64,000 nt of DNA from Blepharisma japonicum (taxonomy: Eukaryota; Ciliophora; Heterotrichea; Heterotrichida; Blepharismidae). The DNA lies in NCBI GenBank assembly GCA_949751835.1, contig CATKHK010000011.1:327-64326 (forward strand). Direction: 5' to 3'. The notes beneath the pieces are model-generated. The model worked only from the letters and a program-made list of their open reading frames with translations. It did not search any database and was not told the origin of the DNA. A program made the translations under genes and the position numbers. This document shows positions 1 to 64,000 of this stretch, in pieces. How positions within the stretch are numbered: the stretch's first letter is position 1; each line of letters opens with the position of its first letter.

Positions 1-101
1 CCTAACACCCTAACACCCTAACACCCTAACACCCTAACACCCTAACACCCTAACACCCTAACACCCTAACACCCTAACACCCTAACACCCTAACACCCTA
101 A
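1..101. repeat. Telomere, CCCTAACA repeats
   Basis: The window opens with about 12.5 uninterrupted head-to-tail copies of the 8-bp unit CCCTAACA, ending in a partial CCCTAA before unique sequence. The C-rich strand reads 5' to 3' into the chromosome, as expected at a left chromosome end. This unit is known from heterotrich ciliates (Stentor, Blepharisma). It marks position 1 as a natural macronuclear chromosome end, not an arbitrary cut. Confidence 0.97.
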
Positions 102-368
102 GCTAATCTTTAATCTTTATTTAAAAATAAATAATAAAAATTAAGTCTTCTTGATTTGTCTATTTTTTATGGCTTTTACTCTATTTAATATTTCTGCTAT
201 TGAAACAGTATCTGATTTTATAGTAACTTTTTTTACCTAAGTGACTTGTGGTAATTCAACTTCAGCAAGAAATGATGTGCTCATCTAGCACATTTGTCAC
301 ACAATGCTTGGAGATTTTTCTTTTTATTCGCTAACAAGACTATATCATCTATATATAATAATAAATAA
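102..368. other. Subtelomeric AT-rich spacer
   Basis: Short AT-rich stretch between telomere and first gene-like sequence. No intact gene is visible. On the minus strand, 284 to 141 reads as 48 codons starting ATG AGC ACA and ending TAA, interrupted by one in-frame TAG (a true stop here). No 15-nt GT..AG intron removes that TAG. It looks like a broken small gene or a chance open stretch. Confidence 0.5.
141..284 (-). pseudogene. Possible broken 48-codon gene fragment
   Basis: From ATG at 284 the minus strand reads MSTSFLAEVELPQVT, then TAG, then VKKVTIKSDTVSIAEILNR and on to TAA at 141. The composition looks coding, but the internal TAG cannot be spliced away by a 15-nt intron. No family is recognised. 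It may be a fragment left during chromosome-end formation or germline decay. Low confidence. Confidence 0.2.
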
Positions 369-773
369 TTAGAATTTGAAGAGTAGGGAGGGTGTGATTT
401 TATATTTAGCCACTTGCCTTAACTTTTCAAAATGGTCTCTGATTATTGTAGAATAAGAATCAACTTCCCATGTGAGCTCTTCAAAAATATTTTCTAAGCT
501 ACAAAGAGTTTGGGTAAAGGAAGCTATCAATTTTGCCTTTTTTGCATCAGTTTTAGACCTTTCTTCAACAAGAAAGTTAAGGACTGCTTCCTTTGTGTTC
601 TCAACAATTTTTACGAATAGTGATCTAAAATTATGGTATTCGCTACTAGAATCGGAATGTTCCGTTAAGTGCTTTTTGCAACTATAAATTTCAGGAGTAG
701 TGCAATTGCATGAAAATTCAACTTGACTCTGACATTGTAGATTGAAGCATTTTAGAGTGCTCATATTTATCAT
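369..773 (-). CDS. B-box-like zinc-binding protein, telomere-proximal, probably shortened
   Basis: A 134-residue protein. The start is at 773 (MINMSTLKCF) or at the second Met at 764. Residues 9-41 carry a Cys/His pattern (CFNLQC, FSCNC, YSCKKHLTEH) that suits a B-box-like zinc site. A helical stretch follows, ending at TAG-free TAA 369-371. In B-box proteins such a zinc site and helix normally precede a larger C-terminal domain such as kelch, NHL or SPRY; none follows here before the telomere. I infer that the protein was cut short close to the chromosome end. A kelch protein lies at 58329-59114, but there is no direct evidence of a link. Confidence 0.5.
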   Translation of the reverse strand: MINMSTLKCFNLQCQSQVEFSCNCTTPEIYSCKKHLTEHSDSSSEYHNFRSLFVKIVENTKEAVLNFLVEERSKTDAKKAKLIASFTQTLCSLENIFEELTWEVDSYSTIIRDHFEKLRQVAKYKITPSLLFKF

Positions 774-789
774 AGCTTATTAGTTTATT

Positions 790-1005
790 GTATAATTCGA
801 GAATGCTTATAGCCTTCTTGAGAAGAAAATCAGGTTTAGTTGGTAGGCGAAATGACCTTATAGCTTTTATTGTCGTAATATTGATGAATTAACTGTAAAA
901 ATTGAGAGAATGAATAATAGAGTTAGCATAGCTCTCTTTATGATGATCTAGCTTCTCAGCTGAATAATTTTATGAACCATTTATTTCCTATAAAATCAGG
1001 ATAGC
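790..1005 (+). pseudogene. Decayed coding remnant of unknown family
   Basis: The plus strand reads as protein-like sequence broken by stops and a frame change: NAYSLLEKKIRFSW, KWPYSFYCRNIDELTVKIE, then in another frame LYDDLASQLNNFMNHLFP. No introns reconcile the breaks. Together with the fragments nearer the telomere this suggests a subtelomere of degenerate gene pieces. The family is not recognised. Confidence 0.3.
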
Positions 1006-1075
1006 ATTTTTTATATTTAGGTAAAATAATTACTAACTTTATTATATAAAAGGTAAAAATTATGATCAAAACTTA

Positions 1076-4000
1076 TTAATTTTCTTGATTTGGAGCTATG
1101 CTTTTAGCAGAAAGATCTAAAATTGGAGCATACTCTCTGCTGAAGCGCCTTTCTGGCATACTCTTAGAAATGCTTAATTTTCTCTCCCTCATATCGGAGC
1201 TAGCTCTTTCAATAAGATTTTTTCTTCTCTTGCTGTTTAAAGACTCTCTTCTCCTTTTATTGTTAGAATCAAATTCAGGAATCCCCGTCTGTATATCAAG
1301 AGCATTCCTCAAATCAGCACTTCTTAGCTTGATCAACTCATCATCATTTGCAGAGTCTTGGTTTGCAATATCAATTGGCAGGCCATCATGTTTAACAATT
1401 CTCTTTTGCAATTCTTCCAAAACATCAGGGTATTTTTCAAACGATTTCATTAAATCTTTTTTGTCTAAAGAATAAGTATAGCACATACTTTTTGCAATAA
1501 CAGAAAACGTAGACTTTACTGAGGTTAAAAATTCCAGATCGCCAATAAGAGATCCTTTTCTCAGGGTTTTCAAGATTGTTTTGCCATTGGCAGATATCAG
1601 AGCAATTGATCCTTCAATAATGAAAAAAATTTCATCACATGATTTTTCTTTATAAATAATATTGTCTTTTGGCAAAAAAATTTTAGGCTTTAAATATATT
1701 GAAATCTGTTCAAAAAACTTTCGGGAATCTTCGAACTGAAAATATGGGACTTTTTCAAGTATAGATCTGCTGCATTCGAAAATTATGGACTTTGAAATAT
1801 TCCGAGGCAGGTATAGAAAGAGATTTCTATAGTCAACAGACCCATACACAACATTTAAAGATGTCGTAAACGCTTGATAAGATTCTAATTTCTTTATTAA
1901 ACCATGAAATTTTTCTGAAGAACTAGCTACACACATCGGAGATTTCAGCTTTTCTATATAATATTTCAAGTCTGATTGAGGAGTTGCAACAGCAGTTGCC
2001 ATCAGCCCAAAAATGACAGCATTCATTGTGTCTCCAAAGAAAATAAAAAAAATGGTTCAAGTTCTTTCAGAATCATTTGCCTCAAGCATGAATCCGCCAT
2101 ATCCAGTGCAAGTGAGGATATTCAGAACATGGAAAAGTGCTCAACTATACTGATTCCCAATTTCTGAATTTTCAAGATCGTTATCTTTCACTCATGAAGG
2201 GTCTTTTTCATTAAGGCTGTAATAGAAAAATGAGCAGCTCATCAAATGAATCAAGGCCAATACACAAATCATAGTTTCCAAAATATTCAATTGAACTGAA
2301 AATTGTCTTAACCCATTTCTTATTTTAGAAAACAATGTCACAAGCCTAAATGTAGCTACCAGCCTCAGCAGCCTTAAAATGGTGATTAACACTATAGGAT
2401 CTTCAATCTGTTGACTTGCAAAAATTATATTGAATGGTGACAAGGAAAAGATATCTAAAGTAAAACAAAGAGAAGATTCTTTGTAAATTTTATCTTTATC
2501 ACTTCAAAAAAAATAATTCTTGAAGTTAACAAGAATAAAAGCTGCAGAGATCAATAAACAAATAATCTCTATTGTAAATAAAAATCAATTATACTCCACT
2601 TCAAACCCAATTTCTAAGGGCAACTCAAAAAGAGTGTAGGTAAGAAAAATCATATAAAGGATGGTAGAAGAATACCAGATATTAGAAGATGGTTTTAGAA
2701 GATCTTCTGATATAATTGCTTCCAGCAGCTTCTGGATGTTAGCGTAGTATTTTTTTGAGATTTCTGGGCATTCATGAATCTTTGAGTTTATCTTTTCAAA
2801 GGAATTAATAGCTTCATCTAATGTTTCTGAAGAAAAAGTGGTTATTAGCCTATTTTGTGCAAACTCAGCTATGCTGCTATACCACTCTGGGTAGGCTTCT
2901 CTTAGATCCTTGATACATTTTTCTTCTAAAATACCTATTTTGGATACTTTGGATGCTATTATATACGTTGGGCTGCTTTTTATTGAATCTATCATTGTTG
3001 GAATTTCTCCAAAATGATCCCCAGGGTAAAGGTTTTCTACTGTCTTTTTACCCTTAAAATCGATAACACGCACTTCCCCATCAAGAATGATAAATAAATC
3101 ATTTCTTTTTTCCCCTGCATCAATAACTGGGTCTCCCGCCAAATAAATTTCAATTTTCAAAAGTCTAAGAATTGACTTCGCTAAAGGCTCATTAATGCCA
3201 CCGTCTTTATTTTTAAAGATCTGAGCATTCTTAGTAGCTTCTAAATATCTATAAAACAGAATATCTGACATCAAGGATGGAGGAAGTTCTTTTAAGATAT
3301 TTTCATCATAAATCCCTTTACTTGATCTCCATAAGAAATTAAAATAATCGTTTACTTTCTCCATAAAAATACTGCCTAGCTGCTTTTTATCTATAAAATC
3401 TTTTGCATACCTGTAGCTATTTTCAAATGTAAATTTTGCATCAGACGACGAGAGTTCTGCAACGAGCGAAGTTATGCTTCCAAACAAAATTGAGTAGGCA
3501 AAAAGTCCTATTAAAAATACAAAGCAGTTATAAGCTTTTTCAGAAGGTGAATTGCTTACAACCCACCCATATCCAGCATGCGAAACCACAATTGATGATC
3601 AATGAAATGCGTGGTTATAGACTGTATCTCTTGTTAGAGGTGCAGAGCTGTTAGTTCTGTATTGCTCAGGCTGAGGAGATGGGACTCTTGATAGTCATGA
3701 GTGCATCACATCTTCTCTTTTAGCACATTCTATAAAATAAGATCCACAAAAATGATTTACCATTACATAAATCACCACTACTTCAATTATTCGAAGATAA
3801 GTGAAAATTTTGAAGTGATTCTTTTTCATATAGAAAAAGAAGCCTGCAATATAATAAAATCCTGTCAGCCTAATTGTTGAAAAAATCGCTACAAGTTCTC
3901 TTGGCTCTGTAAGATCACTTGACTTAAAAATCAAAGCAAAAGGAATTGCAAGTATTAAATTGTGAATGAATTTATTGAAAGCTCTGCTGGGGTTGGAAAA

Positions 4001-7000
4001 TTGAAACCTCTTTTCTTTTGCTAAAGCTGGAAGAGACCTCAGAGCACGGCGAAGTTCTAAATAGTAGACACTATTGAGAAGATACAGTAAAACAGATAAA
4101 ATTTCTAAACTCAATAAGGCAGGGCTATATTCGTATTCAAAAGCGATTTGAAGAGGAGTGAAAATGAAATTATATAAGTTCAAGATGAAGTATATATAAT
4201 GTTTGGCAGGAGAACTATAGAGATTGAGAAAACTAAGGCTGATATTTAAACTCTTTACAATAATTTCACCTGATGGAAAGCTTTGGACTTCTCTGGAAGT
4301 CATCATTGTCTCGTTTTCAACTAACTCAGACTTTTCTTCTTCTTTTAAATTAGTCGTGATTGCTTCTTCATTTCTGAGATTATTTGGGAACTCCAAGCTT
4401 TTCCTTTTTTCAATTATCATCCTACTCATGCTTTCTCTTTCATCAGCTACTTTTCTCACCTTAATAGAGAACTCTGGATATGTTTCCATGATGAAATTAA
4501 AATCATGCTTTAAGAGGACAGCAATGGTCACATCAGTGCTTGCCCTGACTGTCGCCATCCTTGCAGAAGAAAAATTGCTTAAAAGAGCCATTTCTCCAAA
4601 AACATTCCCTTTGGTCAAAGTATTCAGAACAATCCCAGATGAAATGATTTGGACTTCTCCGTCAAGAATGAAATACATCTGAAGACCCAGCTCGCCCTCA
4701 GTTATTATTTTCTCATCTTTGCATACCATTAAAAGCTTGAATTTTTTCACTATTGCCAAAATGGCTCCTTTTTCTTCTTCTGGGAAAAAGCCTGACTTTA
4801 TCAGACCAGAAAATAAATAATATTTTATATCAGTTCTTAAGGTTTCGGGAAAATCTAGCATGATTTCTTCGTCGTCACAGCCTTGGAGTTTACTTCAAAG
4901 CAATTCATAATAGTCAAGCACCCTTTTCTTTAGTTCTTTTGAAAGCTTGCTATGGCTCATTCAGCTCTTGATGGTCTTTAGCTTTTTGGTGTGCTCTGTG
5001 TAGGTTTTATAATAATTTGAGGCTAAGCTTGCAGCCTCACCAATAATAAATGCTGCCAAAATCATAGAAAATACCATGAAAATGATATTCAAACATTTTT
5101 CTGCGACAGTAGGTACTGGCACATCTCCATATGCCCCAGAAGTGCTTATTGAATATCCGAAATACAGCAAATTAACATATTGATCGTAAATAGGGATATC
5201 TATAATTATTTTTCCAGGTTCATAATAATTATTTAATGGAAACTGACGAATGAAGTTTTGATCATTGAATCTTGCGTCAGGATTAACCCAGTATTGAAGT
5301 TTTCCTAAATAATAAGAGATGCAGGCAATAAAATGGCTGTAGTAGATTGTCACAATAAAAATAAGAAGTAGTCTAGAATAAGACAGGGAGGCATAGGAGT
5401 GGGATAAAAAACTTTGGGAAAGCTTGAGGATTCTTTTTGCTTTGAAAAGTCTCAGAATTCTGAAAAAGGCGGGCACAAATTGAGCTGATCCTAAACCTGT
5501 ACAGATAAAATCTATTGGGACAAGAGATACCAAATCTCACCATAAAAAATTATTTACATAATTCATCCTGATCGATGGAATATCGTCTATGTAGGTTCCT
5601 AATTCTGTATATATTGAGGTGTATAAGTGAGTAGGTATATCAATAAAATATATAATATAAGCAATAATATCAATTGGGAGCCATATCCCATCTGAATGAT
5701 ATTGGAATGCGATAGCAAAGGGAATATAAAATAAATAAAATGCAAAGCTTAAATATAGCAGTAGGCTTCATGCATAGAAGTAAGGAGAAAAAGCATCAAT
5801 TAAAAATTTTGCATAGGACTCATTATTTCTTGCAGAAAAGAATCATTCAATTCAATTTCTCTCTTTTCAAGAAATTGCTCGATTTTGCAGGCTTTCTTCT
5901 TCAAGGTGTGCTTTGACAGGAGACTCGGGATTTGGATCTTCTGTCAGGTTTTCTTCTCCGAAATCCAAATCTTCAACTTTTGTAGTTGCCAGTCTTTGGC
6001 GTGCGACTCTCATTAAATATTCTTGGTATTCTGGGAACTCATTGAGTATTTTTCAAAGATCTTGCTTGCATATTGATGATACCATCGCTGCACTATAAGC
6101 TTTTACAGATACAGTTCTGAGCATATCCAAGAGAATTCCAATTTCTCCGAAATAATCACCTTCATGCAAGTAAGCAATTGCAATATCAGAATCAGCTGCA
6201 AGCACCTCCACGACCCCTGTTTTTATAAAGAAAAACTCATCTGGTACATCAGCTTGCCTTATAATGTAGTCTCCTTTCATAAAAACCTGCAATTTCAAAC
6301 ATTCAGTCATTGCGAGAACAAATCCAGGGCGAGCTGATGAAAATAATTTTATTTTTGGTATCAGATCTTCATTCATAGCTTCAGAAATTTCGTTTTTAAG
6401 AGAACTTGGAAAATCCTCTAAGAAATTCACATCAATAAGGTAAGAAAACCGGCTTCTAATTGACCAATAATAAGCGAAAACTCGATCCTTCAATCTTGGA
6501 CTCAACTGTCTGAGTTTACATCATTTTTTGACTCTTTCCAATTTCTCTTGGGCCTCGAATTCTTTGAGATTTAAAGTGCTCAAAATGAAAACGATATTCC
6601 CAGATATCCAAGCACACATAGAAGCCCCGATAACCATAATAAAAGAAGATGCGTATTTTTCTGCAAGCGTGAATGGAGTTGTATCATTATAAGCTATAGT
6701 TGACAAAGTGGCAGTAGCCCAAAATACTGCATCTGTATAAATTTCATAATTTTCTGCCCCTCCGTCAATCCAAGGCTGAAGTCATGTCCCTTGATTTCCA
6801 CAGTCTATTTCGACTCTTGCCACAAACAGTAGCAGCATCCCACAATAGTGTAAAGTTCCCAGTAGTAGAATTAAATTTTTGCAAATTCTCATAAAATACC
6901 CTTGTGGAGCATTTGCAATTATTTCTTGATTCGAAAAAAAGGTTGAGAACTGGAAAAGTCGTAGAAGCTTGAGAGATCTGAGAGCTGCAATAGTGTACCC

Positions 7001-7462
7001 ATGCAAATTCATTCCAAAAAGTAACGCCAAAAATGAATATGGGACTGAAGACAGACAAAGGGATGCTTTTACCAAAAGCATCTCTTTTTCATGAAGCATC
7101 CACATTCTTGTTCAGATCTTGGAGTTTCTGAAAATAAATCGAGAGATGTAATCGACAAGTAAGGCCAGCTCAAAAATAATCTCCAAAGCCAGCCAAAATG
7201 ACCATGGGAATCCTTTGATTCCTAAGAAGTAAGGAACTGTGAAAAGGTTGTATAGGTTTACTGTAAATATTAGGAATGACCATTTGTTCTGAAAATCGCT
7301 TTGTTTGCTTGATGCAAGCTTTGCAAGGGTTGGTTCTAGATTTTCTGAACTTGGCTTGGGTCTTTTCTTTTTGATTTCTCAGCCGCCACTAAGTTGTTCA
7401 AAACCAGGATTATCAATTCCTTTTTCTATTGAATTTCTCCTGGCTATGATTGGGTTAATCAT
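1076..7462 (-). CDS. Single-chain four-repeat CNBD potassium-type channel (tetraKCNG/CNGK-like)
   Basis: One open frame of 2128 codons from ATG 7462 (in-frame TAA just upstream) to TAA 1076, with many TGA codons read as Trp. It holds four units, each with six membrane helices, a pore loop and a cyclic-nucleotide-binding domain. Approximate residues: repeat 1 TM 50-280, CNBD 357-465; repeat 2 TM 557-823, CNBD 894-1003; repeat 3 TM 1084-1330, CNBD 1430-1520; repeat 4 TM 1600-1824, CNBD 1914-2004. Filter segments differ: TIAYND (254-259), SGAYGD (775-780), SHAGYGW (1294-1300), TCTGYGGF (about 1784-1791). S4 is basic in repeats 1, 2 and 4 and weak in repeat 3. The phosphate-binding Arg is kept in CNBD1 (R449) and CNBD2 (R968) and lost in 3 and 4. 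Known relatives with this layout are invertebrate sperm CNGK channels; most CNG, HCN and Kv channels are four separate subunits. Likely a plasma or ciliary membrane channel gated by cyclic nucleotide, voltage or both. In-frame 15-nt introns cannot be excluded. Confidence 0.9.
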
Positions 7463-7891
7463 ATTATTTTAACTCTAATTTGGTATTATCATTTAATCTC
7501 GAAAATGCAGATGATTTAATTAGACAACTCCATTGATTTCTGATCCTAGTTAGATAAAATCAAGATAATCTTTGCCATTTTCATTTGAAAAATTGATGAT
7601 ATATCTGAAAACTAGGATCTCAAGCTTATAGCCTTGATTTATAAGATCAATCATCTAAGTAATTTCAATACTGAAGTTCAATTCCAAACGAGATTTTATT
7701 GATTTCAAGGCTTTGAATTCGTCAAATGCCTTAAATTAGTTAATATTTCTTAGTGCAAAGCTTAAAAATTCATTTTTAGGCTCTATATAGGTAATTTGTC
7801 AAAAAATATTTTTGGAGAATTAAGATGCTTTTATTATAATAAATATTAGGTTTTTCTCTTAGTTTTGAGAGTTTATTTATTTTAATAGCAT
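7463..7891. other. Divergent promoter region
   Basis: 429 bp between the start of the four-repeat channel (minus) and the start of the WD40-TRP channel (plus). It is AT-rich and has no supported ORF. It must hold the 5' control sequences of both channel genes. No specific motif can be named from sequence alone. Confidence 0.5.
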
Positions 7892-10800
7892 ATGATTAAA
7901 TATAAAATGAATAATTCGAGCCTCTTTGAACCTCTACTTGAGAAGAATCTTAATTCATCAAATATTTTGGTTCAAATGAGGCAAGAATCTGTATCAACGC
8001 CTAAGCTATTTACAGAAAATGGAACTGATCCTGAGCTTTTATCCCTAAAGCAAGCAGTAATTAGCATTTCTACCGAGTTCGAGAAAAAGCTGCCTCATGG
8101 AATCAGTCTTCCTTTCAGTGTGGAGGAGATGATTCCATTTTCAGACCAAATCCATTACCTAGTATCCACCAGAGAAGGAACGATTCTTTACCTTAATATT
8201 TCAACTAAAAGCTTCAACGACAAAAAAATTTCAGCTGGCCCTTTCTCGATAGTTGTTTTGGAAAATGAAAAAATTGCTTATTTTTCAAGGGAAAATGAAA
8301 TCTTATGCATCAGTATCCCTTCACTGGAGTTTAAACCATTTCAAAAATTTGAGGGCAAGAGTCTAATTTGTTTAAAAGGTTCTTGGGATAAAAAAAGTTT
8401 AATTGCTCATTTTGATAATGAAATTACTTCAATAAGCTTTTCTGACCCAAGAGAAGTAAAATCGTTGATCATAGGCAATTTTACCAGCATAGCTATTTCA
8501 AGTAAAGGTAATTTTGCTCTTATATCCTCTGAGGATCAACTAGTGCTTTTGTCTTCTAAGTACGAGAAAATTGGTGAAGTAGCGATTGCCCCAAAAAGCC
8601 TCAAATTGAAATATTCACCACAACTATCAATGATTATTATTAGTTACGTAACAAAAATAGTTATTTTAAATGCAGAAACTCTAGAAAATATCCAAGAGAT
8701 TAAAATATCTGAAAATGAAGTTGGAGTCTTCTCTGTGACTAATGATGAGCATTTTATTTTGTTTCCAGATAGAGAAGTTCTGCATTTCTATGATTTGAGG
8801 AGCTTTCAAGATAGAGAAACAGTAAACATTGATAATTTTCGAATAAAATTTATTGCTCAGAGCATGGACAATAGTTCTGTTTTCATTAATGGGCCAAATA
8901 GCCAGCTTTACATTCTAGCTTATCCTGTGTTTGAATATGAAAAGTCTAAAGACGTCATTTACGCTGAGCTTCTGGATAGAACTAAAATGCTAATCAAGCA
9001 TGACGGATATTTCAAGACCTGGGACTTTGAAACTGATAAAACAGAGAACATTGTTGAAATTAAGATAGGAGGCTGGGAAGTTATGGATCCGGAAAACTTT
9101 ATAGTTTGGAGCAGAAGTGAAGTTGGCTTTAGTAAAATAAACATTCCAACTAAATCAGTCTTAAAAGTTGCTTTAGACAAAAATTCTTATGAAGTGATAA
9201 GATCCACAGCATTCAGCCCTGACAAAAAATTTTTTATGACTGGAACAGAAAAGAGAGTGTTTTTATGGGACTTTGAATCATTGCAAATAATTAAAGAATT
9301 CAAAGGCCATGATACCACTACATGAATAATGTGCTTTTTGACTAATTCAAATGCGATAGCAGGAATGGCTCAAAACTGTTCTATAAGGATATGGGACATT
9401 GAAACCACGAATGAAATTGCAGTCATCAATGAAAATATAAGCACCTATAGCATGAATATAACTCATAACGAAGAAATGCTTATTGTAGTCACTGTTGATT
9501 CATTGATCAATATTTGGGATTGAAGGAAGAATATTCGTCTTCATTCAATAAAAGGTATATATCCAGCTATTGTTGATGTCATGATAACGGAAGATGATAG
9601 ATTCATGATTGGATTTTCCCGTGATGGGAAGGTTCGATTTTTCAGCCTAGAGACCTTCAATCTAATATTTTCGTATAAGTTTGAAAACATGATAGATATA
9701 AACTTTCTGCTAGGAGAAAATCATATTTCTTATTTATATAAAACTAAAACAGAAATTCTCGGGGAAGTGACTGAAAAAACTAAGGTGGTCATCAAGAAAA
9801 ACCCACTAAAAGTTAGCAAAATTACATGTGCAGGCCCAGGAAATGAGTATGAGTATATGAAGTACGTCTCGAAGCTGCTAAAGAGTAAAGAGGTTGATTA
9901 TAATCCTGAAATGGATGAATGAATAATTTTCCCTTATATGATCAATACTCTACATCTTTATGCGTACTGCAACTATCCAAATCACTTGAAAAAGGCGCTT
10001 AAAAATGGTTCATCAATGATTAATAGTATTTTTAATAAAAATCCTTTATCAATTGCAATGTTAAAAGGATTCAAAAATTGTATCAGCTCAGTCATTTCAA
10101 CACTTGATAATTATCTAGTGATTCATCCTTATTCCTTGAAGAATTTGAGTATTGATGGCTTAATCAAACTTAATCTTTCAAGTTGCAGTTCTTTAGTAAC
10201 ATTTTATGAATCAATATTTAGAAAAGATGCAAGTGAACACCTAGCCAAATTTTGCGGTACCTCCGTTCAGCTTCCAGTTCAATTCTTATCAAAAAATATT
10301 TACATTGAAAATTGCAATCTTCTTAATAAAGAAGCTTTAAAAGAACAAGAAAAGCCTATTGTTTTCATCTCTTCATATGTATTGCTGGATCTGACTGTTG
10401 GATCACAGAAATCAATTGATTTTTTATATAGTATTCATTACTCCCCAAATCCAAGCATCATGATGACTTCCCTGATTCAAGAGATCATTCATTATAAATG
10501 AAGAAAACTCAGCTGGGTAATGCATCTCCAAGCTCTGATCTATATCGTGTATATGCTCTTGCTTTCTTTCTATGTTCTTTATTTCATTGAAAACGATAGC
10601 GTACTATTCATTTTATTTGGTGTAAGCGTGATTCTATCACTTTACGAGGTCTACCAATTCTGAGCCTCTCCACTGAGCTATCTCAAGGATTTATGGAATT
10701 ATATAGACATTGCAAGAACCATTTCCTCAATCTTATACTTAGTTATATATCTAGCTTCTTCGACTTCAACTATAAGGCACGAGGTGCTCTCGTTTTTAGT

Positions 10801-11461
10801 CATAATTTCTTGGATGAGAGGAATTGCTTATTTTAGAGTATTTTCAAATACACGGTACATGGTGAATCTAATTTCAGAAGTAATCAAAGACATGACGACC
10901 TTTTTAATTCTGCTGGCTTATTCAACAATTTCTTTTGCTTTTATCTTTTTGGTGTTAGATAGCAATAATCCTGAGTTTATTGACTATTTAAAAATATCTT
11001 ACAGGTTTGATGTGGGAGATTTTGATACGACCGATATGAACTCTATGCAATGGATTTGCTTCTTTTTGGTCTCTATGATTAACATGATTGTTATGTTGAA
11101 TTTGCTTATTGCCATTATGGGGGACACTTTTGGGAAAGTCCAAGAAAACTATCTAATTGCTGATACACATGAGCTTTTAGATATGATAATTGAAATTGAA
11201 ACAATGCTAATTAAGAACAGAAATGCTTCTGATCCTTGCTACTTCCAGATGTGTATTGAAGATAATTCTGATGAAATGAAGGGTGAAGGATCCAGATTCC
11301 ATTCATTGAAAAAAAAAATTAAAGCTCTCCAAATTGAAAACAAAAAAACTAATGAAGAAATCAGCAACGTTAAAAATCTTGTGGAGAATATTCAAAAAGA
11401 GGTGAGAGAAGGCTTTGAAAAGCTTTCCCTAGCCATTTCTGTAAGGAACAAGTATGAATAA
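7892..11461 (+). CDS. WD40-repeat / TRP-type ion channel fusion
   Basis: An open frame of 1189 residues once TGA is read as Trp; an in-frame TAG directly precedes the ATG. Residues about 60-660 form beta-propeller repeats, with clear WD endings such as SIRIWDIE and SLINIWDW (the second W is TGA). Residues about 683-740 look ankyrin-like (NTLHLYAYCN, NPLSIAMLKGF). From about 870 to 1090 come membrane helices ending in a pore and S6 typical of TRP-family cation channels (MIVMLNLLIAIMGDTFGKV). The C-terminus (about 1125-1189) is coiled coil. TRP channels carry cations in response to physical or chemical stimuli; the propeller may be a docking or sensory platform. It lies divergently next to the four-repeat CNBD channel. 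The extreme 3' end is repeated as a fragment at about 12715-12890. Confidence 0.87.
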
Positions 11462-11490
11462 TAGTTTATCTCCTTAAAATTAATTATTTA

Positions 11491-11665
11491 GTGAGCTTTT
11501 CATTTTGCTACTTTGAGTGTGAATCAGAGCCTTTGCGCTCTTTAGGTGCCATAGTTCCTTGTCTTGAGCTTTTCATTTTTCTTGGTATCCCCATAAATGC
11601 TGTAAACGCAGGCTTATTATTAGCAAGCACGCTCTACAAAATTTCTGCTGCTATTTATATATCTG
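11491..11665 (-). pseudogene. Fragment of the GAR-protein gene 3' end
   Basis: This stretch aligns base for base, with scattered changes, to the last exon of the coiled-coil/GAR gene (about 12920-13095). Shared runs include the antisense of the SDSP, GTMV and KPAFT codons. It sits directly after the TRP gene, in the same relative position that the true last exon holds after the TRP-tail fragment at 12715-12890. The rest of the gene is absent. It is a non-functional duplicate end. Confidence 0.75.
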
Positions 11666-11898
11666 AATACTTTGGTTTTCAATTGATACTCATTTATGAT
11701 TCTCAAAATGATCGTATCTCATACTGAAAATTTTACATCAAAATTTATACTTGATTGACTTTGACAATTTTATTCTAACTTTAAAATTTTTATATCATCT
11801 CATCTGCCAATACTTCCTACTCTTATTATAATTGAATTTGTCCAGAGTTTAGCATATGTTTTTCTTTTTAAAATCTATATATCTGTCTATTTATAATT
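11666..11898. other. AT-rich spacer
   Basis: AT-rich sequence between the duplicated gene end and the small unknown gene. No feature is seen. Confidence 0.4.
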
Positions 11899-12288
11899 TT
11901 ATAATAAGTTATCTTCTATATCTCTAACAATTTGCGTTGCTTGCTCTTCACCTAAGGTGTCATAAAGTACACGATATAGTCTCATTAGTGCCACGTCACA
12001 TAAATCATCTGGAGTGTAATTACTATAACTATAACTAAGTTCTTCTTTTACTTGTGCATTCTCAAATGCATCACATATAGATTCTATAGTTGCTACTAAT
12101 TTATTTCTTAAATTTTGATCATTAGAATTAGTGTCATATTGATCTATTTGTTCTTTAAATATCTCTTCGACAGCTCCGAAAACTGTATGATTCGATGATA
12201 GTATCTTAGAGATAGCTAAGCTATATATGGTTTTATCTGGATCTTGTGTCTGTAGAATTTCTTGAGCTTGTTCGTAATTATATTTCAT
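11899..12288 (-). CDS. Unknown 129-residue protein between duplication arms
   Basis: Intact frame from ATG 12288 (MKYNYEQAQEILQ) to TAA 11899. The protein looks all-alpha and acidic, with no Trp codon (neither TGG nor TGA), no signal peptide and no membrane segment. No family is recognised. It sits exactly between the two arms of a local duplication (about 11300-11665 and 12715-13100), so it may have arrived with the rearrangement. Lack of Trp means the reassigned code cannot be tested here. Alternatives: a fast-evolving ciliate gene, or a gene from a mobile or bacterial source. Confidence 0.5.
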   Translation of the reverse strand: MKYNYEQAQEILQTQDPDKTIYSLAISKILSSNHTVFGAVEEIFKEQIDQYDTNSNDQNLRNKLVATIESICDAFENAQVKEELSYSYSNYTPDDLCDVALMRLYRVLYDTLGEEQATQIVRDIEDNLL

Positions 12289-12714
12289 ATATGCCTTTAT
12301 ATAATAATTTAATTATTTTTACTTAAAACAAGCTAATTTAAATCAGTGTTGTCACAAATAGCAAGTTACATGAATAAATTAGTCAATATCAAGGCAAGAT
12401 TAAGGAGTAGATTAATGAATATCTTTAAGCGCTAACATTTCAAATACGATGCCATTATCTAGGTTGTGAGGTGGTATTGTAAATACAGGATTATGTATCT
12501 TAAAGAAATAGATTAGTTAAAATGAGATGATTCTATTAAAGAGAAAGCTAATTTTGCTCTTTAATAATTTTCATTGAATTTATATTTTTATCTTTTAGAT
12601 GGTTTAAATTAGTTAAAAAGTATATCAAAGAAATCCAAAAATATTCCCTGAAAAAGATTACAGTAGTTATTCTAGGTCACCATATAAGAGGGATGTTTCA
12701 TTATAATTGTTAGA
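12289..12714. other. AT-rich non-coding spacer
   Basis: About 430 bp without a supported gene, between the small unknown gene and the second duplication arm. Nothing recognisable is seen. Confidence 0.45.
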
Positions 12715-12890
12715 ATGAATTCACTGAAAAAAAATTAAAGCTCTCCAAGCTGAAAATGCAAAAACTAATGAAGAAATTAAAACTCATGTTGATAATATTC
12801 AAAAAGAGATAAGAAAAAGCTTTGAAAAGCTTCCCTAGCCATTTCTGCAAGGAGTAATAATGGACAGTAGTTTATTTTCCTTAAAATTAT
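12715..12890 (+). pseudogene. Fragment of the TRP channel 3' end
   Basis: This repeats the last roughly 55 codons and 3' flank of the WD40-TRP gene (11302-11490): the same coiled-coil codons (KIKALQ, TNEEI, NIQKE), the same LAISV-like end and the same AT-rich trailer. It differs by substitutions and small indels that break the frame. Only the end of the gene is present. It abuts the genuine GAR-gene 3' end in the convergent arrangement expected of the ancestral junction. Confidence 0.75.
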
Positions 12891-14894
12891 TTATTTAAGA
12901 TTAGTTGCAGATCTACGAAAATCTACCAATGAGCTTTTTCGTTTTGCCACTCTGACTGGTGAATCAGAACCTTTGCTCTCTTTAGGCACCATAGTCCCTT
13001 GTCTTGAGCTTGTCATTTTTCTTGGTATCGCCATGCATGTTGTAAACGCAGGCTTATTATTAACAAACACGTCCTGCAGAATTTTTGCTGCTTTTTGTGG
13101 AGAAACGTCCACTTTTCCTTTTGTCTGCTCATTAACTACTTATATCTTACCAATAGTGCTTGCTAGTTTTCCCATAAAGGTTTTTCTATTAGGGTTAGAT
13201 TCAGCTTTTTTAATTGCTGCAAATTTTTCTAGCTCAATAACTGTATAAGCATCAACAAATTCATCAATTTGCATGAAACCTCCACCAATTCTGATAATAA
13301 TTTTACCATTTTCTATCTTAATAAACACTTTTTTGGATCCAAAAAGATAGAGGCCTTCGTCTTCCCTTACAAATGGGACTTCCAGGGGCTGCTCTCGAGT
13401 GTTCATATATTCAGCTATTGCAGCGTCAACAGGATCGTCTTTTACTGGGACATACACTGGTCTGGCTTTTTGCATTTCTGCAATCATTTCTCGGAGGATC
13501 TCGATTTCAGCTTCTTTCTCTGAGACAACTGAACATACTTTATTGATAGTTCGCTGCTGGCCTAATGCTTGTTCTGATTGGGCTAAAATGTGCTCACTCA
13601 TGCCGTCTAGTTCTTTATAGACTTGCTTATGGATTTCTAAGGTAAACTGGCTGACTTGATTTAGCTGGTCTTGGATTGCTGAGGAATCGTGATGGAGGAT
13701 TAAACTTTCTTCTAACTGAGCAATGTGGGTGTTAAGGTCCTGCTGCTTATTGTAGGAATGGGTGAGGTCTTGTTTGAGAGAATTTATTGAGTTTTCAAGC
13801 TTATTATTTTCACCTTTGAGTGATTGATTTTTATTGAGAATTTCATTTTTCTCTTTATTTAATTTTGCTATTTCCGCTTGGAATTCTTCATTAATGGCTT
13901 TGATTTTCTTATTTAATGCTACACATTCTTCTTGGTGTGCTTTTGAAAGTTTCTCCATTTGGAGCGCTTTATTCTCCTGATCCTTTAAGTTCAATATTTC
14001 TCTATTTTGGCTTTCATTTATAGCTTTGAGATTGATAATTTGATTAGCTTTATCCTCATTAAGAACATTCAGTTCATTGATTGCTTTTTTAGCTGAATTA
14101 AGTTCGTCTCTTAAATTTAAGTTATCTTGCATCACATTTTCTATTTCTCTATCCATTTCTCTTCTTTTTTCTTCAAAATCGCTAATACTTTTATTATACA
14201 AATTCCTTAATTCACCTCTTTTCTTTTCGCCTTCTTTTATATTAAATTTCAATTGAGAAATCATTTCTTGCATATTATCAAAATTTCTGCCTTCTGCTTT
14301 GATTTTTTCTAATTCTGCTTTTGTTATTTCTAGCTCACATTTAACTTTTTCTTCATCCAGGATTTTACGTTTTAACTTAAGATGCTGCTCCATTAGAGAC
14401 TCGATAGCTCGGTCTCTTTCTTTTTTCATTTTCTCTAAGCTCTCGTTTTGTTGTATTTTTATTTTTTCTACATCTTCGAGAGTTTCTTTTATTGTTTTAT
14501 GCAGAATCTCTCTAGCTGAGATTCCTTGTTTGGTTTGCTGGTTGAATTCTTCAAGACGAGTCTCGATTGTTTGGTAGGTCTTTAGCTTTTCATTTAGGCC
14601 TAAGATGAGAGAACGGAGGTGTTCTGCTTCTTTTGCAGAGGCTTGGCCTCTGCCATTGTGAAGGAAGTCTAGATCTAAAGCTAACTCTTGGCTTGTTATA
14701 TCCGTTGAAATGATTATTTCAGGATGAAGGGCTTGCGCGATTTCTAGGATAAGAGTATGAGTCTCTTTTATATTACTAAGAGCCTTATGATTTGAAGATA
14801 CTTTTTCTTCATAAATTGTGCAAGACTTGCATGAGTCTAACAACAGATTTTCTGAGTCTTTTAATCCTGCTATTGGAACCTCTTCACTAGTCAT
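12891..14894 (-). CDS. Long coiled-coil protein with GAS2-related (GAR-like) domain
   Basis: 662 residues from two exons: 14894-13151 and 13135-12891, joined across a 15-nt intron (GTAAGATATAAGTAG) at 13136-13150. Without the splice the frame would stop at TAA inside the intron. Residues about 90-480 are heptad-rich coiled coil. Residues about 513-552 match the GAR microtubule-binding fold (EGLYLFGSKKVFIKIENG, then IIIRIGGGF), where GAS2-family proteins carry the YRFG...VMVRVGGGW pattern. The tail is basic and Ser-rich. By family knowledge it should bind or crosslink microtubules, possibly at basal bodies or cortical fibres. The terminal exon is duplicated as a fragment at 11491-11665. Confidence 0.8.
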
Positions 14895-15199
14895 TATAAT
14901 TAAAACTATCTAAATAATAGCCAATAAGTTCAGAAACTTGAAAAGAATATTAAAATTATACAAAATGAAAAATAGACATTTTAAAGCAAGTAAAATGATA
15001 GGTACAATAATTTATATTCAAGGAAGATTTAAGATTTGCTTCTCAAAAGAATGAAACTCACTGATTTTATTTGAGATTCCATAGTAGATATATTATTTAT
15101 TTTATTGAATAAATTTATCTATTGGTTTTCAATAGGCTATGATTTAAATAAGGATTATTAATTCTGATATTTTACTATGAAATTTTCAATCAAGCTATA
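14895..15199. other. AT-rich spacer
   Basis: About 300 bp with no supported gene, upstream of the GAR-protein start and of the ubiquitin remnant. Nothing is seen. Confidence 0.4.
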
Positions 15200-15482
15200 T
15201 TATATTATTTATTAATACGTTAACCAGAAAAATTATCCTCCATATCTTAACGCCAAATTACATGATAGATGAAATCAAGGCAAACTCTATGATTAAGAAG
15301 GAATCCCTCGAAATCGACAAAATTTCGTATTTAATGAGATTAAGCCGGATTAGAGAAGAACTGCACTGAGCTATGTAGCTTGGGCGCGTATTTCCTTTCT
15401 CGATGTGCTCTGAAGTTGCGCTAAAAGTGTAATATTGAAAGTGAGTCAACTATTCATTAGTACTTCGGCTTTGCTAATGCTT
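15200..15482 (+). pseudogene. Decayed ubiquitin-like gene copy
   Basis: The stretch aligns along its length with the intact ubiquitin-like gene at 15833-16060. It starts TATATTATTTATTAATACG (intact: ATGATATTATTTGTTAAG) and ends with the shared string TACTTCGGCTTTGCTAAT. The middle has many substitutions, several stops and length changes. It is a host-gene duplicate that has lost coding ability. The shared end shows that the unusual C-terminus (LRLC then stop) predates the duplication. Confidence 0.75.
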
Positions 15483-15832
15483 AAACTGGCTAATTATTAA
15501 TAAATCTTAAGGTCTACTCACCCAATAATTAGCACTAAAGACTTTATAGCTCATTATTAGTTAAGGATATGCACTTTAATTTTTTAGCATAGATATTCAA
15601 ATAAGATGTCGTAGCAATTGGTATCGAAAAAAATCATCTTGCTGAATTGCTAGATATATTTCTCATAAAACTTGGAAGATAAGATTTGCCATTTCACTCT
15701 GCCTGTAAGACTTTTTGATTGGATTAATAAATTCAAAATGTGAAATTTCGGTTTTAAGATGAATGTTTTTTCAGAAGCAATCAGTTTTATAAAATAAATC
15801 AAATATGAGATGTTTAATTAAAATTTATAAAT
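15483..15832. other. AT-rich spacer
   Basis: 350 bp between the decayed and intact ubiquitin-like copies. No gene is supported. Confidence 0.4.
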
Positions 15833-16060
15833 ATGATATTATTTGTTAAGACATTAACAGGGAAAATAATTACTCTGAATGAAGTTACACCAAACGACAC
15901 GATAGAAGAGATAAAAGCTAAAATTTATGACAAAGAAGGTCTTCCACCAGACCAACAAAGGTTTGTATATAATGGGGTTCAGCTAGAGGATAGAATAACG
16001 CTTCTAAGTTATAATATCCAAAGTGAGGAAACTATATTTTTAATACTTCGGCTTTGCTAA
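15833..16060 (+). CDS. Ubiquitin-like protein lacking C-terminal Gly-Gly
   Basis: 75 residues, clearly ubiquitin: starts [15 protein letters not shown], with PPDQQR and QLED blocks and the YNIQ segment. Unlike ubiquitin it ends LILRLC and stops, so the RGG needed for activation and conjugation is missing. The Lys48 position is Val (V49), Lys63 is Ser (S64) and the Ile44 patch is Val; one residue is inserted near position 17. Lys residues equivalent to K6, K11, K27, K29 and K33 remain. It cannot be conjugated by the normal route without C-terminal processing, which is not possible here because no Gly-Gly is encoded. It may act as a free ubiquitin-fold binder or be on the way to decay. A decayed copy lies 350 bp upstream. 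Confidence 0.85.
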
Positions 16061-16279
16061 TCCTTGACTCCGGTTACTTTATTAATAAATTTTAAAGATT
16101 TAAGATCAAATGCTTTTTGCTGTTTCTCTTTATATTTTCAATCTTTAGCTTTATTTTATATACATAATATACTTTAATAGTCAATTGAAGAGCTGACTTG
16201 ATTTCTCTTTTAAGCATACTCGCGAATTAAACCGAATAATTATATTAAAAGACTAATGTAATCTTTTAATAAATCAGTC

Positions 16280-17341
16280 ATGGATGGGTCATTGGAAATT
16301 TTGATGAATTCACTGATTTCTGAGTACAAGCAAGTGCTATTAAGAGGTTTTTTCTTTAAGTTCATTAATGAATCTTACGAAGAAGTTCTATTCAAAGAAC
16401 AGTCAAGGAGCCATCAAGTCCAACAAATCCAAAATTCAAATCCTCAAATTGGAGATCCTAAGCTAGATAGCAGGTTAGAACAAGCATTAGAAATGTCTCG
16501 AAAAGTAGTTTCAGGCGGGAGAGGCAAAAAAGCTCCTGCTCCAGTTGTAAAAAAGGCTCCTCCTGTGAAAAAACAGGAAATCCCTCAAACCCCAATTATT
16601 TTGCCAAATTTCCAGTCTAATTTTAGGCTAAATATCCAAGAAGATCTAATGGGACTATACCAAGAAACCAAATCAAGAACAATAGGTGTCGTTTTTGGCT
16701 CCAAAGGAGGAATTGTTCAAGCCAAAAAAGCTGAACTCGCTGCCAAAAAAAGCTTTCTAACAAATTTAAAAAGTAAATTTCCAGGAGTCCCAGAACAATC
16801 CAGCCTTGAGCAGTCCATAGCTCAAACAGCAGCCTCATACCAACTTTTATCAGAAATCCGGCGAATCCTATTAGACAAGCAGCTAATTGAATCATTCAAA
16901 AGCTTTATCTTGCTTCCAATAGGAAGATTTAAAATGCCAGAAGACCCAATTCAGCTTTTCAAAGCTTTTTTCATTTTTTCTTGAATCCCTTCCCAATTAA
17001 GTAAAATAAACAGAAACCAATTAAACTACACCAGCAACTTATCCAAGACTTTTCAGCAGGAATCAGTCCCTTCTCTCTCAAATGACCGCATTTCCCACTT
17101 AGAAAGCTTTAAAAGCGAAAAAGGGATCCTAAATAAGATTATGAAGGCTTGTACAACTGACGAAATGAATGAAATTATTTCTCAATATAGATCCCTAAAC
17201 TTTGTGCTGCTAGATAAAGAGACTAACAAATTTTTATTCGATTATAAAGATACTGTAAAAAACGTCCACGAGCTCAAAGTTATGCATTCCCTGGTAGCCA
17301 AAAACGGAAGGGCAACTTGTACACTGGCACCTAGTGACTAA
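16280..17341 (+). CDS. Unknown protein, 353 residues
   Basis: Continuous frame from ATG 16280 to the TAA near 17339-17341, with TGA at 16982 read as Trp. The N-terminus is helical; residues about 73-100 are a Lys/Ala/Pro linker (KKAPAPVVKKAPPVKK). The rest is helical with no membrane segment. The KAP-rich linker suggests a cytoskeletal or nucleic-acid-associated protein, but no family is recognised. It lies 47 bp before the next gene on the same strand. Confidence 0.6.
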
Positions 17342-17387
17342 TAATAAATAAATTCTCACGTTTAATCTCCATCTTTTTGTCTAATAA

Positions 17388-18470
17388 ATGATTCAACTTT
17401 TCTTGAGTCTTTCGTTGGCCTCAGCCTTTTATTATACTGATGACGACCTTATTTCAGCCAATCTTAACTGCTTTTCTTATTCTTGCAATAAAAATCTCAA
17501 TCTTCTCCCAGAAACCTGTGTATTTTACCAAGACTCAAGTTTCTACTTAAATCCCTGTGGAAAGATCCAAGGTCTTACTTATTGTCCACCTATAACTCAC
17601 CGTGGAAACAGTTCTTGCATCCCTCTCCCTCCTTCTACTTATCACACTGCTTGGCCTGGAGAGCCTTGCACAAGCAACTCCACCTGTGCTTATGGATATT
17701 GCAACGATGATAACATATGCCAAGGACTCCAAGCAGCTGACCCTTGCACAGTTTCAGACGAGTGTGATCCAGGTCTTAAGTGTACTCAATTAGGTACTGG
17801 ATATAACTGCACATTATTATTGTCAACAGGAGTCACATATTCACAAGGACAAGGCTGTGCAAGCGATTTTGACTGCCAGAATTGGGCTGGCTGTGAAAAT
17901 GACGTTTGCTATGACTATTTGTCAAGGGAAGAAGCCCAATATGTGAATTGCACACAGCCTGAAAATTTTTTGTGTGCAAGCACTCTGTGTACAGATAATA
18001 TTTGTGTAGGATTAATCCCATCAGACAAAACTCTACCTGTGAAATGTGTTTCTAACGCAAACTGTGTATCCACTTACTATAATACTACTCCAAATCCTAC
18101 AGTATTTTATTCTGAATGTGAATGCGGCTTCAATTCTCAATCCCAGGCATACTGTAATCAGTTCCCTGGAGACCCTGCATCCTTAGCCTATTTGGATATT
18201 TTGAGTAAGTGGCTAACAAGTGACGCAATAAAGAAATGCCACTCAGTAAGAAGACTGTCAATGAATTGCATGAAGCACTACTGGAGCCAGAAAAATTACT
18301 TGACCTATGCATATAGGTACTATGGCTTATATAGTTACCCACAGATCCAAGATAATGACCAGTGTGTCCAAGCTATCTATACGAGTGCTTATTACAACAC
18401 AGTGACTGATTATAATGATTTAAGCAGTGCATATGTGTTGGCTGCAAGTGTTGTTTATTTCTTAATTTAA
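17388..18470 (+). CDS. Secreted or GPI-anchored Cys-rich surface protein
   Basis: 360 residues. The N-terminal hydrophobic segment (MIQLFLSLSLASAF) reads as a signal peptide. The body has many evenly spaced cysteines in short EGF/EB-like units (CTSNSTCAYGYCNDDNICQG, CTVSDECDPGLKC, CASDFDCQ), which should pair as disulfides in the secretory pathway. NxT/NxS glycosylation sites occur (NSTC, NCTQ). The C-terminus is a short hydrophobic tail (AYVLAASVVYFLI) ending at the stop, as in GPI-anchor signals. Ciliate surface antigens often have this layout. The exact family is unknown. Confidence 0.75.
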   Translation: MIQLFLSLSLASAFYYTDDDLISANLNCFSYSCNKNLNLLPETCVFYQDSSFYLNPCGKIQGLTYCPPITHRGNSSCIPLPPSTYHTAWPGEPCTSNSTCAYGYCNDDNICQGLQAADPCTVSDECDPGLKCTQLGTGYNCTLLLSTGVTYSQGQGCASDFDCQNWAGCENDVCYDYLSREEAQYVNCTQPENFLCASTLCTDNICVGLIPSDKTLPVKCVSNANCVSTYYNTTPNPTVFYSECECGFNSQSQAYCNQFPGDPASLAYLDILSKWLTSDAIKKCHSVRRLSMNCMKHYWSQKNYLTYAYRYYGLYSYPQIQDNDQCVQAIYTSAYYNTVTDYNDLSSAYVLAASVVYFLI

Positions 18471-18528
18471 GGAGGCTTTATCATATAAAAAATTATGAGA
18501 AAAAATGTTAATTGACTAATTAATAGTG

Positions 18529-21500
18529 CTAAAAACAGTGCGGAGGTGTCCTGTCTCCAGGAGAAACTGCCCGCTTTATAGGAGACTCGATTTTTGATCT
18601 TATACTGAGAGGGGAGTTCAAAAACAATGAATTCAGCTGTGAGTTTTCTGACATCTCTGTAGCCAGTGTTGATAATTTAAGGTCCTGCAAGTTTTTTAAT
18701 TGTATCTCACATTTGTTTATTCCTTTCATCCCAATGGATTCTTGCAACTCCATATACCTTGTTGTTCATTCTCCTATGACCTCATTAAGCTTAATCACTT
18801 CTAATTGTTTTCTAATCAGTTCTTTTTCACAGTTTTCTTTCAGCTCATAGAAAAATGTTTGTCATCTTTCTCTCTCACCTTTTTGGGCTGTAAAAATATC
18901 ACTCTCCAGCTTTTCAATCATTTCTTGGTACAGCTTCGTCTGCTTTCTAAGCTCCTCATTGCCTTTTTTCAACTGAATATTATACATCTGCTGCAAATGG
19001 AAATTTGTTTCTAGCGCTTTGTACCTCATATAGAACTCAGAAGTTTCTATTGAAGGAGGTTCCACCCAGGAACCGTGAACACCTACAATTGAGTGTGAAT
19101 CTGAAGATTTCACACTTGGCTCTGCCTTAAATTCTGCCTCTAGTCCTTTAGACTTTTCCTGTGACTTTTTGCTAGTAAAAGACTTTATTAAATGACCTTT
19201 ATTTTGACCTGTGGAGTCAGAACTATTGCGCCTTCTTGGTTTCTGATCAATTTGCTCATAGAGTTTTCTCATGTGTTGATAAGATTCATGCAAATGATCG
19301 AGCATCGATTCTAGTGATTTTATTTCTTCTGATTGAAATCTGCAGAGGCTTCTTTTAATTTCATACTTGTAATTGACTAAATTAAGCTTTCAGTTGAGCC
19401 CTTGCATGCAACGTGTCATATTTGCATTGAAAATCCCAGCTTGGATGACTTGGTTTTTTAATTGGAAAACGGTGATGTCTTTTGATAATTCTGCGTTAGA
19501 CTCCAAGGCTTTTTGCAGTTCTTTTGCATAGCTACTTGTGTTTATCAAGCTGTGAGGCTCAATTATGATACTTCTGGGCGTTAAATCGAGCTCAAAAGTT
19601 TCAGTGGCATCACAACCAGGGTCAACAGAAACCTCATCAACTTCAGTGATAACTGGAAACTCCTGACCTGTAATTTCTGAGCGCTCATCAAATTCGATGC
19701 ATGTTAAATCATGAGTCTTAGTCTGGCTGTCTACAAAAGCTTTGAATTTTGAGTCAATTTCGTTCAGAGATTTGGAAAGACGCTTAATTTGTCTGTTTAA
19801 GCTTTCATTTTGTCTTTTCAGCAGCCTGTTTTCAGATGATTCTTTATTGATCAATAATGCAGTTCTATGGTAATTTTCATAGTACTCGTGAGACTGTTGC
19901 TCTAATTTAAGTCTTTTCTCTTTAGAAGAAGCTAATTTTGCTTCAAGATTTCTGACTGTTTCAGTCAAAATTTGATTTTCTTCTTCTAAAGACTGTGATT
20001 TTTTTTGTAGCCTATCTATAGCTCTTTCTAGATCTTCTTGCATATTGTCTCTATGCTGAATATAGCTGACAGACTCCAACTCATATTCAAGCCCTGATCT
20101 ATCAAGACTACTTCCATAAGAAGAAGCTAAGGAATCCACTTCATAAATAGAATTATTTCCTCCTTCAAGTTCTTCAATCGGATCTCCAAGGGCAGTAAAT
20201 AATTTTAGGTCGTTTTGGAACCTTTTCATTGTTGATGATAAAGAGCTGCTGCCTGAGCCTTGGAAGGAAAGCCTCGGAAGAGGCGAATTTGATATAGAGC
20301 TGCTTAAAGAACTTCCAGGCTCTGTAAGTAGCCTTTCTTCTTTGAGAAGCAAAATTTCAGATTTTGCATTAGTGAGCTCAGCTCTTAGCTGTTCTATTAG
20401 CTTAATGTAATTTTCTGGTGAGTTTTTGATGTTGATTTTCACGTTGTTTTTTATTGATTTGGCCCTAATCGCAAATTTCATGGTATTTATCGTTTCTTCT
20501 ATATATTTATTCGAAGGAGAACAAGCCACTATTAAATTCGTTTTATAGTTTCCTCCTAAAGACTCTTGCAAAATCCTTGTCAGCTTTGAATCTCTATACG
20601 GAATATGATCATTATTTAGTACTAATGCATGAATCACATTTCCTAACGCAGACAGTGACAAATTAATTTTTTTGGCCTCTTCCATATTATTTCCGGTAAC
20701 TCCGGAATGATTTACCTTTTCACTTCCTGCCAAATCAACTAAATTTAAAATCCCTCTTTTTTCTGAATCATTCGGCAATTTTTGTAAAACTTCTAGTACA
20801 AACATCATATGGGATCTACTGGACGTTTTGTTCAGCTTTGTAGACGCCACTGTTCTCATAGTCTCCCCTAGCGCCAATAAGTCAAGCAACCCTTTTTCTG
20901 AGGTGACACAAACTTGATTAAGCCCTTGTACATAAATTCCTCGTCTTGGGCATTCTTTTATGCTGAGACTTTTGGTTACATTATCTAAAAGATCTTTAAT
21001 TGTTTCTTTATAAATTTCTAGCATTGAGCATTTTAATGTGTACTCGATTTCTCCGTTATCTTGCCTTACGAATTCAAAGATCTGGCTGGCTGCTCGAGGA
21101 ATAATGCCTCGGAATTCTTCATCATAAAAATCATAGCCCATCATAGTGTAAGTTTTGCCTGAGCCAGTTTGCCCATATGCAAAAATGGTCCCATTGTAGC
21201 CATCAAGGACATCTTCTATTGTAGGTCTTCCTATGAATTCATAAACTTCGGATTGATGAGAGTTTGGGTCAAAAATTCGGTCTAGTTTAAAAGTTTCCAT
21301 TTCTTTTCCGTTTGGAATTCCAACAGTTTTGTCGTCAATGAAGGAAATAATTTCTTGGACGCCTGGAAGGACCTAGATAAGACATACGATTTCGAAGTCT
21401 ACGAGTGGCCTAAATCTCCCCACTACTTTGACATTGCTGGAACGTGAAAAAGGCAACTGAGTGACTGAGCTTGCGGAGTCGTGCCTTTTTGAGTCACGTC

Positions 21501-21579
21501 GAAATGGAGCTGTGGAATCACGCCGCTGAGGAAACATGGTGTGGCTTCTGAGAAGTCCTCTTTCTTTGTGAGCTGACAT
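18529..21579 (-). CDS. Kinesin-like motor protein A (N-terminal motor)
   Basis: 1011 residues from two exons (21579-21388 and 21372-18529) across a 15-nt intron at 21373-21387 (GTATGTCTTATCTAG), phase 0 within the first motor strand (RPLVDFEI/VLPGV). The motor has P-loop GQTGSGKTYT (about 131-140), switch I SSRSH and switch II DLAGSEK; the neck and stalk are coiled coil. The C-terminus ends in PGDRTPPHCF, closely matching PGDKTPPQFF in the adjacent paralog, so the tail motif is conserved. It is an ATP-driven microtubule motor. The subfamily is not certain; an N-terminal motor with a long stalk suggests kinesin-1-like or a ciliate-specific group. Confidence 0.92.
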
Positions 21580-21826
21580 TATGCTTATTGGGAAAAGATA
21601 TTTATGAGCTTAAAATAAAGAAAATGTGTAAATTAATGGTAGACAATTTTAGTATACTTTAGAGCTCTGCTCGACTGGCTTCATATAAAATTGTGTATCA
21701 AATTGTTAGTATTCAAACATTAATATAAAATGATTTTTAAAAAATATCTCAGAAAAATCCAAAAATAGATATATTTTGGAAAGATGTATTTTCTATATAA
21801 TTAACTTAGACTACACTTTTTATGAA

Positions 21827-24814
21827 TTAAAAAAACTGGGGTGGCGTCTTATCTCCAGGCAAAACATCACGTCTTATTGGAGGTCCAGGACTTGCCCTTC
21901 TATTGCTATTCAAAGGCGAATTCTGAAACAACACTTTCATATATGCCCCATTGTCAGGAATATTTAAAGTTGATTTTGGCGTCACATCATCTTCTTGTTT
22001 AAATATCATATTTAATTTCTTTGGTCTATTTCCAAATGAATCTTGAAGCTCCATATACCTCGTTGTTCATTCCCCTAAAACATTATTCAGTTTTGCAATT
22101 TCCAGCTGCTTTCTGACTAGCTCTTTTTCACAGTTTTCTTTCATTTCGCTGAAAAATGACTTTCACCTTTCCCTTTCCGTTTTCTGTGCTTTAAATATAT
22201 CGCATTCTAATTTTTCCAGCAATTTTTGGTACTGTAAGGCTTGGTTTTTCAATTCTTGGTTACTTTTTTTTAGCTGGGCATTATAAAGTTGCTGAAGATT
22301 ATAGCTGGCTTCTAAAGCCTTATATTTCATAAGGAAAACTCCTGAGTCTGCAGAGTCATTTTCAATAAAAGACCCAGGGCAAGAAATGAATTGTGACTCA
22401 GAAGACTTCATTACAAATTCTTGGTGGGATTTGATCATCTGCATATTATTCTTCAGCAGGCTGCTTGTAAAGGATCTAATAAAGCGGACTCTAGGAGTTG
22501 TAGTTGATTCATTAATTAATATTCTTCTCGGTCCTTGATCAATTTGTTCTTGCAGTTTGACTATTTTTTGGTATGATTCGTGCAAATTGTCAATCATCGC
22601 TTCAAGTGAGCTAATTTGTTCGCATTGGTTTTTACAAAGGTTTCTTTTTAGCTTGTATTTTTGGTTAACTAAATTTAATTTCCAATCAAGCCCATTCATG
22701 ATCCTTGTGATATTAGAGTTGCAAATTCCTGCTTGTATCACTTGATTTCTAAGCTGATAAATCGTGATATCTTTGCTTAACTCAGCGTTGTACTCTAAGG
22801 CGTTTTTAAGTTCTTGTGCATAAATGCTAGTATTGACTAGGCTTTGGGGATCAATGAAAAGCTTTTTAGGTGATAGACAAAGCTCAAAATCGCCACTGAG
22901 GTCTAATTCAGTATCATGGCTTTCATTGGGAATTTCTCGCTCATGGATCTCTGATTTGTCTTCAAATTCGACAAAGGTGATGTCTTCTTCAAGCTTTGAG
23001 TGGTTTTCTATGAAGCCTTTATAGCTCTTGTCTAGCTCTTTTAATGCATTTGTAAGTCTTCTGACTTGTTTGTTGAGGGCATCGTTTTGTTTCAGTAATA
23101 ACGAGTTTTTGGAGGATTCTCTATTAATTTGCAAAGTAATTTTGTGTAAAGATTCATAATAATCATGAGCCTTCTGCTCAATCTTGAGCCGTTTTGCTTT
23201 AGATGAGCATAATTTTGCCTCTAAATGCTTAATTTTATCATTAAGAGCTTTGTTTTCTTCTTCCAACAATTCACATCTTTTCTTGGTATTTTCAAAATCT
23301 TGCCCAAGGCTGTCTCTCTCAGTGTTTCTCCCATCATTAGTTTCTCTATCAGTTAATTTCCCATCATTTTCAGACTCCAAAGAAGTCTTTTCACTTGTGT
23401 TATTAAAAGAGAGGGCTAATGAAGACTCAAAAATCGAGCTTTTTTCTTTATTTTCATCTAAAATGCTATCAATTCCTGATAAGATGCTGGAATACTGCCT
23501 TGAATTTTTTGGGCGGTCTTTTTTGGCTGACATAGTTGCTCTGAGGTTTTTTGAGAGCAATAAAGAGTTGTTTAAAGACTGATTCATTGAATAGTCACGA
23601 GCGGTCAAAGCTTTTTCTTCTTTTAGCAGAGATAATTCTGACTTAGCATTAGAAAGCTCAACTCGCAGCTGCTGGATTATTTTCATATAGTTTTCTGGGG
23701 AGTTTTTTATATTTATTTTCGCTTTGTTTTTCACTGCTTTGGCTCGAATGGCGAATTTTAGTGTATTTAAAGTTTCTTCAATTGACTTGGAAAAGGAGGA
23801 ACATGCTACAATTAGGCTTGTTTTGTAGTTACCACCTAAGGACTCTTGTAAAAGCCTTGTTAGTTTTGAGTCTCTATAAGGAATATGATCACTCTTCGAC
23901 ACCAATGCATGTATCACATTCCCTAATGCTGACAGCGAAAAGTTAATTTTTTTGGTTTCTTCCAAATTATTCCCTGTCACTCCTGAGTTACTAACTTTTT
24001 CGCTTCCCGCTAAGTCTACCAAATTTAAAATCCCTCTTTTTTCTGAGTCATTAGGAAGTTTCTGTAGCACTTCCAGCATAAAAATCATATGAGATCTTGA
24101 TGAGGCCTTATTCAGCTTTGTCGATGCAACAGTTCTCATAGTCTCTCCAAGAGTCAATACATCTAAAATATCTTTTTCACTAGAAATGCAGACCTCGTTC
24201 AGCCCTTGTACATATATGCCTCTTCTTGGACACTCCTTAATACTTAGTGCTCTATTATCAGGGTCAAGCAGATCCCTTATAGTTTCTTTATAAATTTCCA
24301 GCATTGAGCACCTTAACGTATACTCGATTTCTCCACTATCTTGTTTAACAGATTCAAAAATCTGGCTTGCAGCCCTTGGAATGATGCCTTTTGCTTCTTC
24401 ATCATATATATCAAAGCCCATCATTGTATAGGTTTTCCCTGAACCGGTCTGTCCATATGCAAAAATTGTCCCATTGTAGCCATCAAGGACATCTTGGATT
24501 GTTTGGCGTCCTATAAAATCGAAAATTTCAGCTTGCTTTGAGTTCGGATCAAAAATCCTGTCAAGTGTGAACGTTTCCATTTCTTTTCCGCAGGAAATCC
24601 CGATTGTCCTGGAATTAATAAAAAAGACAGGTTCTTCATTATCAGAAAAAGCCTATGTGATTTTTACAGTTTCGAAGTCTATTAGCGGCCTAAATCGAGC
24701 TAGGACTTTTATATTACTTGCTCTCGGACTTAGCAGCTGAGACGAAGAACTTATAAGCGAGGGTCGCTCACATACACTACTTTTGCTTCTTTGAGTTTTA
24801 CTTCTTTCTTTCAT
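21827..24814 (-). CDS. Kinesin-like motor protein B, tandem paralog of A
   Basis: 990 residues from exons 24814-24668 and 24652-21827, with a 15-nt intron at 24653-24667 (GTAAAAATCACATAG) at the same codon position as in kinesin A (RPLIDFET/AFSDN). P-loop GQTGSGKTYT about residue 116; SSRSH; DLAGSEK. A coiled-coil stalk follows, with the conserved tail end PGDKTPPQFF. It lies upstream of A on the same strand, separated by about 250 bp. The motors are close to each other while the stalks have diverged, which suggests duplication followed by cargo or localisation divergence. Confidence 0.92.
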
Positions 24815-25055
24815 TAAACAATTATGTCTTTTTAAACAATTTTGAGTATAATTGCAAACTAAATTTTATATAAAACTGAATTATTCAGCTGATAAATAAG
24901 GAAGCAGTTTCCTTTTAATTTCAAATTACCGTTGGCGGCAAAGAATTATTAATGCGAGAGTTCTCATCAAAATTCAAAAAATAAAAAAAGCGAGTGGAGC
25001 AAGACTTATTAATTCTCATAAAGTTTACTTATATTAATTTACTTTTGAATTATGT

Positions 25056-25679
25056 TTAGCTCTCAATCGTTAACTTAATGTTTTTGGTTAAGAGATCAAG
25101 AGCTACTTTATTTTCTGCTCCCCTTGGGACAATGATGTCAGCATGCTTCATCATTGGGCTTATGAATTCATCAAAAGCTGGCTTGACAAATTTTCTGTAC
25201 TGGTTTATGACTGAAAGCACGTCTCTTCCTCGGTATTGTGTGTCTCGCAGAATTCTTCGTGCTAAGCATTCATCAGAATCAGTGTGGACGAAGATCTTCA
25301 AGTCCATCATGTCTCTGATCTTTGGGTCATACAACGCCATAATCCCTTCCAAGATTATGACTCGGGTCGGCTTGGCAGCAATGGGGGTATCTGACCGTCT
25401 ATTATTGACATAATCATATACAGGGATATTAACTTCCTCTCCATTCAGAAGCTTGGACAGGCAGTGGTGCATTTCTTCGAAGTCAAATGCATCTGGGTGG
25501 TCCCAATTATAATTGTGTAAGTTCTGGAGATCACTTTCTGAAAGCTCCTTATAGAAGCAATCAGAGCTTATCAAGGTGCAGTCTCCACTGTCAATGGCTT
25601 CCTGGATCTTATGGCTTATAGAAGTTTTGCCGCTGGCTGAACCTCCACCAACTCCAATGAGATATGAACCAGAAGACAT
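25056..25679 (-). CDS. Uridine-cytidine kinase
   Basis: 207 residues. The Walker A loop GGGSASGKTS is near the N-terminus (about 11-20); the uridine-binding region has NWDHPDAFDF and PVYDYVNNRRS, followed by the base LEGIMALYDP and the lid RRILRDTQYRGRD. These are hallmarks of the uridine kinase/PRK P-loop family. It phosphorylates uridine and cytidine to UMP and CMP in pyrimidine salvage, in the cytosol. The length fits single-domain UCK enzymes; no uracil phosphoribosyltransferase domain is fused. It is divergent from the kinase gene at 25772. Confidence 0.93.
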   Translation of the reverse strand: MSSGSYLIGVGGGSASGKTSISHKIQEAIDSGDCTLISSDCFYKELSESDLQNLHNYNWDHPDAFDFEEMHHCLSKLLNGEEVNIPVYDYVNNRRSDTPIAAKPTRVIILEGIMALYDPKIRDMMDLKIFVHTDSDECLARRILRDTQYRGRDVLSVINQYRKFVKPAFDEFISPMMKHADIIVPRGAENKVALDLLTKNIKLTIES

Positions 25680-25771
25680 ATTTATGTCACAGCTTTTAAA
25701 AATCTCAATTTTTCGAGCGAATTAGATAACTTCGCCTCCTTAAATATAAAATCAGTGCACCATTTTAAATA

Positions 25772-27037
25772 ATGATAAAGAGAGTCGGAAACTATGCCCT
25801 TGGCAAAACCTTAGGGGAAGGCAGCTATGGAAAGTAACTTTCACTCAGAGTGAGGCTTGCAGAACACACAGAGACAGGCGAGAAGTTCGCTATCAAGATT
25901 CTAGATAAGGTCAAAATAAAGCAAGATAATTTGATAGAAAATTTAAGGCAGGAAATACATATCATGAAGCATATACGGCATCCGAATATAGTCAAGCTCT
26001 ATGAGGTCTTGTCATCTCATTCCAAAATCTACTTGGTTTTGGAATTAGTCACTGGTGGAGAGCTGTTTATGAAGATCAGAGAAAATGGCCCGATGCCTGA
26101 AGAAGAAGCTAGGTATTATTTCCAGCAGATTATTTCAGCGATTTCGTTCTGTGAAACTCATAATATTGCACACAGAGATCTCAAACTTGAAAATGTCCTG
26201 CTTGACAGCGAAGGGACTGTAAAAATCAGCGATTTCGGACTATCAGGGCTTTTTAAATTTGATAGTGTTAATATAGGGCTAATGCACACAACTTGTGGGA
26301 CCGTAAACTACTTAGCACCTGAAGTGTTTGGGAATCAAGGATATGATGGGAATTGCGCTGATATGTGGTCCTGTGGGGTGATTTTATATGCGCTGCTTTC
26401 AGGGACGCTGCCTTTTGAAGAAGAATCAATATCGAAATTAATAGAAAAAATCGTGTCTGCTGACTATGCAATACCAGAAAACATATCAGGCTCAGCGAGA
26501 GAGCTAATTTCTTTAATTTTAAACCCAGATCCAAGGTCAAGACTCAGCATAAGGAAGCTGAAGCGACATCCGTGGTTTGTGATAAACTATGAAGAGCCAG
26601 AAGGGATATTTGAAGACCCAGAGCATAACCATGAAGATATGCCAGAACTCTACCGACAAACTTCAGAAGTTCCAAGAGTAATGAACGCTTTTGAATTGCT
26701 AAATTATTTTGCTGGAAGCGCAATGAATAAGCTGTTTGACCCTGAAGAATCAGAGCAGACTCATTTTATTACAAATGCAGACCCTGCTGTCACTGAAAGA
26801 GCTGTGAGAAAAGCATTGAAAAGTGCGAACATGAAGCCAAGGAAAGGAGAAAAGGTATATAAAGTGATTTATGATAGCAAGGACTCTCCATCATTAACAA
26901 TTGAGGTAGAAATTCTTGAGATTTTGCAAGATAAGTATGCAGTTATTTTTTCTAGACAGATAGGAAGAATTGCATCATTTAAAAGAATTTTTCATGCAGT
27001 TTTAGAAGAAATGTCGAGTTTTATATCTAATTCATAA
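25772..27037 (+). CDS. CIPK/SnRK3-like Ser/Thr kinase with NAF-type motif
   Basis: 416 residues from exons 25772-25833 and 25849-27037 across a 15-nt intron (GTAACTTTCACTCAG, 25834-25848) that splits the glycine-loop Lys codon (GEGSYGK/V). The kinase core has HRDLKLEN (129-136), DFG (149-151) and TVNYLAPE. After the kinase comes MNAFELLNYF (about 299-308) and NKLFD, matching the plant CIPK NAF motif that binds CBL calcium sensors. A C-terminal domain resembling the CIPK PPI/KA1-like region follows. By family knowledge it would be activated by a calcineurin-B-like Ca2+ sensor. Alternative: an AMPK-related (CAMKL) kinase whose tail resembles NAF by descent from a common ancestor. Confidence 0.85.
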
Positions 27038-27185
27038 CTGATAATAGAATTTTAAGCTATAAGAAAATATATTTCTCAGAAGATAAATAACAATCTTTAT
27101 TAAAATACCAAAAGAAAATTAAATTACCTTATTATTTTAAATAATTAAAACGCCAAGTTTATAATAATAATAATAATGTATTAAT

Positions 27186-29084
27186 TTATTTACGTGAGTT
27201 AACGGCTCGTCTCCATAGGAGTAAATATGCAATAATTCTGTAAGCGATCAAAAGGATACAGAGATATAAAACACATTTTCCAATGGGATTTGTAAAGTCT
27301 AGATCTCGTAAAGGATCGCATTTCCTACAGTCTGTACAGTGTTGGCAGTCCATCCCAAGGTCATTGTATTCATTTGCACAAAGTGCCTCAACTGCCCATC
27401 TCATACAAGATATATACTGTATCCACGAAAATCCTTCTGGATAGTGGTTTACACTTGGGAATAGCCCAGAGTAAAGCATCATTGGTTGAAGGAAGACTGG
27501 AACAATTGCAAGGGCTACAGTTTCTGTTTTTACTAGAGAGCCTACTATATATCCCATGCCAATTGAAGATATTTGCAATAGGACAAGGACAAAGTAAAAT
27601 ATAAAAAATTTGCTTGCATCGTAGTCATTAAAAGGAATTGCCCAGTATATCATTAAACAATAAACTAAGAGTGGGAGAAATTGCATTGGAAGGTCAGCAA
27701 TTGATTTGGAGAGATAGTAAGAAATTGTGGAATAAATCCTTTGTTTGCTTTCTTTGAGGAATAGAGGAGTTTCACTTGGAAATTGCATGGCTGCATTTTG
27801 GCATGAGAAAAAGGCTACTGTTGACATGGAAAGAAAGAGGAGTTGAGTTCTTGTTGTGGAGGAGTCGTAGTTTTTGGCTAAATTGTTACAGATTAAATCA
27901 ACTAAGACGGCAACCATAATATACTCAATGAATAAAAGACGACCAGTAAGCGGATCTCTTCTTGCATTGATCCAAGCTCTCCTAAATAGAAGCATAAATT
28001 GCTGGACAAAATTAGCTGAGATCTCTAAGTGCTTATTTTTTAAAGGCTCAAGCTTTGTTTTGTCCAAAGAATCATCTTCCATCTCTATTGAGTTATACGA
28101 AGAAACCAAATTCTCAATTTTGTCATGCTCTTCTTCTGTAGGGTGTCTCCTGTCTACTACATGAAGAAGCCTCATATAATAGTCAGCTGGGTTCATAAGT
28201 TTTGGACACTCATACCCAATTTTCGCAAAATATTTGGTTGACTCATTAGCTTTTCCTTGATAAACAAGATGGCCTTCCGCTAATAAAATTAGTCTATCAA
28301 ATTTGTCAAAAATGCTTGTGCTTGGCTGATGGATAGTCGACATCACAGTTCTGCCTTTTCTAGCTTGCTCTATCAACAAATCAACAACAACTTCAGCAGT
28401 AAAGCTATCAAGTCCTGATGTCGGCTCATCCAACAAAAGTACAATTGGATCAGTAATCAATTCCATTCCAATGCAAACCCTTTTTCTTTCGCCTCCTGAA
28501 AGTCCTTTTTTAGTGATACTTCCAATCACATTGTCAGCACACTTCATCAATCTGAGGTCTTGAATGATCCCATTAACTCTATCTACATGCTCTTGGAAAG
28601 TACCAGGCATTCTGAGTCTTGATGAAAAAGTTAAAGACTCTCTAGGGGTAAGATTAGGAAGTAAAATATCTTCCTGAGTTACATAGGCTGAATAATACCC
28701 GAAGTCTATGTCTTTGATATTTGTTCCGTTGGCTGTGATTTTTCCAATGATTTTGGCATTATTGGTGCTTTTGACTCTTCCAGCCAGAATATTAAGGAGC
28801 GTGGTTTTTCCAGCTCCTGAAGAGCCCATTAAGACTAAAAGCTCTCCTGGGTTAGCCTTTCCTGAGATTCCTTTGAGAATCTGGGTTTCCTCGCCTTCTT
28901 TTTCTATGACATAGCTGATGTTGTCCCATGCCAATTGAATTTTGGTTCTGTTGTCATGGGAAGCCTCAGGAACTTGATCTGTCATATCGTTTGAGGGTAG
29001 GATGCTTGGATCGTTAGCCCTTAGGGATACTACTTCAATTTCTTGATCATCGTCTCTTTTGGAGAAATTTTCTGGAGTTATCAT
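27186..29084 (-). CDS. ABCG half-transporter 1
   Basis: 632 residues, no intron. Nucleotide-binding domain first: Walker A GSSGAGKTTLLNIL, signature LSGGERKR, Walker B LLLDEPTSGLDS and H-loop STIHQPS. Then a membrane domain of about six helices and a Cys-rich loop near the end (DCQHCTDCRKCD), which is the usual last extracellular loop of ABCG proteins. Half-transporters dimerise and export lipids, sterols or drugs. It is a tandem paralog of the gene at 30167-32086. Dozens of conserved residues match between the two. Confidence 0.94.
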   Translation of the reverse strand: MITPENFSKRDDDQEIEVVSLRANDPSILPSNDMTDQVPEASHDNRTKIQLAWDNISYVIEKEGEETQILKGISGKANPGELLVLMGSSGAGKTTLLNILAGRVKSTNNAKIIGKITANGTNIKDIDFGYYSAYVTQEDILLPNLTPRESLTFSSRLRMPGTFQEHVDRVNGIIQDLRLMKCADNVIGSITKKGLSGGERKRVCIGMELITDPIVLLLDEPTSGLDSFTAEVVVDLLIEQARKGRTVMSTIHQPSTSIFDKFDRLILLAEGHLVYQGKANESTKYFAKIGYECPKLMNPADYYMRLLHVVDRRHPTEEEHDKIENLVSSYNSIEMEDDSLDKTKLEPLKNKHLEISANFVQQFMLLFRRAWINARRDPLTGRLLFIEYIMVAVLVDLICNNLAKNYDSSTTRTQLLFLSMSTVAFFSCQNAAMQFPSETPLFLKESKQRIYSTISYYLSKSIADLPMQFLPLLVYCLMIYWAIPFNDYDASKFFIFYFVLVLLQISSIGMGYIVGSLVKTETVALAIVPVFLQPMMLYSGLFPSVNHYPEGFSWIQYISCMRWAVEALCANEYNDLGMDCQHCTDCRKCDPLRDLDFTNPIGKCVLYLCILLIAYRIIAYLLLWRRAVNSRK

Positions 29085-30166
29085 TTTATGTTTATATGTG
29101 AATATGGCTAGTCGAAAATAAGTGTTATAGAGGCCAGTTAGACTATTAATAGAAAGAGAATTAAGTTAAAATATCAATTAAGATAGAGAGCTGAGGACTT
29201 ACTGAAGCTTTGGAAGGCTTTTTTTATTTATTATAAGATTGTGAGACCATCTTCGATCTTAGCTAGGGTAGGGATTTTGAGAATAAATTTTATGATTTAG
29301 ATAAGATTAAATGAATTATTGGTAGATTTTGATTAAGGAATAAATCTGATGGTTAGATTTTGAATTTCATGATTTGAACTTTTTGTAAAGGGAGATAAAA
29401 AACCATTTGCCATAGTGCCATTTATCGGCTGCAGTTATTTTACTTAAGTTGCTCAATTTTTATGAAATTTTGCGAGAAATTGAATTGAGAACTGATTTTT
29501 TTTAAAAGAATTGCCCATTTCAAATTGAAATAAGACTTTTTGAAATTTAAAATTTTTTAAAATTTAATTATGCTGATTATTGCAAATTTAATAATCTACT
29601 GTTTTAGTTTTTAACTCTGCCCTTAGAACTGAAAAATTTCTACGAATTTATTGAAAATTTCTTCTCCGATAATTTAATCCATTTTACAGTGCTTTTATAT
29701 CGGAACTCATCAGAAAAATAAACTTCACCATATTTTTAGAGCCAAGTAGAAATTGATATATCAAAAATTGAAGGAGATATAAACTATTTGACAAATACTG
29801 GTAATTTATATTTAGATAAAAAACTCCAAATTAAATAATTAAATTTCTGTCTTATATTTTTGAGAGCAGCTAAAAATATATGTCAACCCTTCTGAAAATT
29901 ATACTAAGAAAATAGAAGTCTAAAGGCCAGAGATTTGCTTTTTTATAGACTTTATCCTAATAGAGAATAAAAATATTATAACTTATATAAAATAGAGATT
30001 TTTTTAAGTATTAATTAAATATATGCGAAAGATTAAAATAATGCAAACTAACTCTTATATTATAAAATAAATCAAAATCTTTTGCTTTATTAAATATGCA
30101 AATAAATAATGCTTTATTAATTTTAAACATTGAATAGCTTAAAGCTATAATATAAATATTTACTTA
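29085..30166. other. Long AT-rich intergenic region
   Basis: About 1.1 kb between the two ABCG genes, very AT-rich with poly-A/T runs. No intact ORF is supported on either strand, and I see no RNA gene or repeat array. It contains the promoter of ABCG 1 and the 3' end of ABCG 2. Confidence 0.5.
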
Positions 30167-32086
30167 TTATGCCCTTGAATTAGCCGCTTGCCTCCAAAGA
30201 ATAATAAGTCCAATAACCCGATATCCAATCCCCAGCAGAACAACATAAATAAAGCAAAGCCAAATTTCTCCATTGAATTTCATTTCATTCAACGGATCAC
30301 ATCGATAGCAATCAGTGCAGGTCTTGCAATCCATTTGTAAATCAGTATACTCATTAATACATAATCCTTCAATATCAAATCTCATTGGCTAAATAAATAT
30401 TACAGATAAATATTGTATCCAAAAAAATGATTTGGGGTAGCTTTCGATATTTGTGACAACTCCTGTATACATTTCTAATGGGGTCAGGAAAAGCGGGGTT
30501 ATTGCGATCGCTAAATTTTCTGTTTTACACACAGAGCCAATAATATAACCAATTCCTGCTGAGCTCCATTGCATAAGGACAAGCCCCAAAACGAAAATTC
30601 AAAACTTGCTTGCATCAGTGTTATTGCAGCCAACTGTTCAGTATATTAGCAAACAATAAAGTATTAAAGCTAACAGCTGTGTTGGGGCTTCTGCAATAGA
30701 CTTTGCCATATTATATGGAAATACACCATACAATCTCTGCTTGGTTTCTTTTAAAAATAAAGGAGTTTCACTAGGAAAAACTAGAGCTGCATTTTGAGTA
30801 GAAAAGAAGGATACTAAAAACATTGATAAAAATTGGATGATGGTTCGGGAATACACAGATTCATAGTCTGTACTAAGATTAGGAAATAGCATATCCACAA
30901 GTATCGCTACCCCTAAATATTCAATATATAAAATCCAGGTATAAAGTGGGTTTCTTCTCGAATTAATCCATGATCTTCTCAATAAAACCCAGAATTGTTT
31001 AAAAGCTCCAGAATGTGCTGGAATGTGTCGGTTTTCCAGAGGTATCAGATCATCAGATGCTTCTATTTGTTTATTTTCAAACTTTGAGTTATATGAGGAA
31101 ACTAAGGTTTCGATAATTTCGGTTTCTTCTTGCGTAGGATTTTTTCTATCAATTACATGGAGTAATCTCATGTAATAGTCAGCTGGATTCATTAGTCTTG
31201 GACATTTATAGCCAACTTTTGAAAAATATTTTCTCGAGTCTTTTGCGGTACCCTGATAAACAATATGTCCTTCACTAAGTAAAACCAGCCTATCGAATTT
31301 ATTGAAAATCTTAGAGCTTGGCTGATGGATTGTTGAAATTATTGTTCTTCCTTTTCTAGCCTGCTCTATAAGTAAGTCGATTACAATTTCTGCTGTAAAA
31401 CTGTCAAGTCCTGAAGTTGGCTCATCCAATATAAGTACAAGTGGCTCAGAAATAAGCTCCATTCCAATACAAACTCTTTTCCTTTCACCTCCAGAGAGGC
31501 CTTTTTTCATTGCATTTCCAATAATATTATCAGCAACTTTCATTAGCTTTAAATCATTGAGAATTTTTTCGACCCTTTCTGCATGCTGCTCATGTGTTCC
31601 TGGCAGCCTAAGTTTTGATGAAAAAAGCATGGACTCTCTAGGTGTTAAAAAAGGAAGTAAAATATCTTCTTGAGTCACATAGGCTGAATAGTATTCAAAG
31701 TTAAAGTCTTTGATGTTTGTGCCATTAGCTGTTATTGTGCCATATATTTTTGCTTCTCCACTGTTTTGTAGTCTTCCAGACAGAATATTCAGCAAGGTGG
31801 TTTTACCAGCTCCTGATGAGCCCATCAAAACTAGAAGCTCACCAGGGTTCGCACTGCCTGAGACCCCTTTTAATATGTTGATTTCTTCTTTGTTTTTTGA
31901 TATAACGTAGCTTACATTTTCCCACTGAAGCTTAACCTTTGTACTTTCTTCTTCACATCCAGAAACTGTAGTAAGATTTCTTTTCCTTGGAGTATCAATG
32001 TATTTATCGCCTGGATTTTTACTTGGAGAGTCCAAAATATCATATTCACTTGTAGGATTTTCAAGAGGACGGTCTGTGATAATCAT
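30167..32086 (-). CDS. ABCG half-transporter 2 (with one 15-nt intron)
   Basis: 634 residues from exons 32086-30404 and 30388-30167, with intron GTAATATTTATTTAG at 30389-30403. Splicing restores IQYLSPMRFDIEGL, which aligns with IQYISCMRWAVEAL in ABCG 1; without it TAG stops the frame. Walker A GSSGAGKTTLLNIL, signature LSGGERKR and Walker B LILDEPTSGLDS are intact. The last loop keeps DCKTCTDCYRCD. ABCG 1 has no intron at this site, so an intron was gained or lost after the tandem duplication. TGA at 30638 and others read as Trp. Confidence 0.92.
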
Positions 32087-32447
32087 TATGATGATTAATG
32101 GAAATTTGTATATTTATTGATAAAAAAATCGAATTAAAGTATTACTTTTGGATTGCTAATATATAAGAAGCAATTGATTGATATTTGGAAGTAAAAAAGA
32201 GTAATATAAATTCTTCATTGTTGAGCAAAAAAACCAATAGAAAATATTATAAATCTAATAAGCTCAATCAAAGACGCTTGCAATTACTGGTTTTTAAGGA
32301 ATCAATTTCCTCTTCATAAAATTAAGTGGCAAAAATTATTCTATCAAGTATCTCAAGATATCCCAATTAAATAATATAAACTAAAATAATAGCAATCTCT
32401 AGCCTTCAATTCTTATAAGTGCAATTTATATGCCTATTATATTTAAT
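32087..32447. other. AT-rich spacer
   Basis: 361 bp between ABCG 2 and the EEP-family gene. No gene or repeat is seen. Confidence 0.4.
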
Positions 32448-33464
32448 TTATTGGCTCACGCTGAACTCAACTTTTAAAGGCAAATGATCTGATGGATATT
32501 CGCTATTAGGTAGCGCTCCTTCTTTAGTAACAATCTCTTCACTCGGAATCATCAAGATTCTCTTTGGCTTAAGCTCAAACGTATGAAAAATGTAATCTAA
32601 GCACCCATTAAAATTGAGAGTAAAATTACTAAACTTTGGATGTGCCTTGCCATCATATCTTTCATATGCAGACCTGAACTTAAACCATGGCTTTATCCTC
32701 AAAGATTCAATCTCTAAGTCAATTTCTTTATTCTCTGTTGGCTTCCAAGGCTTTCCATAAAATAAATTCAAAACATTGCTAAAAGGTATCGAATTAAAAT
32801 CTCCACAAATAGCAGCTGGACATTGATATTTATTTTTCATTTTTACAACTTCATCAATCAGCATCGCAGCCTGCGCATATTTAACATATTCCAGTTTTGG
32901 GTCCCAATATAGATGTGTGCATGCAATAATTATCAATTTTTTGCTTTGCCTTTCTTCAAACACACTTACAAACCCAACATTATCTTTTTTGTAATTAATA
33001 TTTGTTCCACATTTTCAATGAGAATTATAATCAATTCTTTTTGTTTCAATTTGATGATATTTTTTCCACTTTCATGCCAGGACTAAACCATCTCTTGCTC
33101 TCATTGAACTTCTTTCAATAAAATTGCTTCTATAGTCTATTGAAGATAAAAAAGACTCAAATTCAGGGTACTTATCAACTTCTTCTAAAGCTATAAAATC
33201 TGAGTCAAGCTCTTTTAGAAAGCTTTGGATAATAGGAAATCTGTAGCTGAAGTCGAGATAGGATGGTTTTGTGTAATAGTGAAAATGAGTAAACATGTCT
33301 GCTAGAGTGTTAAAAGTGGTTATAGAAAAGGCATAAGGCTCATTATTGTCATCAAAGGTTTTATAAGAAAATCGCTTTACTTGAGGAGTTTGCAGGGGTT
33401 TTTTGGAGAATCAGCAGTAAAATAATAGAGCTATAAAAACTCCTGATATGAGGTAAAATCACAT
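32448..33464 (-). CDS. Membrane-anchored endonuclease/exonuclease/phosphatase (CCR4/nocturnin-like)
   Basis: 338 residues; ATG at 33464 is directly followed by TGA read as Trp (MWFYLISGVFIALLFYCWF), giving an N-terminal membrane anchor that is missed if TGA is a stop. The EEP fold follows: TFNTLAD near residue 50, IALEEVDKYPEF (catalytic Glu of the LQEV motif), THLYWDPK, ICGDFNS (GDFNS motif), LDYIFHT and SDHLPLKVEF (final SDH). These match Mg2+-dependent deadenylases and phosphodiesterases of the CCR4/nocturnin/ANGEL group. A membrane anchor suggests ER or mitochondrial surface. An inositol-phosphatase or sphingomyelinase-type role is less likely given the NTLAD and LEEVD motifs. Confidence 0.85.
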
Positions 33465-33634
33465 TTTATTAGTCTAAATGGATAAAATAAATAATGAAAA
33501 CAAACAACCAACACAAACGGCCTTATATGATTACAGAGACTTTTGATTTCCCGAACTTGCCTATTGATTTGTGCTCTAAGTCTCTTTGAGAGCTGTGGCC
33601 AAGTAAGAACCAATTTTTTTGCAAAGGAAAAATC

Positions 33635-34483
33635 ATGATTGGCTCCTCACATGATAATTTACCCTTCTTATTTACTTTAACCTTGCTCACTATAGTCCCT
33701 AACAGCTTTTTTGTATTTATTTCCAGATATTTATGACATAACGTAACTATATCAATCCCTATTCTTTCAGGAATTTTTTATATTGGAAGCCTCGTATTTT
33801 TCCTATTAACATCTTTTTCTGACCCAGGAATTATCCCAAGGAAAAAAGTCTTTCAAGCTCTTGGCGATGTCCCCAAAGAATTCACCGCAGAAGTATTTTT
33901 CACTGAATTCGGGAATCTTCATAAGTTTTGTGCCACTTGTGAAATATACCGTCCTCCTCGCTCCCATCATTGTGCAAAATGCGATAACTGTGTGGAAGTG
34001 TTTGACCATCATTGTCCATACGTAAATAACTGTATTGGCTTGCGAAATTACATATATTTCCTGATGTTTGTGATGAATTTGCTATTTTTGGGGATGATCG
34101 ATATATCTGGGTTTATGATTTTTTTGTTTTATAAAGCAGGGGATGATAATTTTGACTATAGCAAGCGATCATTAATTGAACAAAAAGAAGTAATTGCAAT
34201 AATTGTAGCGATTTTGACTATAGTTTCGCTTGCTTTTACTCTCTTTGTAGGCATTTTGTGTCTATTTCATTGCTCTCTGTGTGCTTCCGGTGAAACCACA
34301 AAAGAGAGGCTAAAAGGAGAATCCTCAGCTAAGAAATGTGCATTCTGCAGATACAAGAAAAGCTGGTTTAACAAAAGAATGAAGCTAAATGATTCACAAA
34401 TAAAAATTTTAATGACAAAAAGTACACCTACTTTTGAAATAGAACTAAATGATAGCAGTAAATCTCCTATTGACATAATTTAA
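33635..34483 (+). CDS. DHHC palmitoyl-acyltransferase
   Basis: 282 residues from ATG 33635 (an in-frame TAA lies upstream) to TAA 34483. Two membrane helices come first, then a Cys-rich domain (FCATCEIYRPPRSHHCAKC) with the active site DHHC at about 124-127, followed by PYVNNCIGLRNY and two more helices. TGA is used as Trp at about residue 35. It transfers palmitate to protein cysteines at Golgi or plasma membranes. Possible substrates in this window are proteins with Cys tails (36967-37695), but that is inference only. Confidence 0.93.
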
Positions 34484-34498
34484 TTTTATTTATAAATA

Positions 34499-35035
34499 AT
34501 GGCACTAAAGAAAGAGCTGTCAACACTTTTTAGTCTTTTAACGTCTAAAGCTCAGCTTCTACCAATCAAAACGAAAACTAGGGCTTTAAAAGATATTCAA
34601 ACAATATTTAAAGACTACGAAACAATAGAAAATGCAGCAATTCTGGAAGAAATAAAGATTAGAGCTAACAATAAGCTGATAATCATGGAAATGTCAATCC
34701 CAGACGAGCCTGAAGAAAAGAAAACTACATTTGAAGTCCCCGGGGTCAAAAAATTCCACGTAAAGGACGGAAAAGTAGTAGAAGGAGAAGCCCCACAGAA
34801 GCATGCTACTGATTTTTCTAATTGATATGCTGGAAATGTTGACCCTAGTGATCTAAAAAGACACAAAGAACTGAGAGATAGAATGTGCTACTCTGGACCA
34901 TTTTGGGAAGGACGAAAAAGAAATCCAAGTATCCTTGATGAGCCTCCTAGGGTTTATCCAAAAATAAAAAATGAAGAAAAACCACCAAGAGACATAGAAA
35001 TGGAAGAAACTCATTTTGAGCCGGTTAAACGATAA
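34499..35035 (+). CDS. Unknown protein with LYR-like N-terminus
   Basis: 178 residues; TGA at 34823 reads as Trp. Residues 6-65 resemble the LYR fold used in mitochondrial assembly factors (LFSLLTSKAQLLP, an Arg/Ile helix, then NKLIIME), but the core LYR tripeptide is LFS here, so the call is weak. The C-terminus is polar and Pro-rich. The stop lies 3 bp from the stop of the convergent gene at 35039. Confidence 0.5.
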
Positions 35036-35038
35036 ATG

Positions 35039-35533
35039 CTACTTAATTTCATTAATTACATCATTTTTTGCTGCATATTCCATAAACTTTTTCATTGGAT
35101 CTTCTCTATACCTAAAAAGCTCATTGAATTCTTTGTATTCTTTTTCTTTTTTCTTGAAAGCTTTTATTGGTTTGCTGGCTGGGAGAGATTCGAAATAGAT
35201 TTTTCTTATAATTTCTCCTGCTGGGGTGTCTTGAAGTCCTAGACGATAATAAAAGGTTTCTTCATAAAAAAGCTCTAAAGCGATAAAGCATATGCTAAAT
35301 GTAAGCCCGCCTGATAAGAATTTGCCTAAAAACCCTTCTTTTCTAAATATATAGATTGCAGAGATAGTAGATAGAGAAGTAGCGATATAATATTTGTAGA
35401 GATCATATTCCAATTCTGCGGATAGATTTTTATATTTAAGTTCTTTATAGATTTGTCTTCTTACGAGCATTGCTTCATGGAATAAAAGGATCCTTTTAAA
35501 TCATTTTCCTTTAAGTGGGGTTCTATCTTCCAT
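35039..35533 (-). CDS. Small membrane protein of unknown function
   Basis: 164 residues; the real start is ATG 35533 (MEDRTPLKGKWFKR), reached only if the TGA codon is read as Trp. Two hydrophobic stretches at about 62-100 (YIATSLSTISAIYIF and FLSGGLTFSICFIALELF) suggest a helical hairpin in a membrane. The C-terminus is charged. No family is recognised; a mitochondrial inner-membrane protein is one possibility. Confidence 0.55.
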
Positions 35534-35681
35534 TGTAATTAATTTCTATATCCATTATGTGAAACTTTACTAATAATATAAAGCATATTAATAAGTCTTA
35601 TTTTCAACCCCTTTATTAAAACCTAAGTTGCTTGATTTCTCATTATACTAATAGTGAGAATTAACTAAATATCTAAGTAAT

Positions 35682-36158
35682 ATGGAAGACCAATCTGAAA
35701 TCCTAGCTAAAATCCAAGCCCGATTTCCAAGAGCCGCTGAAGGCATCCAAAGTGGAAAATGCCACCACTGTGGAGCCAATAAAATTGTAATCGGCTGCTT
35801 CCCTCCTGAAGGTTGTGATATTCGCTACTGTGAGCACTGTTTAAAAGGTCAATATCATGAAGACGTCGTAACTAAACTTGAGCAGCTAACCTCCTGGATA
35901 TGTCCCTATAAACAAGGAAAATGCAGTTGCACTGCATGTGCAGTTAAGCACCTACGTGTTTATTACTCAGAAAAATCAGATGATCTCATTCAAAGCGCTT
36001 TAGATTACAATGCTCAATTGTTGTTGCAGCTTAACCATAATAGAGCACTGATGACAAAGCAGGACACAGACTTGTGTATGAAAATTTTATATGAAAACTT
36101 GAAGCATTTGTCAAAACTAGCTGATTTGCATAAAAAGGAGGAGAGAGGACAAACTTAA
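35682..36158 (+). CDS. CDCA7-type zinc-finger protein (zf-4CXXC_R1-like)
   Basis: 158 residues. Residues 27-86 follow the pattern of the CDCA7 C-terminal zinc domain: CHHC (27-30), C39, C45, CEHCLKGQYHEDV (50-62, like CxxCLxxRYGEDV), WICP (72-75), and CSCTAC (81-86, like CNCSxC). One Cys of the CPxC pair is absent (CPYK). CDCA7 family members bind hemimethylated or unusual DNA and recruit the remodeller HELLS in DNA methylation systems. The N-terminal part of CDCA7 is missing, so this is the zinc module plus a helical tail. Confidence 0.72.
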   Translation: MEDQSEILAKIQARFPRAAEGIQSGKCHHCGANKIVIGCFPPEGCDIRYCEHCLKGQYHEDVVTKLEQLTSWICPYKQGKCSCTACAVKHLRVYYSEKSDDLIQSALDYNAQLLLQLNHNRALMTKQDTDLCMKILYENLKHLSKLADLHKKEERGQT

Positions 36159-36203
36159 ATTAATAGCAATGGAAATTATAGTTTATATATAATTAATATA
36201 AAA

Positions 36204-36446
36204 ATGCTGAGCAGGTTTGAGCCAACTGCATTGAGGACTTTTATTATTACAACACTCAGCATCATTGTGTTCCCAGTCATGACTTATTATATTGCAAGCT
36301 GTAATTGTTAAGCAGATATTACAAGTGATTTTTTGCCTTCAAATCAGATCATAATTAGTGGATTTTCTGCTGTTTTTGCAGTTCATATTGTGATTGGATG
36401 CTTTCTTTTTAAAGTTTACAAAGACGAAATAGTTAAAAATAAATAG
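36204..36446 (+). CDS. VMA21: VMA21-like V-ATPase assembly factor
   Basis: 75 residues, too short to appear in an ORF search because the frame is broken by an intron. Exons 36204-36300 and 36316-36446 are joined across GTAATTGTTAAGCAG (36301-36315), giving a phase-1 splice that creates Tyr. Two membrane helices: LRTFIITTLSIIVFPVMTYY and ISGFSAVFAVHIVIGCFLF, the second with the AVH-V motif typical of VMA21, followed by a short Lys-rich tail (VKNK) that can act as ER retrieval. VMA21 assembles the proton-channel V0 sector of the V-ATPase in the ER. Confidence 0.82.
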
Positions 36447-36966
36447 TTTTATGAATGTGAAGAATTTCTTTTGATTAAGTATTTTGCTAAAATGGGTTGT
36501 CATTATTAATCTTAGTTAATAATAAAGTGCATGAAAATTAGCAATTAAATTGAGTATCTTGATACATTTGCTTTATTAAAACATTGCATTTTCAATATAT
36601 TTCAAATTTGATTTAATAAAAATAGAAAAACCAAAAATTACGATAATTATATCGATATATCGTTTTAAGAGTTAAAATTTTGTCTTTCAAATATTTTTTA
36701 TCGAAGCTTTTGATTATCCATATTTTAATGATTAATTTTATTTACTAATTCTCTTAATATAGCTAAATATGCTTAGCTTAAAAACCATGAAAATAATAAT
36801 TCTAATACTTAAGCTTATGTATATTATTTTAATACAGGAAATAATCCTATAATAAATAAAATTTTTCATTAATGAGGCCAAGACTTCAGACTAAATAGAT
36901 TTTATTATTTTAATAATTTTTGATTAATATTAAGATTTGATAAGACCGGATCGTTACTAATAAATT
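36447..36966. other. AT-rich intergenic region
   Basis: 520 bp of AT-rich DNA between VMA21 and the poly-Cys-tailed gene. No gene is supported. It would hold the downstream gene's promoter. Confidence 0.45.
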
Positions 36967-37695
36967 ATGGGCGATATCTTTAAACTCGTAATTGAAGCTC
37001 TTTCAGGCTCCCCAGACCATCCAGACACGCTCAATCAGCAACTATATGAACTCGACCAATTTCTTAAAGGATCTGATGAATTTACAATAAACGCTGTTCG
37101 AGAACTATCTGGTACATTAGTCCTTCAAGGGGTCATTCCTCAAGATGATTCTGAAAAGCTATTTAATTATTTAGATTCAATTAAAGCCAGGGAAAATCCT
37201 CCAATCCCTAAACTGCAGTATCTCCAAGGTCCAGTTGCCCACTACAAAGCAAAAAACGCAGCCAAATTATTATCTGCTTTGCAAAATTTGCAGATCATAA
37301 GGCTCAGCAACGTCTGTTTTGCTTTTCATCAGCTTTTCACTTACAGTAATAAATTAAGGGTAAATGAAATAGAAAGGAATCATAAAACAGCCTGCAGATT
37401 CCTGTCTCTCGGCAAATTGATCAAAAATAAAAAAAATCTGATTTTTAAAGCTTTTGAGATATGGAGACATACATGTATTGCTAAAAGAAAGGAGGAATCA
37501 GATAAAATTCTAAATTCGGTCTTTGGTAAGCAGGCCGCAATATTTAAATCATATTTCAGTCACTGGGCAAGAAAATCAGCAAGATTATCTTATACTCCAA
37601 ACCCAGATTTAATTATGTATAAGCTCAAATCACGACCTATAAGAGCAACTGATATTCCAGTAAAGAAAAAATGCTGCTTATGCTGTTGCTGCTAA
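36967..37695 (+). CDS. Protein with Sfi1-like repeats and a poly-cysteine C-terminus
   Basis: 242 residues. Residues about 155-200 contain two Sfi1/IQ-like helical repeats (LIFKAFEIWRHTCIAKRK and IFKSYFSHWARKSAR), the type that binds centrin. The protein ends KKKCCLCCCC and stops: three Lys next to six Cys among seven residues, a strong membrane-attachment signal (polybasic plus multiple palmitoylation). It is probably tethered to a membrane beside cortical or basal-body fibres. The N-terminal part is helical and unassigned. Confidence 0.65.
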   Translation: MGDIFKLVIEALSGSPDHPDTLNQQLYELDQFLKGSDEFTINAVRELSGTLVLQGVIPQDDSEKLFNYLDSIKARENPPIPKLQYLQGPVAHYKAKNAAKLLSALQNLQIIRLSNVCFAFHQLFTYSNKLRVNEIERNHKTACRFLSLGKLIKNKKNLIFKAFEIWRHTCIAKRKEESDKILNSVFGKQAAIFKSYFSHWARKSARLSYTPNPDLIMYKLKSRPIRATDIPVKKKCCLCCCC

Positions 37696-37743
37696 GCAAG
37701 AAGAATTAATTAAAAATAAAACTAAAAAAAATTGTATATTAAA

Positions 37744-38583
37744 ATGGAAAGTGACTCAGCAAGATCACGAAGAATGGCAACTCTAGCAAGATTGAGAAGC
37801 TCTAATGAGGAATCGTCTCAGGTTGCTAGAAGTGTTGTGAGTTTTGGATACTCTGAAGACCAAAACAGAAATTACAGAGATTCTATGGAAGATCGACATA
37901 AAATTATTGATAATTTTTTAGAAAATCCTTATCAGGGATACTTTGCGATTTTTGACGGCCATGGAGGTTTTGAGGCTTCAGAATTTTGCAAAAATTTTTT
38001 TCATGATGAATTTAGGAAAAATTTATCAATAAAGAATACAATTCGAGAAGTATTTCACGACACATTCAAAACTATCGACGAAATATTTAGAGCTCGAAAC
38101 TTCTTAGCCTTAGGCACAACCGCTACTATTTGCTATATTCGAAAAGAAGGAGCTGAAAAAGTTTTATATACAGCTAACGTGGGAGATTCTCATGCAGTGC
38201 TGGTTAATTCCCGAGGAGTAGAAAGATTAACTACTGAAGATAGGCCTAGCAACCCTAGAGAAGTGGAACGAATAAAGAAATCTGGAGGAATTATATCATC
38301 AGGGAGAGTAGGTGGGCAGTTATCCATCACTAGAGCTCTAGGAGACACCATGCTAAAAACTAGTGGATTAATAAGCGAACCTCATCTGGCAAGAAGAGTT
38401 ATTGTTCCAAATGATCTTTATTTAATAATCGCTTCAGATGGGCTATGAGACTCAGTAAACGAATCTGAGCTTAGAAACATTTCAGGACGAAACTGCTTAG
38501 AGATCGCAAATGGTCTCGTCCGCAAAGCATTACAAGCTGGCTCAGTCGATAACACCTCTGTTATAGTTGTAAAACTGAATTAA
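37744..38583 (+). CDS. PP2C-type Ser/Thr phosphatase
   Basis: 279 residues from ATG 37744 to TAA 38583. PPM motifs in order: RDSMED, FAIFDGHGG, VGDSHAVL, SGGIISSGRVGGQLSITRAL, IIASDGLWD (the Trp is TGA at 38446) and DNTSVIVV. Metal-binding Asp residues in DGHGG, DGLWD and DN are present. It dephosphorylates Ser/Thr with Mn2+/Mg2+. It is a compact single-domain enzyme with an N-terminal basic, Ser/Arg-rich extension (about 40 residues). Confidence 0.93.
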
Positions 38584-38602
38584 AATTAATGCAAATTATT
38601 TA

Positions 38603-39571
38603 TTAATTTGGGTTTGAAAGAAGCCTCTGCTGTTCCTGCTCTACATAAGGATTAAGAAATCTGAATAATGGCCCAGGCTTTCTTAAAACGATTTCAAACT
38701 GCAAAAACTTCGCAGGACTTGCATATAAATTCTTAAGTCTTGGAAGATCAAAAATATCAGCCCTTATCTTTTTTATGATTGGGTTTAAGGACTCCCCATC
38801 TTTGTATTTTTCAATTAATTTGCTAGCAGCACTATGCTGGTTTAAGCTTGTGCAGGCGATAATTAACGCTGAGTAGCCTACTTGAGAAGCTTTGAAGTCT
38901 AAATGCGAGTAAAAAATCTGTGAATAGTAGCATATAATTTTAGCAGTCTCAAAAACAGACTGCGGTATTCTAAATTCTGTAGTTAAGGACAGCAAAAAAT
39001 CATAACAAGTCGTAAAATTGACCCTGAATCCTAAAAATTTCAGTATTAAAAGCTCAGTAATTTTTATATCTACAATAGTCAGTCTATTATGAGCGATTTT
39101 TTCTATTATATGTTTTAGCCTTAATGGGATGTTGTCTTCAAATTTTGAAGCAATAAACATTGAGGTCACCCCTAAGACATGTAGCATGGAGGATTCAAGG
39201 GGTTTAATAAATACAGCGAAAAACTTGTCCATGATCTTGGTAGCTAAGAAAAAAGTCTGAGGAGTGCAGAAGGTTGAGGTGACCTCGACCATTCAGTCTA
39301 TCATCAGGCTTCGGTTTTCTGGAGTAATTATTTGATGGGCTAGAGGCTTGGGGATAAAGGATTGGGCTTCTGTGATTAGAAAAGTTTGAGGAATTGACTC
39401 TGAAAGTGGAAGGTTGGATATGTTTTTGATCCTATGAATCGGAGATGAGGATCTTCGAGGAGTTCTGGACTTGCCTTTAGTTATTTTGATGACTGTTATA
39501 TTTTCTTTGATTGAGCCTCTCATTAAGGAGTGAGATGAGGATGAACCATGAAGCTTTCTTCTTGTTAGCAT
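38603..39571 (-). CDS. Mitotic-type (A/B) cyclin
   Basis: 322 residues. The cyclin box begins with SLMIDWMVEVTSTF, in which the invariant Trp of the hallmark is TGA (39293-39295); treating it as a stop would split the gene. The N- and C-terminal cyclin folds follow (KFFAVFIKPLES, ASKFEDN, LLILKFLGFRV). The N-terminus is Ser/Arg-rich and disordered and may carry regulatory sites. It binds and activates a CDK. No clear destruction box is seen. Confidence 0.88.
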
Positions 39572-40009
39572 TTTATATTTATAAATTTCTCACTCGAGGA
39601 TACCCATATTTGTTTGATACCGCCATTTTATATCTGAAAATATGAAGAAGCCTGACTGTGTAGTGGCATTAGTTTAAAATTTTAGTCGTTTATGTGGTAT
39701 TTTAGAATTTCTTAATTTCTTTGCTTAATTAATTTAATATATACTTTATTTAGAATTCTACAGTCCGGAAAATATCCTAAACCATCAACCCCTCAAGAAA
39801 TTGTTAACATGCCATCCGTTTTTACCTCTAGCTTATTAATTTTCCAAATAATTATTGTTTTTTTTGATTAAATAGCATTTGCCTTAATGAGTATTGCAAT
39901 TAAGGTAAATAAATAATATAAAATAAATTGATTTATTTAAATTTTCACTTGGCCCAATGAGACAAAACCTGAAATCAAAGCTACTTATATTACAAAATTG
40001 AAAGAGCTA
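39572..40009. other. AT-rich intergenic region
   Basis: 438 bp between the cyclin start and the 3' end of the next minus-strand gene. Nothing recognisable. Confidence 0.4.
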
Positions 40010-40549
40010 TTAATTTATAGACCTGGTTAAAGAAAAAGACGCATTGGACTTGAATCTATACCGATGCGTAGATTGAGTCCTCTTCCCAAAGCTTGACCTA
40101 CTCGGGTTTGGAGTTTTTGCCCTCTCATCAATCCCAGTAAGCTCAAACAAATCAGTAATGTGTCCTGGCTCTGTCTTTACAGTAAGCTGCAGCCTGCTTT
40201 GAGTTTCCACTTTGATTGGCTTATTGTTTGCCATTTCTCTATATCGGTTTAGTTTGTTATTTCTCGCATCATAAGCATTCTTATAGAATCTGATCTTCCT
40301 TTCAAACCTCGATTTTTTCAGCCTTTCTGAAAACTCCTCTAATTGCTTAATTTTTTCTCTTTTCTCTTTAACTTTTTCTTTAAGCACTTGATTATCATGA
40401 ATTCTTTTAGTTTTTTCTTCTTGGTAAAATTTCATTGGAAAAATATCCAACAATTTATCAAAACCATTTGACTTGCTCTTAGCCGAGTGGTCAAACAATT
40501 CAAAACATTTAGAAATTCTAAATGCCATGACTCTCCATTCTTTTTCCAT
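40010..40549 (-). CDS. Small basic coiled-coil protein
   Basis: 179 residues from ATG 40549. Residues about 50-105 form a Lys/Glu-rich coiled coil; the C-terminus is Ser/Arg-rich. Its start lies only 10 bp after the stop of the upstream same-strand gene, and no 15-nt intron joins the two frames, so they are separate. No family is recognised. Alternatively it is the tail of the upstream protein after a lost splice, but no GT..AG supports that. Confidence 0.55.
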   Translation of the reverse strand: MEKEWRVMAFRISKCFELFDHSAKSKSNGFDKLLDIFPMKFYQEEKTKRIHDNQVLKEKVKEKREKIKQLEEFSERLKKSRFERKIRFYKNAYDARNNKLNRYREMANNKPIKVETQSRLQLTVKTEPGHITDLFELTGIDERAKTPNPSRSSFGKRTQSTHRYRFKSNASFSLTRSIN

Positions 40550-40559
40550 TTATATGAAA

Positions 40560-42443
40560 TTAAAATGAAATATTACTTATAAGCTTTTCGAGTCTATCCA
40601 TAAACCCATTCAGAGCTTGGATATCTTGTGTTCCACTTTTTCTGAAAAATTCGATTTCTTGTCTAAGCCTTGTTTTCCAGTTGCTTATTTTTTCTTGAGA
40701 AATCATGACCCTTTTTTTCAGTCTTTCTTCAAATTTATCCTTAAGTTGGGTAATTTCTTCATCTCTGCGCTGAAGCAGCTGGTTAAAATATGCAGCTTCT
40801 TCTGTCATTCTTTGGTTAAGTTGGTCGTTTTCTTCTTGTAAACGAAGATTGCTAATAGTGGATTTATTGGACAGTTCTAAATCGTTTTCTTTTTGCCTGA
40901 CAAGTTCTGCGTTAATTCTTTTGCGCTCGAGTATAGATTGGTCAAGCGTTATGCTTAAATCGTTTACTTTACCTTCTAACTCATATATGACGTCTTGAAG
41001 CTTCTTGCGGTCTTGATTTAAGACGTCAAGCTCTTCTTCTTTTATGGAGAGTAGTTTAATATAATGATCTTTTGACCTTTGGGCTTCAATTCGGAAGCTT
41101 TCCATGTCAAATTCTCTTGTAAGGGTGTCTTTTTCAAGTATTTTTTCATGGTCGTGCTTTATTTCTTCAATTTGTTTGAGATAGTCTTGCTCTTTTTGGA
41201 AAAGCTCAGATCTTAAAGTTTCCTTTAAAGTTTCTACTGAATCATATAGGCTATTAAGCTCCCTTTCTGAATTTTCTTCAATTATCTTTATTTGCTCATC
41301 AAGTCTAAATAAAATTTTTGATTTTTCATTTATCGACTCTTCTTTTTCTTTAAGTTTTAATTTTAAATTTGAATTTTTTTCTGAAATTTCTTTAAAATTG
41401 TTTTGCAGTGCTGCTTGGGCTTCCATAATCATATTTGATTCTTGTTTAGCGAAGCTTATATCTGCTTCCATTTTAGTAATCAAATGCTCCTTTGCAAGGA
41501 TTTCTTTATTCAGCTTAGAAATCTGCTTCTCTGTCTGCTGTTTTGTTTTTTCCAGCTCAAATTCAAGCTGAGTTTCTTTTTCTTTTGTTACTAAAAATTT
41601 ATTTTCATACTCTTCTCTTTGAATTGCAAGATTTTTTTTTAATTCCTCGATTTTTATATTTATTTCAATATTTTCTTTTTCAAGCCTGCTGCATTTTTGC
41701 TTTTCGTTTTCAAGTTTGTCAATTATTTCCTGCATTTTTTGAGCTGAAATTTGGCTGCTTTTTTCAAGATAAGTAGAGTGCTCATGGACTTGCATATTGG
41801 CTCGTCTGATTTTTTCGTAAGCTTGCTCTTTCTCAATCCTTAGCTCTGAAGCTATTTTTTTAAGTTCTTTATTTTCGTTTATAGCTTCAGTTCACAGTCC
41901 ATTAAGTTCTTCATTTTGGTTTAGCAATTCTTCACACTTTGCAACGTATTTTTCAACAGCTTGTTTTAAACTTTTATTTTCTTCAGAATAGCTTCTAAGT
42001 TTCCCTTCTACATTGGAGACTGCTTCATTTCATTCGTCAATGGAGTCTTGCTTATTTTTTAATTCTCCTCTTAGCTGGTCTATAAAGTTTTGCAGCTTTG
42101 AAAGATCAAGCTGAGTCTGATGAGAAAAGGCTTTTTCCTTTTCTAAATTTATTTTGCAGGCATCAAGCTCTTCATATGCCTTTAGTTTTTTCTTCTGATA
42201 AGTGGCGAGTTCTTCAGTTTGGGATTGAATTTCAAATTTTAAAGTGTTTACTTGAAGATTTAGCTCGTCGATTTCTTCTTTGAGAAGGCTGTTTTCTCGG
42301 AGAAGGTCTCGAGACTGCTTTTCTGCGTCGATTCTAAATTCTTTTTCTTGTTGAAGCTCTTGCTCAAGCGATTCTATTGTATCTTTGCATCTTAAAAGAA
42401 GAGTTTTCTTGCTTTCACTTGCAGATTCAAAATGGTTTTTCAT
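40560..42443 (-). CDS. Long coiled-coil protein
   Basis: 627 residues from ATG 42443 to TAA 40560; TGA codons (42030 and others) are read as Trp. Almost the entire length is heptad coiled coil rich in Glu, Lys, Leu and Gln, with no globular domain. Such proteins are common in ciliate basal bodies and cortex. The ATG lies after an in-frame TAA and is the first Met in frame. No specific family can be assigned from the coiled coil. Confidence 0.75.
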
Positions 42444-42687
42444 ATTTGAATTTTGATCTATTAGCGATTTTATTTCACATTATAAATTAAAAATAAACTA
42501 TTTTGAGCTTGCTAAATGTGACATTTTAGCTAACTCCAAAATAATTATTTACTTTAATTATGGCATTTAGAATATTTTATTATTTTTTGTTATTTGGGAT
42601 CATATTAAAAATATCGGCTAAAATATGAAGTTTCTGGAATCAATTTTGGCCTTAAGTAAATATTAACTTATTGTTTTATAAATAAAG

Positions 42688-43563
42688 ATGGTCGTGGAAT
42701 ATTTGATGCCAGTTCTAGCTTCAATGCTCTTTTATTGTGGCGTCAATATTGCTCTTCAATATGTTGTTATTCCACCACCAAAACTTACTGAAAGTCAAAA
42801 GAAAAATTACATTGGAGAGCATATATCTCTTATCCATTCTATTTTTGCATCAATTCTAGCCCTAAGCGTTTATATTAGTGAAAACGGAATAAACTATGAT
42901 ACACCAACTAATGGATCTCAAATAATAGTCCTTGGACACTCTATGGGATATTTTACATATGATGCAATATACGCAGAGCTTTTCGGCCTCCACGATTGGG
43001 CAATGAGATTCCATCATATTTTTGTAATTTTTGGCGGCTTTCCTGCCTACTTGGCAAGCAATGGAGGCAGCCTTGGAGTTAGTAACATTTAAGCAGCTTG
43101 TTTAGTGATTACTGAACTTTCAAACCCTACAATGCAACTTAGACTTATCTTAAAAGACCAAGGAAACACTGATTCTCTCCTTTATAAAATATCACAATTC
43201 TCATTTGCAGTAATATTTCTTTTCAATCGGTAAGGATAACATAGAGGAGTTATTGGGACATTTTTAGACTATAATTCTTGGCAATACAACGTAAATATAA
43301 TGCTTGCTATCAGTGTTTCAATGCTCTATGGGGTCAGCTGCTTCTGGAACTACATTATTATATTAATGATCCTCAAAGAACTCAAAGGAAAAGGCACTAC
43401 TCTTAAAGAACGAATAATAGCCAAATTTGCCCATATCCTGAAAAAATCCCAAACAATTATAGTTGCCCTCATTTTTATTTGGGCTGTCTTTATGCCTCAC
43501 ATTTTGAAGCATTTTGGCTTTACTGCATATCACATCAAATATGGGAATTTCACAATAATTTAG
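42688..43563 (+). CDS. TLC-domain membrane protein, copy 1
   Basis: 281 residues from three exons (42688-43081, 43097-43229, 43245-43563) across introns GTAACATTTAAGCAG (43082-43096) and GTAAGGATAACATAG (43230-43244). Several membrane helices; the motif GHSMGYFTYDAIY followed by FHHIFVIFGGF matches the TRAM-LAG1-CLN8 domain (TLCD4/TMEM56-like). TLC proteins act on or sense lipids, such as ceramide or plasmalogen, in internal membranes. It is nearly identical to copy 2 at 44274 with the same intron positions. Confidence 0.85.
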
Positions 43564-43612
43564 TTTTATTAACATTTGAATTAAATCTATTCGTACAATC
43601 TTATACTTTTAT

Positions 43613-44160
43613 TAATGGCAGCATTCATTTCGCTTATTTGGAAAACCCATTTCTAGAAGATCGAGTTTCTTCAAATTCGCATTAACCGAAATGATTTACT
43701 AAAACCCTTAGTTAATATTTTAATAATTTCATTGCAATCTCATTTCCTTTGACTAAACCTTCATCACAGGCATTTGTTCTAAGAAAGAATAAAGCCTTTT
43801 AATATCTTTTTATATAAATTAATTTTTTAAAAATTAAATAAAACAAATTCTAACAAAAATTTATTATTCACGTATCTTTTGAGGTAATTTCGGTGTTATT
43901 TAATTTTAGTTTTCGTAAATTCTGGAAATTTTGCGAAATAAATTACAGATTGTAAATTTTATGAACGTTGTGGCTGTGATAGCTTAGATCAATTTTGTGA
44001 CTTCAGGCTCCTCTTTAGCAAAAATCGCCTTAAAAAGGCATTAAGCGTGCTGTTCATTGTAGTATGCAACTGATCTGGAGATACTCCAGAAGTTTCAATT
44101 GATCTTTCAGTAGTGATGCACGATCATGCAGTTTTGACCATGAACCGAATTTTGATAGTT
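43613..44160 (-). pseudogene. Decayed copy of the LRR gene
   Basis: Aligns to the intact LRR gene at 45188-45997 over both ends (start of the gene near 44150, end near 43625). It has lost about 250 bp in the middle, gained a short AT-rich insertion near 43810-43880, and collected many substitutions and stops. It lies after TLC copy 1 exactly as the intact LRR gene lies after TLC copy 2, so the two genes were duplicated as one unit. Confidence 0.8.
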
Positions 44161-44273
44161 GTATTATTTTTTATTATTTGAGATCATATTAAAAATATTG
44201 GCTAAAATGAGAAGTTTCTGGAATCAATTTTTGGCCTTAAGTAGATATTAACTTATTGTTTTATAAATAAAAG

Positions 44274-45149
44274 ATGGTCGTGGAATACTTGATGCCAGTC
44301 CTAGCATCAATGCTCTTTTATTGTGGCGTCAATATTGCTCTTCAATATGTTGTTATTCCACCACCAAAACTTACTGAAAGCCAAAAGAAAAATTATATTG
44401 GAGAGCATATATCTCTTATCCATTCTGTTTTTGCATCAATTCTAGCACTTAGCGTTTATATTAGCGAAAACGGAATACGCTATGATACACCAACAAATGC
44501 ATCCCAAATAATAGTCTTTGGACACTCTATGGGGTATTTTACATATGATGCAATATACGCAGAGCTTTACGGCCTCCACGATTGGGCAATGAGATTCCAT
44601 CATATTTTTGTAATTTTTGGCGGCTTTCCTGCCTACTTGGCAAGCAATGGAGGCAACCTTGGAGTTAGTAACATTTAAGCAGCTTGTTTAGTGATTACTG
44701 AACTTTCAAACCCTACAATGCAGCTTAGACTTATCTTAAAAGACCAAGGAAAAACTGATACCCTCCTTTATAAAATATCACAATTATCATTTGCAGCAAT
44801 ATTTCTTTTCAATCGGTAAGGCTAACATAGAGGAGTTATTGGGACATTTTTAGATTATAATACTTGGCAATACGACTTAAATATAATGATTGCTTTCAGT
44901 GTCTCAATGATCTATGGGGTCAGCTGCTTCTGGAACTACATTATTATATTAATGATCCTCAAAGAACTCAAAGGAAAAGGCATTACTCTTAAAGAACGAC
45001 TAATTGCCAGGTTAGCCCACATCCTGAAAAAGTCCCAAAAAATTATAGTTGTCCTCATTTTTATTTGGGCTGTCTTTATGCCTCACATTTTGAAGCATTT
45101 TGGCTTCACTGCGTATCACCTCAAATACGGGACTTTCACAATAATTTAG
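44274..45149 (+). CDS. TLC-domain membrane protein, copy 2
   Basis: 281 residues, exons 44274-44667, 44683-44815, 44831-45149; introns GTAACATTTAAGCAG (44668-44682) and GTAAGGCTAACATAG (44816-44830). It differs from copy 1 by a modest number of residues (for example LGHSMG versus FGHSMG) while exon lengths are identical, so both copies look to be under constraint. Upstream flank is also shared, including the roughly 100 bp before the ATG. Confidence 0.85.
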
Positions 45150-45187
45150 CTTTTATTAACATTTGAATTAAATCTATTCGTACAATC

Positions 45188-45997
45188 TTATACTTTTATC
45201 TCTGCGTGGTCTTCAGGCAACATGTATTTCACTTGCTTGGAAAGTCCGTTTCTAGAAAGATCGAGTTCCTTCAAATTCACATTTGACCGAACTGATCTTA
45301 TTAAAACCCTTACACTTTCAAAATCTATTGGATTCCCAGCCAAACTAAGCCTTTTTAAGGTTTTAATTTGGCATAGGGTTTGTGATAGCAATATCAGCCC
45401 TCTAGAATAAATATTATTGCTGTTTAACCTTAATTCTTCAAGGCACCTCAAAGTAGGTAACCCTTTGCATAAAGTAGTAATTCCTTCATCCCCAAAGCGG
45501 TTATTGCTCAAATTGAGGACTTTTAACGATTTCATAGTCCGAAAAAGCTTAGTTAAATATTTAATACCTTCATTGCAAATCGCATTTCCTTGGAGTTCTA
45601 AAACCTGCATCATAGGCATTAGTTCTAAGGAAGAATAAAGTCTTTTAATATCTTTAGAGGTAATTTCGGTGTTATTTAATTTCAGTTCTCGCAAATTCTG
45701 GAAATTTTGCAAAACAAATTGCAGATGGTAAATCTCACGAACGTTGAGATTATGGTAGCTTAGATCAATTGTGGTGACTTCGAGCTCCTCTTTTGCAAAA
45801 ATGGCCTCAAAGAGGCCTTTAAGTTTGCCGTTCATTGTGGTTTCATTAGCGTAGTATGCGAGAAGAAGCTTCCGATTAGGAGACACTCCAGGAGTCTCAA
45901 TTGATCTTTCTTGGGTGATGCACGGAGCATCCAGTTTTGACGGTGAATCGAGTTTCGATAATTGTGATCGATGTCGTGTCGGAGAACAGCCCATCAC
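45188..45997 (-). CDS. Leucine-rich-repeat protein (RNI-type), probably N-myristoylated
   Basis: 269 residues from ATG 45997, or 268 if the second in-line ATG (45994) is used. The second start gives MGCSPT, a good N-myristoylation motif (Gly2, Ser/Thr at 6) with an adjacent Cys3 for palmitoylation, so it is the better choice. Residues about 95-260 hold seven or eight LRRs of ribonuclease-inhibitor type (LKVLNLSNNRFGDEGI, LEELRLNSNNI, LKELDLSRNGL). It is a likely protein-interaction scaffold on a membrane. A decayed copy lies upstream at 43613-44160. Confidence 0.82.
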   Translation of the reverse strand: MMGCSPTRHRSQLSKLDSPSKLDAPCITQERSIETPGVSPNRKLLLAYYANETTMNGKLKGLFEAIFAKEELEVTTIDLSYHNLNVREIYHLQFVLQNFQNLRELKLNNTEITSKDIKRLYSSLELMPMMQVLELQGNAICNEGIKYLTKLFRTMKSLKVLNLSNNRFGDEGITTLCKGLPTLRCLEELRLNSNNIYSRGLILLSQTLCQIKTLKRLSLAGNPIDFESVRVLIRSVRSNVNLKELDLSRNGLSKQVKYMLPEDHAEIKV

Positions 45998-46559
45998 TTA
46001 ATTATTTATTAATTCTAACATGCAGCATTTTCCACATGATTTCGGATCATAAGTAGGGTCGAAAGGGATATTAAAAATCGTAAAGGAGGATTAAATAGCA
46101 ATAGGAATGAAGATAAAAAGTATAAATAAAAAGATATCTTTAAGGATGCTTCATTGATAATTGGAAGCTCATGATAAATGGTCTTATTTGACACAATTTT
46201 TCAACAATATTATTCTTCTTTAAAATTATTCTAGATGAAGCCTAGAATAATTTATTACAATTAATGGTTTCAGGATACTGAAATTTAACTGTCTAATACA
46301 TAAAATTAAAAAAAAATTTTGGTCATATTAGTCGAGAATATCCCTTTTTGAGTTTTATCAGAATTTTTTAAAATCAGAATTCTCATTTTTTTGTTAGTGA
46401 GCTTTATTTTTTTACCTCTAATAATGCTTAATTTTCTGAGGTCTGCTCAAGCTTATCAGCTTCTATGTTGTAAAAATCTGTTATTTTGTCCGCACTTTAC
46501 GTTTTTTTATTCATGGACTTATGACCTTAATTTGAATAATTTTGCATCTAAATTTATAT
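45998..46559. other. AT-rich intergenic region
   Basis: About 560 bp between the LRR gene start and the 3' end of the CID gene. AT-rich, no supported gene or repeat. Confidence 0.4.
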
Positions 46560-47297
46560 TTATTGATTATTAAGAGCTTCTAAGCGTTCAGGAAAACTTA
46601 TATATTTTTGATACTCTTCTTCAAGAGTCCTTGAAAGCATCATTAAAAGGTTAGATCTTTCTATCAACTCAAGCTCGCACTTCCCTCGATACTCTAAAAG
46701 CTGACTTTTAATATCAGCTGTATTTCAAGCTAGTGAGCTTTGGTCCATAACCTTGCATAACCCATCAAGCTGTTTAGCCAATTCTAAGTTTTCTTCATGT
46801 TTTGACTCAAGATCAGCTAATTTCCTTGTGATTTCAAATTCCTGTATAACGCTTGCACCTGATTTCTCATCTTGTATACTATTAATAGTTTCTTGGATTT
46901 TATTTTTCAATTGTGCAGTAAAGGCTGGCACAAAAATAGAAGTCCCAGGTTTTTCCCACACCATTACAATTTTTCTAAATTCCTCCACGAATTGTTCACT
47001 TTTATAGTCAATCATAGCTTGTAATATATCGTCAATTATAGCAGTGAACTCTTTTAAATACTCTTCACTTCTGGTTTCTCGGGAGCTTTTCATAAGAACA
47101 TCATTCATGACGAATAGCAATGCAAGCTTCTTTTTCTCTTCAGAAAAACTTCTAAATTCTCGGAGCCACACTGAAACTAGGTGCTTAGCAGCTGTTGTTT
47201 GATGAGAAATCATCACTGATGAAATTTCAAAAATTTTATCTTTAGCTGTAGACAAACTGTGTAGAGACTCTAAAAATTGCGCCTCTGCTACCTCCAT
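46560..47297 (-). CDS. RNA polymerase II CTD-interacting (CID) protein, RPRD1/Rtt103-like
   Basis: 245 residues from ATG 47297 to TAA 46560; TGA at 46725 reads as Trp. Residues 5-130 match the CID fold: FLESLHSLSTAKDKIFEIS, HQTTAAKHLVSVWL, ALLFVMNDVLMKSSR, and a final helix. A coiled coil follows (about 160-235). RPRD1 and Rtt103 bind phosphorylated Pol II CTD and act in termination and CTD dephosphorylation. The compact CID plus coiled coil is like RPRD1. Confidence 0.85.
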
Positions 47298-47316
47298 TTA
47301 TTATTAGAAAATTAAA

Positions 47317-49299
47317 TTAATATTTCCTAGGAGACTTCGGCGTCACTTCTTGTACGAACTCTGAATAGCTGACCCTTCCATCCTTATTCTTATCATATCT
47401 CTGCATAAGCGCTTCTAAATCTTTTCTATTAACAAAAATATTGTGATCTTCCAAAATATCTCTAAATTCATCAATTGTTATATATCCATTCCTATCCCTG
47501 TCAATAGCCTGAAAAGCTTCATGCATATTAAATTCAGGTCTTCTTGACAATCTTTGTCTCAAACTTTCAGCTACCCTTTCAGCATCTAAATGAAGCCTAA
47601 GCACGTCAATAAATAAAGAAGTGGTATCACGCGAAAACACTCGTCTACGCTGAGCAAAACTTACGTTATAAGGCTGCCGATTCCGCAAAAGTCTGGAATA
47701 GTCTTCTTGTTTAGGGGTAAACATTTCGGAAAAATCAGAAAAACGCAGCTGACCATCTTGTAAAGAAGAATAGTGACGGATTAGTAGGTAGACTTCGTCA
47801 CGGAGGACTATAGGTGCCATTTCTTGGATTGCACTTTCTACATCTAAAGTAGTGATGGCACTTCTATCATTTAAATCAAAAATTTTGAAAGCGTCGACTA
47901 GGTTGAAGTCGGGTTTTAAGCTGAGTTCAATTTTTAGCTTGTCGAGGTCTCTGTTAAGTCTAATTTGTTCTTGCAGCATGCTGACTAGTTCATTTTCTTC
48001 GTAGATGCTGAATTCTGAGTAGCTTAATTTCCCATTTCTAGATCTTGATTTATTAGGTGAGGAATAATCAGATTTTTTGGCTGAAGATTGGCTTCTTCTT
48101 GAGCTGCTAAATGTTTTTTCTGGGCTTCTAATTGTTGAATTTTTTTCAGGACTTTGGTAAAAAGACACACTTTTGGATGGAGATGATCTTAAAGGTGAAG
48201 AATTTCTTAACGGTGACCGAGATTGATATAAAGAATCAGTTCGGCTTGGGGATGATCTTCGTAATGGAGAAGAGTTTCTTAATGGCGATCTTGACTGATA
48301 GCTACTTTCAAATCTACTAGGAGATGAGCTTCTTAAAGGTGAACTTCGTAATGGGGAGCTTCTTTTAGGTGACTGATAAGAAATTTCATTACGACTAGGT
48401 GACGATCTTCTCAATGGAGAACTTGCCCTTGGCTCATAAAAACTTTTAGAAGGTGATGCTGCAAAAGTGCTCCGCATTGGAGATTCCCTCAAAGGCGAAG
48501 ACCTTGATGGTGACCTCCTCAATGGCGAACTTGCCCTTACTTCTGAAAATCCTGCAGAGCTCCTCAGGCTACCTCTAACAGGTTTGGCTGGGAGCAGCCC
48601 ATCCACAAATTCACTATAACTAATAATCCCATCCCCATCATTATCAATCCTCCTGTATATTGCATCAATATCTTCATCTAGTACCATAAATTCATGTCTC
48701 CTCATAAAACTAAACAGCTCAGCTCTTTCAAAACCTGATCCTCTCCTTACATCAATAGCCCTATACGCATCAATTAGATTAAAATCATATCTTTCGGCCA
48801 AATTTTTCCTCGCATCTTCCATATCTCTTTGTACCTGAATTTCAGTCTCAAAAAGCCTCATCAATAAATACTCCACGTCGCTAGAAACTCTTGGATAAGC
48901 AGGCCTTGCTTGTGTGAGGTCTCTCAAAAACTGATTTGCACTTGGCAAGGCAAGCTGGGTAAGCTCACTAAAAGAAAGCCTCCCATCAGAATTGGCATCA
49001 TATTGTCTTATTAATAGCTGACAGTCTTGCTCTGTGCAATAAACTCGGTTTCTTTCTAAAAAGCTTAAAATATCAACAAGGGAAATGGAGCCTAATCCAG
49101 CTCGATCTAGGAATTTAAAGGCACTATATGGCTCGAATTCTCGGTTTTGACACAGGTTTTGTCGAGCAGCTTCAACTTGTTTTTCTCCCTGTGATAAAAT
49201 GTAGAGCAGTTGAGCGAGTTTTCTCTCTGTTTCTAGGCCTAGCATTTGCAAAATATAATTAACTGTTAACGGAATAAGAAAATATGGATACTTAAACAT
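47317..49299 (-). CDS. EF-hand protein with Ser/Pro/Arg-rich linker
   Basis: Open for 660 residues from 49299; the more likely start is the internal Met at 49245 (MLGLETERKLAQLL), because the first 18 codons read like AT-rich leader. EF-hand pairs flank a linker: DANSDGRLSFSE, DNDGDGIISYSE near the N-terminal half, and DRDRNGYITIDE, DKNKDGRVSYSE at the end; other loops are degenerate (DLNDRSAITTLD). The linker (about 245-415) is repeated SSPLR and SPSR units, likely phosphorylated. Probably a Ca2+-responsive structural protein of the cytoskeleton; no exact family is known. Confidence 0.8.
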   Translation of the reverse strand: MFKYPYFLIPLTVNYILQMLGLETERKLAQLLYILSQGEKQVEAARQNLCQNREFEPYSAFKFLDRAGLGSISLVDILSFLERNRVYCTEQDCQLLIRQYDANSDGRLSFSELTQLALPSANQFLRDLTQARPAYPRVSSDVEYLLMRLFETEIQVQRDMEDARKNLAERYDFNLIDAYRAIDVRRGSGFERAELFSFMRRHEFMVLDEDIDAIYRRIDNDGDGIISYSEFVDGLLPAKPVRGSLRSSAGFSEVRASSPLRRSPSRSSPLRESPMRSTFAASPSKSFYEPRASSPLRRSSPSRNEISYQSPKRSSPLRSSPLRSSSPSRFESSYQSRSPLRNSSPLRRSSPSRTDSLYQSRSPLRNSSPLRSSPSKSVSFYQSPEKNSTIRSPEKTFSSSRRSQSSAKKSDYSSPNKSRSRNGKLSYSEFSIYEENELVSMLQEQIRLNRDLDKLKIELSLKPDFNLVDAFKIFDLNDRSAITTLDVESAIQEMAPIVLRDEVYLLIRHYSSLQDGQLRFSDFSEMFTPKQEDYSRLLRNRQPYNVSFAQRRRVFSRDTTSLFIDVLRLHLDAERVAESLRQRLSRRPEFNMHEAFQAIDRDRNGYITIDEFRDILEDHNIFVNRKDLEALMQRYDKNKDGRVSYSEFVQEVTPKSPRKY

Positions 49300-49312
49300 T
49301 AAATAGTTAGCC

Positions 49313-50233
49313 CTATAGTCCTTGCACTCGTGCTAGTACATGTCCACATCTTTTGCAAATATGTAAAACTTCTTGATATTTATTAAGCAATTTTACATCT
49401 CCACAGCTTCTAATAGAATTGAAAAAATACTGGATGGATTTTCATACTCCTAGAGATTGCAGTCGAAAAGTAATTTCTACTGGAGTTTCACTTGAGCAGA
49501 TACTACAATACATCCTATTGATATTTCCTTGGCAATTTTTTTGGATTTGGGATTTTATATTTTTTTCAAATGTAAAATTTGGAGATTTTTGCTCAGTTGT
49601 TTCTGGCTCTATTATAAGAGTGCTTGCAAGATGAGAGTTCAAGAGCGGATTATTGGAGTTTCGTAGCTCAAATGCATAATTTGGAGTTATTGGCTCGGTA
49701 AGCTTTGAATAGTTTACTGGATTTTTGCTCGCGTCAGAACTAAAACTGCTATAAGGAGTTGAAGATCTGATTTCGCTGTTTTGATATCTTTTGATAGGAG
49801 ATTTATGTGATGGACATCTTTTCAACGGAGAAGGAATTTTACACTGTTTAGTGTATCGGTCTTCATCAATAAAAGAAAACTCGCTGATGTTGTCTTGGTT
49901 GCAGGCCGTTTGCTTCATATTTCTAAGCATTCCTTGGTAACTTTGGTTCACATTTTTAATAACCACGCTTGGGCAGTGGTTATGCAGAGGAGATTCCATA
50001 CTGCGAGTGACTGAGTTATTGTTGGAATTTTTCTTGGTCTTTCTGCAATGGGGAGGCTGATAAGGGCATTTTCCATATAAGACTTGGCATGAGTCAAGCG
50101 AGTTTTCGAGCTTGTCGAGATTTTCAAGTGTTTTTCTGAGAATTGATTTTGTGATAATTGAATTGGAGGATTCTCGCATCGCGTCAAGAAAGGAGAGTTT
50201 CAACTCATGCTCTTCGTTTTCGTGCATTGACAT
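49313..50233 (-). CDS. Protein with LITAF-like C-terminal zinc ribbon
   Basis: 306 residues; TGA at 49442 is Trp and the frame ends TAG at 49313. The first 230 residues are polar, Ser/Asn-rich. The C-terminus has CSIC (about 246-249), a central hydrophobic-aromatic stretch (WKSIQYFF), then HICKRCGHVL, the CxxC...HxCxxC layout of the LITAF domain, which binds zinc at endosomal membranes. The central segment is less hydrophobic than in LITAF, so the call is tentative. Alternatively a generic zinc ribbon. Confidence 0.55.
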
Positions 50234-51372
50234 TTAACGAATTATTTAAATAACTTAGAAAAAATTAGAATAGCCCGGGTTTGAAAAGATGTAATTTCAT
50301 CCATGACTTATAGGAGTAAAAGAATGCTAAGAGGCGTAGAATTTTACAAAAATTACCATTTGAAAATTCATATGAAAACTCCTTATAGGGGTGGGAAATT
50401 TTTCTTATGAATTTGTAGGTATAAAATAAGGAAGGTTGCGGATAGGAAAGAAAAATGAAATTAATATTAAGCTTTTTTAATTCCTAAGCACAAGCAATAA
50501 ATTGTTGATTCTAATTCCTAATTCGAAAAAGAATAAAAGCTAATTTATGAAACGAATGAGTGAAAAAGATATAGATGTGCAAAATGTTCATAAAATATTT
50601 TAGAGTTTCTTGCTTAAAATTGAGAACTAGGGAAATTTTAATAAACACGATAATTAATCTTACCATATAAAAGCATGCTTGTGGCTAGATATAATTTAAT
50701 AAGTCTATTTAAAATTTGATTATCTATAGGCTATTGATTTGATCTAGGCTTTTATATGGCGAAATTAATATTTTTACAATATTCTCTTAAGTCTTCAATA
50801 AAGTAAATTAAAATCTAGGCTCATGCAAAATTATAGCTACATTTCTGATTTCTACTCAAGCCAATTCAGATGGCAGTTTTATGAATAATTAAAATATTAA
50901 TTATTATTTTCAATTAAATAGAAAATAAATTCCTACAGAGCTGGCGAACTATTTAGCATAAATTAAAATTTTTATGAAATTTATAATTCTATTAATTTCC
51001 AGTCTCAGAATATAAATAATACAAAATATAAGCAATAATAATGGCTAAATTTTGGTCTCTTCTCAAATTTTGGTTTAAATGCTCTTTAGATTAAATAAAT
51101 CTAAACATATAAAAATAAAAATTATCAATTATTAGTGGTTATACAAAATTAATGACGAAAGCACTTTATGGCTTAATGATTAAGATAAAAATAATACTTT
51201 TCCTCTTTTTCGAGAGAAGAAAAAAATTTGTTTTCAAATACTAAGAACTTTTTGTATAATAAGCAAGATGAATCTAAAGCTTTTTCAAGCCATATATTTC
51301 AGGCTTCCATTATGATATCAATTATAAATTTTCAAATTATATAAGAGAATTATTAAATAATTTAGATCTCTG
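50234..51372. other. Long divergent AT-rich intergenic region
   Basis: About 1.1 kb between divergently transcribed genes. It is very AT-rich with no supported ORF, RNA or repeat; it should hold both promoters. Confidence 0.45.
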
Positions 51373-52548
51373 ATGGATGATGCAATAGGAGGCAGATTTA
51401 TTAAAGAATCTATCATTGGGGAAGGGAATTTTGGGACAGTTTATCGAGCTCTAGACAGCACAAATAAAAAGAGTGTTGCAGTCAAGGTCGAAAAGCCATC
51501 AATCGACATATCTCAAGTAGAGAACGAAATCAAAGTTTTAAACGCCCTACAAGGCAACAGAGGTTTCCCTCATCTTATTGCATCAGGAACTGACGACGGG
51601 TCAATGTACATTGCAATGCAGCTGCTCGGACCCAGTCTGGAAGAAAAATTCCAGGAAAATAAGCACAAGTTCAGTCTTATGGTGGTTTTAAAAATCGCCG
51701 AACAAATTCTTAGCAGGATTCAAACTTTGCATAATAAGTTATTTGTCCATAGAGATATTAAGCCTCGCCAATTTTTGATGAGTCCCAATGCTGGCTCGCC
51801 CACAATCTACATGATAGACTTTGGCTTATCAAAATGCTATCAGAATGGGAAAATGGGTCTTCACATCCAATATATGGAAAATAGGCCGTTTGTCGGAACT
51901 GCTAACTATGCTTCCATAAATACACATATGGGAATCCAGCAGAGTCGTCGTGATGATTTGGAATCATATATGTACATGCTTTCATATTTTTTAAATGGAA
52001 GTTTACCATGAATTTCCAAAGACCATAGCAAAAGTGACCGAGAAATAAGACAAATAAAAAATCGAATTTCGGTCAATGAGCTTTTTCATAAAGGACCGCA
52101 GGAGCTTGTGCTTATGATGGCGTATATAAAAAGCATGGCTTTTGAGGATAAACCAGATTACGAATACTTGCATGGACTAATTAAAAGGATGAAGGCCAAT
52201 GTAAAAGTAGAGAAAAAAAGAGGAATCAACACACTTAGTGTGAATACAATTGAGCAGAAGGCAAGAAAGGTTAGAAAATCTATAACAGATCCGTTTGCTG
52301 AGCAGCCAGATTTGTTTAAGATTGCTAAAAATGGGGAGAAAAATAAAAATGAGCTTTTAAATATTGGAGATGAAGAAGAAATGAAGCCAGAGCCGATGTC
52401 AGCTGAGTGTACGACTGAGGAGGCTGAAGTGTATCCAGAAATCAAGGATAGGAATATTTTAAAAAAAATAAATACAAAAGAGAGGCATCAGAGTAAGAGT
52501 CTCGACATAGATGCGATGACAGAAGGACAGAAGTGTTACATCATGTAA
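51373..52548 (+). CDS. Casein-kinase-1 family kinase with C-terminal CaaX motif
   Basis: 391 residues; TGA at 52009 reads as Trp. CK1 core: GEGNFGTVYRA, VAVKVE (K38), HRDIKPRQFLM (126-136), DFGLSK (149-154), GTANYAS. The Asn that normally follows KPx in CK1 (HRDIKPDNF) is Gln here (Q133), a Mg2+-ligand position, so activity is uncertain. The C-terminal tail is acidic then basic and ends CYIM, a farnesyl-type CaaX box, so the kinase is probably membrane-attached, as some CK1 forms are by lipid. Confidence 0.88.
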
Positions 52549-52777
52549 GGAATTAGCTATTTTTTAATTTTTCCTGTATTAATCTATTTAAAAATTTTTT
52601 TTATTTGTTAATTAATTATTTATATTTCAGAAACTTATCAAAATAAAAAGCTTTCCAAAAAATATTTTCTTTTGATTTCATTTAGACTTTTCCACTCTTT
52701 GAATGGATAAATTTATTACAGTATAAAATTTTCTATTTTCATATTTCATCAAAAATTAAGTATTATGTTTTATTATC
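52549..52777. other. AT-rich spacer
   Basis: 3' flank of the CK1 gene, with no supported gene. Confidence 0.4.
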
Positions 52778-53160
52778 TCTATAATAAATAATTCCAGTTA
52801 AAAGGTGGATTTTAGGTCCAATAACTACTCGAAGATTTTTAAGCATTATTTCCGCTTCATCTATATTATGAAATTTTATGCTTTTGGCACTATAACCTTC
52901 AATCTTTCATATTAGTTGATTATTTTAAAAATCTAATTTTTTGATGCCAGACTTTCAGAAGAGTGAAATATACTCAAATTTTCTTTTTCATTTTTGCTGT
53001 TGATTTTTCAGAATTTTCTTCTTCTAATCTCTCCTTATTTTCTTAACTTCTTTTATTCCTTGAGTTATTTTTTCTTTTATATTTTGTGTATTAAAGAATA
53101 GAAAGCGCATTAGCATATTGTCTTCTGCATTCTTAGCTCTGCTCTGAGCTTGATAGACTT
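52778..53160 (-). pseudogene. Decayed gene remnant, unknown family
   Basis: Minus-strand pieces read as protein across frame changes: YQAQSRAKNAEDNMLMRF, then KITQGIKEVKKIRRD, RLEEENSEKSTAKMKKK, EYISLFWKSGIKKLDF and finally IEGYSAKSIKFHN and LKNLRVVIGPKIHLLTG, ending TAA near 52770. Stops and shifts separate them and no 15-nt intron repairs them. Composition is coding-like (TGA as Trp fits in two places). The family is not recognised. Confidence 0.4.
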
Positions 53161-53250
53161 AGTCAAATAAGTCTTATCCTGTTACTCATTTGCTCTGCAA
53201 GTTTAATAAATTCTGAAATGGCTCTAATAATTAATATCAAATACAAAATT

Positions 53251-55239
53251 ATGGAAGATTTTAATAAGCCTAAAGAGTATGATCCAGAGCTGGCGAAATA
53301 TAATTTTATCCAATGGGACTGAAAAGCTGAATTTGGGTTTGAAGAAGATGACGGGATGCCTGAAGAATCCACACAAGAAGAAGCAACAGTTCCATTGAAA
53401 TGCTATAGTGACCTCCAGGATAAGTATGCAGCATTGAAAATTGAATTCGAAGAATACAAAAAACATCAAGAAAGCAACCGCCAAGTGGAATCCTCAGTGC
53501 TAAATCTCATGAAAAAAACATTAGAAAACACCAGAATCCAGCTAGAATCTTTACAAAAACAGCAACGGCATAATATTCAGCAATTAATCCACTATAAAGA
53601 TGCTGCAGAATCATATTATCATATGTCAGGAAATATGCCAAAAGATTTTGTATTTGTTGATATTGATGCCGAAATCATGCGGGTCGCCGAGCTTGATATC
53701 GAAGGAATTAAGCTCGATTACACAAGAAGACTCCAAGATATCGAAATTAAAAATGGAAAAGAAACAAAAGAATACCAAAAGAAACTTAAAGATTTGGTTA
53801 ACCTAGTCAGAGAAGAAAAAGAAAAAACAAAAAAAGCTATGGATGCTGCGAAAAAAGCAATTGAATACGCCAAAAATATGAAACCATCACAAGGTGGATC
53901 GTCAAAAGAAGCAGAACTAACCTTGAAGTTAAAAGAGCTGCTGAAAAGATATAAACAACTTCAGCTAGAAAACCGACAAATTTTATCGAGGAATTCCTAT
54001 ATCCCACCTGTAAATTTTTCCTCAATTTTACCCTTAATTTCCGATATAAAGTCCAAATTCGACGACCTCAAAGAATTCGTTATTTCAATCACCAAAAAAA
54101 TGCCTGTTCTGCTTGTAAAACTGGCCAAAGATGAAGCTAAAAATATAAATTCTTTAAAAAACAAAAATTATGATTCTTTACTACAAGATTATCATCACAT
54201 TTTAAAAGAAAGAAAATACTTATTTAATCTTGTACAAGAGCTTAAAGGCAATATCCGCGTTTTCTGCAGAGTCCGCCCATTACACTCTGAAGAGCCTTCG
54301 AGTTTAAATTTTAACGAGCCTGACACAATTACAGTATCAAATCCTTTATTAGGACTTGTAAGGACCTGGGAGTTCGAAAAAGTGTTTACTCCTGATAAAA
54401 CCCAAGAAGACGTTTTCAATGAACTTAGCTATATGGTTACTTCCTTTTTAGATGGTTATAATGTATGCATGTTTACATATGGGCAAACTGGATCAGGGAA
54501 AACTTATACAATGGAAGGTCCTGATGAAAACCCTGGGATTATTTATAGAGCGGCCTCATATGTATTTCAGCAGGTAAATTCCAGGGCTTCATCTTGAATC
54601 ACTGAGCTCTCTATATCGTTGATGGAAGTTTATAATGAAACTATTAGAGATTTATTAAGTGAAGGCCAGGCGAAGCTGAAAGTCAAACAAGACCAAAGCC
54701 AAAGAAACCATGTGCCTGGACTTACAATAGTGCCAGTCAGATCTATAGATGAAGTAATTGGGTATATGAAGTATGGGCTATCTGTAAGAGCTACAGGGAC
54801 TACAAATATGAATAAGCATTCGTCAAGATCCCATTTAGTAATGACTTTATATCAAAAAGCAGTTAATTCAAAAATAAACACAGAAATTTCGAGCAAAATC
54901 CATCTAATTGACTTAGCTGGCTCTGAAAGACTAAATAAATCAGGAAGTGAAGGCGAACGGCAAAAAGAAGCCCAACATATAAATTTATCATTATTTGCAC
55001 TTGGAGATGTAATTTCTGCAAGGTCGCAAAAACTCGCTCATGTCCCATTCAGGAACTCTATTCTTACACACTTATTGCAAGACTCCTTATCTGGAGATTC
55101 CAAGACACTTATGATTTTACAGATAAGTCCTGAGATGAGACATGTAGAGGAAACAGTTTGTAGCCTTAATTTTGGAGCTAAGGCTAGAGCTACTCAAATA
55201 GGAGTTGCACAAAAAAATCAAGTAAAAAATAACAGTTAA
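53251..55239 (+). CDS. Kinesin-14 type motor (C-terminal motor)
   Basis: 662 residues from ATG 53251; TGA codons in the first 40 residues and at 54595 are Trp. The N-terminal two-thirds is coiled coil, followed by the neck and motor: LKGNIRVFCRVRPL, GQTGSGKTYTMEG, HSSRSH, DLAGSER. A motor at the C-terminus, preceded by a helical neck starting with LKGNIRVFCRVRP, is diagnostic of kinesin-14, which walks to microtubule minus ends. The stop overlaps by bases with the stop of the convergent gene (shared TTAA at 55236-55239). Confidence 0.93.
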
Positions 55240-56093
55240 TGATATGATAAATTTAAATCATGGGATCCAGCTGGCAAGGAATATTTCCGAGCTTTATAAG
55301 ATCAATAAGTAGTCGTTTGGGGACGCAAAAATTCTCGGGTTTGTTGGGTATATGTAGCAGAGTCCCTTATCAGCAGTAAAAGTGGGCTTTTTTTCATAGC
55401 AGTTCTAGATGGCCTGAGAAAGGCTTTATTTTCATGAGGAGACCCTGGCTTTGATTGTTGAGGATTAAAGATACTTTTCACATTAATTACATCAGTTTTT
55501 GACTTGTTGGTTTTTATCTTGAAATGTTGAAAAAATTGGTTTGGACCTGGGTATCTTTCCTAATTATTTTTTACTATACTGTTTTCCCTGGTATCTGATG
55601 TAAAATAATTTGATGAAGAATCAATTTTAAAAGATTTACGTCTTTGCAGCATAGAAGAATGCCGAGTTGTCATAGAATGGCTTGGATTGCAAATTTTATT
55701 TACTTCAGAGTCCTGGATAGTGAAATTTTTAACCCATTGCCCATTTGCGTACATTTTTGGAATTTCAGCTGGCTCTGTAGACATGCAGCTAACGCTTGAT
55801 TCAGTTATTACTTTTATAGGTTTATTTGTCAGCTCTTTATAATTTGAATAAATTAATGTTTGCATATGTTCTGCTGATTTATATCGGTTTTTTTCTTTAT
55901 TTCTTTTAATTACGATCTTGCTTCCAATAGAATTGGAGTTTAGCTTAGAATCATTTGATAAATCATCATTTCAAGCAGAAACTCTTGTTTTTGTATGTGT
56001 ATTTCATGCGAAATCACCTAAGTCGAATGCATTTATTTTGTCGCTTTCAAGGGTAAGACTCATTATTGATTTTTGCTCAAGATCTTGTGACAT
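55236..56093 (-). CDS. Unknown basic protein, 280 residues, with one 15-nt intron
   Basis: Exons 56093-55575 (173 codons) and 55559-55236 (108 codons including stop) across GTAAAAAATAATTAG (55560-55574). Without this splice the frame stops at the intron's TAG. The protein is polar, Ser/Lys-rich with NKEKNRYKS and LQRRKSFKID, no membrane helix and no recognised domain. TGA is Trp at several sites. The TAA overlaps the kinesin-14 stop in the opposite direction. Confidence 0.6.
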
Positions 56094-56123
56094 GTTTTAT
56101 TATAAATAATAAGCTTAAAATTG

Positions 56124-57038
56124 ATGTCTTCTAGTACAAGACCTAGTGATATGTGGCTTTCTTTAAGCATTGACGAAAGCTATCACAGTATCCCAAGCAA
56201 AGATTACGATCACATGGACCCTGAACTTGCAGAGCTCGAAAGTCACTCCGTCGATTTAGCCAACAAACTCGAAAGAATTAATGATAATATCAGCGACATA
56301 AAGCGAAAAAGAGATAAAGCCCAGCACAAAATTGAAAGGTGACCATAAATTAGGCTTGAAGATGAAAACTCCTTCCTCTACAAGGAAAACGAAGAACTCG
56401 CAGAAGAAATCAAGCAATTAGAAAGGACACTTTACTTATGACAGCATCAAGAACAGTTAAAATCGCCCAGGAACAAATTCGTCCAAAGCTCAATATTTAA
56501 TAGAGCTTCCTTACAATTATCGAACTCAATACTAAGCAAGTCTTCATCAATGGTAAGTGAAGAAGACCCAGACGATGACTTAAGCACAGTTGAGTCAATA
56601 AAACAGCAAATTATTGAAATGAAAAATACTTTCCAAGACCAAGCTATTGTATTGTATCAGTTGCAGGATTTTATTAATGAAACTCATGAGGACAGGATTG
56701 AGTTTCAAAAAATAGTATTGGAGGTTGAAAATGATAGGAAAAAGGCTTCACAGCTTATAGAAGATTATTATGTAAAAAAAGCGACCAATTTTGAATGCAT
56801 GAGGTCAGAAGGGTCTTCTTTATTTGCTGGGAGTTTAGCACGAAGCAGCATTGAAGAAGATATGACATTTGGGGTTCACGAAAAGCAGAATTCTTTTAAG
56901 AATCCTCATATTTTACCGAAAATACCCAAAAAAAAGAAAAATATGTTTTGCGATTATATTAATTCAAAAAGGAAAAAGAAACTAATTAAAAATGATGCAC
57001 TTAGCAGATCACAGATTGTGAAGCATAGGAACAATTAA
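56124..57038 (+). CDS. Coiled-coil protein, 299 residues, with one 15-nt intron
   Basis: Exons 56124-56338 and 56354-57038 across GTGACCATAAATTAG (56339-56353). The donor is GTGA, not GTAA, but the phase-2 join (AG/G, Arg) restores a heptad run (KLERINDNISDIKRKRDK then LEDENSFLYKENEELAEE). TGA at about 56440 reads as Trp. The C-terminus is Lys-rich. Probably cytoskeletal; no specific family. Confidence 0.65.
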
Positions 57039-57075
57039 GGTAAATTAAGGTTGTATTAACATAATAATAGGAAAA

Positions 57076-57345
57076 ATGGAAACTGGCTGCTTTTCTTTCC
57101 ATCATAGTTTGACAAGAATTAACGAACTTCCACTGCTTAATAATCCTGGGGTTTATTTTATTTTAGTGTTATTTGCTATTTATATTATGTGCGTCGTAGC
57201 AGGAAAAAAAGCTGATAATAGAAAGCCTCTTGCGAATTTAAAAAAGCGACCATCAAATACATCAAGGAGCGATATTTATATTGCGCCATCAGAGTTTAGG
57301 CATTTTGATGAAGAGTTAAGTGAGATTAGTAGGGTAGAAAATTAA
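57076..57345 (+). CDS. Small single-pass membrane protein
   Basis: 89 residues. One membrane helix at about 25-43 (GVYFILVLFAIYIMCVVAG) is flanked by a short N-terminus and a basic cytosolic tail (GKKADNRK, LKKRPS). No family is recognised. It is in tandem with the genes on either side, 37 and 53 bp away. Confidence 0.5.
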   Translation: METGCFSFHHSLTRINELPLLNNPGVYFILVLFAIYIMCVVAGKKADNRKPLANLKKRPSNTSRSDIYIAPSEFRHFDEELSEISRVEN

Positions 57346-57398
57346 GCATTATATTATAGCATTTTTTTGAACATTTTAATAAAAAATTGAACTAATAT

Positions 57399-58271
57399 AT
57401 GATCGGCCCACCTATTTGGAATCCAAAACAGCTTTATAACTTAAAGCAGGAAATACAGAATGAAGCTATAAGGCAAAAACAAGAAATCCAAAGAAAAAGA
57501 ATTGCATTGGCATATGAAAGTTTAGAAAGACGAAAAAGTATTGAAAATATGAGCGATTCTGAAGAAATGCCTAAAAAGCAGCATAAGAGATCTAAAACCC
57601 ATCAAGATTATATTCCTGATAAGTCAAAATTAGTAACTCCAGCTGTTTACAATGATCTTAATAAAAACCCAAAAAATAGGGTAAGCTCTATGCAAGAGAG
57701 CTTCAAAGTTTCCGAGACTAGTGATTACGATGCAAAAGTATCAAGAAAATCAAAGATTTTCAGTTCTTGTGATAGCAGGTCATCTGATTATAATGAAAGG
57801 AAAAATATGCTCAAATCAGTTATGTTCCCTTTATATCTTTCTAATATAAAAGTTGACCAAAAATTAACCCAATCAATAGTAAATAAACAAAATAGCCCAA
57901 ATGAGAAACAAAAAACAAAAGAAGCAGCATTAGACGAACTTGCAAAAATCTTGGCTGAGAAAAAATTGAATAAATCGGTTAGGAACACTATAAGTGAGGT
58001 ATTAAAGAGTTCTGAAATTGAACGTTCTACAGACTGTAAAGTGAAAAGTCGAAAACAAAAACGAAATAAGCTTTCTAAATCGTTAGACAGCTCTCTAAAA
58101 GAATGCATTAGCACTTACAAAGATGCTATTAATGATTATGGGATAAATCAAGGACAATTTTATGGATTTATTCCTCCAGAACCTAACAAAAGCAGCTACA
58201 AAAATAAGCACAAAAACAATTTAAAAGATTTTCTTCCTTTAATTGACAAAGGAAGACTAAAAATTAAATGA
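57399..58271 (+). CDS. Unknown basic protein, 290 residues
   Basis: ATG 57399 (MIGPPIWNPKQLYNLKQE) to TGA-free TAA-type end at 58269-58271. Rich in Lys, Ser and Arg; helical at the N-terminus, otherwise disordered. No domain is recognised. A role on nucleic acid or as a cytoskeletal linker is only a guess. Confidence 0.5.
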   Translation: MIGPPIWNPKQLYNLKQEIQNEAIRQKQEIQRKRIALAYESLERRKSIENMSDSEEMPKKQHKRSKTHQDYIPDKSKLVTPAVYNDLNKNPKNRVSSMQESFKVSETSDYDAKVSRKSKIFSSCDSRSSDYNERKNMLKSVMFPLYLSNIKVDQKLTQSIVNKQNSPNEKQKTKEAALDELAKILAEKKLNKSVRNTISEVLKSSEIERSTDCKVKSRKQKRNKLSKSLDSSLKECISTYKDAINDYGINQGQFYGFIPPEPNKSSYKNKHKNNLKDFLPLIDKGRLKIK

Positions 58272-58328
58272 TAAAATAGCAATTTTTTATTTATTAATTT
58301 TCAAATATAATAAAAATGTATAATTTAT

Positions 58329-59114
58329 ATGCAAAATAGCACAAAAATCAATTTATCTATAGAAAAAAAGTTTAAGATTGACTTATACTCAAGGAATTCT
58401 GATCCCCAAATTCTCTCAAGCTATCTGTCATTTCATAATTTCATTGAAAAGAAAGCAGATATTATATGGTATAACTTTAAAAGACCTGCCCCAGAAAATA
58501 GTGCCTTGGATTCGTTTAGCATTTCAAAAAGTAATCATTCCTGAATAATTGAACTTGCAAAAAATTTCAAAATTATTTCCTCAGGGGCTACATCTTGAGG
58601 GTCAAATGCTGTATTTTTTGAAGATTTTGTGTATATCTTTGGAGGAGGCTATAATGGGCGGACCGAAAGGAAAGCGAAAAGATTAGATTTAGTCAGCAAT
58701 AAACTGGAAACTTTAATGCCAATTCCTGAGCCTTCTAAATATTGCTCTTGTGTAGTTTTTTGTAATAAAATTCTTATATCAGGCCAATATTTTGAAGATT
58801 TATATTTATATGATACAATAATTGATACTTATCATCCTTTACTCCTAGGAGTAATAAAGACTTCGCCAAAAGTCGTTTGTACAGGAAACAGCCGAGGGTA
58901 TATTTTTGATACATGAGGCTATTTCTATGAAAGCAACCAAAATGATGAATATATCTGGAATAGTCTTGGGCATACTTTTATTATCCCTGAATACATTTGC
59001 CTTCATCAATATAAAGTTTATGATGGAAACTCTATTTATTTGCTTGCTAATTCTAGTGTTTACCGTTTTGATTTATTGCAAAATGAACTTTTAAAGCTTG
59101 AATATAAAGAATAA
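58329..59114 (+). CDS. Kelch-like beta-propeller protein
   Basis: 261 residues from ATG 58329 to TAA 59114, with TGA codons as Trp (for example SNHSW, ATSWGSN, FDTWGYF). Kelch repeat features: VYIFGGGYNGRTERKAKRL with the double-Gly turn, then repeats around YDTIIDTYHP and KVYDGNSIYLL. It is short for a six-blade propeller, so some blades are divergent or missing. Probably a protein-binding module. Confidence 0.72.
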
Positions 59115-59224
59115 ATATTTAAATAAAATACTCATTGCTACAGAGAGTTTTATATTATAAATGAATAATTTATTATAACTTTTAATGATTACATTAGTTA
59201 TTTAAATAATAATTTAGTATTTAT

Positions 59225-60046
59225 ATGGAAAATAATTTAGAAGATTTTGATTTCGAGTTTCCAGAAGATATTGACAATGTTTTACTTAATTTGGCTGTTC
59301 AGGATGAAGAAAGCTATAAAGAGTTTTTAGTGCCTGTATCTTACACAAAAAATAGGCTTGTCCAAGCTCAGCCTTTCTTTTACAAGTAAAAATTATTCAG
59401 CCCTTTCATTGCATCAAAACCAGAAGACACTGAAATTGACTCAGAAAATCGGCCAATAAAATCAATTTCAATCCCATATGAAGAATCCAACATCCCTACT
59501 ATGCCACTTTGCAAGCCACCTATGAAAAAAGGTGAATTTTTCATGGAAAAAGTTTCCTCATTTTTCAGAGAAAGGCCGATATGGTTAAAAAATGCTATGA
59601 TCCAATCTTTATCTGAAGAAAATTTATCCCAAAACCATCTAAAACAGTATATTATATACAGTTTACTTGCATCTTTAGCATATAGTTATGAAAGTGGCCC
59701 ATGGAGAAATGCATATGTAAGATTTGGCTACAACCCTCGAGATCACCCTGAAAGTGTTTGCTTCCAAGTAATTGATTTCCGCACACGTGAAGACATCATG
59801 ACTTCTTCATCTAAAGGTCCTTATGACCACACTTTTTCATCATTACCCAAACAGCAAGGACAGCTATATCAACTAAGTGACATACAAAATGACCAAATTA
59901 AAGATATTTTGGTTGACCAAGAGTCATTATCACCAGTTTGTACTGTAATAAATATATAGAAAAGAACGGGATGGTTAACAAAAAAAGCGTATGAAGATAT
60001 AAGGAAGATATTGAAGGAAATGTATAATATGCTTAAATTAGAATAA
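59225..60046 (+). CDS. TFIIIC subunit tau95/GTF3C5-like, short form
   Basis: 263 residues from exons 59225-59385, 59401-59944 and 59960-60046 with introns GTAAAAATTATTCAG (59386-59400) and GTAATAAATATATAG (59945-59959). The motif core (RPIWLKNAMIQSL, GPWRNAYVRFGYNPRDHPES and VIDFR, then GWLT) matches the C-terminal conserved region of GTF3C5/TFC1, which in TFIIIC binds the A-box of tRNA genes. The protein is about half the length of the human subunit (519 residues), lacking much of the N-terminus. Confidence 0.8.
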
Positions 60047-60091
60047 ATTTATGAATTTTAGATTGATTTTATATTATTTCATATAGAAAAG

Positions 60092-63000
60092 CTAGCTTTG
60101 CTGCTGATTAGCTTGGCCTGAGCGTCTTTCGAGCTCTGCAAGATATAATGAATTCATATCAGGATATCTTTCGACTGGGTACTCAATTTTTTCACTCGGA
60201 AGCTGGATAAGTGAATATTTCAATTTCCCATCATTTGGGTCAATATATGCACCTTTTATTAAGGCTTCATTTGACAGGATATTTTGTGGGAGCTCATCTT
60301 TTCTGTATTTAATTCTTAAATATGGTATAGATTTAATAATAATATCAATCGCAGCTTTTGTCATGTAATAAAGCCAATAAAAAATAAAATATAAATTCCC
60401 AATAATTATTAAAACAAATAGCAATACTCGAGAAACCTCTTCAATATCATCAGTTAAATAATAAAGTCCACAATAAATTGTAAAAGTCGCTATTAAAACG
60501 GCTTGGGTTTCCATATTATTCAAGTGGCTTAAAGTATAAGGACGCTGATTAGACTGCGCAGCAAATGAAATTAATAAAATAAACAAAACTGTAAGAGCTT
60601 GAATAGGCTTGGAAAAAATAAAAACTGCAAAACAAATTATCGCGATTTTTCTATATAAAATCAAAAATTCCCAGTAATATCTATTTCTTCTATACCCTAT
60701 AAATAAAAATCCAAATTTAAGCATATTTTTACGCTTCGATAATTTTTTTCTGTTTTTGAACATAATAAATAGCACAATTGCAGGCATGCTGAGTCCCCAT
60801 ACAATTATGCTTGGCAAGCCTACTAAAAGTGAATAATATAAGTGCTTGCCTTCCCAACATTTAATTTCTAAGTTTTGTTGAAGCCAGAACCCTAGCCCAT
60901 CAATATATTCACAAGAAAACATCCCAAACATAGCTACAATTATATTTGGGTGGATCATAAATAGTAAAACAACCATGCTAGCTATGAGCTCTCTTTTCAG
61001 TACCTTCCATCTTTTTGTTTTATAAGCAATTCCTAGCCATATAAAAAATGCTCCTGCCCATAGTATTATAGGTAAAACAGCTAGCATAATAATTCTCTGG
61101 TAATACGAATTTTCTAATGAAGCCCCAGATTGTCTTAAAAAGCACTCAGGAGAAAAAATCTGACTTGATATAGTAGCAGTGTTCGACTGAATGTTAAAAA
61201 GCTCAGTAACATAATCAGGCCACTTTAAGTTGAATTGTGTCGTTAAAAATACAAGCTGGACATAATTTGTGAATATTTTTAAATACACTGAATACACATT
61301 TTGTGGCTGATACGCCGATTCCAAAGTAGATTTTACGATAACTCCACATGCTAAAAGTAAAACAATTCCAATTAAAGTAAGAATAATTATATTTCCGGCT
61401 TCCCCAGGACATTTAATACAGACATTATTAGAAGTCCCTGAGTAACCTTCATTACAAGCTTGGCACATATGCCCATAATAACCTGTTTCGCATGAACCTG
61501 TCAGATCATTATTATCAGCTGACCCTGCACAAGCCTTACTATTAGGGCAATTATAAATTATGTCAGATTTTCCTGAAGATCTCCAATATCCAGGCTTCAT
61601 CAACAAAACAGACCCTCCAGGACAAATGGCTCCATCAGGACAAGATTTACATTCAGCGTTAGGGTTTAAGCTATATTTTCCTTGTTCACATTTTTGGCAG
61701 GTAGATCCTGTATTATATTCTCCTGGTGTGCAATTTCTCAGAATAATTTGTAAAATTACTGTGTTGTAATAGTTTGTATTATCATTGGAAGATTTTTGCT
61801 TGGCTGGGTCAATTGAAGAGGTGGAGATTTCTATAAGAGCTGTGGATCCTGGAGTTTCGGAAATGATGAAATTTGAGAAGTTAAAAATACCACGTTGCGC
61901 GATAATTTCTGTAGTACCGGAAATAGCGGTTGTGGAATTATATGCTTTTAAATTACCGCTACTCGAATTATCAGTATTTACTAGATTGCCATACTGATCT
62001 CTCAGCTCAATTTTAAGTGCCTGCGGGAACAATTGTCCTGGGGCTACATTTATGATAGTTCCTACTATTGGAATTCCATCTACATATTTATCTGCAAGAT
62101 ATCTTCCTGAAAAAGGAGTTGCCATCTGCATAGTGACTGGGTAGCTTGCAATATCATTTCCATATTCTGCAGAATTATTATATCAAACATTGTTCGGATC
62201 TATTATAGGCCTTGTCCCATCCCATTTTATAGCTCCACCCTCAACTCCAGCTGCATTTGAATAAAATCAATTTCCTTCTTGAATCTCATACGTCCCACCT
62301 AATGTGCTTCTTAAATATGCTACCCCTCCACTTGAATTTGCATAATTCCATTCAAAATTATTTTTGAGAAAATTAATTGAAACACTTTCTGAATATATTG
62401 CTCCACCATAATAAGCTGAATTATTCAAAAAATAAACGTTGGAAAGATTATAAGGGACAAATCCTTCAATTCCATCTTGCCTTTCGAAATAAATAGCTCC
62501 TCCAGCAACTCATGCTGTATTGTTTTCAAATACAACTGTATTCATATTGCAAGACAAGGTGCTAGTTGAAAATAATGCTCCTCCATAATAGCCATAGCCA
62601 GACTTAAATCAAGTATTGTTTATATTAATGCTTGACAGGCCAAGAGCATAAATTCCAGTAGCATTATAAGTATCAAATAAACTATTAGAAATATCTAAGG
62701 ACCCAGAATTGGAATAAATTATGCCACCTGATGATAAAGCATAGGAGTTTTTAAATTCTGAGCCATTTATAACTATAGTGGCTCCAGTTATTCCATTGAT
62801 TACTCCTCCTTGTGGAGATCAGTTATCCGAAAATAATGAAGTAGTAATATTTAAAGAACTCAGTAAGATTAAAATAGCTCCTCCTTGGTTAGAAGTTCCA
62901 TTTCGCATCACAGAATTTTCAATTGTAGCTTCACTGACGGTGCTTAAATATAGAAAAGAGCCCATAGCTCCATATTGGTTTTCGAATAAGGTTGCATTTA

Positions 63001-64000
63001 TATATATTTTAGCTGCATTTGCATTAATTCCAGGAGTCACAGAACCGCTTAAATTTTCTGAAAAATAACAATAAATTATATTCAAAATTGCATTAATTAC
63101 TTCAATATTTGCTCCTAACTGTGAATAATTATTCACAATTGTAGTATTATAAATCGTGCTCACCTGCTGTGAACCTTGAATATTTGCAACAGAGCCTGGG
63201 GAGCTTGCATTATTTCCTATAATTAAAGAATTTTCGATAGTTATTGATGACTGCTGATCAACGATAATTGTAGAATCAATAGAATTTGATAGAAATTGAC
63301 AGTTTACACAATCAAGGGTGCTTGCAAGTGTAATATATGCAGAGGCTCCTTCATTGCTTAGAAATGTTGTGTTAGTTATTGCTGCTTGGCCATAATCAGT
63401 TACTTTCAGTGAGTTATAATTTTTATAAAAATATAAATTATTTCCAATTACAGTTGATTTTGATACATAAAGGCTTATAGGAGAAGTAAAAGTAAAATTA
63501 GTGTTTTCTATTCAAATCATGGTGCCTCATGCTGGAGAACTTATATACACCGTCATCCCATCACAAGTGCAATTATCAAAAGTTGTATTAAAAATTCCTA
63601 ATATATATCCATCTGATGAATAAAGACCTTGAAACCCGCAGTAAAGCCCTTCATTTTGTTTTGCTTGATAGTTATCAATTAATAAAAATCCGTTATAATG
63701 CCCATCAAACAGTACAGCTCCATTTTCTGACCATGAGCTGGTGATATTGAAATTTCTTATAGTTGCATTATAAAAAGAAATTCTATTTGATATATAAATT
63801 CCTGCTCCATTGCTACTTCGGCATGAATCTATTGATATATCAGAAATAAAAACATCAATAGCTACATTTCAGCTGACACTTTCTATATAAATCGCTCCAC
63901 CTACACCACTCAAAGCAGTGCAATTGCTAAAAGAAGAACTGGTCAATTGCAATACAGGATAAGCTGTATTAGAGAATTTAGGGGAATATCCTAAAGCACC
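60092..64000 (-). CDS. Large beta-helix/Cys-rich/multi-pass membrane protein (partial at the right edge)
   Basis: 3' part of a gene whose 5' end lies beyond 64000; 1303 codons are in view. From the right edge to about 62200 the frame encodes parallel-beta-helix repeats rich in Asn, Ile, Gly and Ser (IENSLIIGNNAS, IYNTTIVNN, GGAIKWDG). Then comes a Cys-rich segment with CTPGEYN, CQKCEQGKYS, CKSCPDGAICPGG, CETGYYGHMC and CIKCPGE, followed by about eight membrane helices and a cytosolic tail. TGA codons (for example 62819, 63511) are Trp. Ciliates have families of such surface proteins; the beta-helix resembles Pmp or adhesin repeats. It probably faces outside the cell with its beta-helix. Confidence 0.78.

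Follow-up and report, generated by a model that had tools for sequence, protein, structure and literature searches.

Channels that join four six-transmembrane (6TM) repeats with a cyclic-nucleotide-binding domain (CNBD) in one chain have been described in metazoans and choanoflagellates. The only such group that we found in print is CNGK/tetraKCNG, and the 2020 survey of these channels identified, in the passages cited here, no tandem channels in ciliates (PMC7576140). CNGK channels carry canonical GYG/GFG selectivity filters (PMC4749565) and are depicted as pseudo-symmetric, with four nearly identical domains and no obvious specialisation mentioned in the cited text (PMC6259924). Among their repeats, the first pairs with the third and the second with the fourth (PMC7576140). 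In the sea urchin protein, the third CNBD alone is said to work (PMC4749565).

The window analysed here is a stretch of 64,000 nucleotides from the ciliate Blepharisma japonicum. With TGA read as sense, the listing of open reading frames contained a frame of 2128 codons that runs from ATG to TAA, includes 19 in-frame TGA codons and occupies exactly positions 1076 to 7462 of the reverse strand, as the first-pass annotation of this DNA had claimed for a single ciliate chain. Pfam detected four stretches of Ion_trans (E 1.8e-31) and four of cNMP_binding (E 5.6e-57) in this frame, which is in agreement with the four 6TM-pore-CNBD units proposed at the same time. When read with table 11, the frame was fragmented. 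Table 1 gives the features of the gene and its product, with repeat bounds set from alignments.

Table 1. Map of the four-repeat gene and its predicted protein (window positions)
Feature	Position	Strand	Description
Four-repeat CNBD channel gene	1076..7462	(-)	2128 aa, TGA read as Trp; stop TAA at 1076-1078
N-terminal tail	7316..7462	(-)	residues 1-49; identity to each paralogue 41%
Repeat 1	5948..7315	(-)	residues 50-505; 6TM, C-linker, CNBD; S4 with 3 basic residues in aligned segment
Repeat 1 selectivity filter TIAYND	6683..6700	(-)	paralogues: TIGYND and RISYNS
Repeat 1 CNBD	6038..6289	(-)	canonical phosphate-binding cassette FGEIG.LL...R[TS].SV; Arg in 3/3
Linker 1-2	5822..5947	(-)	14-19% identity among paralogues
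Repeat 2	4427..5821	(-)	residues 548-1012; 5 basic S4 residues in aligned segment; S5-to-pore stretch long
Repeat 2 selectivity filter SGAYGD	5123..5140	(-)	P0003: LGVYGD
Repeat 2 CNBD	4478..4723	(-)	FGE[MI]ALL...R[MVS]ATVRA; Arg in 3/3; next Thr/Ser lost in 2/3
Linker 2-3	4217..4426	(-)	18-25% identity among paralogues
Repeat 3	2828..4216	(-)	residues 1083-1545; one basic S4 residue in 3/3; S5-to-pore stretch lengthened
Repeat 3 selectivity filter HAGYGW	3563..3580	(-)	P0003: HVGYGY
Repeat 3 CNBD	2897..3145	(-)	phosphate-binding Arg replaced by Ser in window; Arg-Pro in P0002; canonical Arg-Thr in P0003
Linker 3-4	2696..2827	(-)	34-48% identity among paralogues
Repeat 4	1379..2695	(-)	residues 1590-2028; S4 with 3 basic residues in aligned segment
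Repeat 4 selectivity filter CTGYGG	2093..2110	(-)	paralogues: CTGYGF and LTGYSF
Repeat 4 CNBD	1433..1678	(-)	GD instead of GE; phosphate-binding Arg replaced in 3/3
Basic C-terminal tail	1079..1378	(-)	conserved RR[FL]SRE motif near end, 3/3 paralogues

Two full-length four-repeat paralogues (L004 and L005) were found elsewhere in the same genome, on contigs C124 and C48. Their frames span 2145 and 2178 codons from stop to stop, and the window protein is 57% and 48% identical to them. Identity among the three paralogues was 44-68% in the repeats versus 14-25% in linkers 1-2 and 2-3. In a tree, each repeat grouped with its own counterparts in one clade apiece (support 100/100), and the order ((window, C124), C48) was recovered in all four of these clades. 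The four-repeat plan predates the split between the three paralogues. Across the four repeats, pS was 0.69-0.82 and pN 0.20-0.36, and all four are under purifying selection; the dN/dS values, several of which were not computable, are rough because synonymous change has almost saturated (pS about 0.75).

The paralogues also bear on the genetic code. In the 82 comparisons that set an in-frame TGA codon against a non-TGA codon, the latter was TGG (Trp) in 34, a Cys codon in one and a codon for another residue in 47, while 36 further comparisons aligned TGA with TGA and are uninformative on its meaning. On these alignments TGA is Trp in the window gene. Reading TGA as Cys (euplotid table 10) results in the same frame, but was rejected on the counts of opposite codons (34/82 versus 1/82). 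Five positions near which the first-pass annotation had checked junctions (6053, 4961, 3695, 2585 and 2192) turned out to be such TGA codons inside repeats (W470, W834, W1256, W1626 and W1757). The same annotation had considered that separate genes might be joined by the assembly only. Apart from the 19 TGA codons that must be read through, nothing speaks for an artefact of this kind, be it a join of neighbouring genes or misread stops. The same four-repeat frame in two paralogues on other contigs rules out an assembly join of the window gene, short of one artefact common to all three loci, TGA aligns with TGG-coded Trp, and a UGA=Trp code has been published for Blepharisma (PMC9942806), so that we give an artefact hardly any credence. 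Blepharisma introns are for the most part 15-16 bp long (PMC9942806), and the window frame contains 18 GT...AG stretches of 15 bases and 10 of 16 bases, counted without a chance control. Since within the repeats of the three-way alignment the window protein nowhere carries five residues that both paralogues lack, a tiny in-frame intron within a repeat is unlikely; a linker may hold one.

The PDB matches of the repeats were all CNBD channels, for repeat 1 within the whole chain and for repeats 2, 3 and 4 when searched alone (best E 2.8e-37, 7.7e-24 and 1.1e-24, respectively). AlphaFold2 models of repeats 3 and 4 (mean pLDDT 83.7 and 79.4) comprised S1-S6, a C-linker and a beta-roll CNBD, and their best Foldseek matches were SthK (E 3.3e-19) and HCN1 (E 1.6e-18), respectively. 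Superpositions of whole repeats gave TM-scores of 0.37-0.48 by query length among the matches listed, with an rmsd of about 15-21 Å; because of these low scores and high deviations, the models support the content and order of the domains, not their relative placing. A single non-helical residue separates the helices assigned S4 and S5 in both models, and a short S4-S5 linker of under 10 residues, as shared by CNBD channels (PMC7576140), is thus predicted for repeats 3 and 4. Pfam on repeat 3 alone scored cNMP_binding above and Ion_trans_2 below the cut-off; its channel part was assigned from the four stretches of the whole-protein search, the PDB alignments and the AlphaFold2 model. With 6TM including a pore, a C-linker and a CNBD per unit, as judged from the four plus four Pfam stretches, the PDB alignments and the models of repeats 3 and 4, the window protein belongs to the CNBD-channel superfamily.

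All four units, which the first-pass annotation had called full, are present, but they are unequal in their filters, in the S4 of repeat 3 and in the loss of a binding-site Arg from repeats 3 and 4. Pairwise identity between them is 16-23%. A canonical G[YF]GD filter was found in none of the 12 repeats of the three paralogues, versus 29 of 30 single-repeat channels from the same genome. The GYG triad occurs in 3/3 third and 2/3 fourth repeats and in 0/3 each of the first and second, while the filter Tyr is retained in all 12. Basic S4 residues in the aligned segment are most numerous in repeat 2 (5) and fewest in repeat 3 (1); these counts serve only to compare the repeats with one another, because the gapped segment is shorter in the repeats than in the single-repeat rows. 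The length of the S5-to-pore stretch also varies between repeats. The phosphate-binding Arg is kept in repeats 1 and 2 (3/3 each) and gone from repeat 4 (3/3). As it is lost from repeat 3 of the window protein as well, repeats 1 and 2 are likely the only ones to bind cyclic nucleotide. On their aligned sequences, the four repeats are specialised and non-equivalent.

We consider it probable, as a whole, that the protein is a one-chain, pseudo-tetrameric CNBD cation channel with divided repeat roles. Its four S1-S6/C-linker/CNBD units would fold around one central pore, built by analogy like that formed by the four subunits of HCN, CNG, KCNH or SthK. Repeats 1 and 2, with their retained CNBD Arg, would most likely be the sensors of cAMP or cGMP; repeat 2, which has the most S4 charges, would also be the main voltage sensor, and repeats 3 and 4 would chiefly contribute the remaining parts of pore and gating ring. 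A cyclic-nucleotide ligand is plausible because the same genome yielded 87 Guanylate_cyc domain matches. The retained Arg is no guarantee of ligand gating, since zebrafish CNGK is said to have four canonical CNBDs and yet to be pH-gated (PMC4749565). Given a Tyr in all four filters and the canonical G[YF]GD in none, a cation channel modulated by cyclic nucleotides is expected, with an asymmetric filter that may prefer K+ or be only weakly selective. The departures of repeats 1 and 2 from GYG could make the pore weakly selective or even non-conducting. A pore-dead protein that serves as a scaffold or regulatory sensor would indeed accord with the absence of G[YF]GD from repeats of a genome where single-repeat channels have it, and with the nearly uncharged S4 of one repeat. 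We regard this as improbable in view of the purifying selection on all four repeats, the invariant filter Tyr and the GYG triad in 5/6 of repeats 3 and 4.

Beyond the three four-repeat genes, the genome holds at least 72 channel-length places that are apparently single-repeat. Thirty of these entered a careful tree (S_L012 as a partial sequence; L025, L026, L048, L054 and L057 were left out as duplicates of genes already included), and structure alignments took in 16 of the 30. Nineteen of the tree channels included flanks, while the other 11 (L058-L068), trimmed to roughly 1.4 kb, had no room to show a second unit. A PF00027 profile search of the genome scored at least 150 of 394 candidates. 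Most loci taken from it aligned with the repeats in the C-linker/CNBD region alone and resemble cyclic-nucleotide-dependent kinases; the search therefore gives no channel count. No relatives of repeat 2 emerged from a scan of bacteria.

The abundance of single-repeat places would suit a birth of the four-repeat protein inside the ciliates, whether single-repeat genes fused or were duplicated in tandem. Raw material for fusion exists, as single-repeat matches occur in four pairs on the same strand, with 1.3-1.9 kb between the members of a pair, and a quick one-repeat tree nested repeat 1 among the single-repeat channels, grouping it with 23 of the 28 (SH-aLRT 100). The careful tree, however, separated 29/30 single-repeat channels from repeats 1-4 by one branch (93/90), and the quick trees (S_L065 and S_L012 left out) placed repeats 2 and 3 as sister to the whole set of 28 single-repeat rows, and repeat 4 outside hERG too. 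Since the careful and the one-at-a-time trees disagree, repeat placement is unstable. A two-repeat intermediate was not found among the channel places of this genome, and we view a within-ciliate birth as possible rather than favoured. True orthology with CNGK/tetraKCNG would instead make the fused plan ancient, lost in most lineages and strongly diverged in the ciliate copies. The four-repeat 6TM-CNBD architecture is held in common, and neither the CNGK-type pairing (AU p 0.483 for repeats 1 and 3, and 0.218 for repeats 2 and 4) nor the union of all 12 repeats in one clade (p 0.135) was rejected. The best tree lacks this pairing and weakly joins repeats 3 and 4 (61/71), a union flagged as long branches meeting; non-canonical filters throughout and the survey result for ciliates cited above further argue against orthology, which strikes us as rather unlikely. 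Judged from sequence, with CNGK compared by its published description, an origin separate from the animal channels is likelier. We lean towards the view that heterotrichs evolved, apart from CNGK, a four-repeat CNBD channel specialised in the style of Nav and Cav, in which two repeats sense ligand, one is the main voltage sensor, another has lost its voltage sensor and four different motifs make up the filter.

The four-repeat plan is what enabled Nav and Cav channels to assign a separate task to every quarter of their pore. For CNBD channels it has been described in animals and choanoflagellates only, with no specialisation noted in the cited passages (PMC6259924, PMC7576140), and the three ciliate paralogues with their clearly different repeats are a second case for watching repeat specialisation. 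If a separate, specialised origin is true, this would be an asymmetric pseudo-tetramer among CNBD channels, where symmetry has been ascribed to the four-repeat members known so far. Because the wild-type chain fixes the positions of filters, voltage sensors and CNBDs, two questions become approachable without engineered concatemers: how many ligands are needed per pore opening, and whether a K+-type filter needs fourfold symmetry.

CNGK/tetraKCNG, rightly named by the first-pass annotation as the known counterpart, likewise has four 6TM-CNBD repeats per chain in sea urchin, fish, other invertebrates and Salpingoeca rosetta (PMC4749565, PMC7576140). None of the 60 matches listed, of 185 in the PDB for the window chain, was named CNGK. 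Unequal CNBDs are common to both, as sea urchin CNGK is said to use its third only. The sea urchin type is gated by cGMP through that domain; at the phosphate-binding Arg of repeat 3, the window protein has Ser, P0002 has Arg-Pro and P0003 the canonical Arg-Thr. Unlike CNGK with its canonical filters and near-identical repeats, the window gene has no G[YF]GD filter, diverged repeats of unequal S4 charge and S5-to-pore length, and losses of S4 charge or binding-site Arg in certain repeats. It is best read as an asymmetric variant of the four-repeat CNBD plan, new and probably of separate origin. Two-repeat tandem CNBD channels also belong to SAR lineages and consist of fused, diverged repeats, with partial CNBD reduction in dinoflagellates as a further likeness, but they have two repeats per chain and TVGYG or close variants as filters (PMC7576140). 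HCN, CNG, KCNH, plant SKOR/GORK/AKT and bacterial SthK are alike in domain order, C-linker, CNBD and predicted fold, and differ in having one repeat per chain and four chains per channel. Nav, Cav and NALCN channels are without a CNBD and have another filter chemistry, an acidic or lysine-type high-field-strength ring. The window gene, with four C-linker/CNBD units and GYG-type filters, stands outside that class, yet shares with it the single-chain pseudo-tetramer of different, asymmetric repeats (PMC6259924).

The first-pass annotation had described the channel gene as a single 2128-codon frame, and this was borne out once TGA was read as a sense codon. The frame runs from ATG to TAA and contains 19 TGA codons; under table 11 the same stretch yields only short frames. 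In comparisons with two four-repeat paralogues on other contigs of this genome (the C124 and C48 genes), 118 codons faced TGA, of which 36 were TGA against TGA and hence uninformative. The remaining 82 comprised TGG (Trp) in 34 cases, Cys in 1 and other residues in 47. TGA in this gene therefore encodes Trp, and an assignment to Cys was ruled out by the same counts. Passages of the Blepharisma stoltei genome paper report CCCTAACA telomeres, UGA=Trp and a size of 41 Mb (PMC9942806); the assembly analysed here comprises 45.2 Mb. The channel gene is subtelomeric on contig CATKHK010000011.1. The YIDDIVLLA motif in the open stretch just inside the telomere resembles a reverse transcriptase catalytic motif.

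Coordinates of the channel gene, its surroundings and selected single-repeat channels
Position	Strand	Feature
1-101		telomeric (CCCTAACA)n
236-418	-	61-residue open stretch containing YIDDIVLLA
1076-7462	-	four-repeat channel gene
7892-11458	+	neighbouring gene, divergent, encoding 1189 aa (TGA read as Trp); WD40 beta-propeller region (~residues 370-600), then Ion_trans (882-1086): propeller-channel fusion
13143-14894	-	GAS2-domain protein, 584 aa
18532-24580	-	two kinesin-motor genes in tandem, 923 and 917 aa
33697		one more isolated CCCTAACA
G000:C43:93813-98148		same-strand neighbouring pair of single-repeat matches
C31:144137-148825		same-strand neighbouring pair of single-repeat matches
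C67:132731-136666		same-strand neighbouring pair of single-repeat matches
C9:473604-477110		same-strand neighbouring pair of single-repeat matches
G000:C62:214280-215640		L065, single-repeat channel on a long branch; sole non-canonical filter in the 30 single-repeat rows

Pfam found four cNMP_binding and four Ion_trans stretches in the protein; the proposed architecture of four channel units in one chain is confirmed. When the repeats (R1-R4) were searched in isolation, R1, R2 and R4 had both domains above the Pfam cut-offs and R3 had cNMP_binding alone. Alignments to PDB entries were obtained with 5v4s (LliK) and SthK for R1 as part of the whole chain, with hERG and EAG across S1-CNBD for isolated R2, with SthK and hERG for isolated R3, and with SthK and HCN1 for isolated R4. 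R3 and R4, the two repeats least conserved among the paralogues, were modelled from 28-row alignments consisting solely of sequences from this genome (mean pLDDT 83.7 and 79.4, respectively). Both models displayed the S1-S6 helix order together with a pore helix, the helices of the C-linker and a beta-roll closed off by two helices, and their top Foldseek matches in the PDB were SthK for R3 (E 3.3e-19) and human HCN1 for R4 (E 1.6e-18). Since whole-repeat TM-scores were low (0.37-0.48 by query length among the matches listed), the predicted structures support domain content and order only.

Within one protein the repeats are just 16-23% identical, and they are specialised. The selectivity filter reads TIAYND in R1 of the window gene (TIGYND and RISYNS in the paralogues), SGAYGD in R2 (SGAYGD, LGVYGD), HAGYGW in R3 (HAGYGW, HVGYGY) and CTGYGG in R4 (CTGYGF, LTGYSF). 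All 12 repeats thus retain the filter Tyr, while the canonical G[YF]GD occurs in none of them, as against 29 of the 30 single-repeat channels of this genome. The aligned S4 segment holds 3, 5, 1 and 3 basic residues in R1 to R4, counts that do not vary among the three four-repeat genes. In 29 single-repeat rows the number is 4-7, over a longer aligned segment than in the repeats. The stretch from S5 to the pore is lengthened in R2 and R3. In the CNBD, an Arg contacts the cyclic phosphate of the nucleotide. This residue, also named in a passage of PMC4749565, is present in R1 and R2 of all three paralogues, in R3 of two, in R4 of none, and in 29/30 single-repeat channels. At this position of R3 the window gene has Ser, C124 Arg-Pro and C48 the canonical Arg-Thr. 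The C-terminal tail of all three paralogues carries RR[FL]SRE, which fits the RRxS consensus of PKA/PKG.

Both paralogues share the four-repeat plan in one stop-to-stop frame (C124, 2145 codons, 57% identical to the window gene; C48, 2178 codons, 48%). Identity among the three is 44-68% in the repeats, 14-25% in linkers 1-2 and 2-3, and 34-48% in linker 3-4; pN in the repeats is 0.20-0.36, with synonymous sites near saturation. In our main tree (12 repeats, 30 single-repeat channels of this genome, SthK and hERG), R1, R2, R3 and R4 each formed one clade (support 100/100), and every clade branched as ((window, C124), C48), with support of 94/75, 91/87, 100/94 and 99/91, respectively. Because each repeat is one clade and the paralogue order is identical in all four, the fused plan is older than the split of the three genes and was passed on as a unit.

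Genome searches with R1 and R2, once merged, marked at least 97 places, of which 12 belong to the three four-repeat genes; at least 72 others are of channel length and at least 13 are short. The remaining family members look single-repeat. Five pairs among the 72 channel-length places lie <4 kb apart, and the four on the same strand could possibly represent raw material for fusion. The open frames listed for these four pairs reach at most 717 aa, where 1169-1563 codons are needed to cover both members. A frame-shifting intron could conceal a join, but at 1.3-1.9 kb the gaps between members are far wider than the linkers in the four-repeat genes (0.13-0.21 kb). Each of 30 single-repeat frames examined held one unit, with flank sufficient to reveal a second in 19. 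A two-repeat intermediate was not found among these 72 places and 30 frames.

For CNGK, passages of a survey pair repeat 1 with 3 and 2 with 4 (PMC7576140). Our best main tree weakly united R3 and R4 (61/71, flagged as long branches), and AU tests rejected neither R1+R3 (p 0.483), R2+R4 (p 0.218) nor a single clade of all 12 repeats (p 0.135). In quick trees with one repeat each, an SthK root and 28 single-repeat rows (S_L065 and S_L012 left out), R1 nested within the single-repeat channels, grouping with 23 of 28 (SH-aLRT 100), R2 and R3 were each sister to all 28, and R4 fell beyond hERG too. The R1 placement would point to ciliate channels as the source of that repeat at least; it conflicts with the more careful main tree.

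We propose that one chain would act as a pseudo-tetramer, with CNBD1 and CNBD2 as putative sensors of cAMP or cGMP; voltage would be sensed mainly by repeat 2, and the other two repeats, 3 and 4, would be largely structural. The pore is asymmetric and probably either prefers K+ or has weak selectivity. With 87 Guanylate_cyc domain matches in the genome, cyclic nucleotides are plausible as ligands. According to passages of PMC4749565, zebrafish CNGK is pH-gated despite its four canonical CNBDs, and sea-urchin CNGK is gated by one cGMP at the third CNBD; these cases speak against easy prediction.

The consulted parts of the survey place four-repeat CNBD channels (CNGK/tetraKCNG) in metazoans and choanoflagellates and two-repeat ones in dinoflagellates and oomycetes, and identify no tandem channels in ciliates (PMC7576140). 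A passage on Ectocarpus (2013) mentions three channels resembling TetraKCNG, giving no repeat number (PMC3879662). Titles and abstract starts among the matches listed from the open-licence literature reported no four-repeat CNBD channel in a ciliate, which does not prove absence, and CNGK/tetraKCNG was the sole such channel found in print in the portions of that literature seen. CNGK is described in part of a review as pseudo-symmetric, its four domains lacking obvious specialisation (PMC6259924), and elsewhere, again in part, as having canonical GYG/GFG filters (PMC4749565), whereas the ciliate repeats are clearly specialised and none of the 12 has G[YF]GD. We prefer a separate origin from CNGK on the basis of filters, asymmetry and distribution, not of the tree. 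Since these two described features of CNGK were looked for in the ciliate repeats and found absent, we place the gene among four-repeat CNBD channels as a new variant, outside CNGK.
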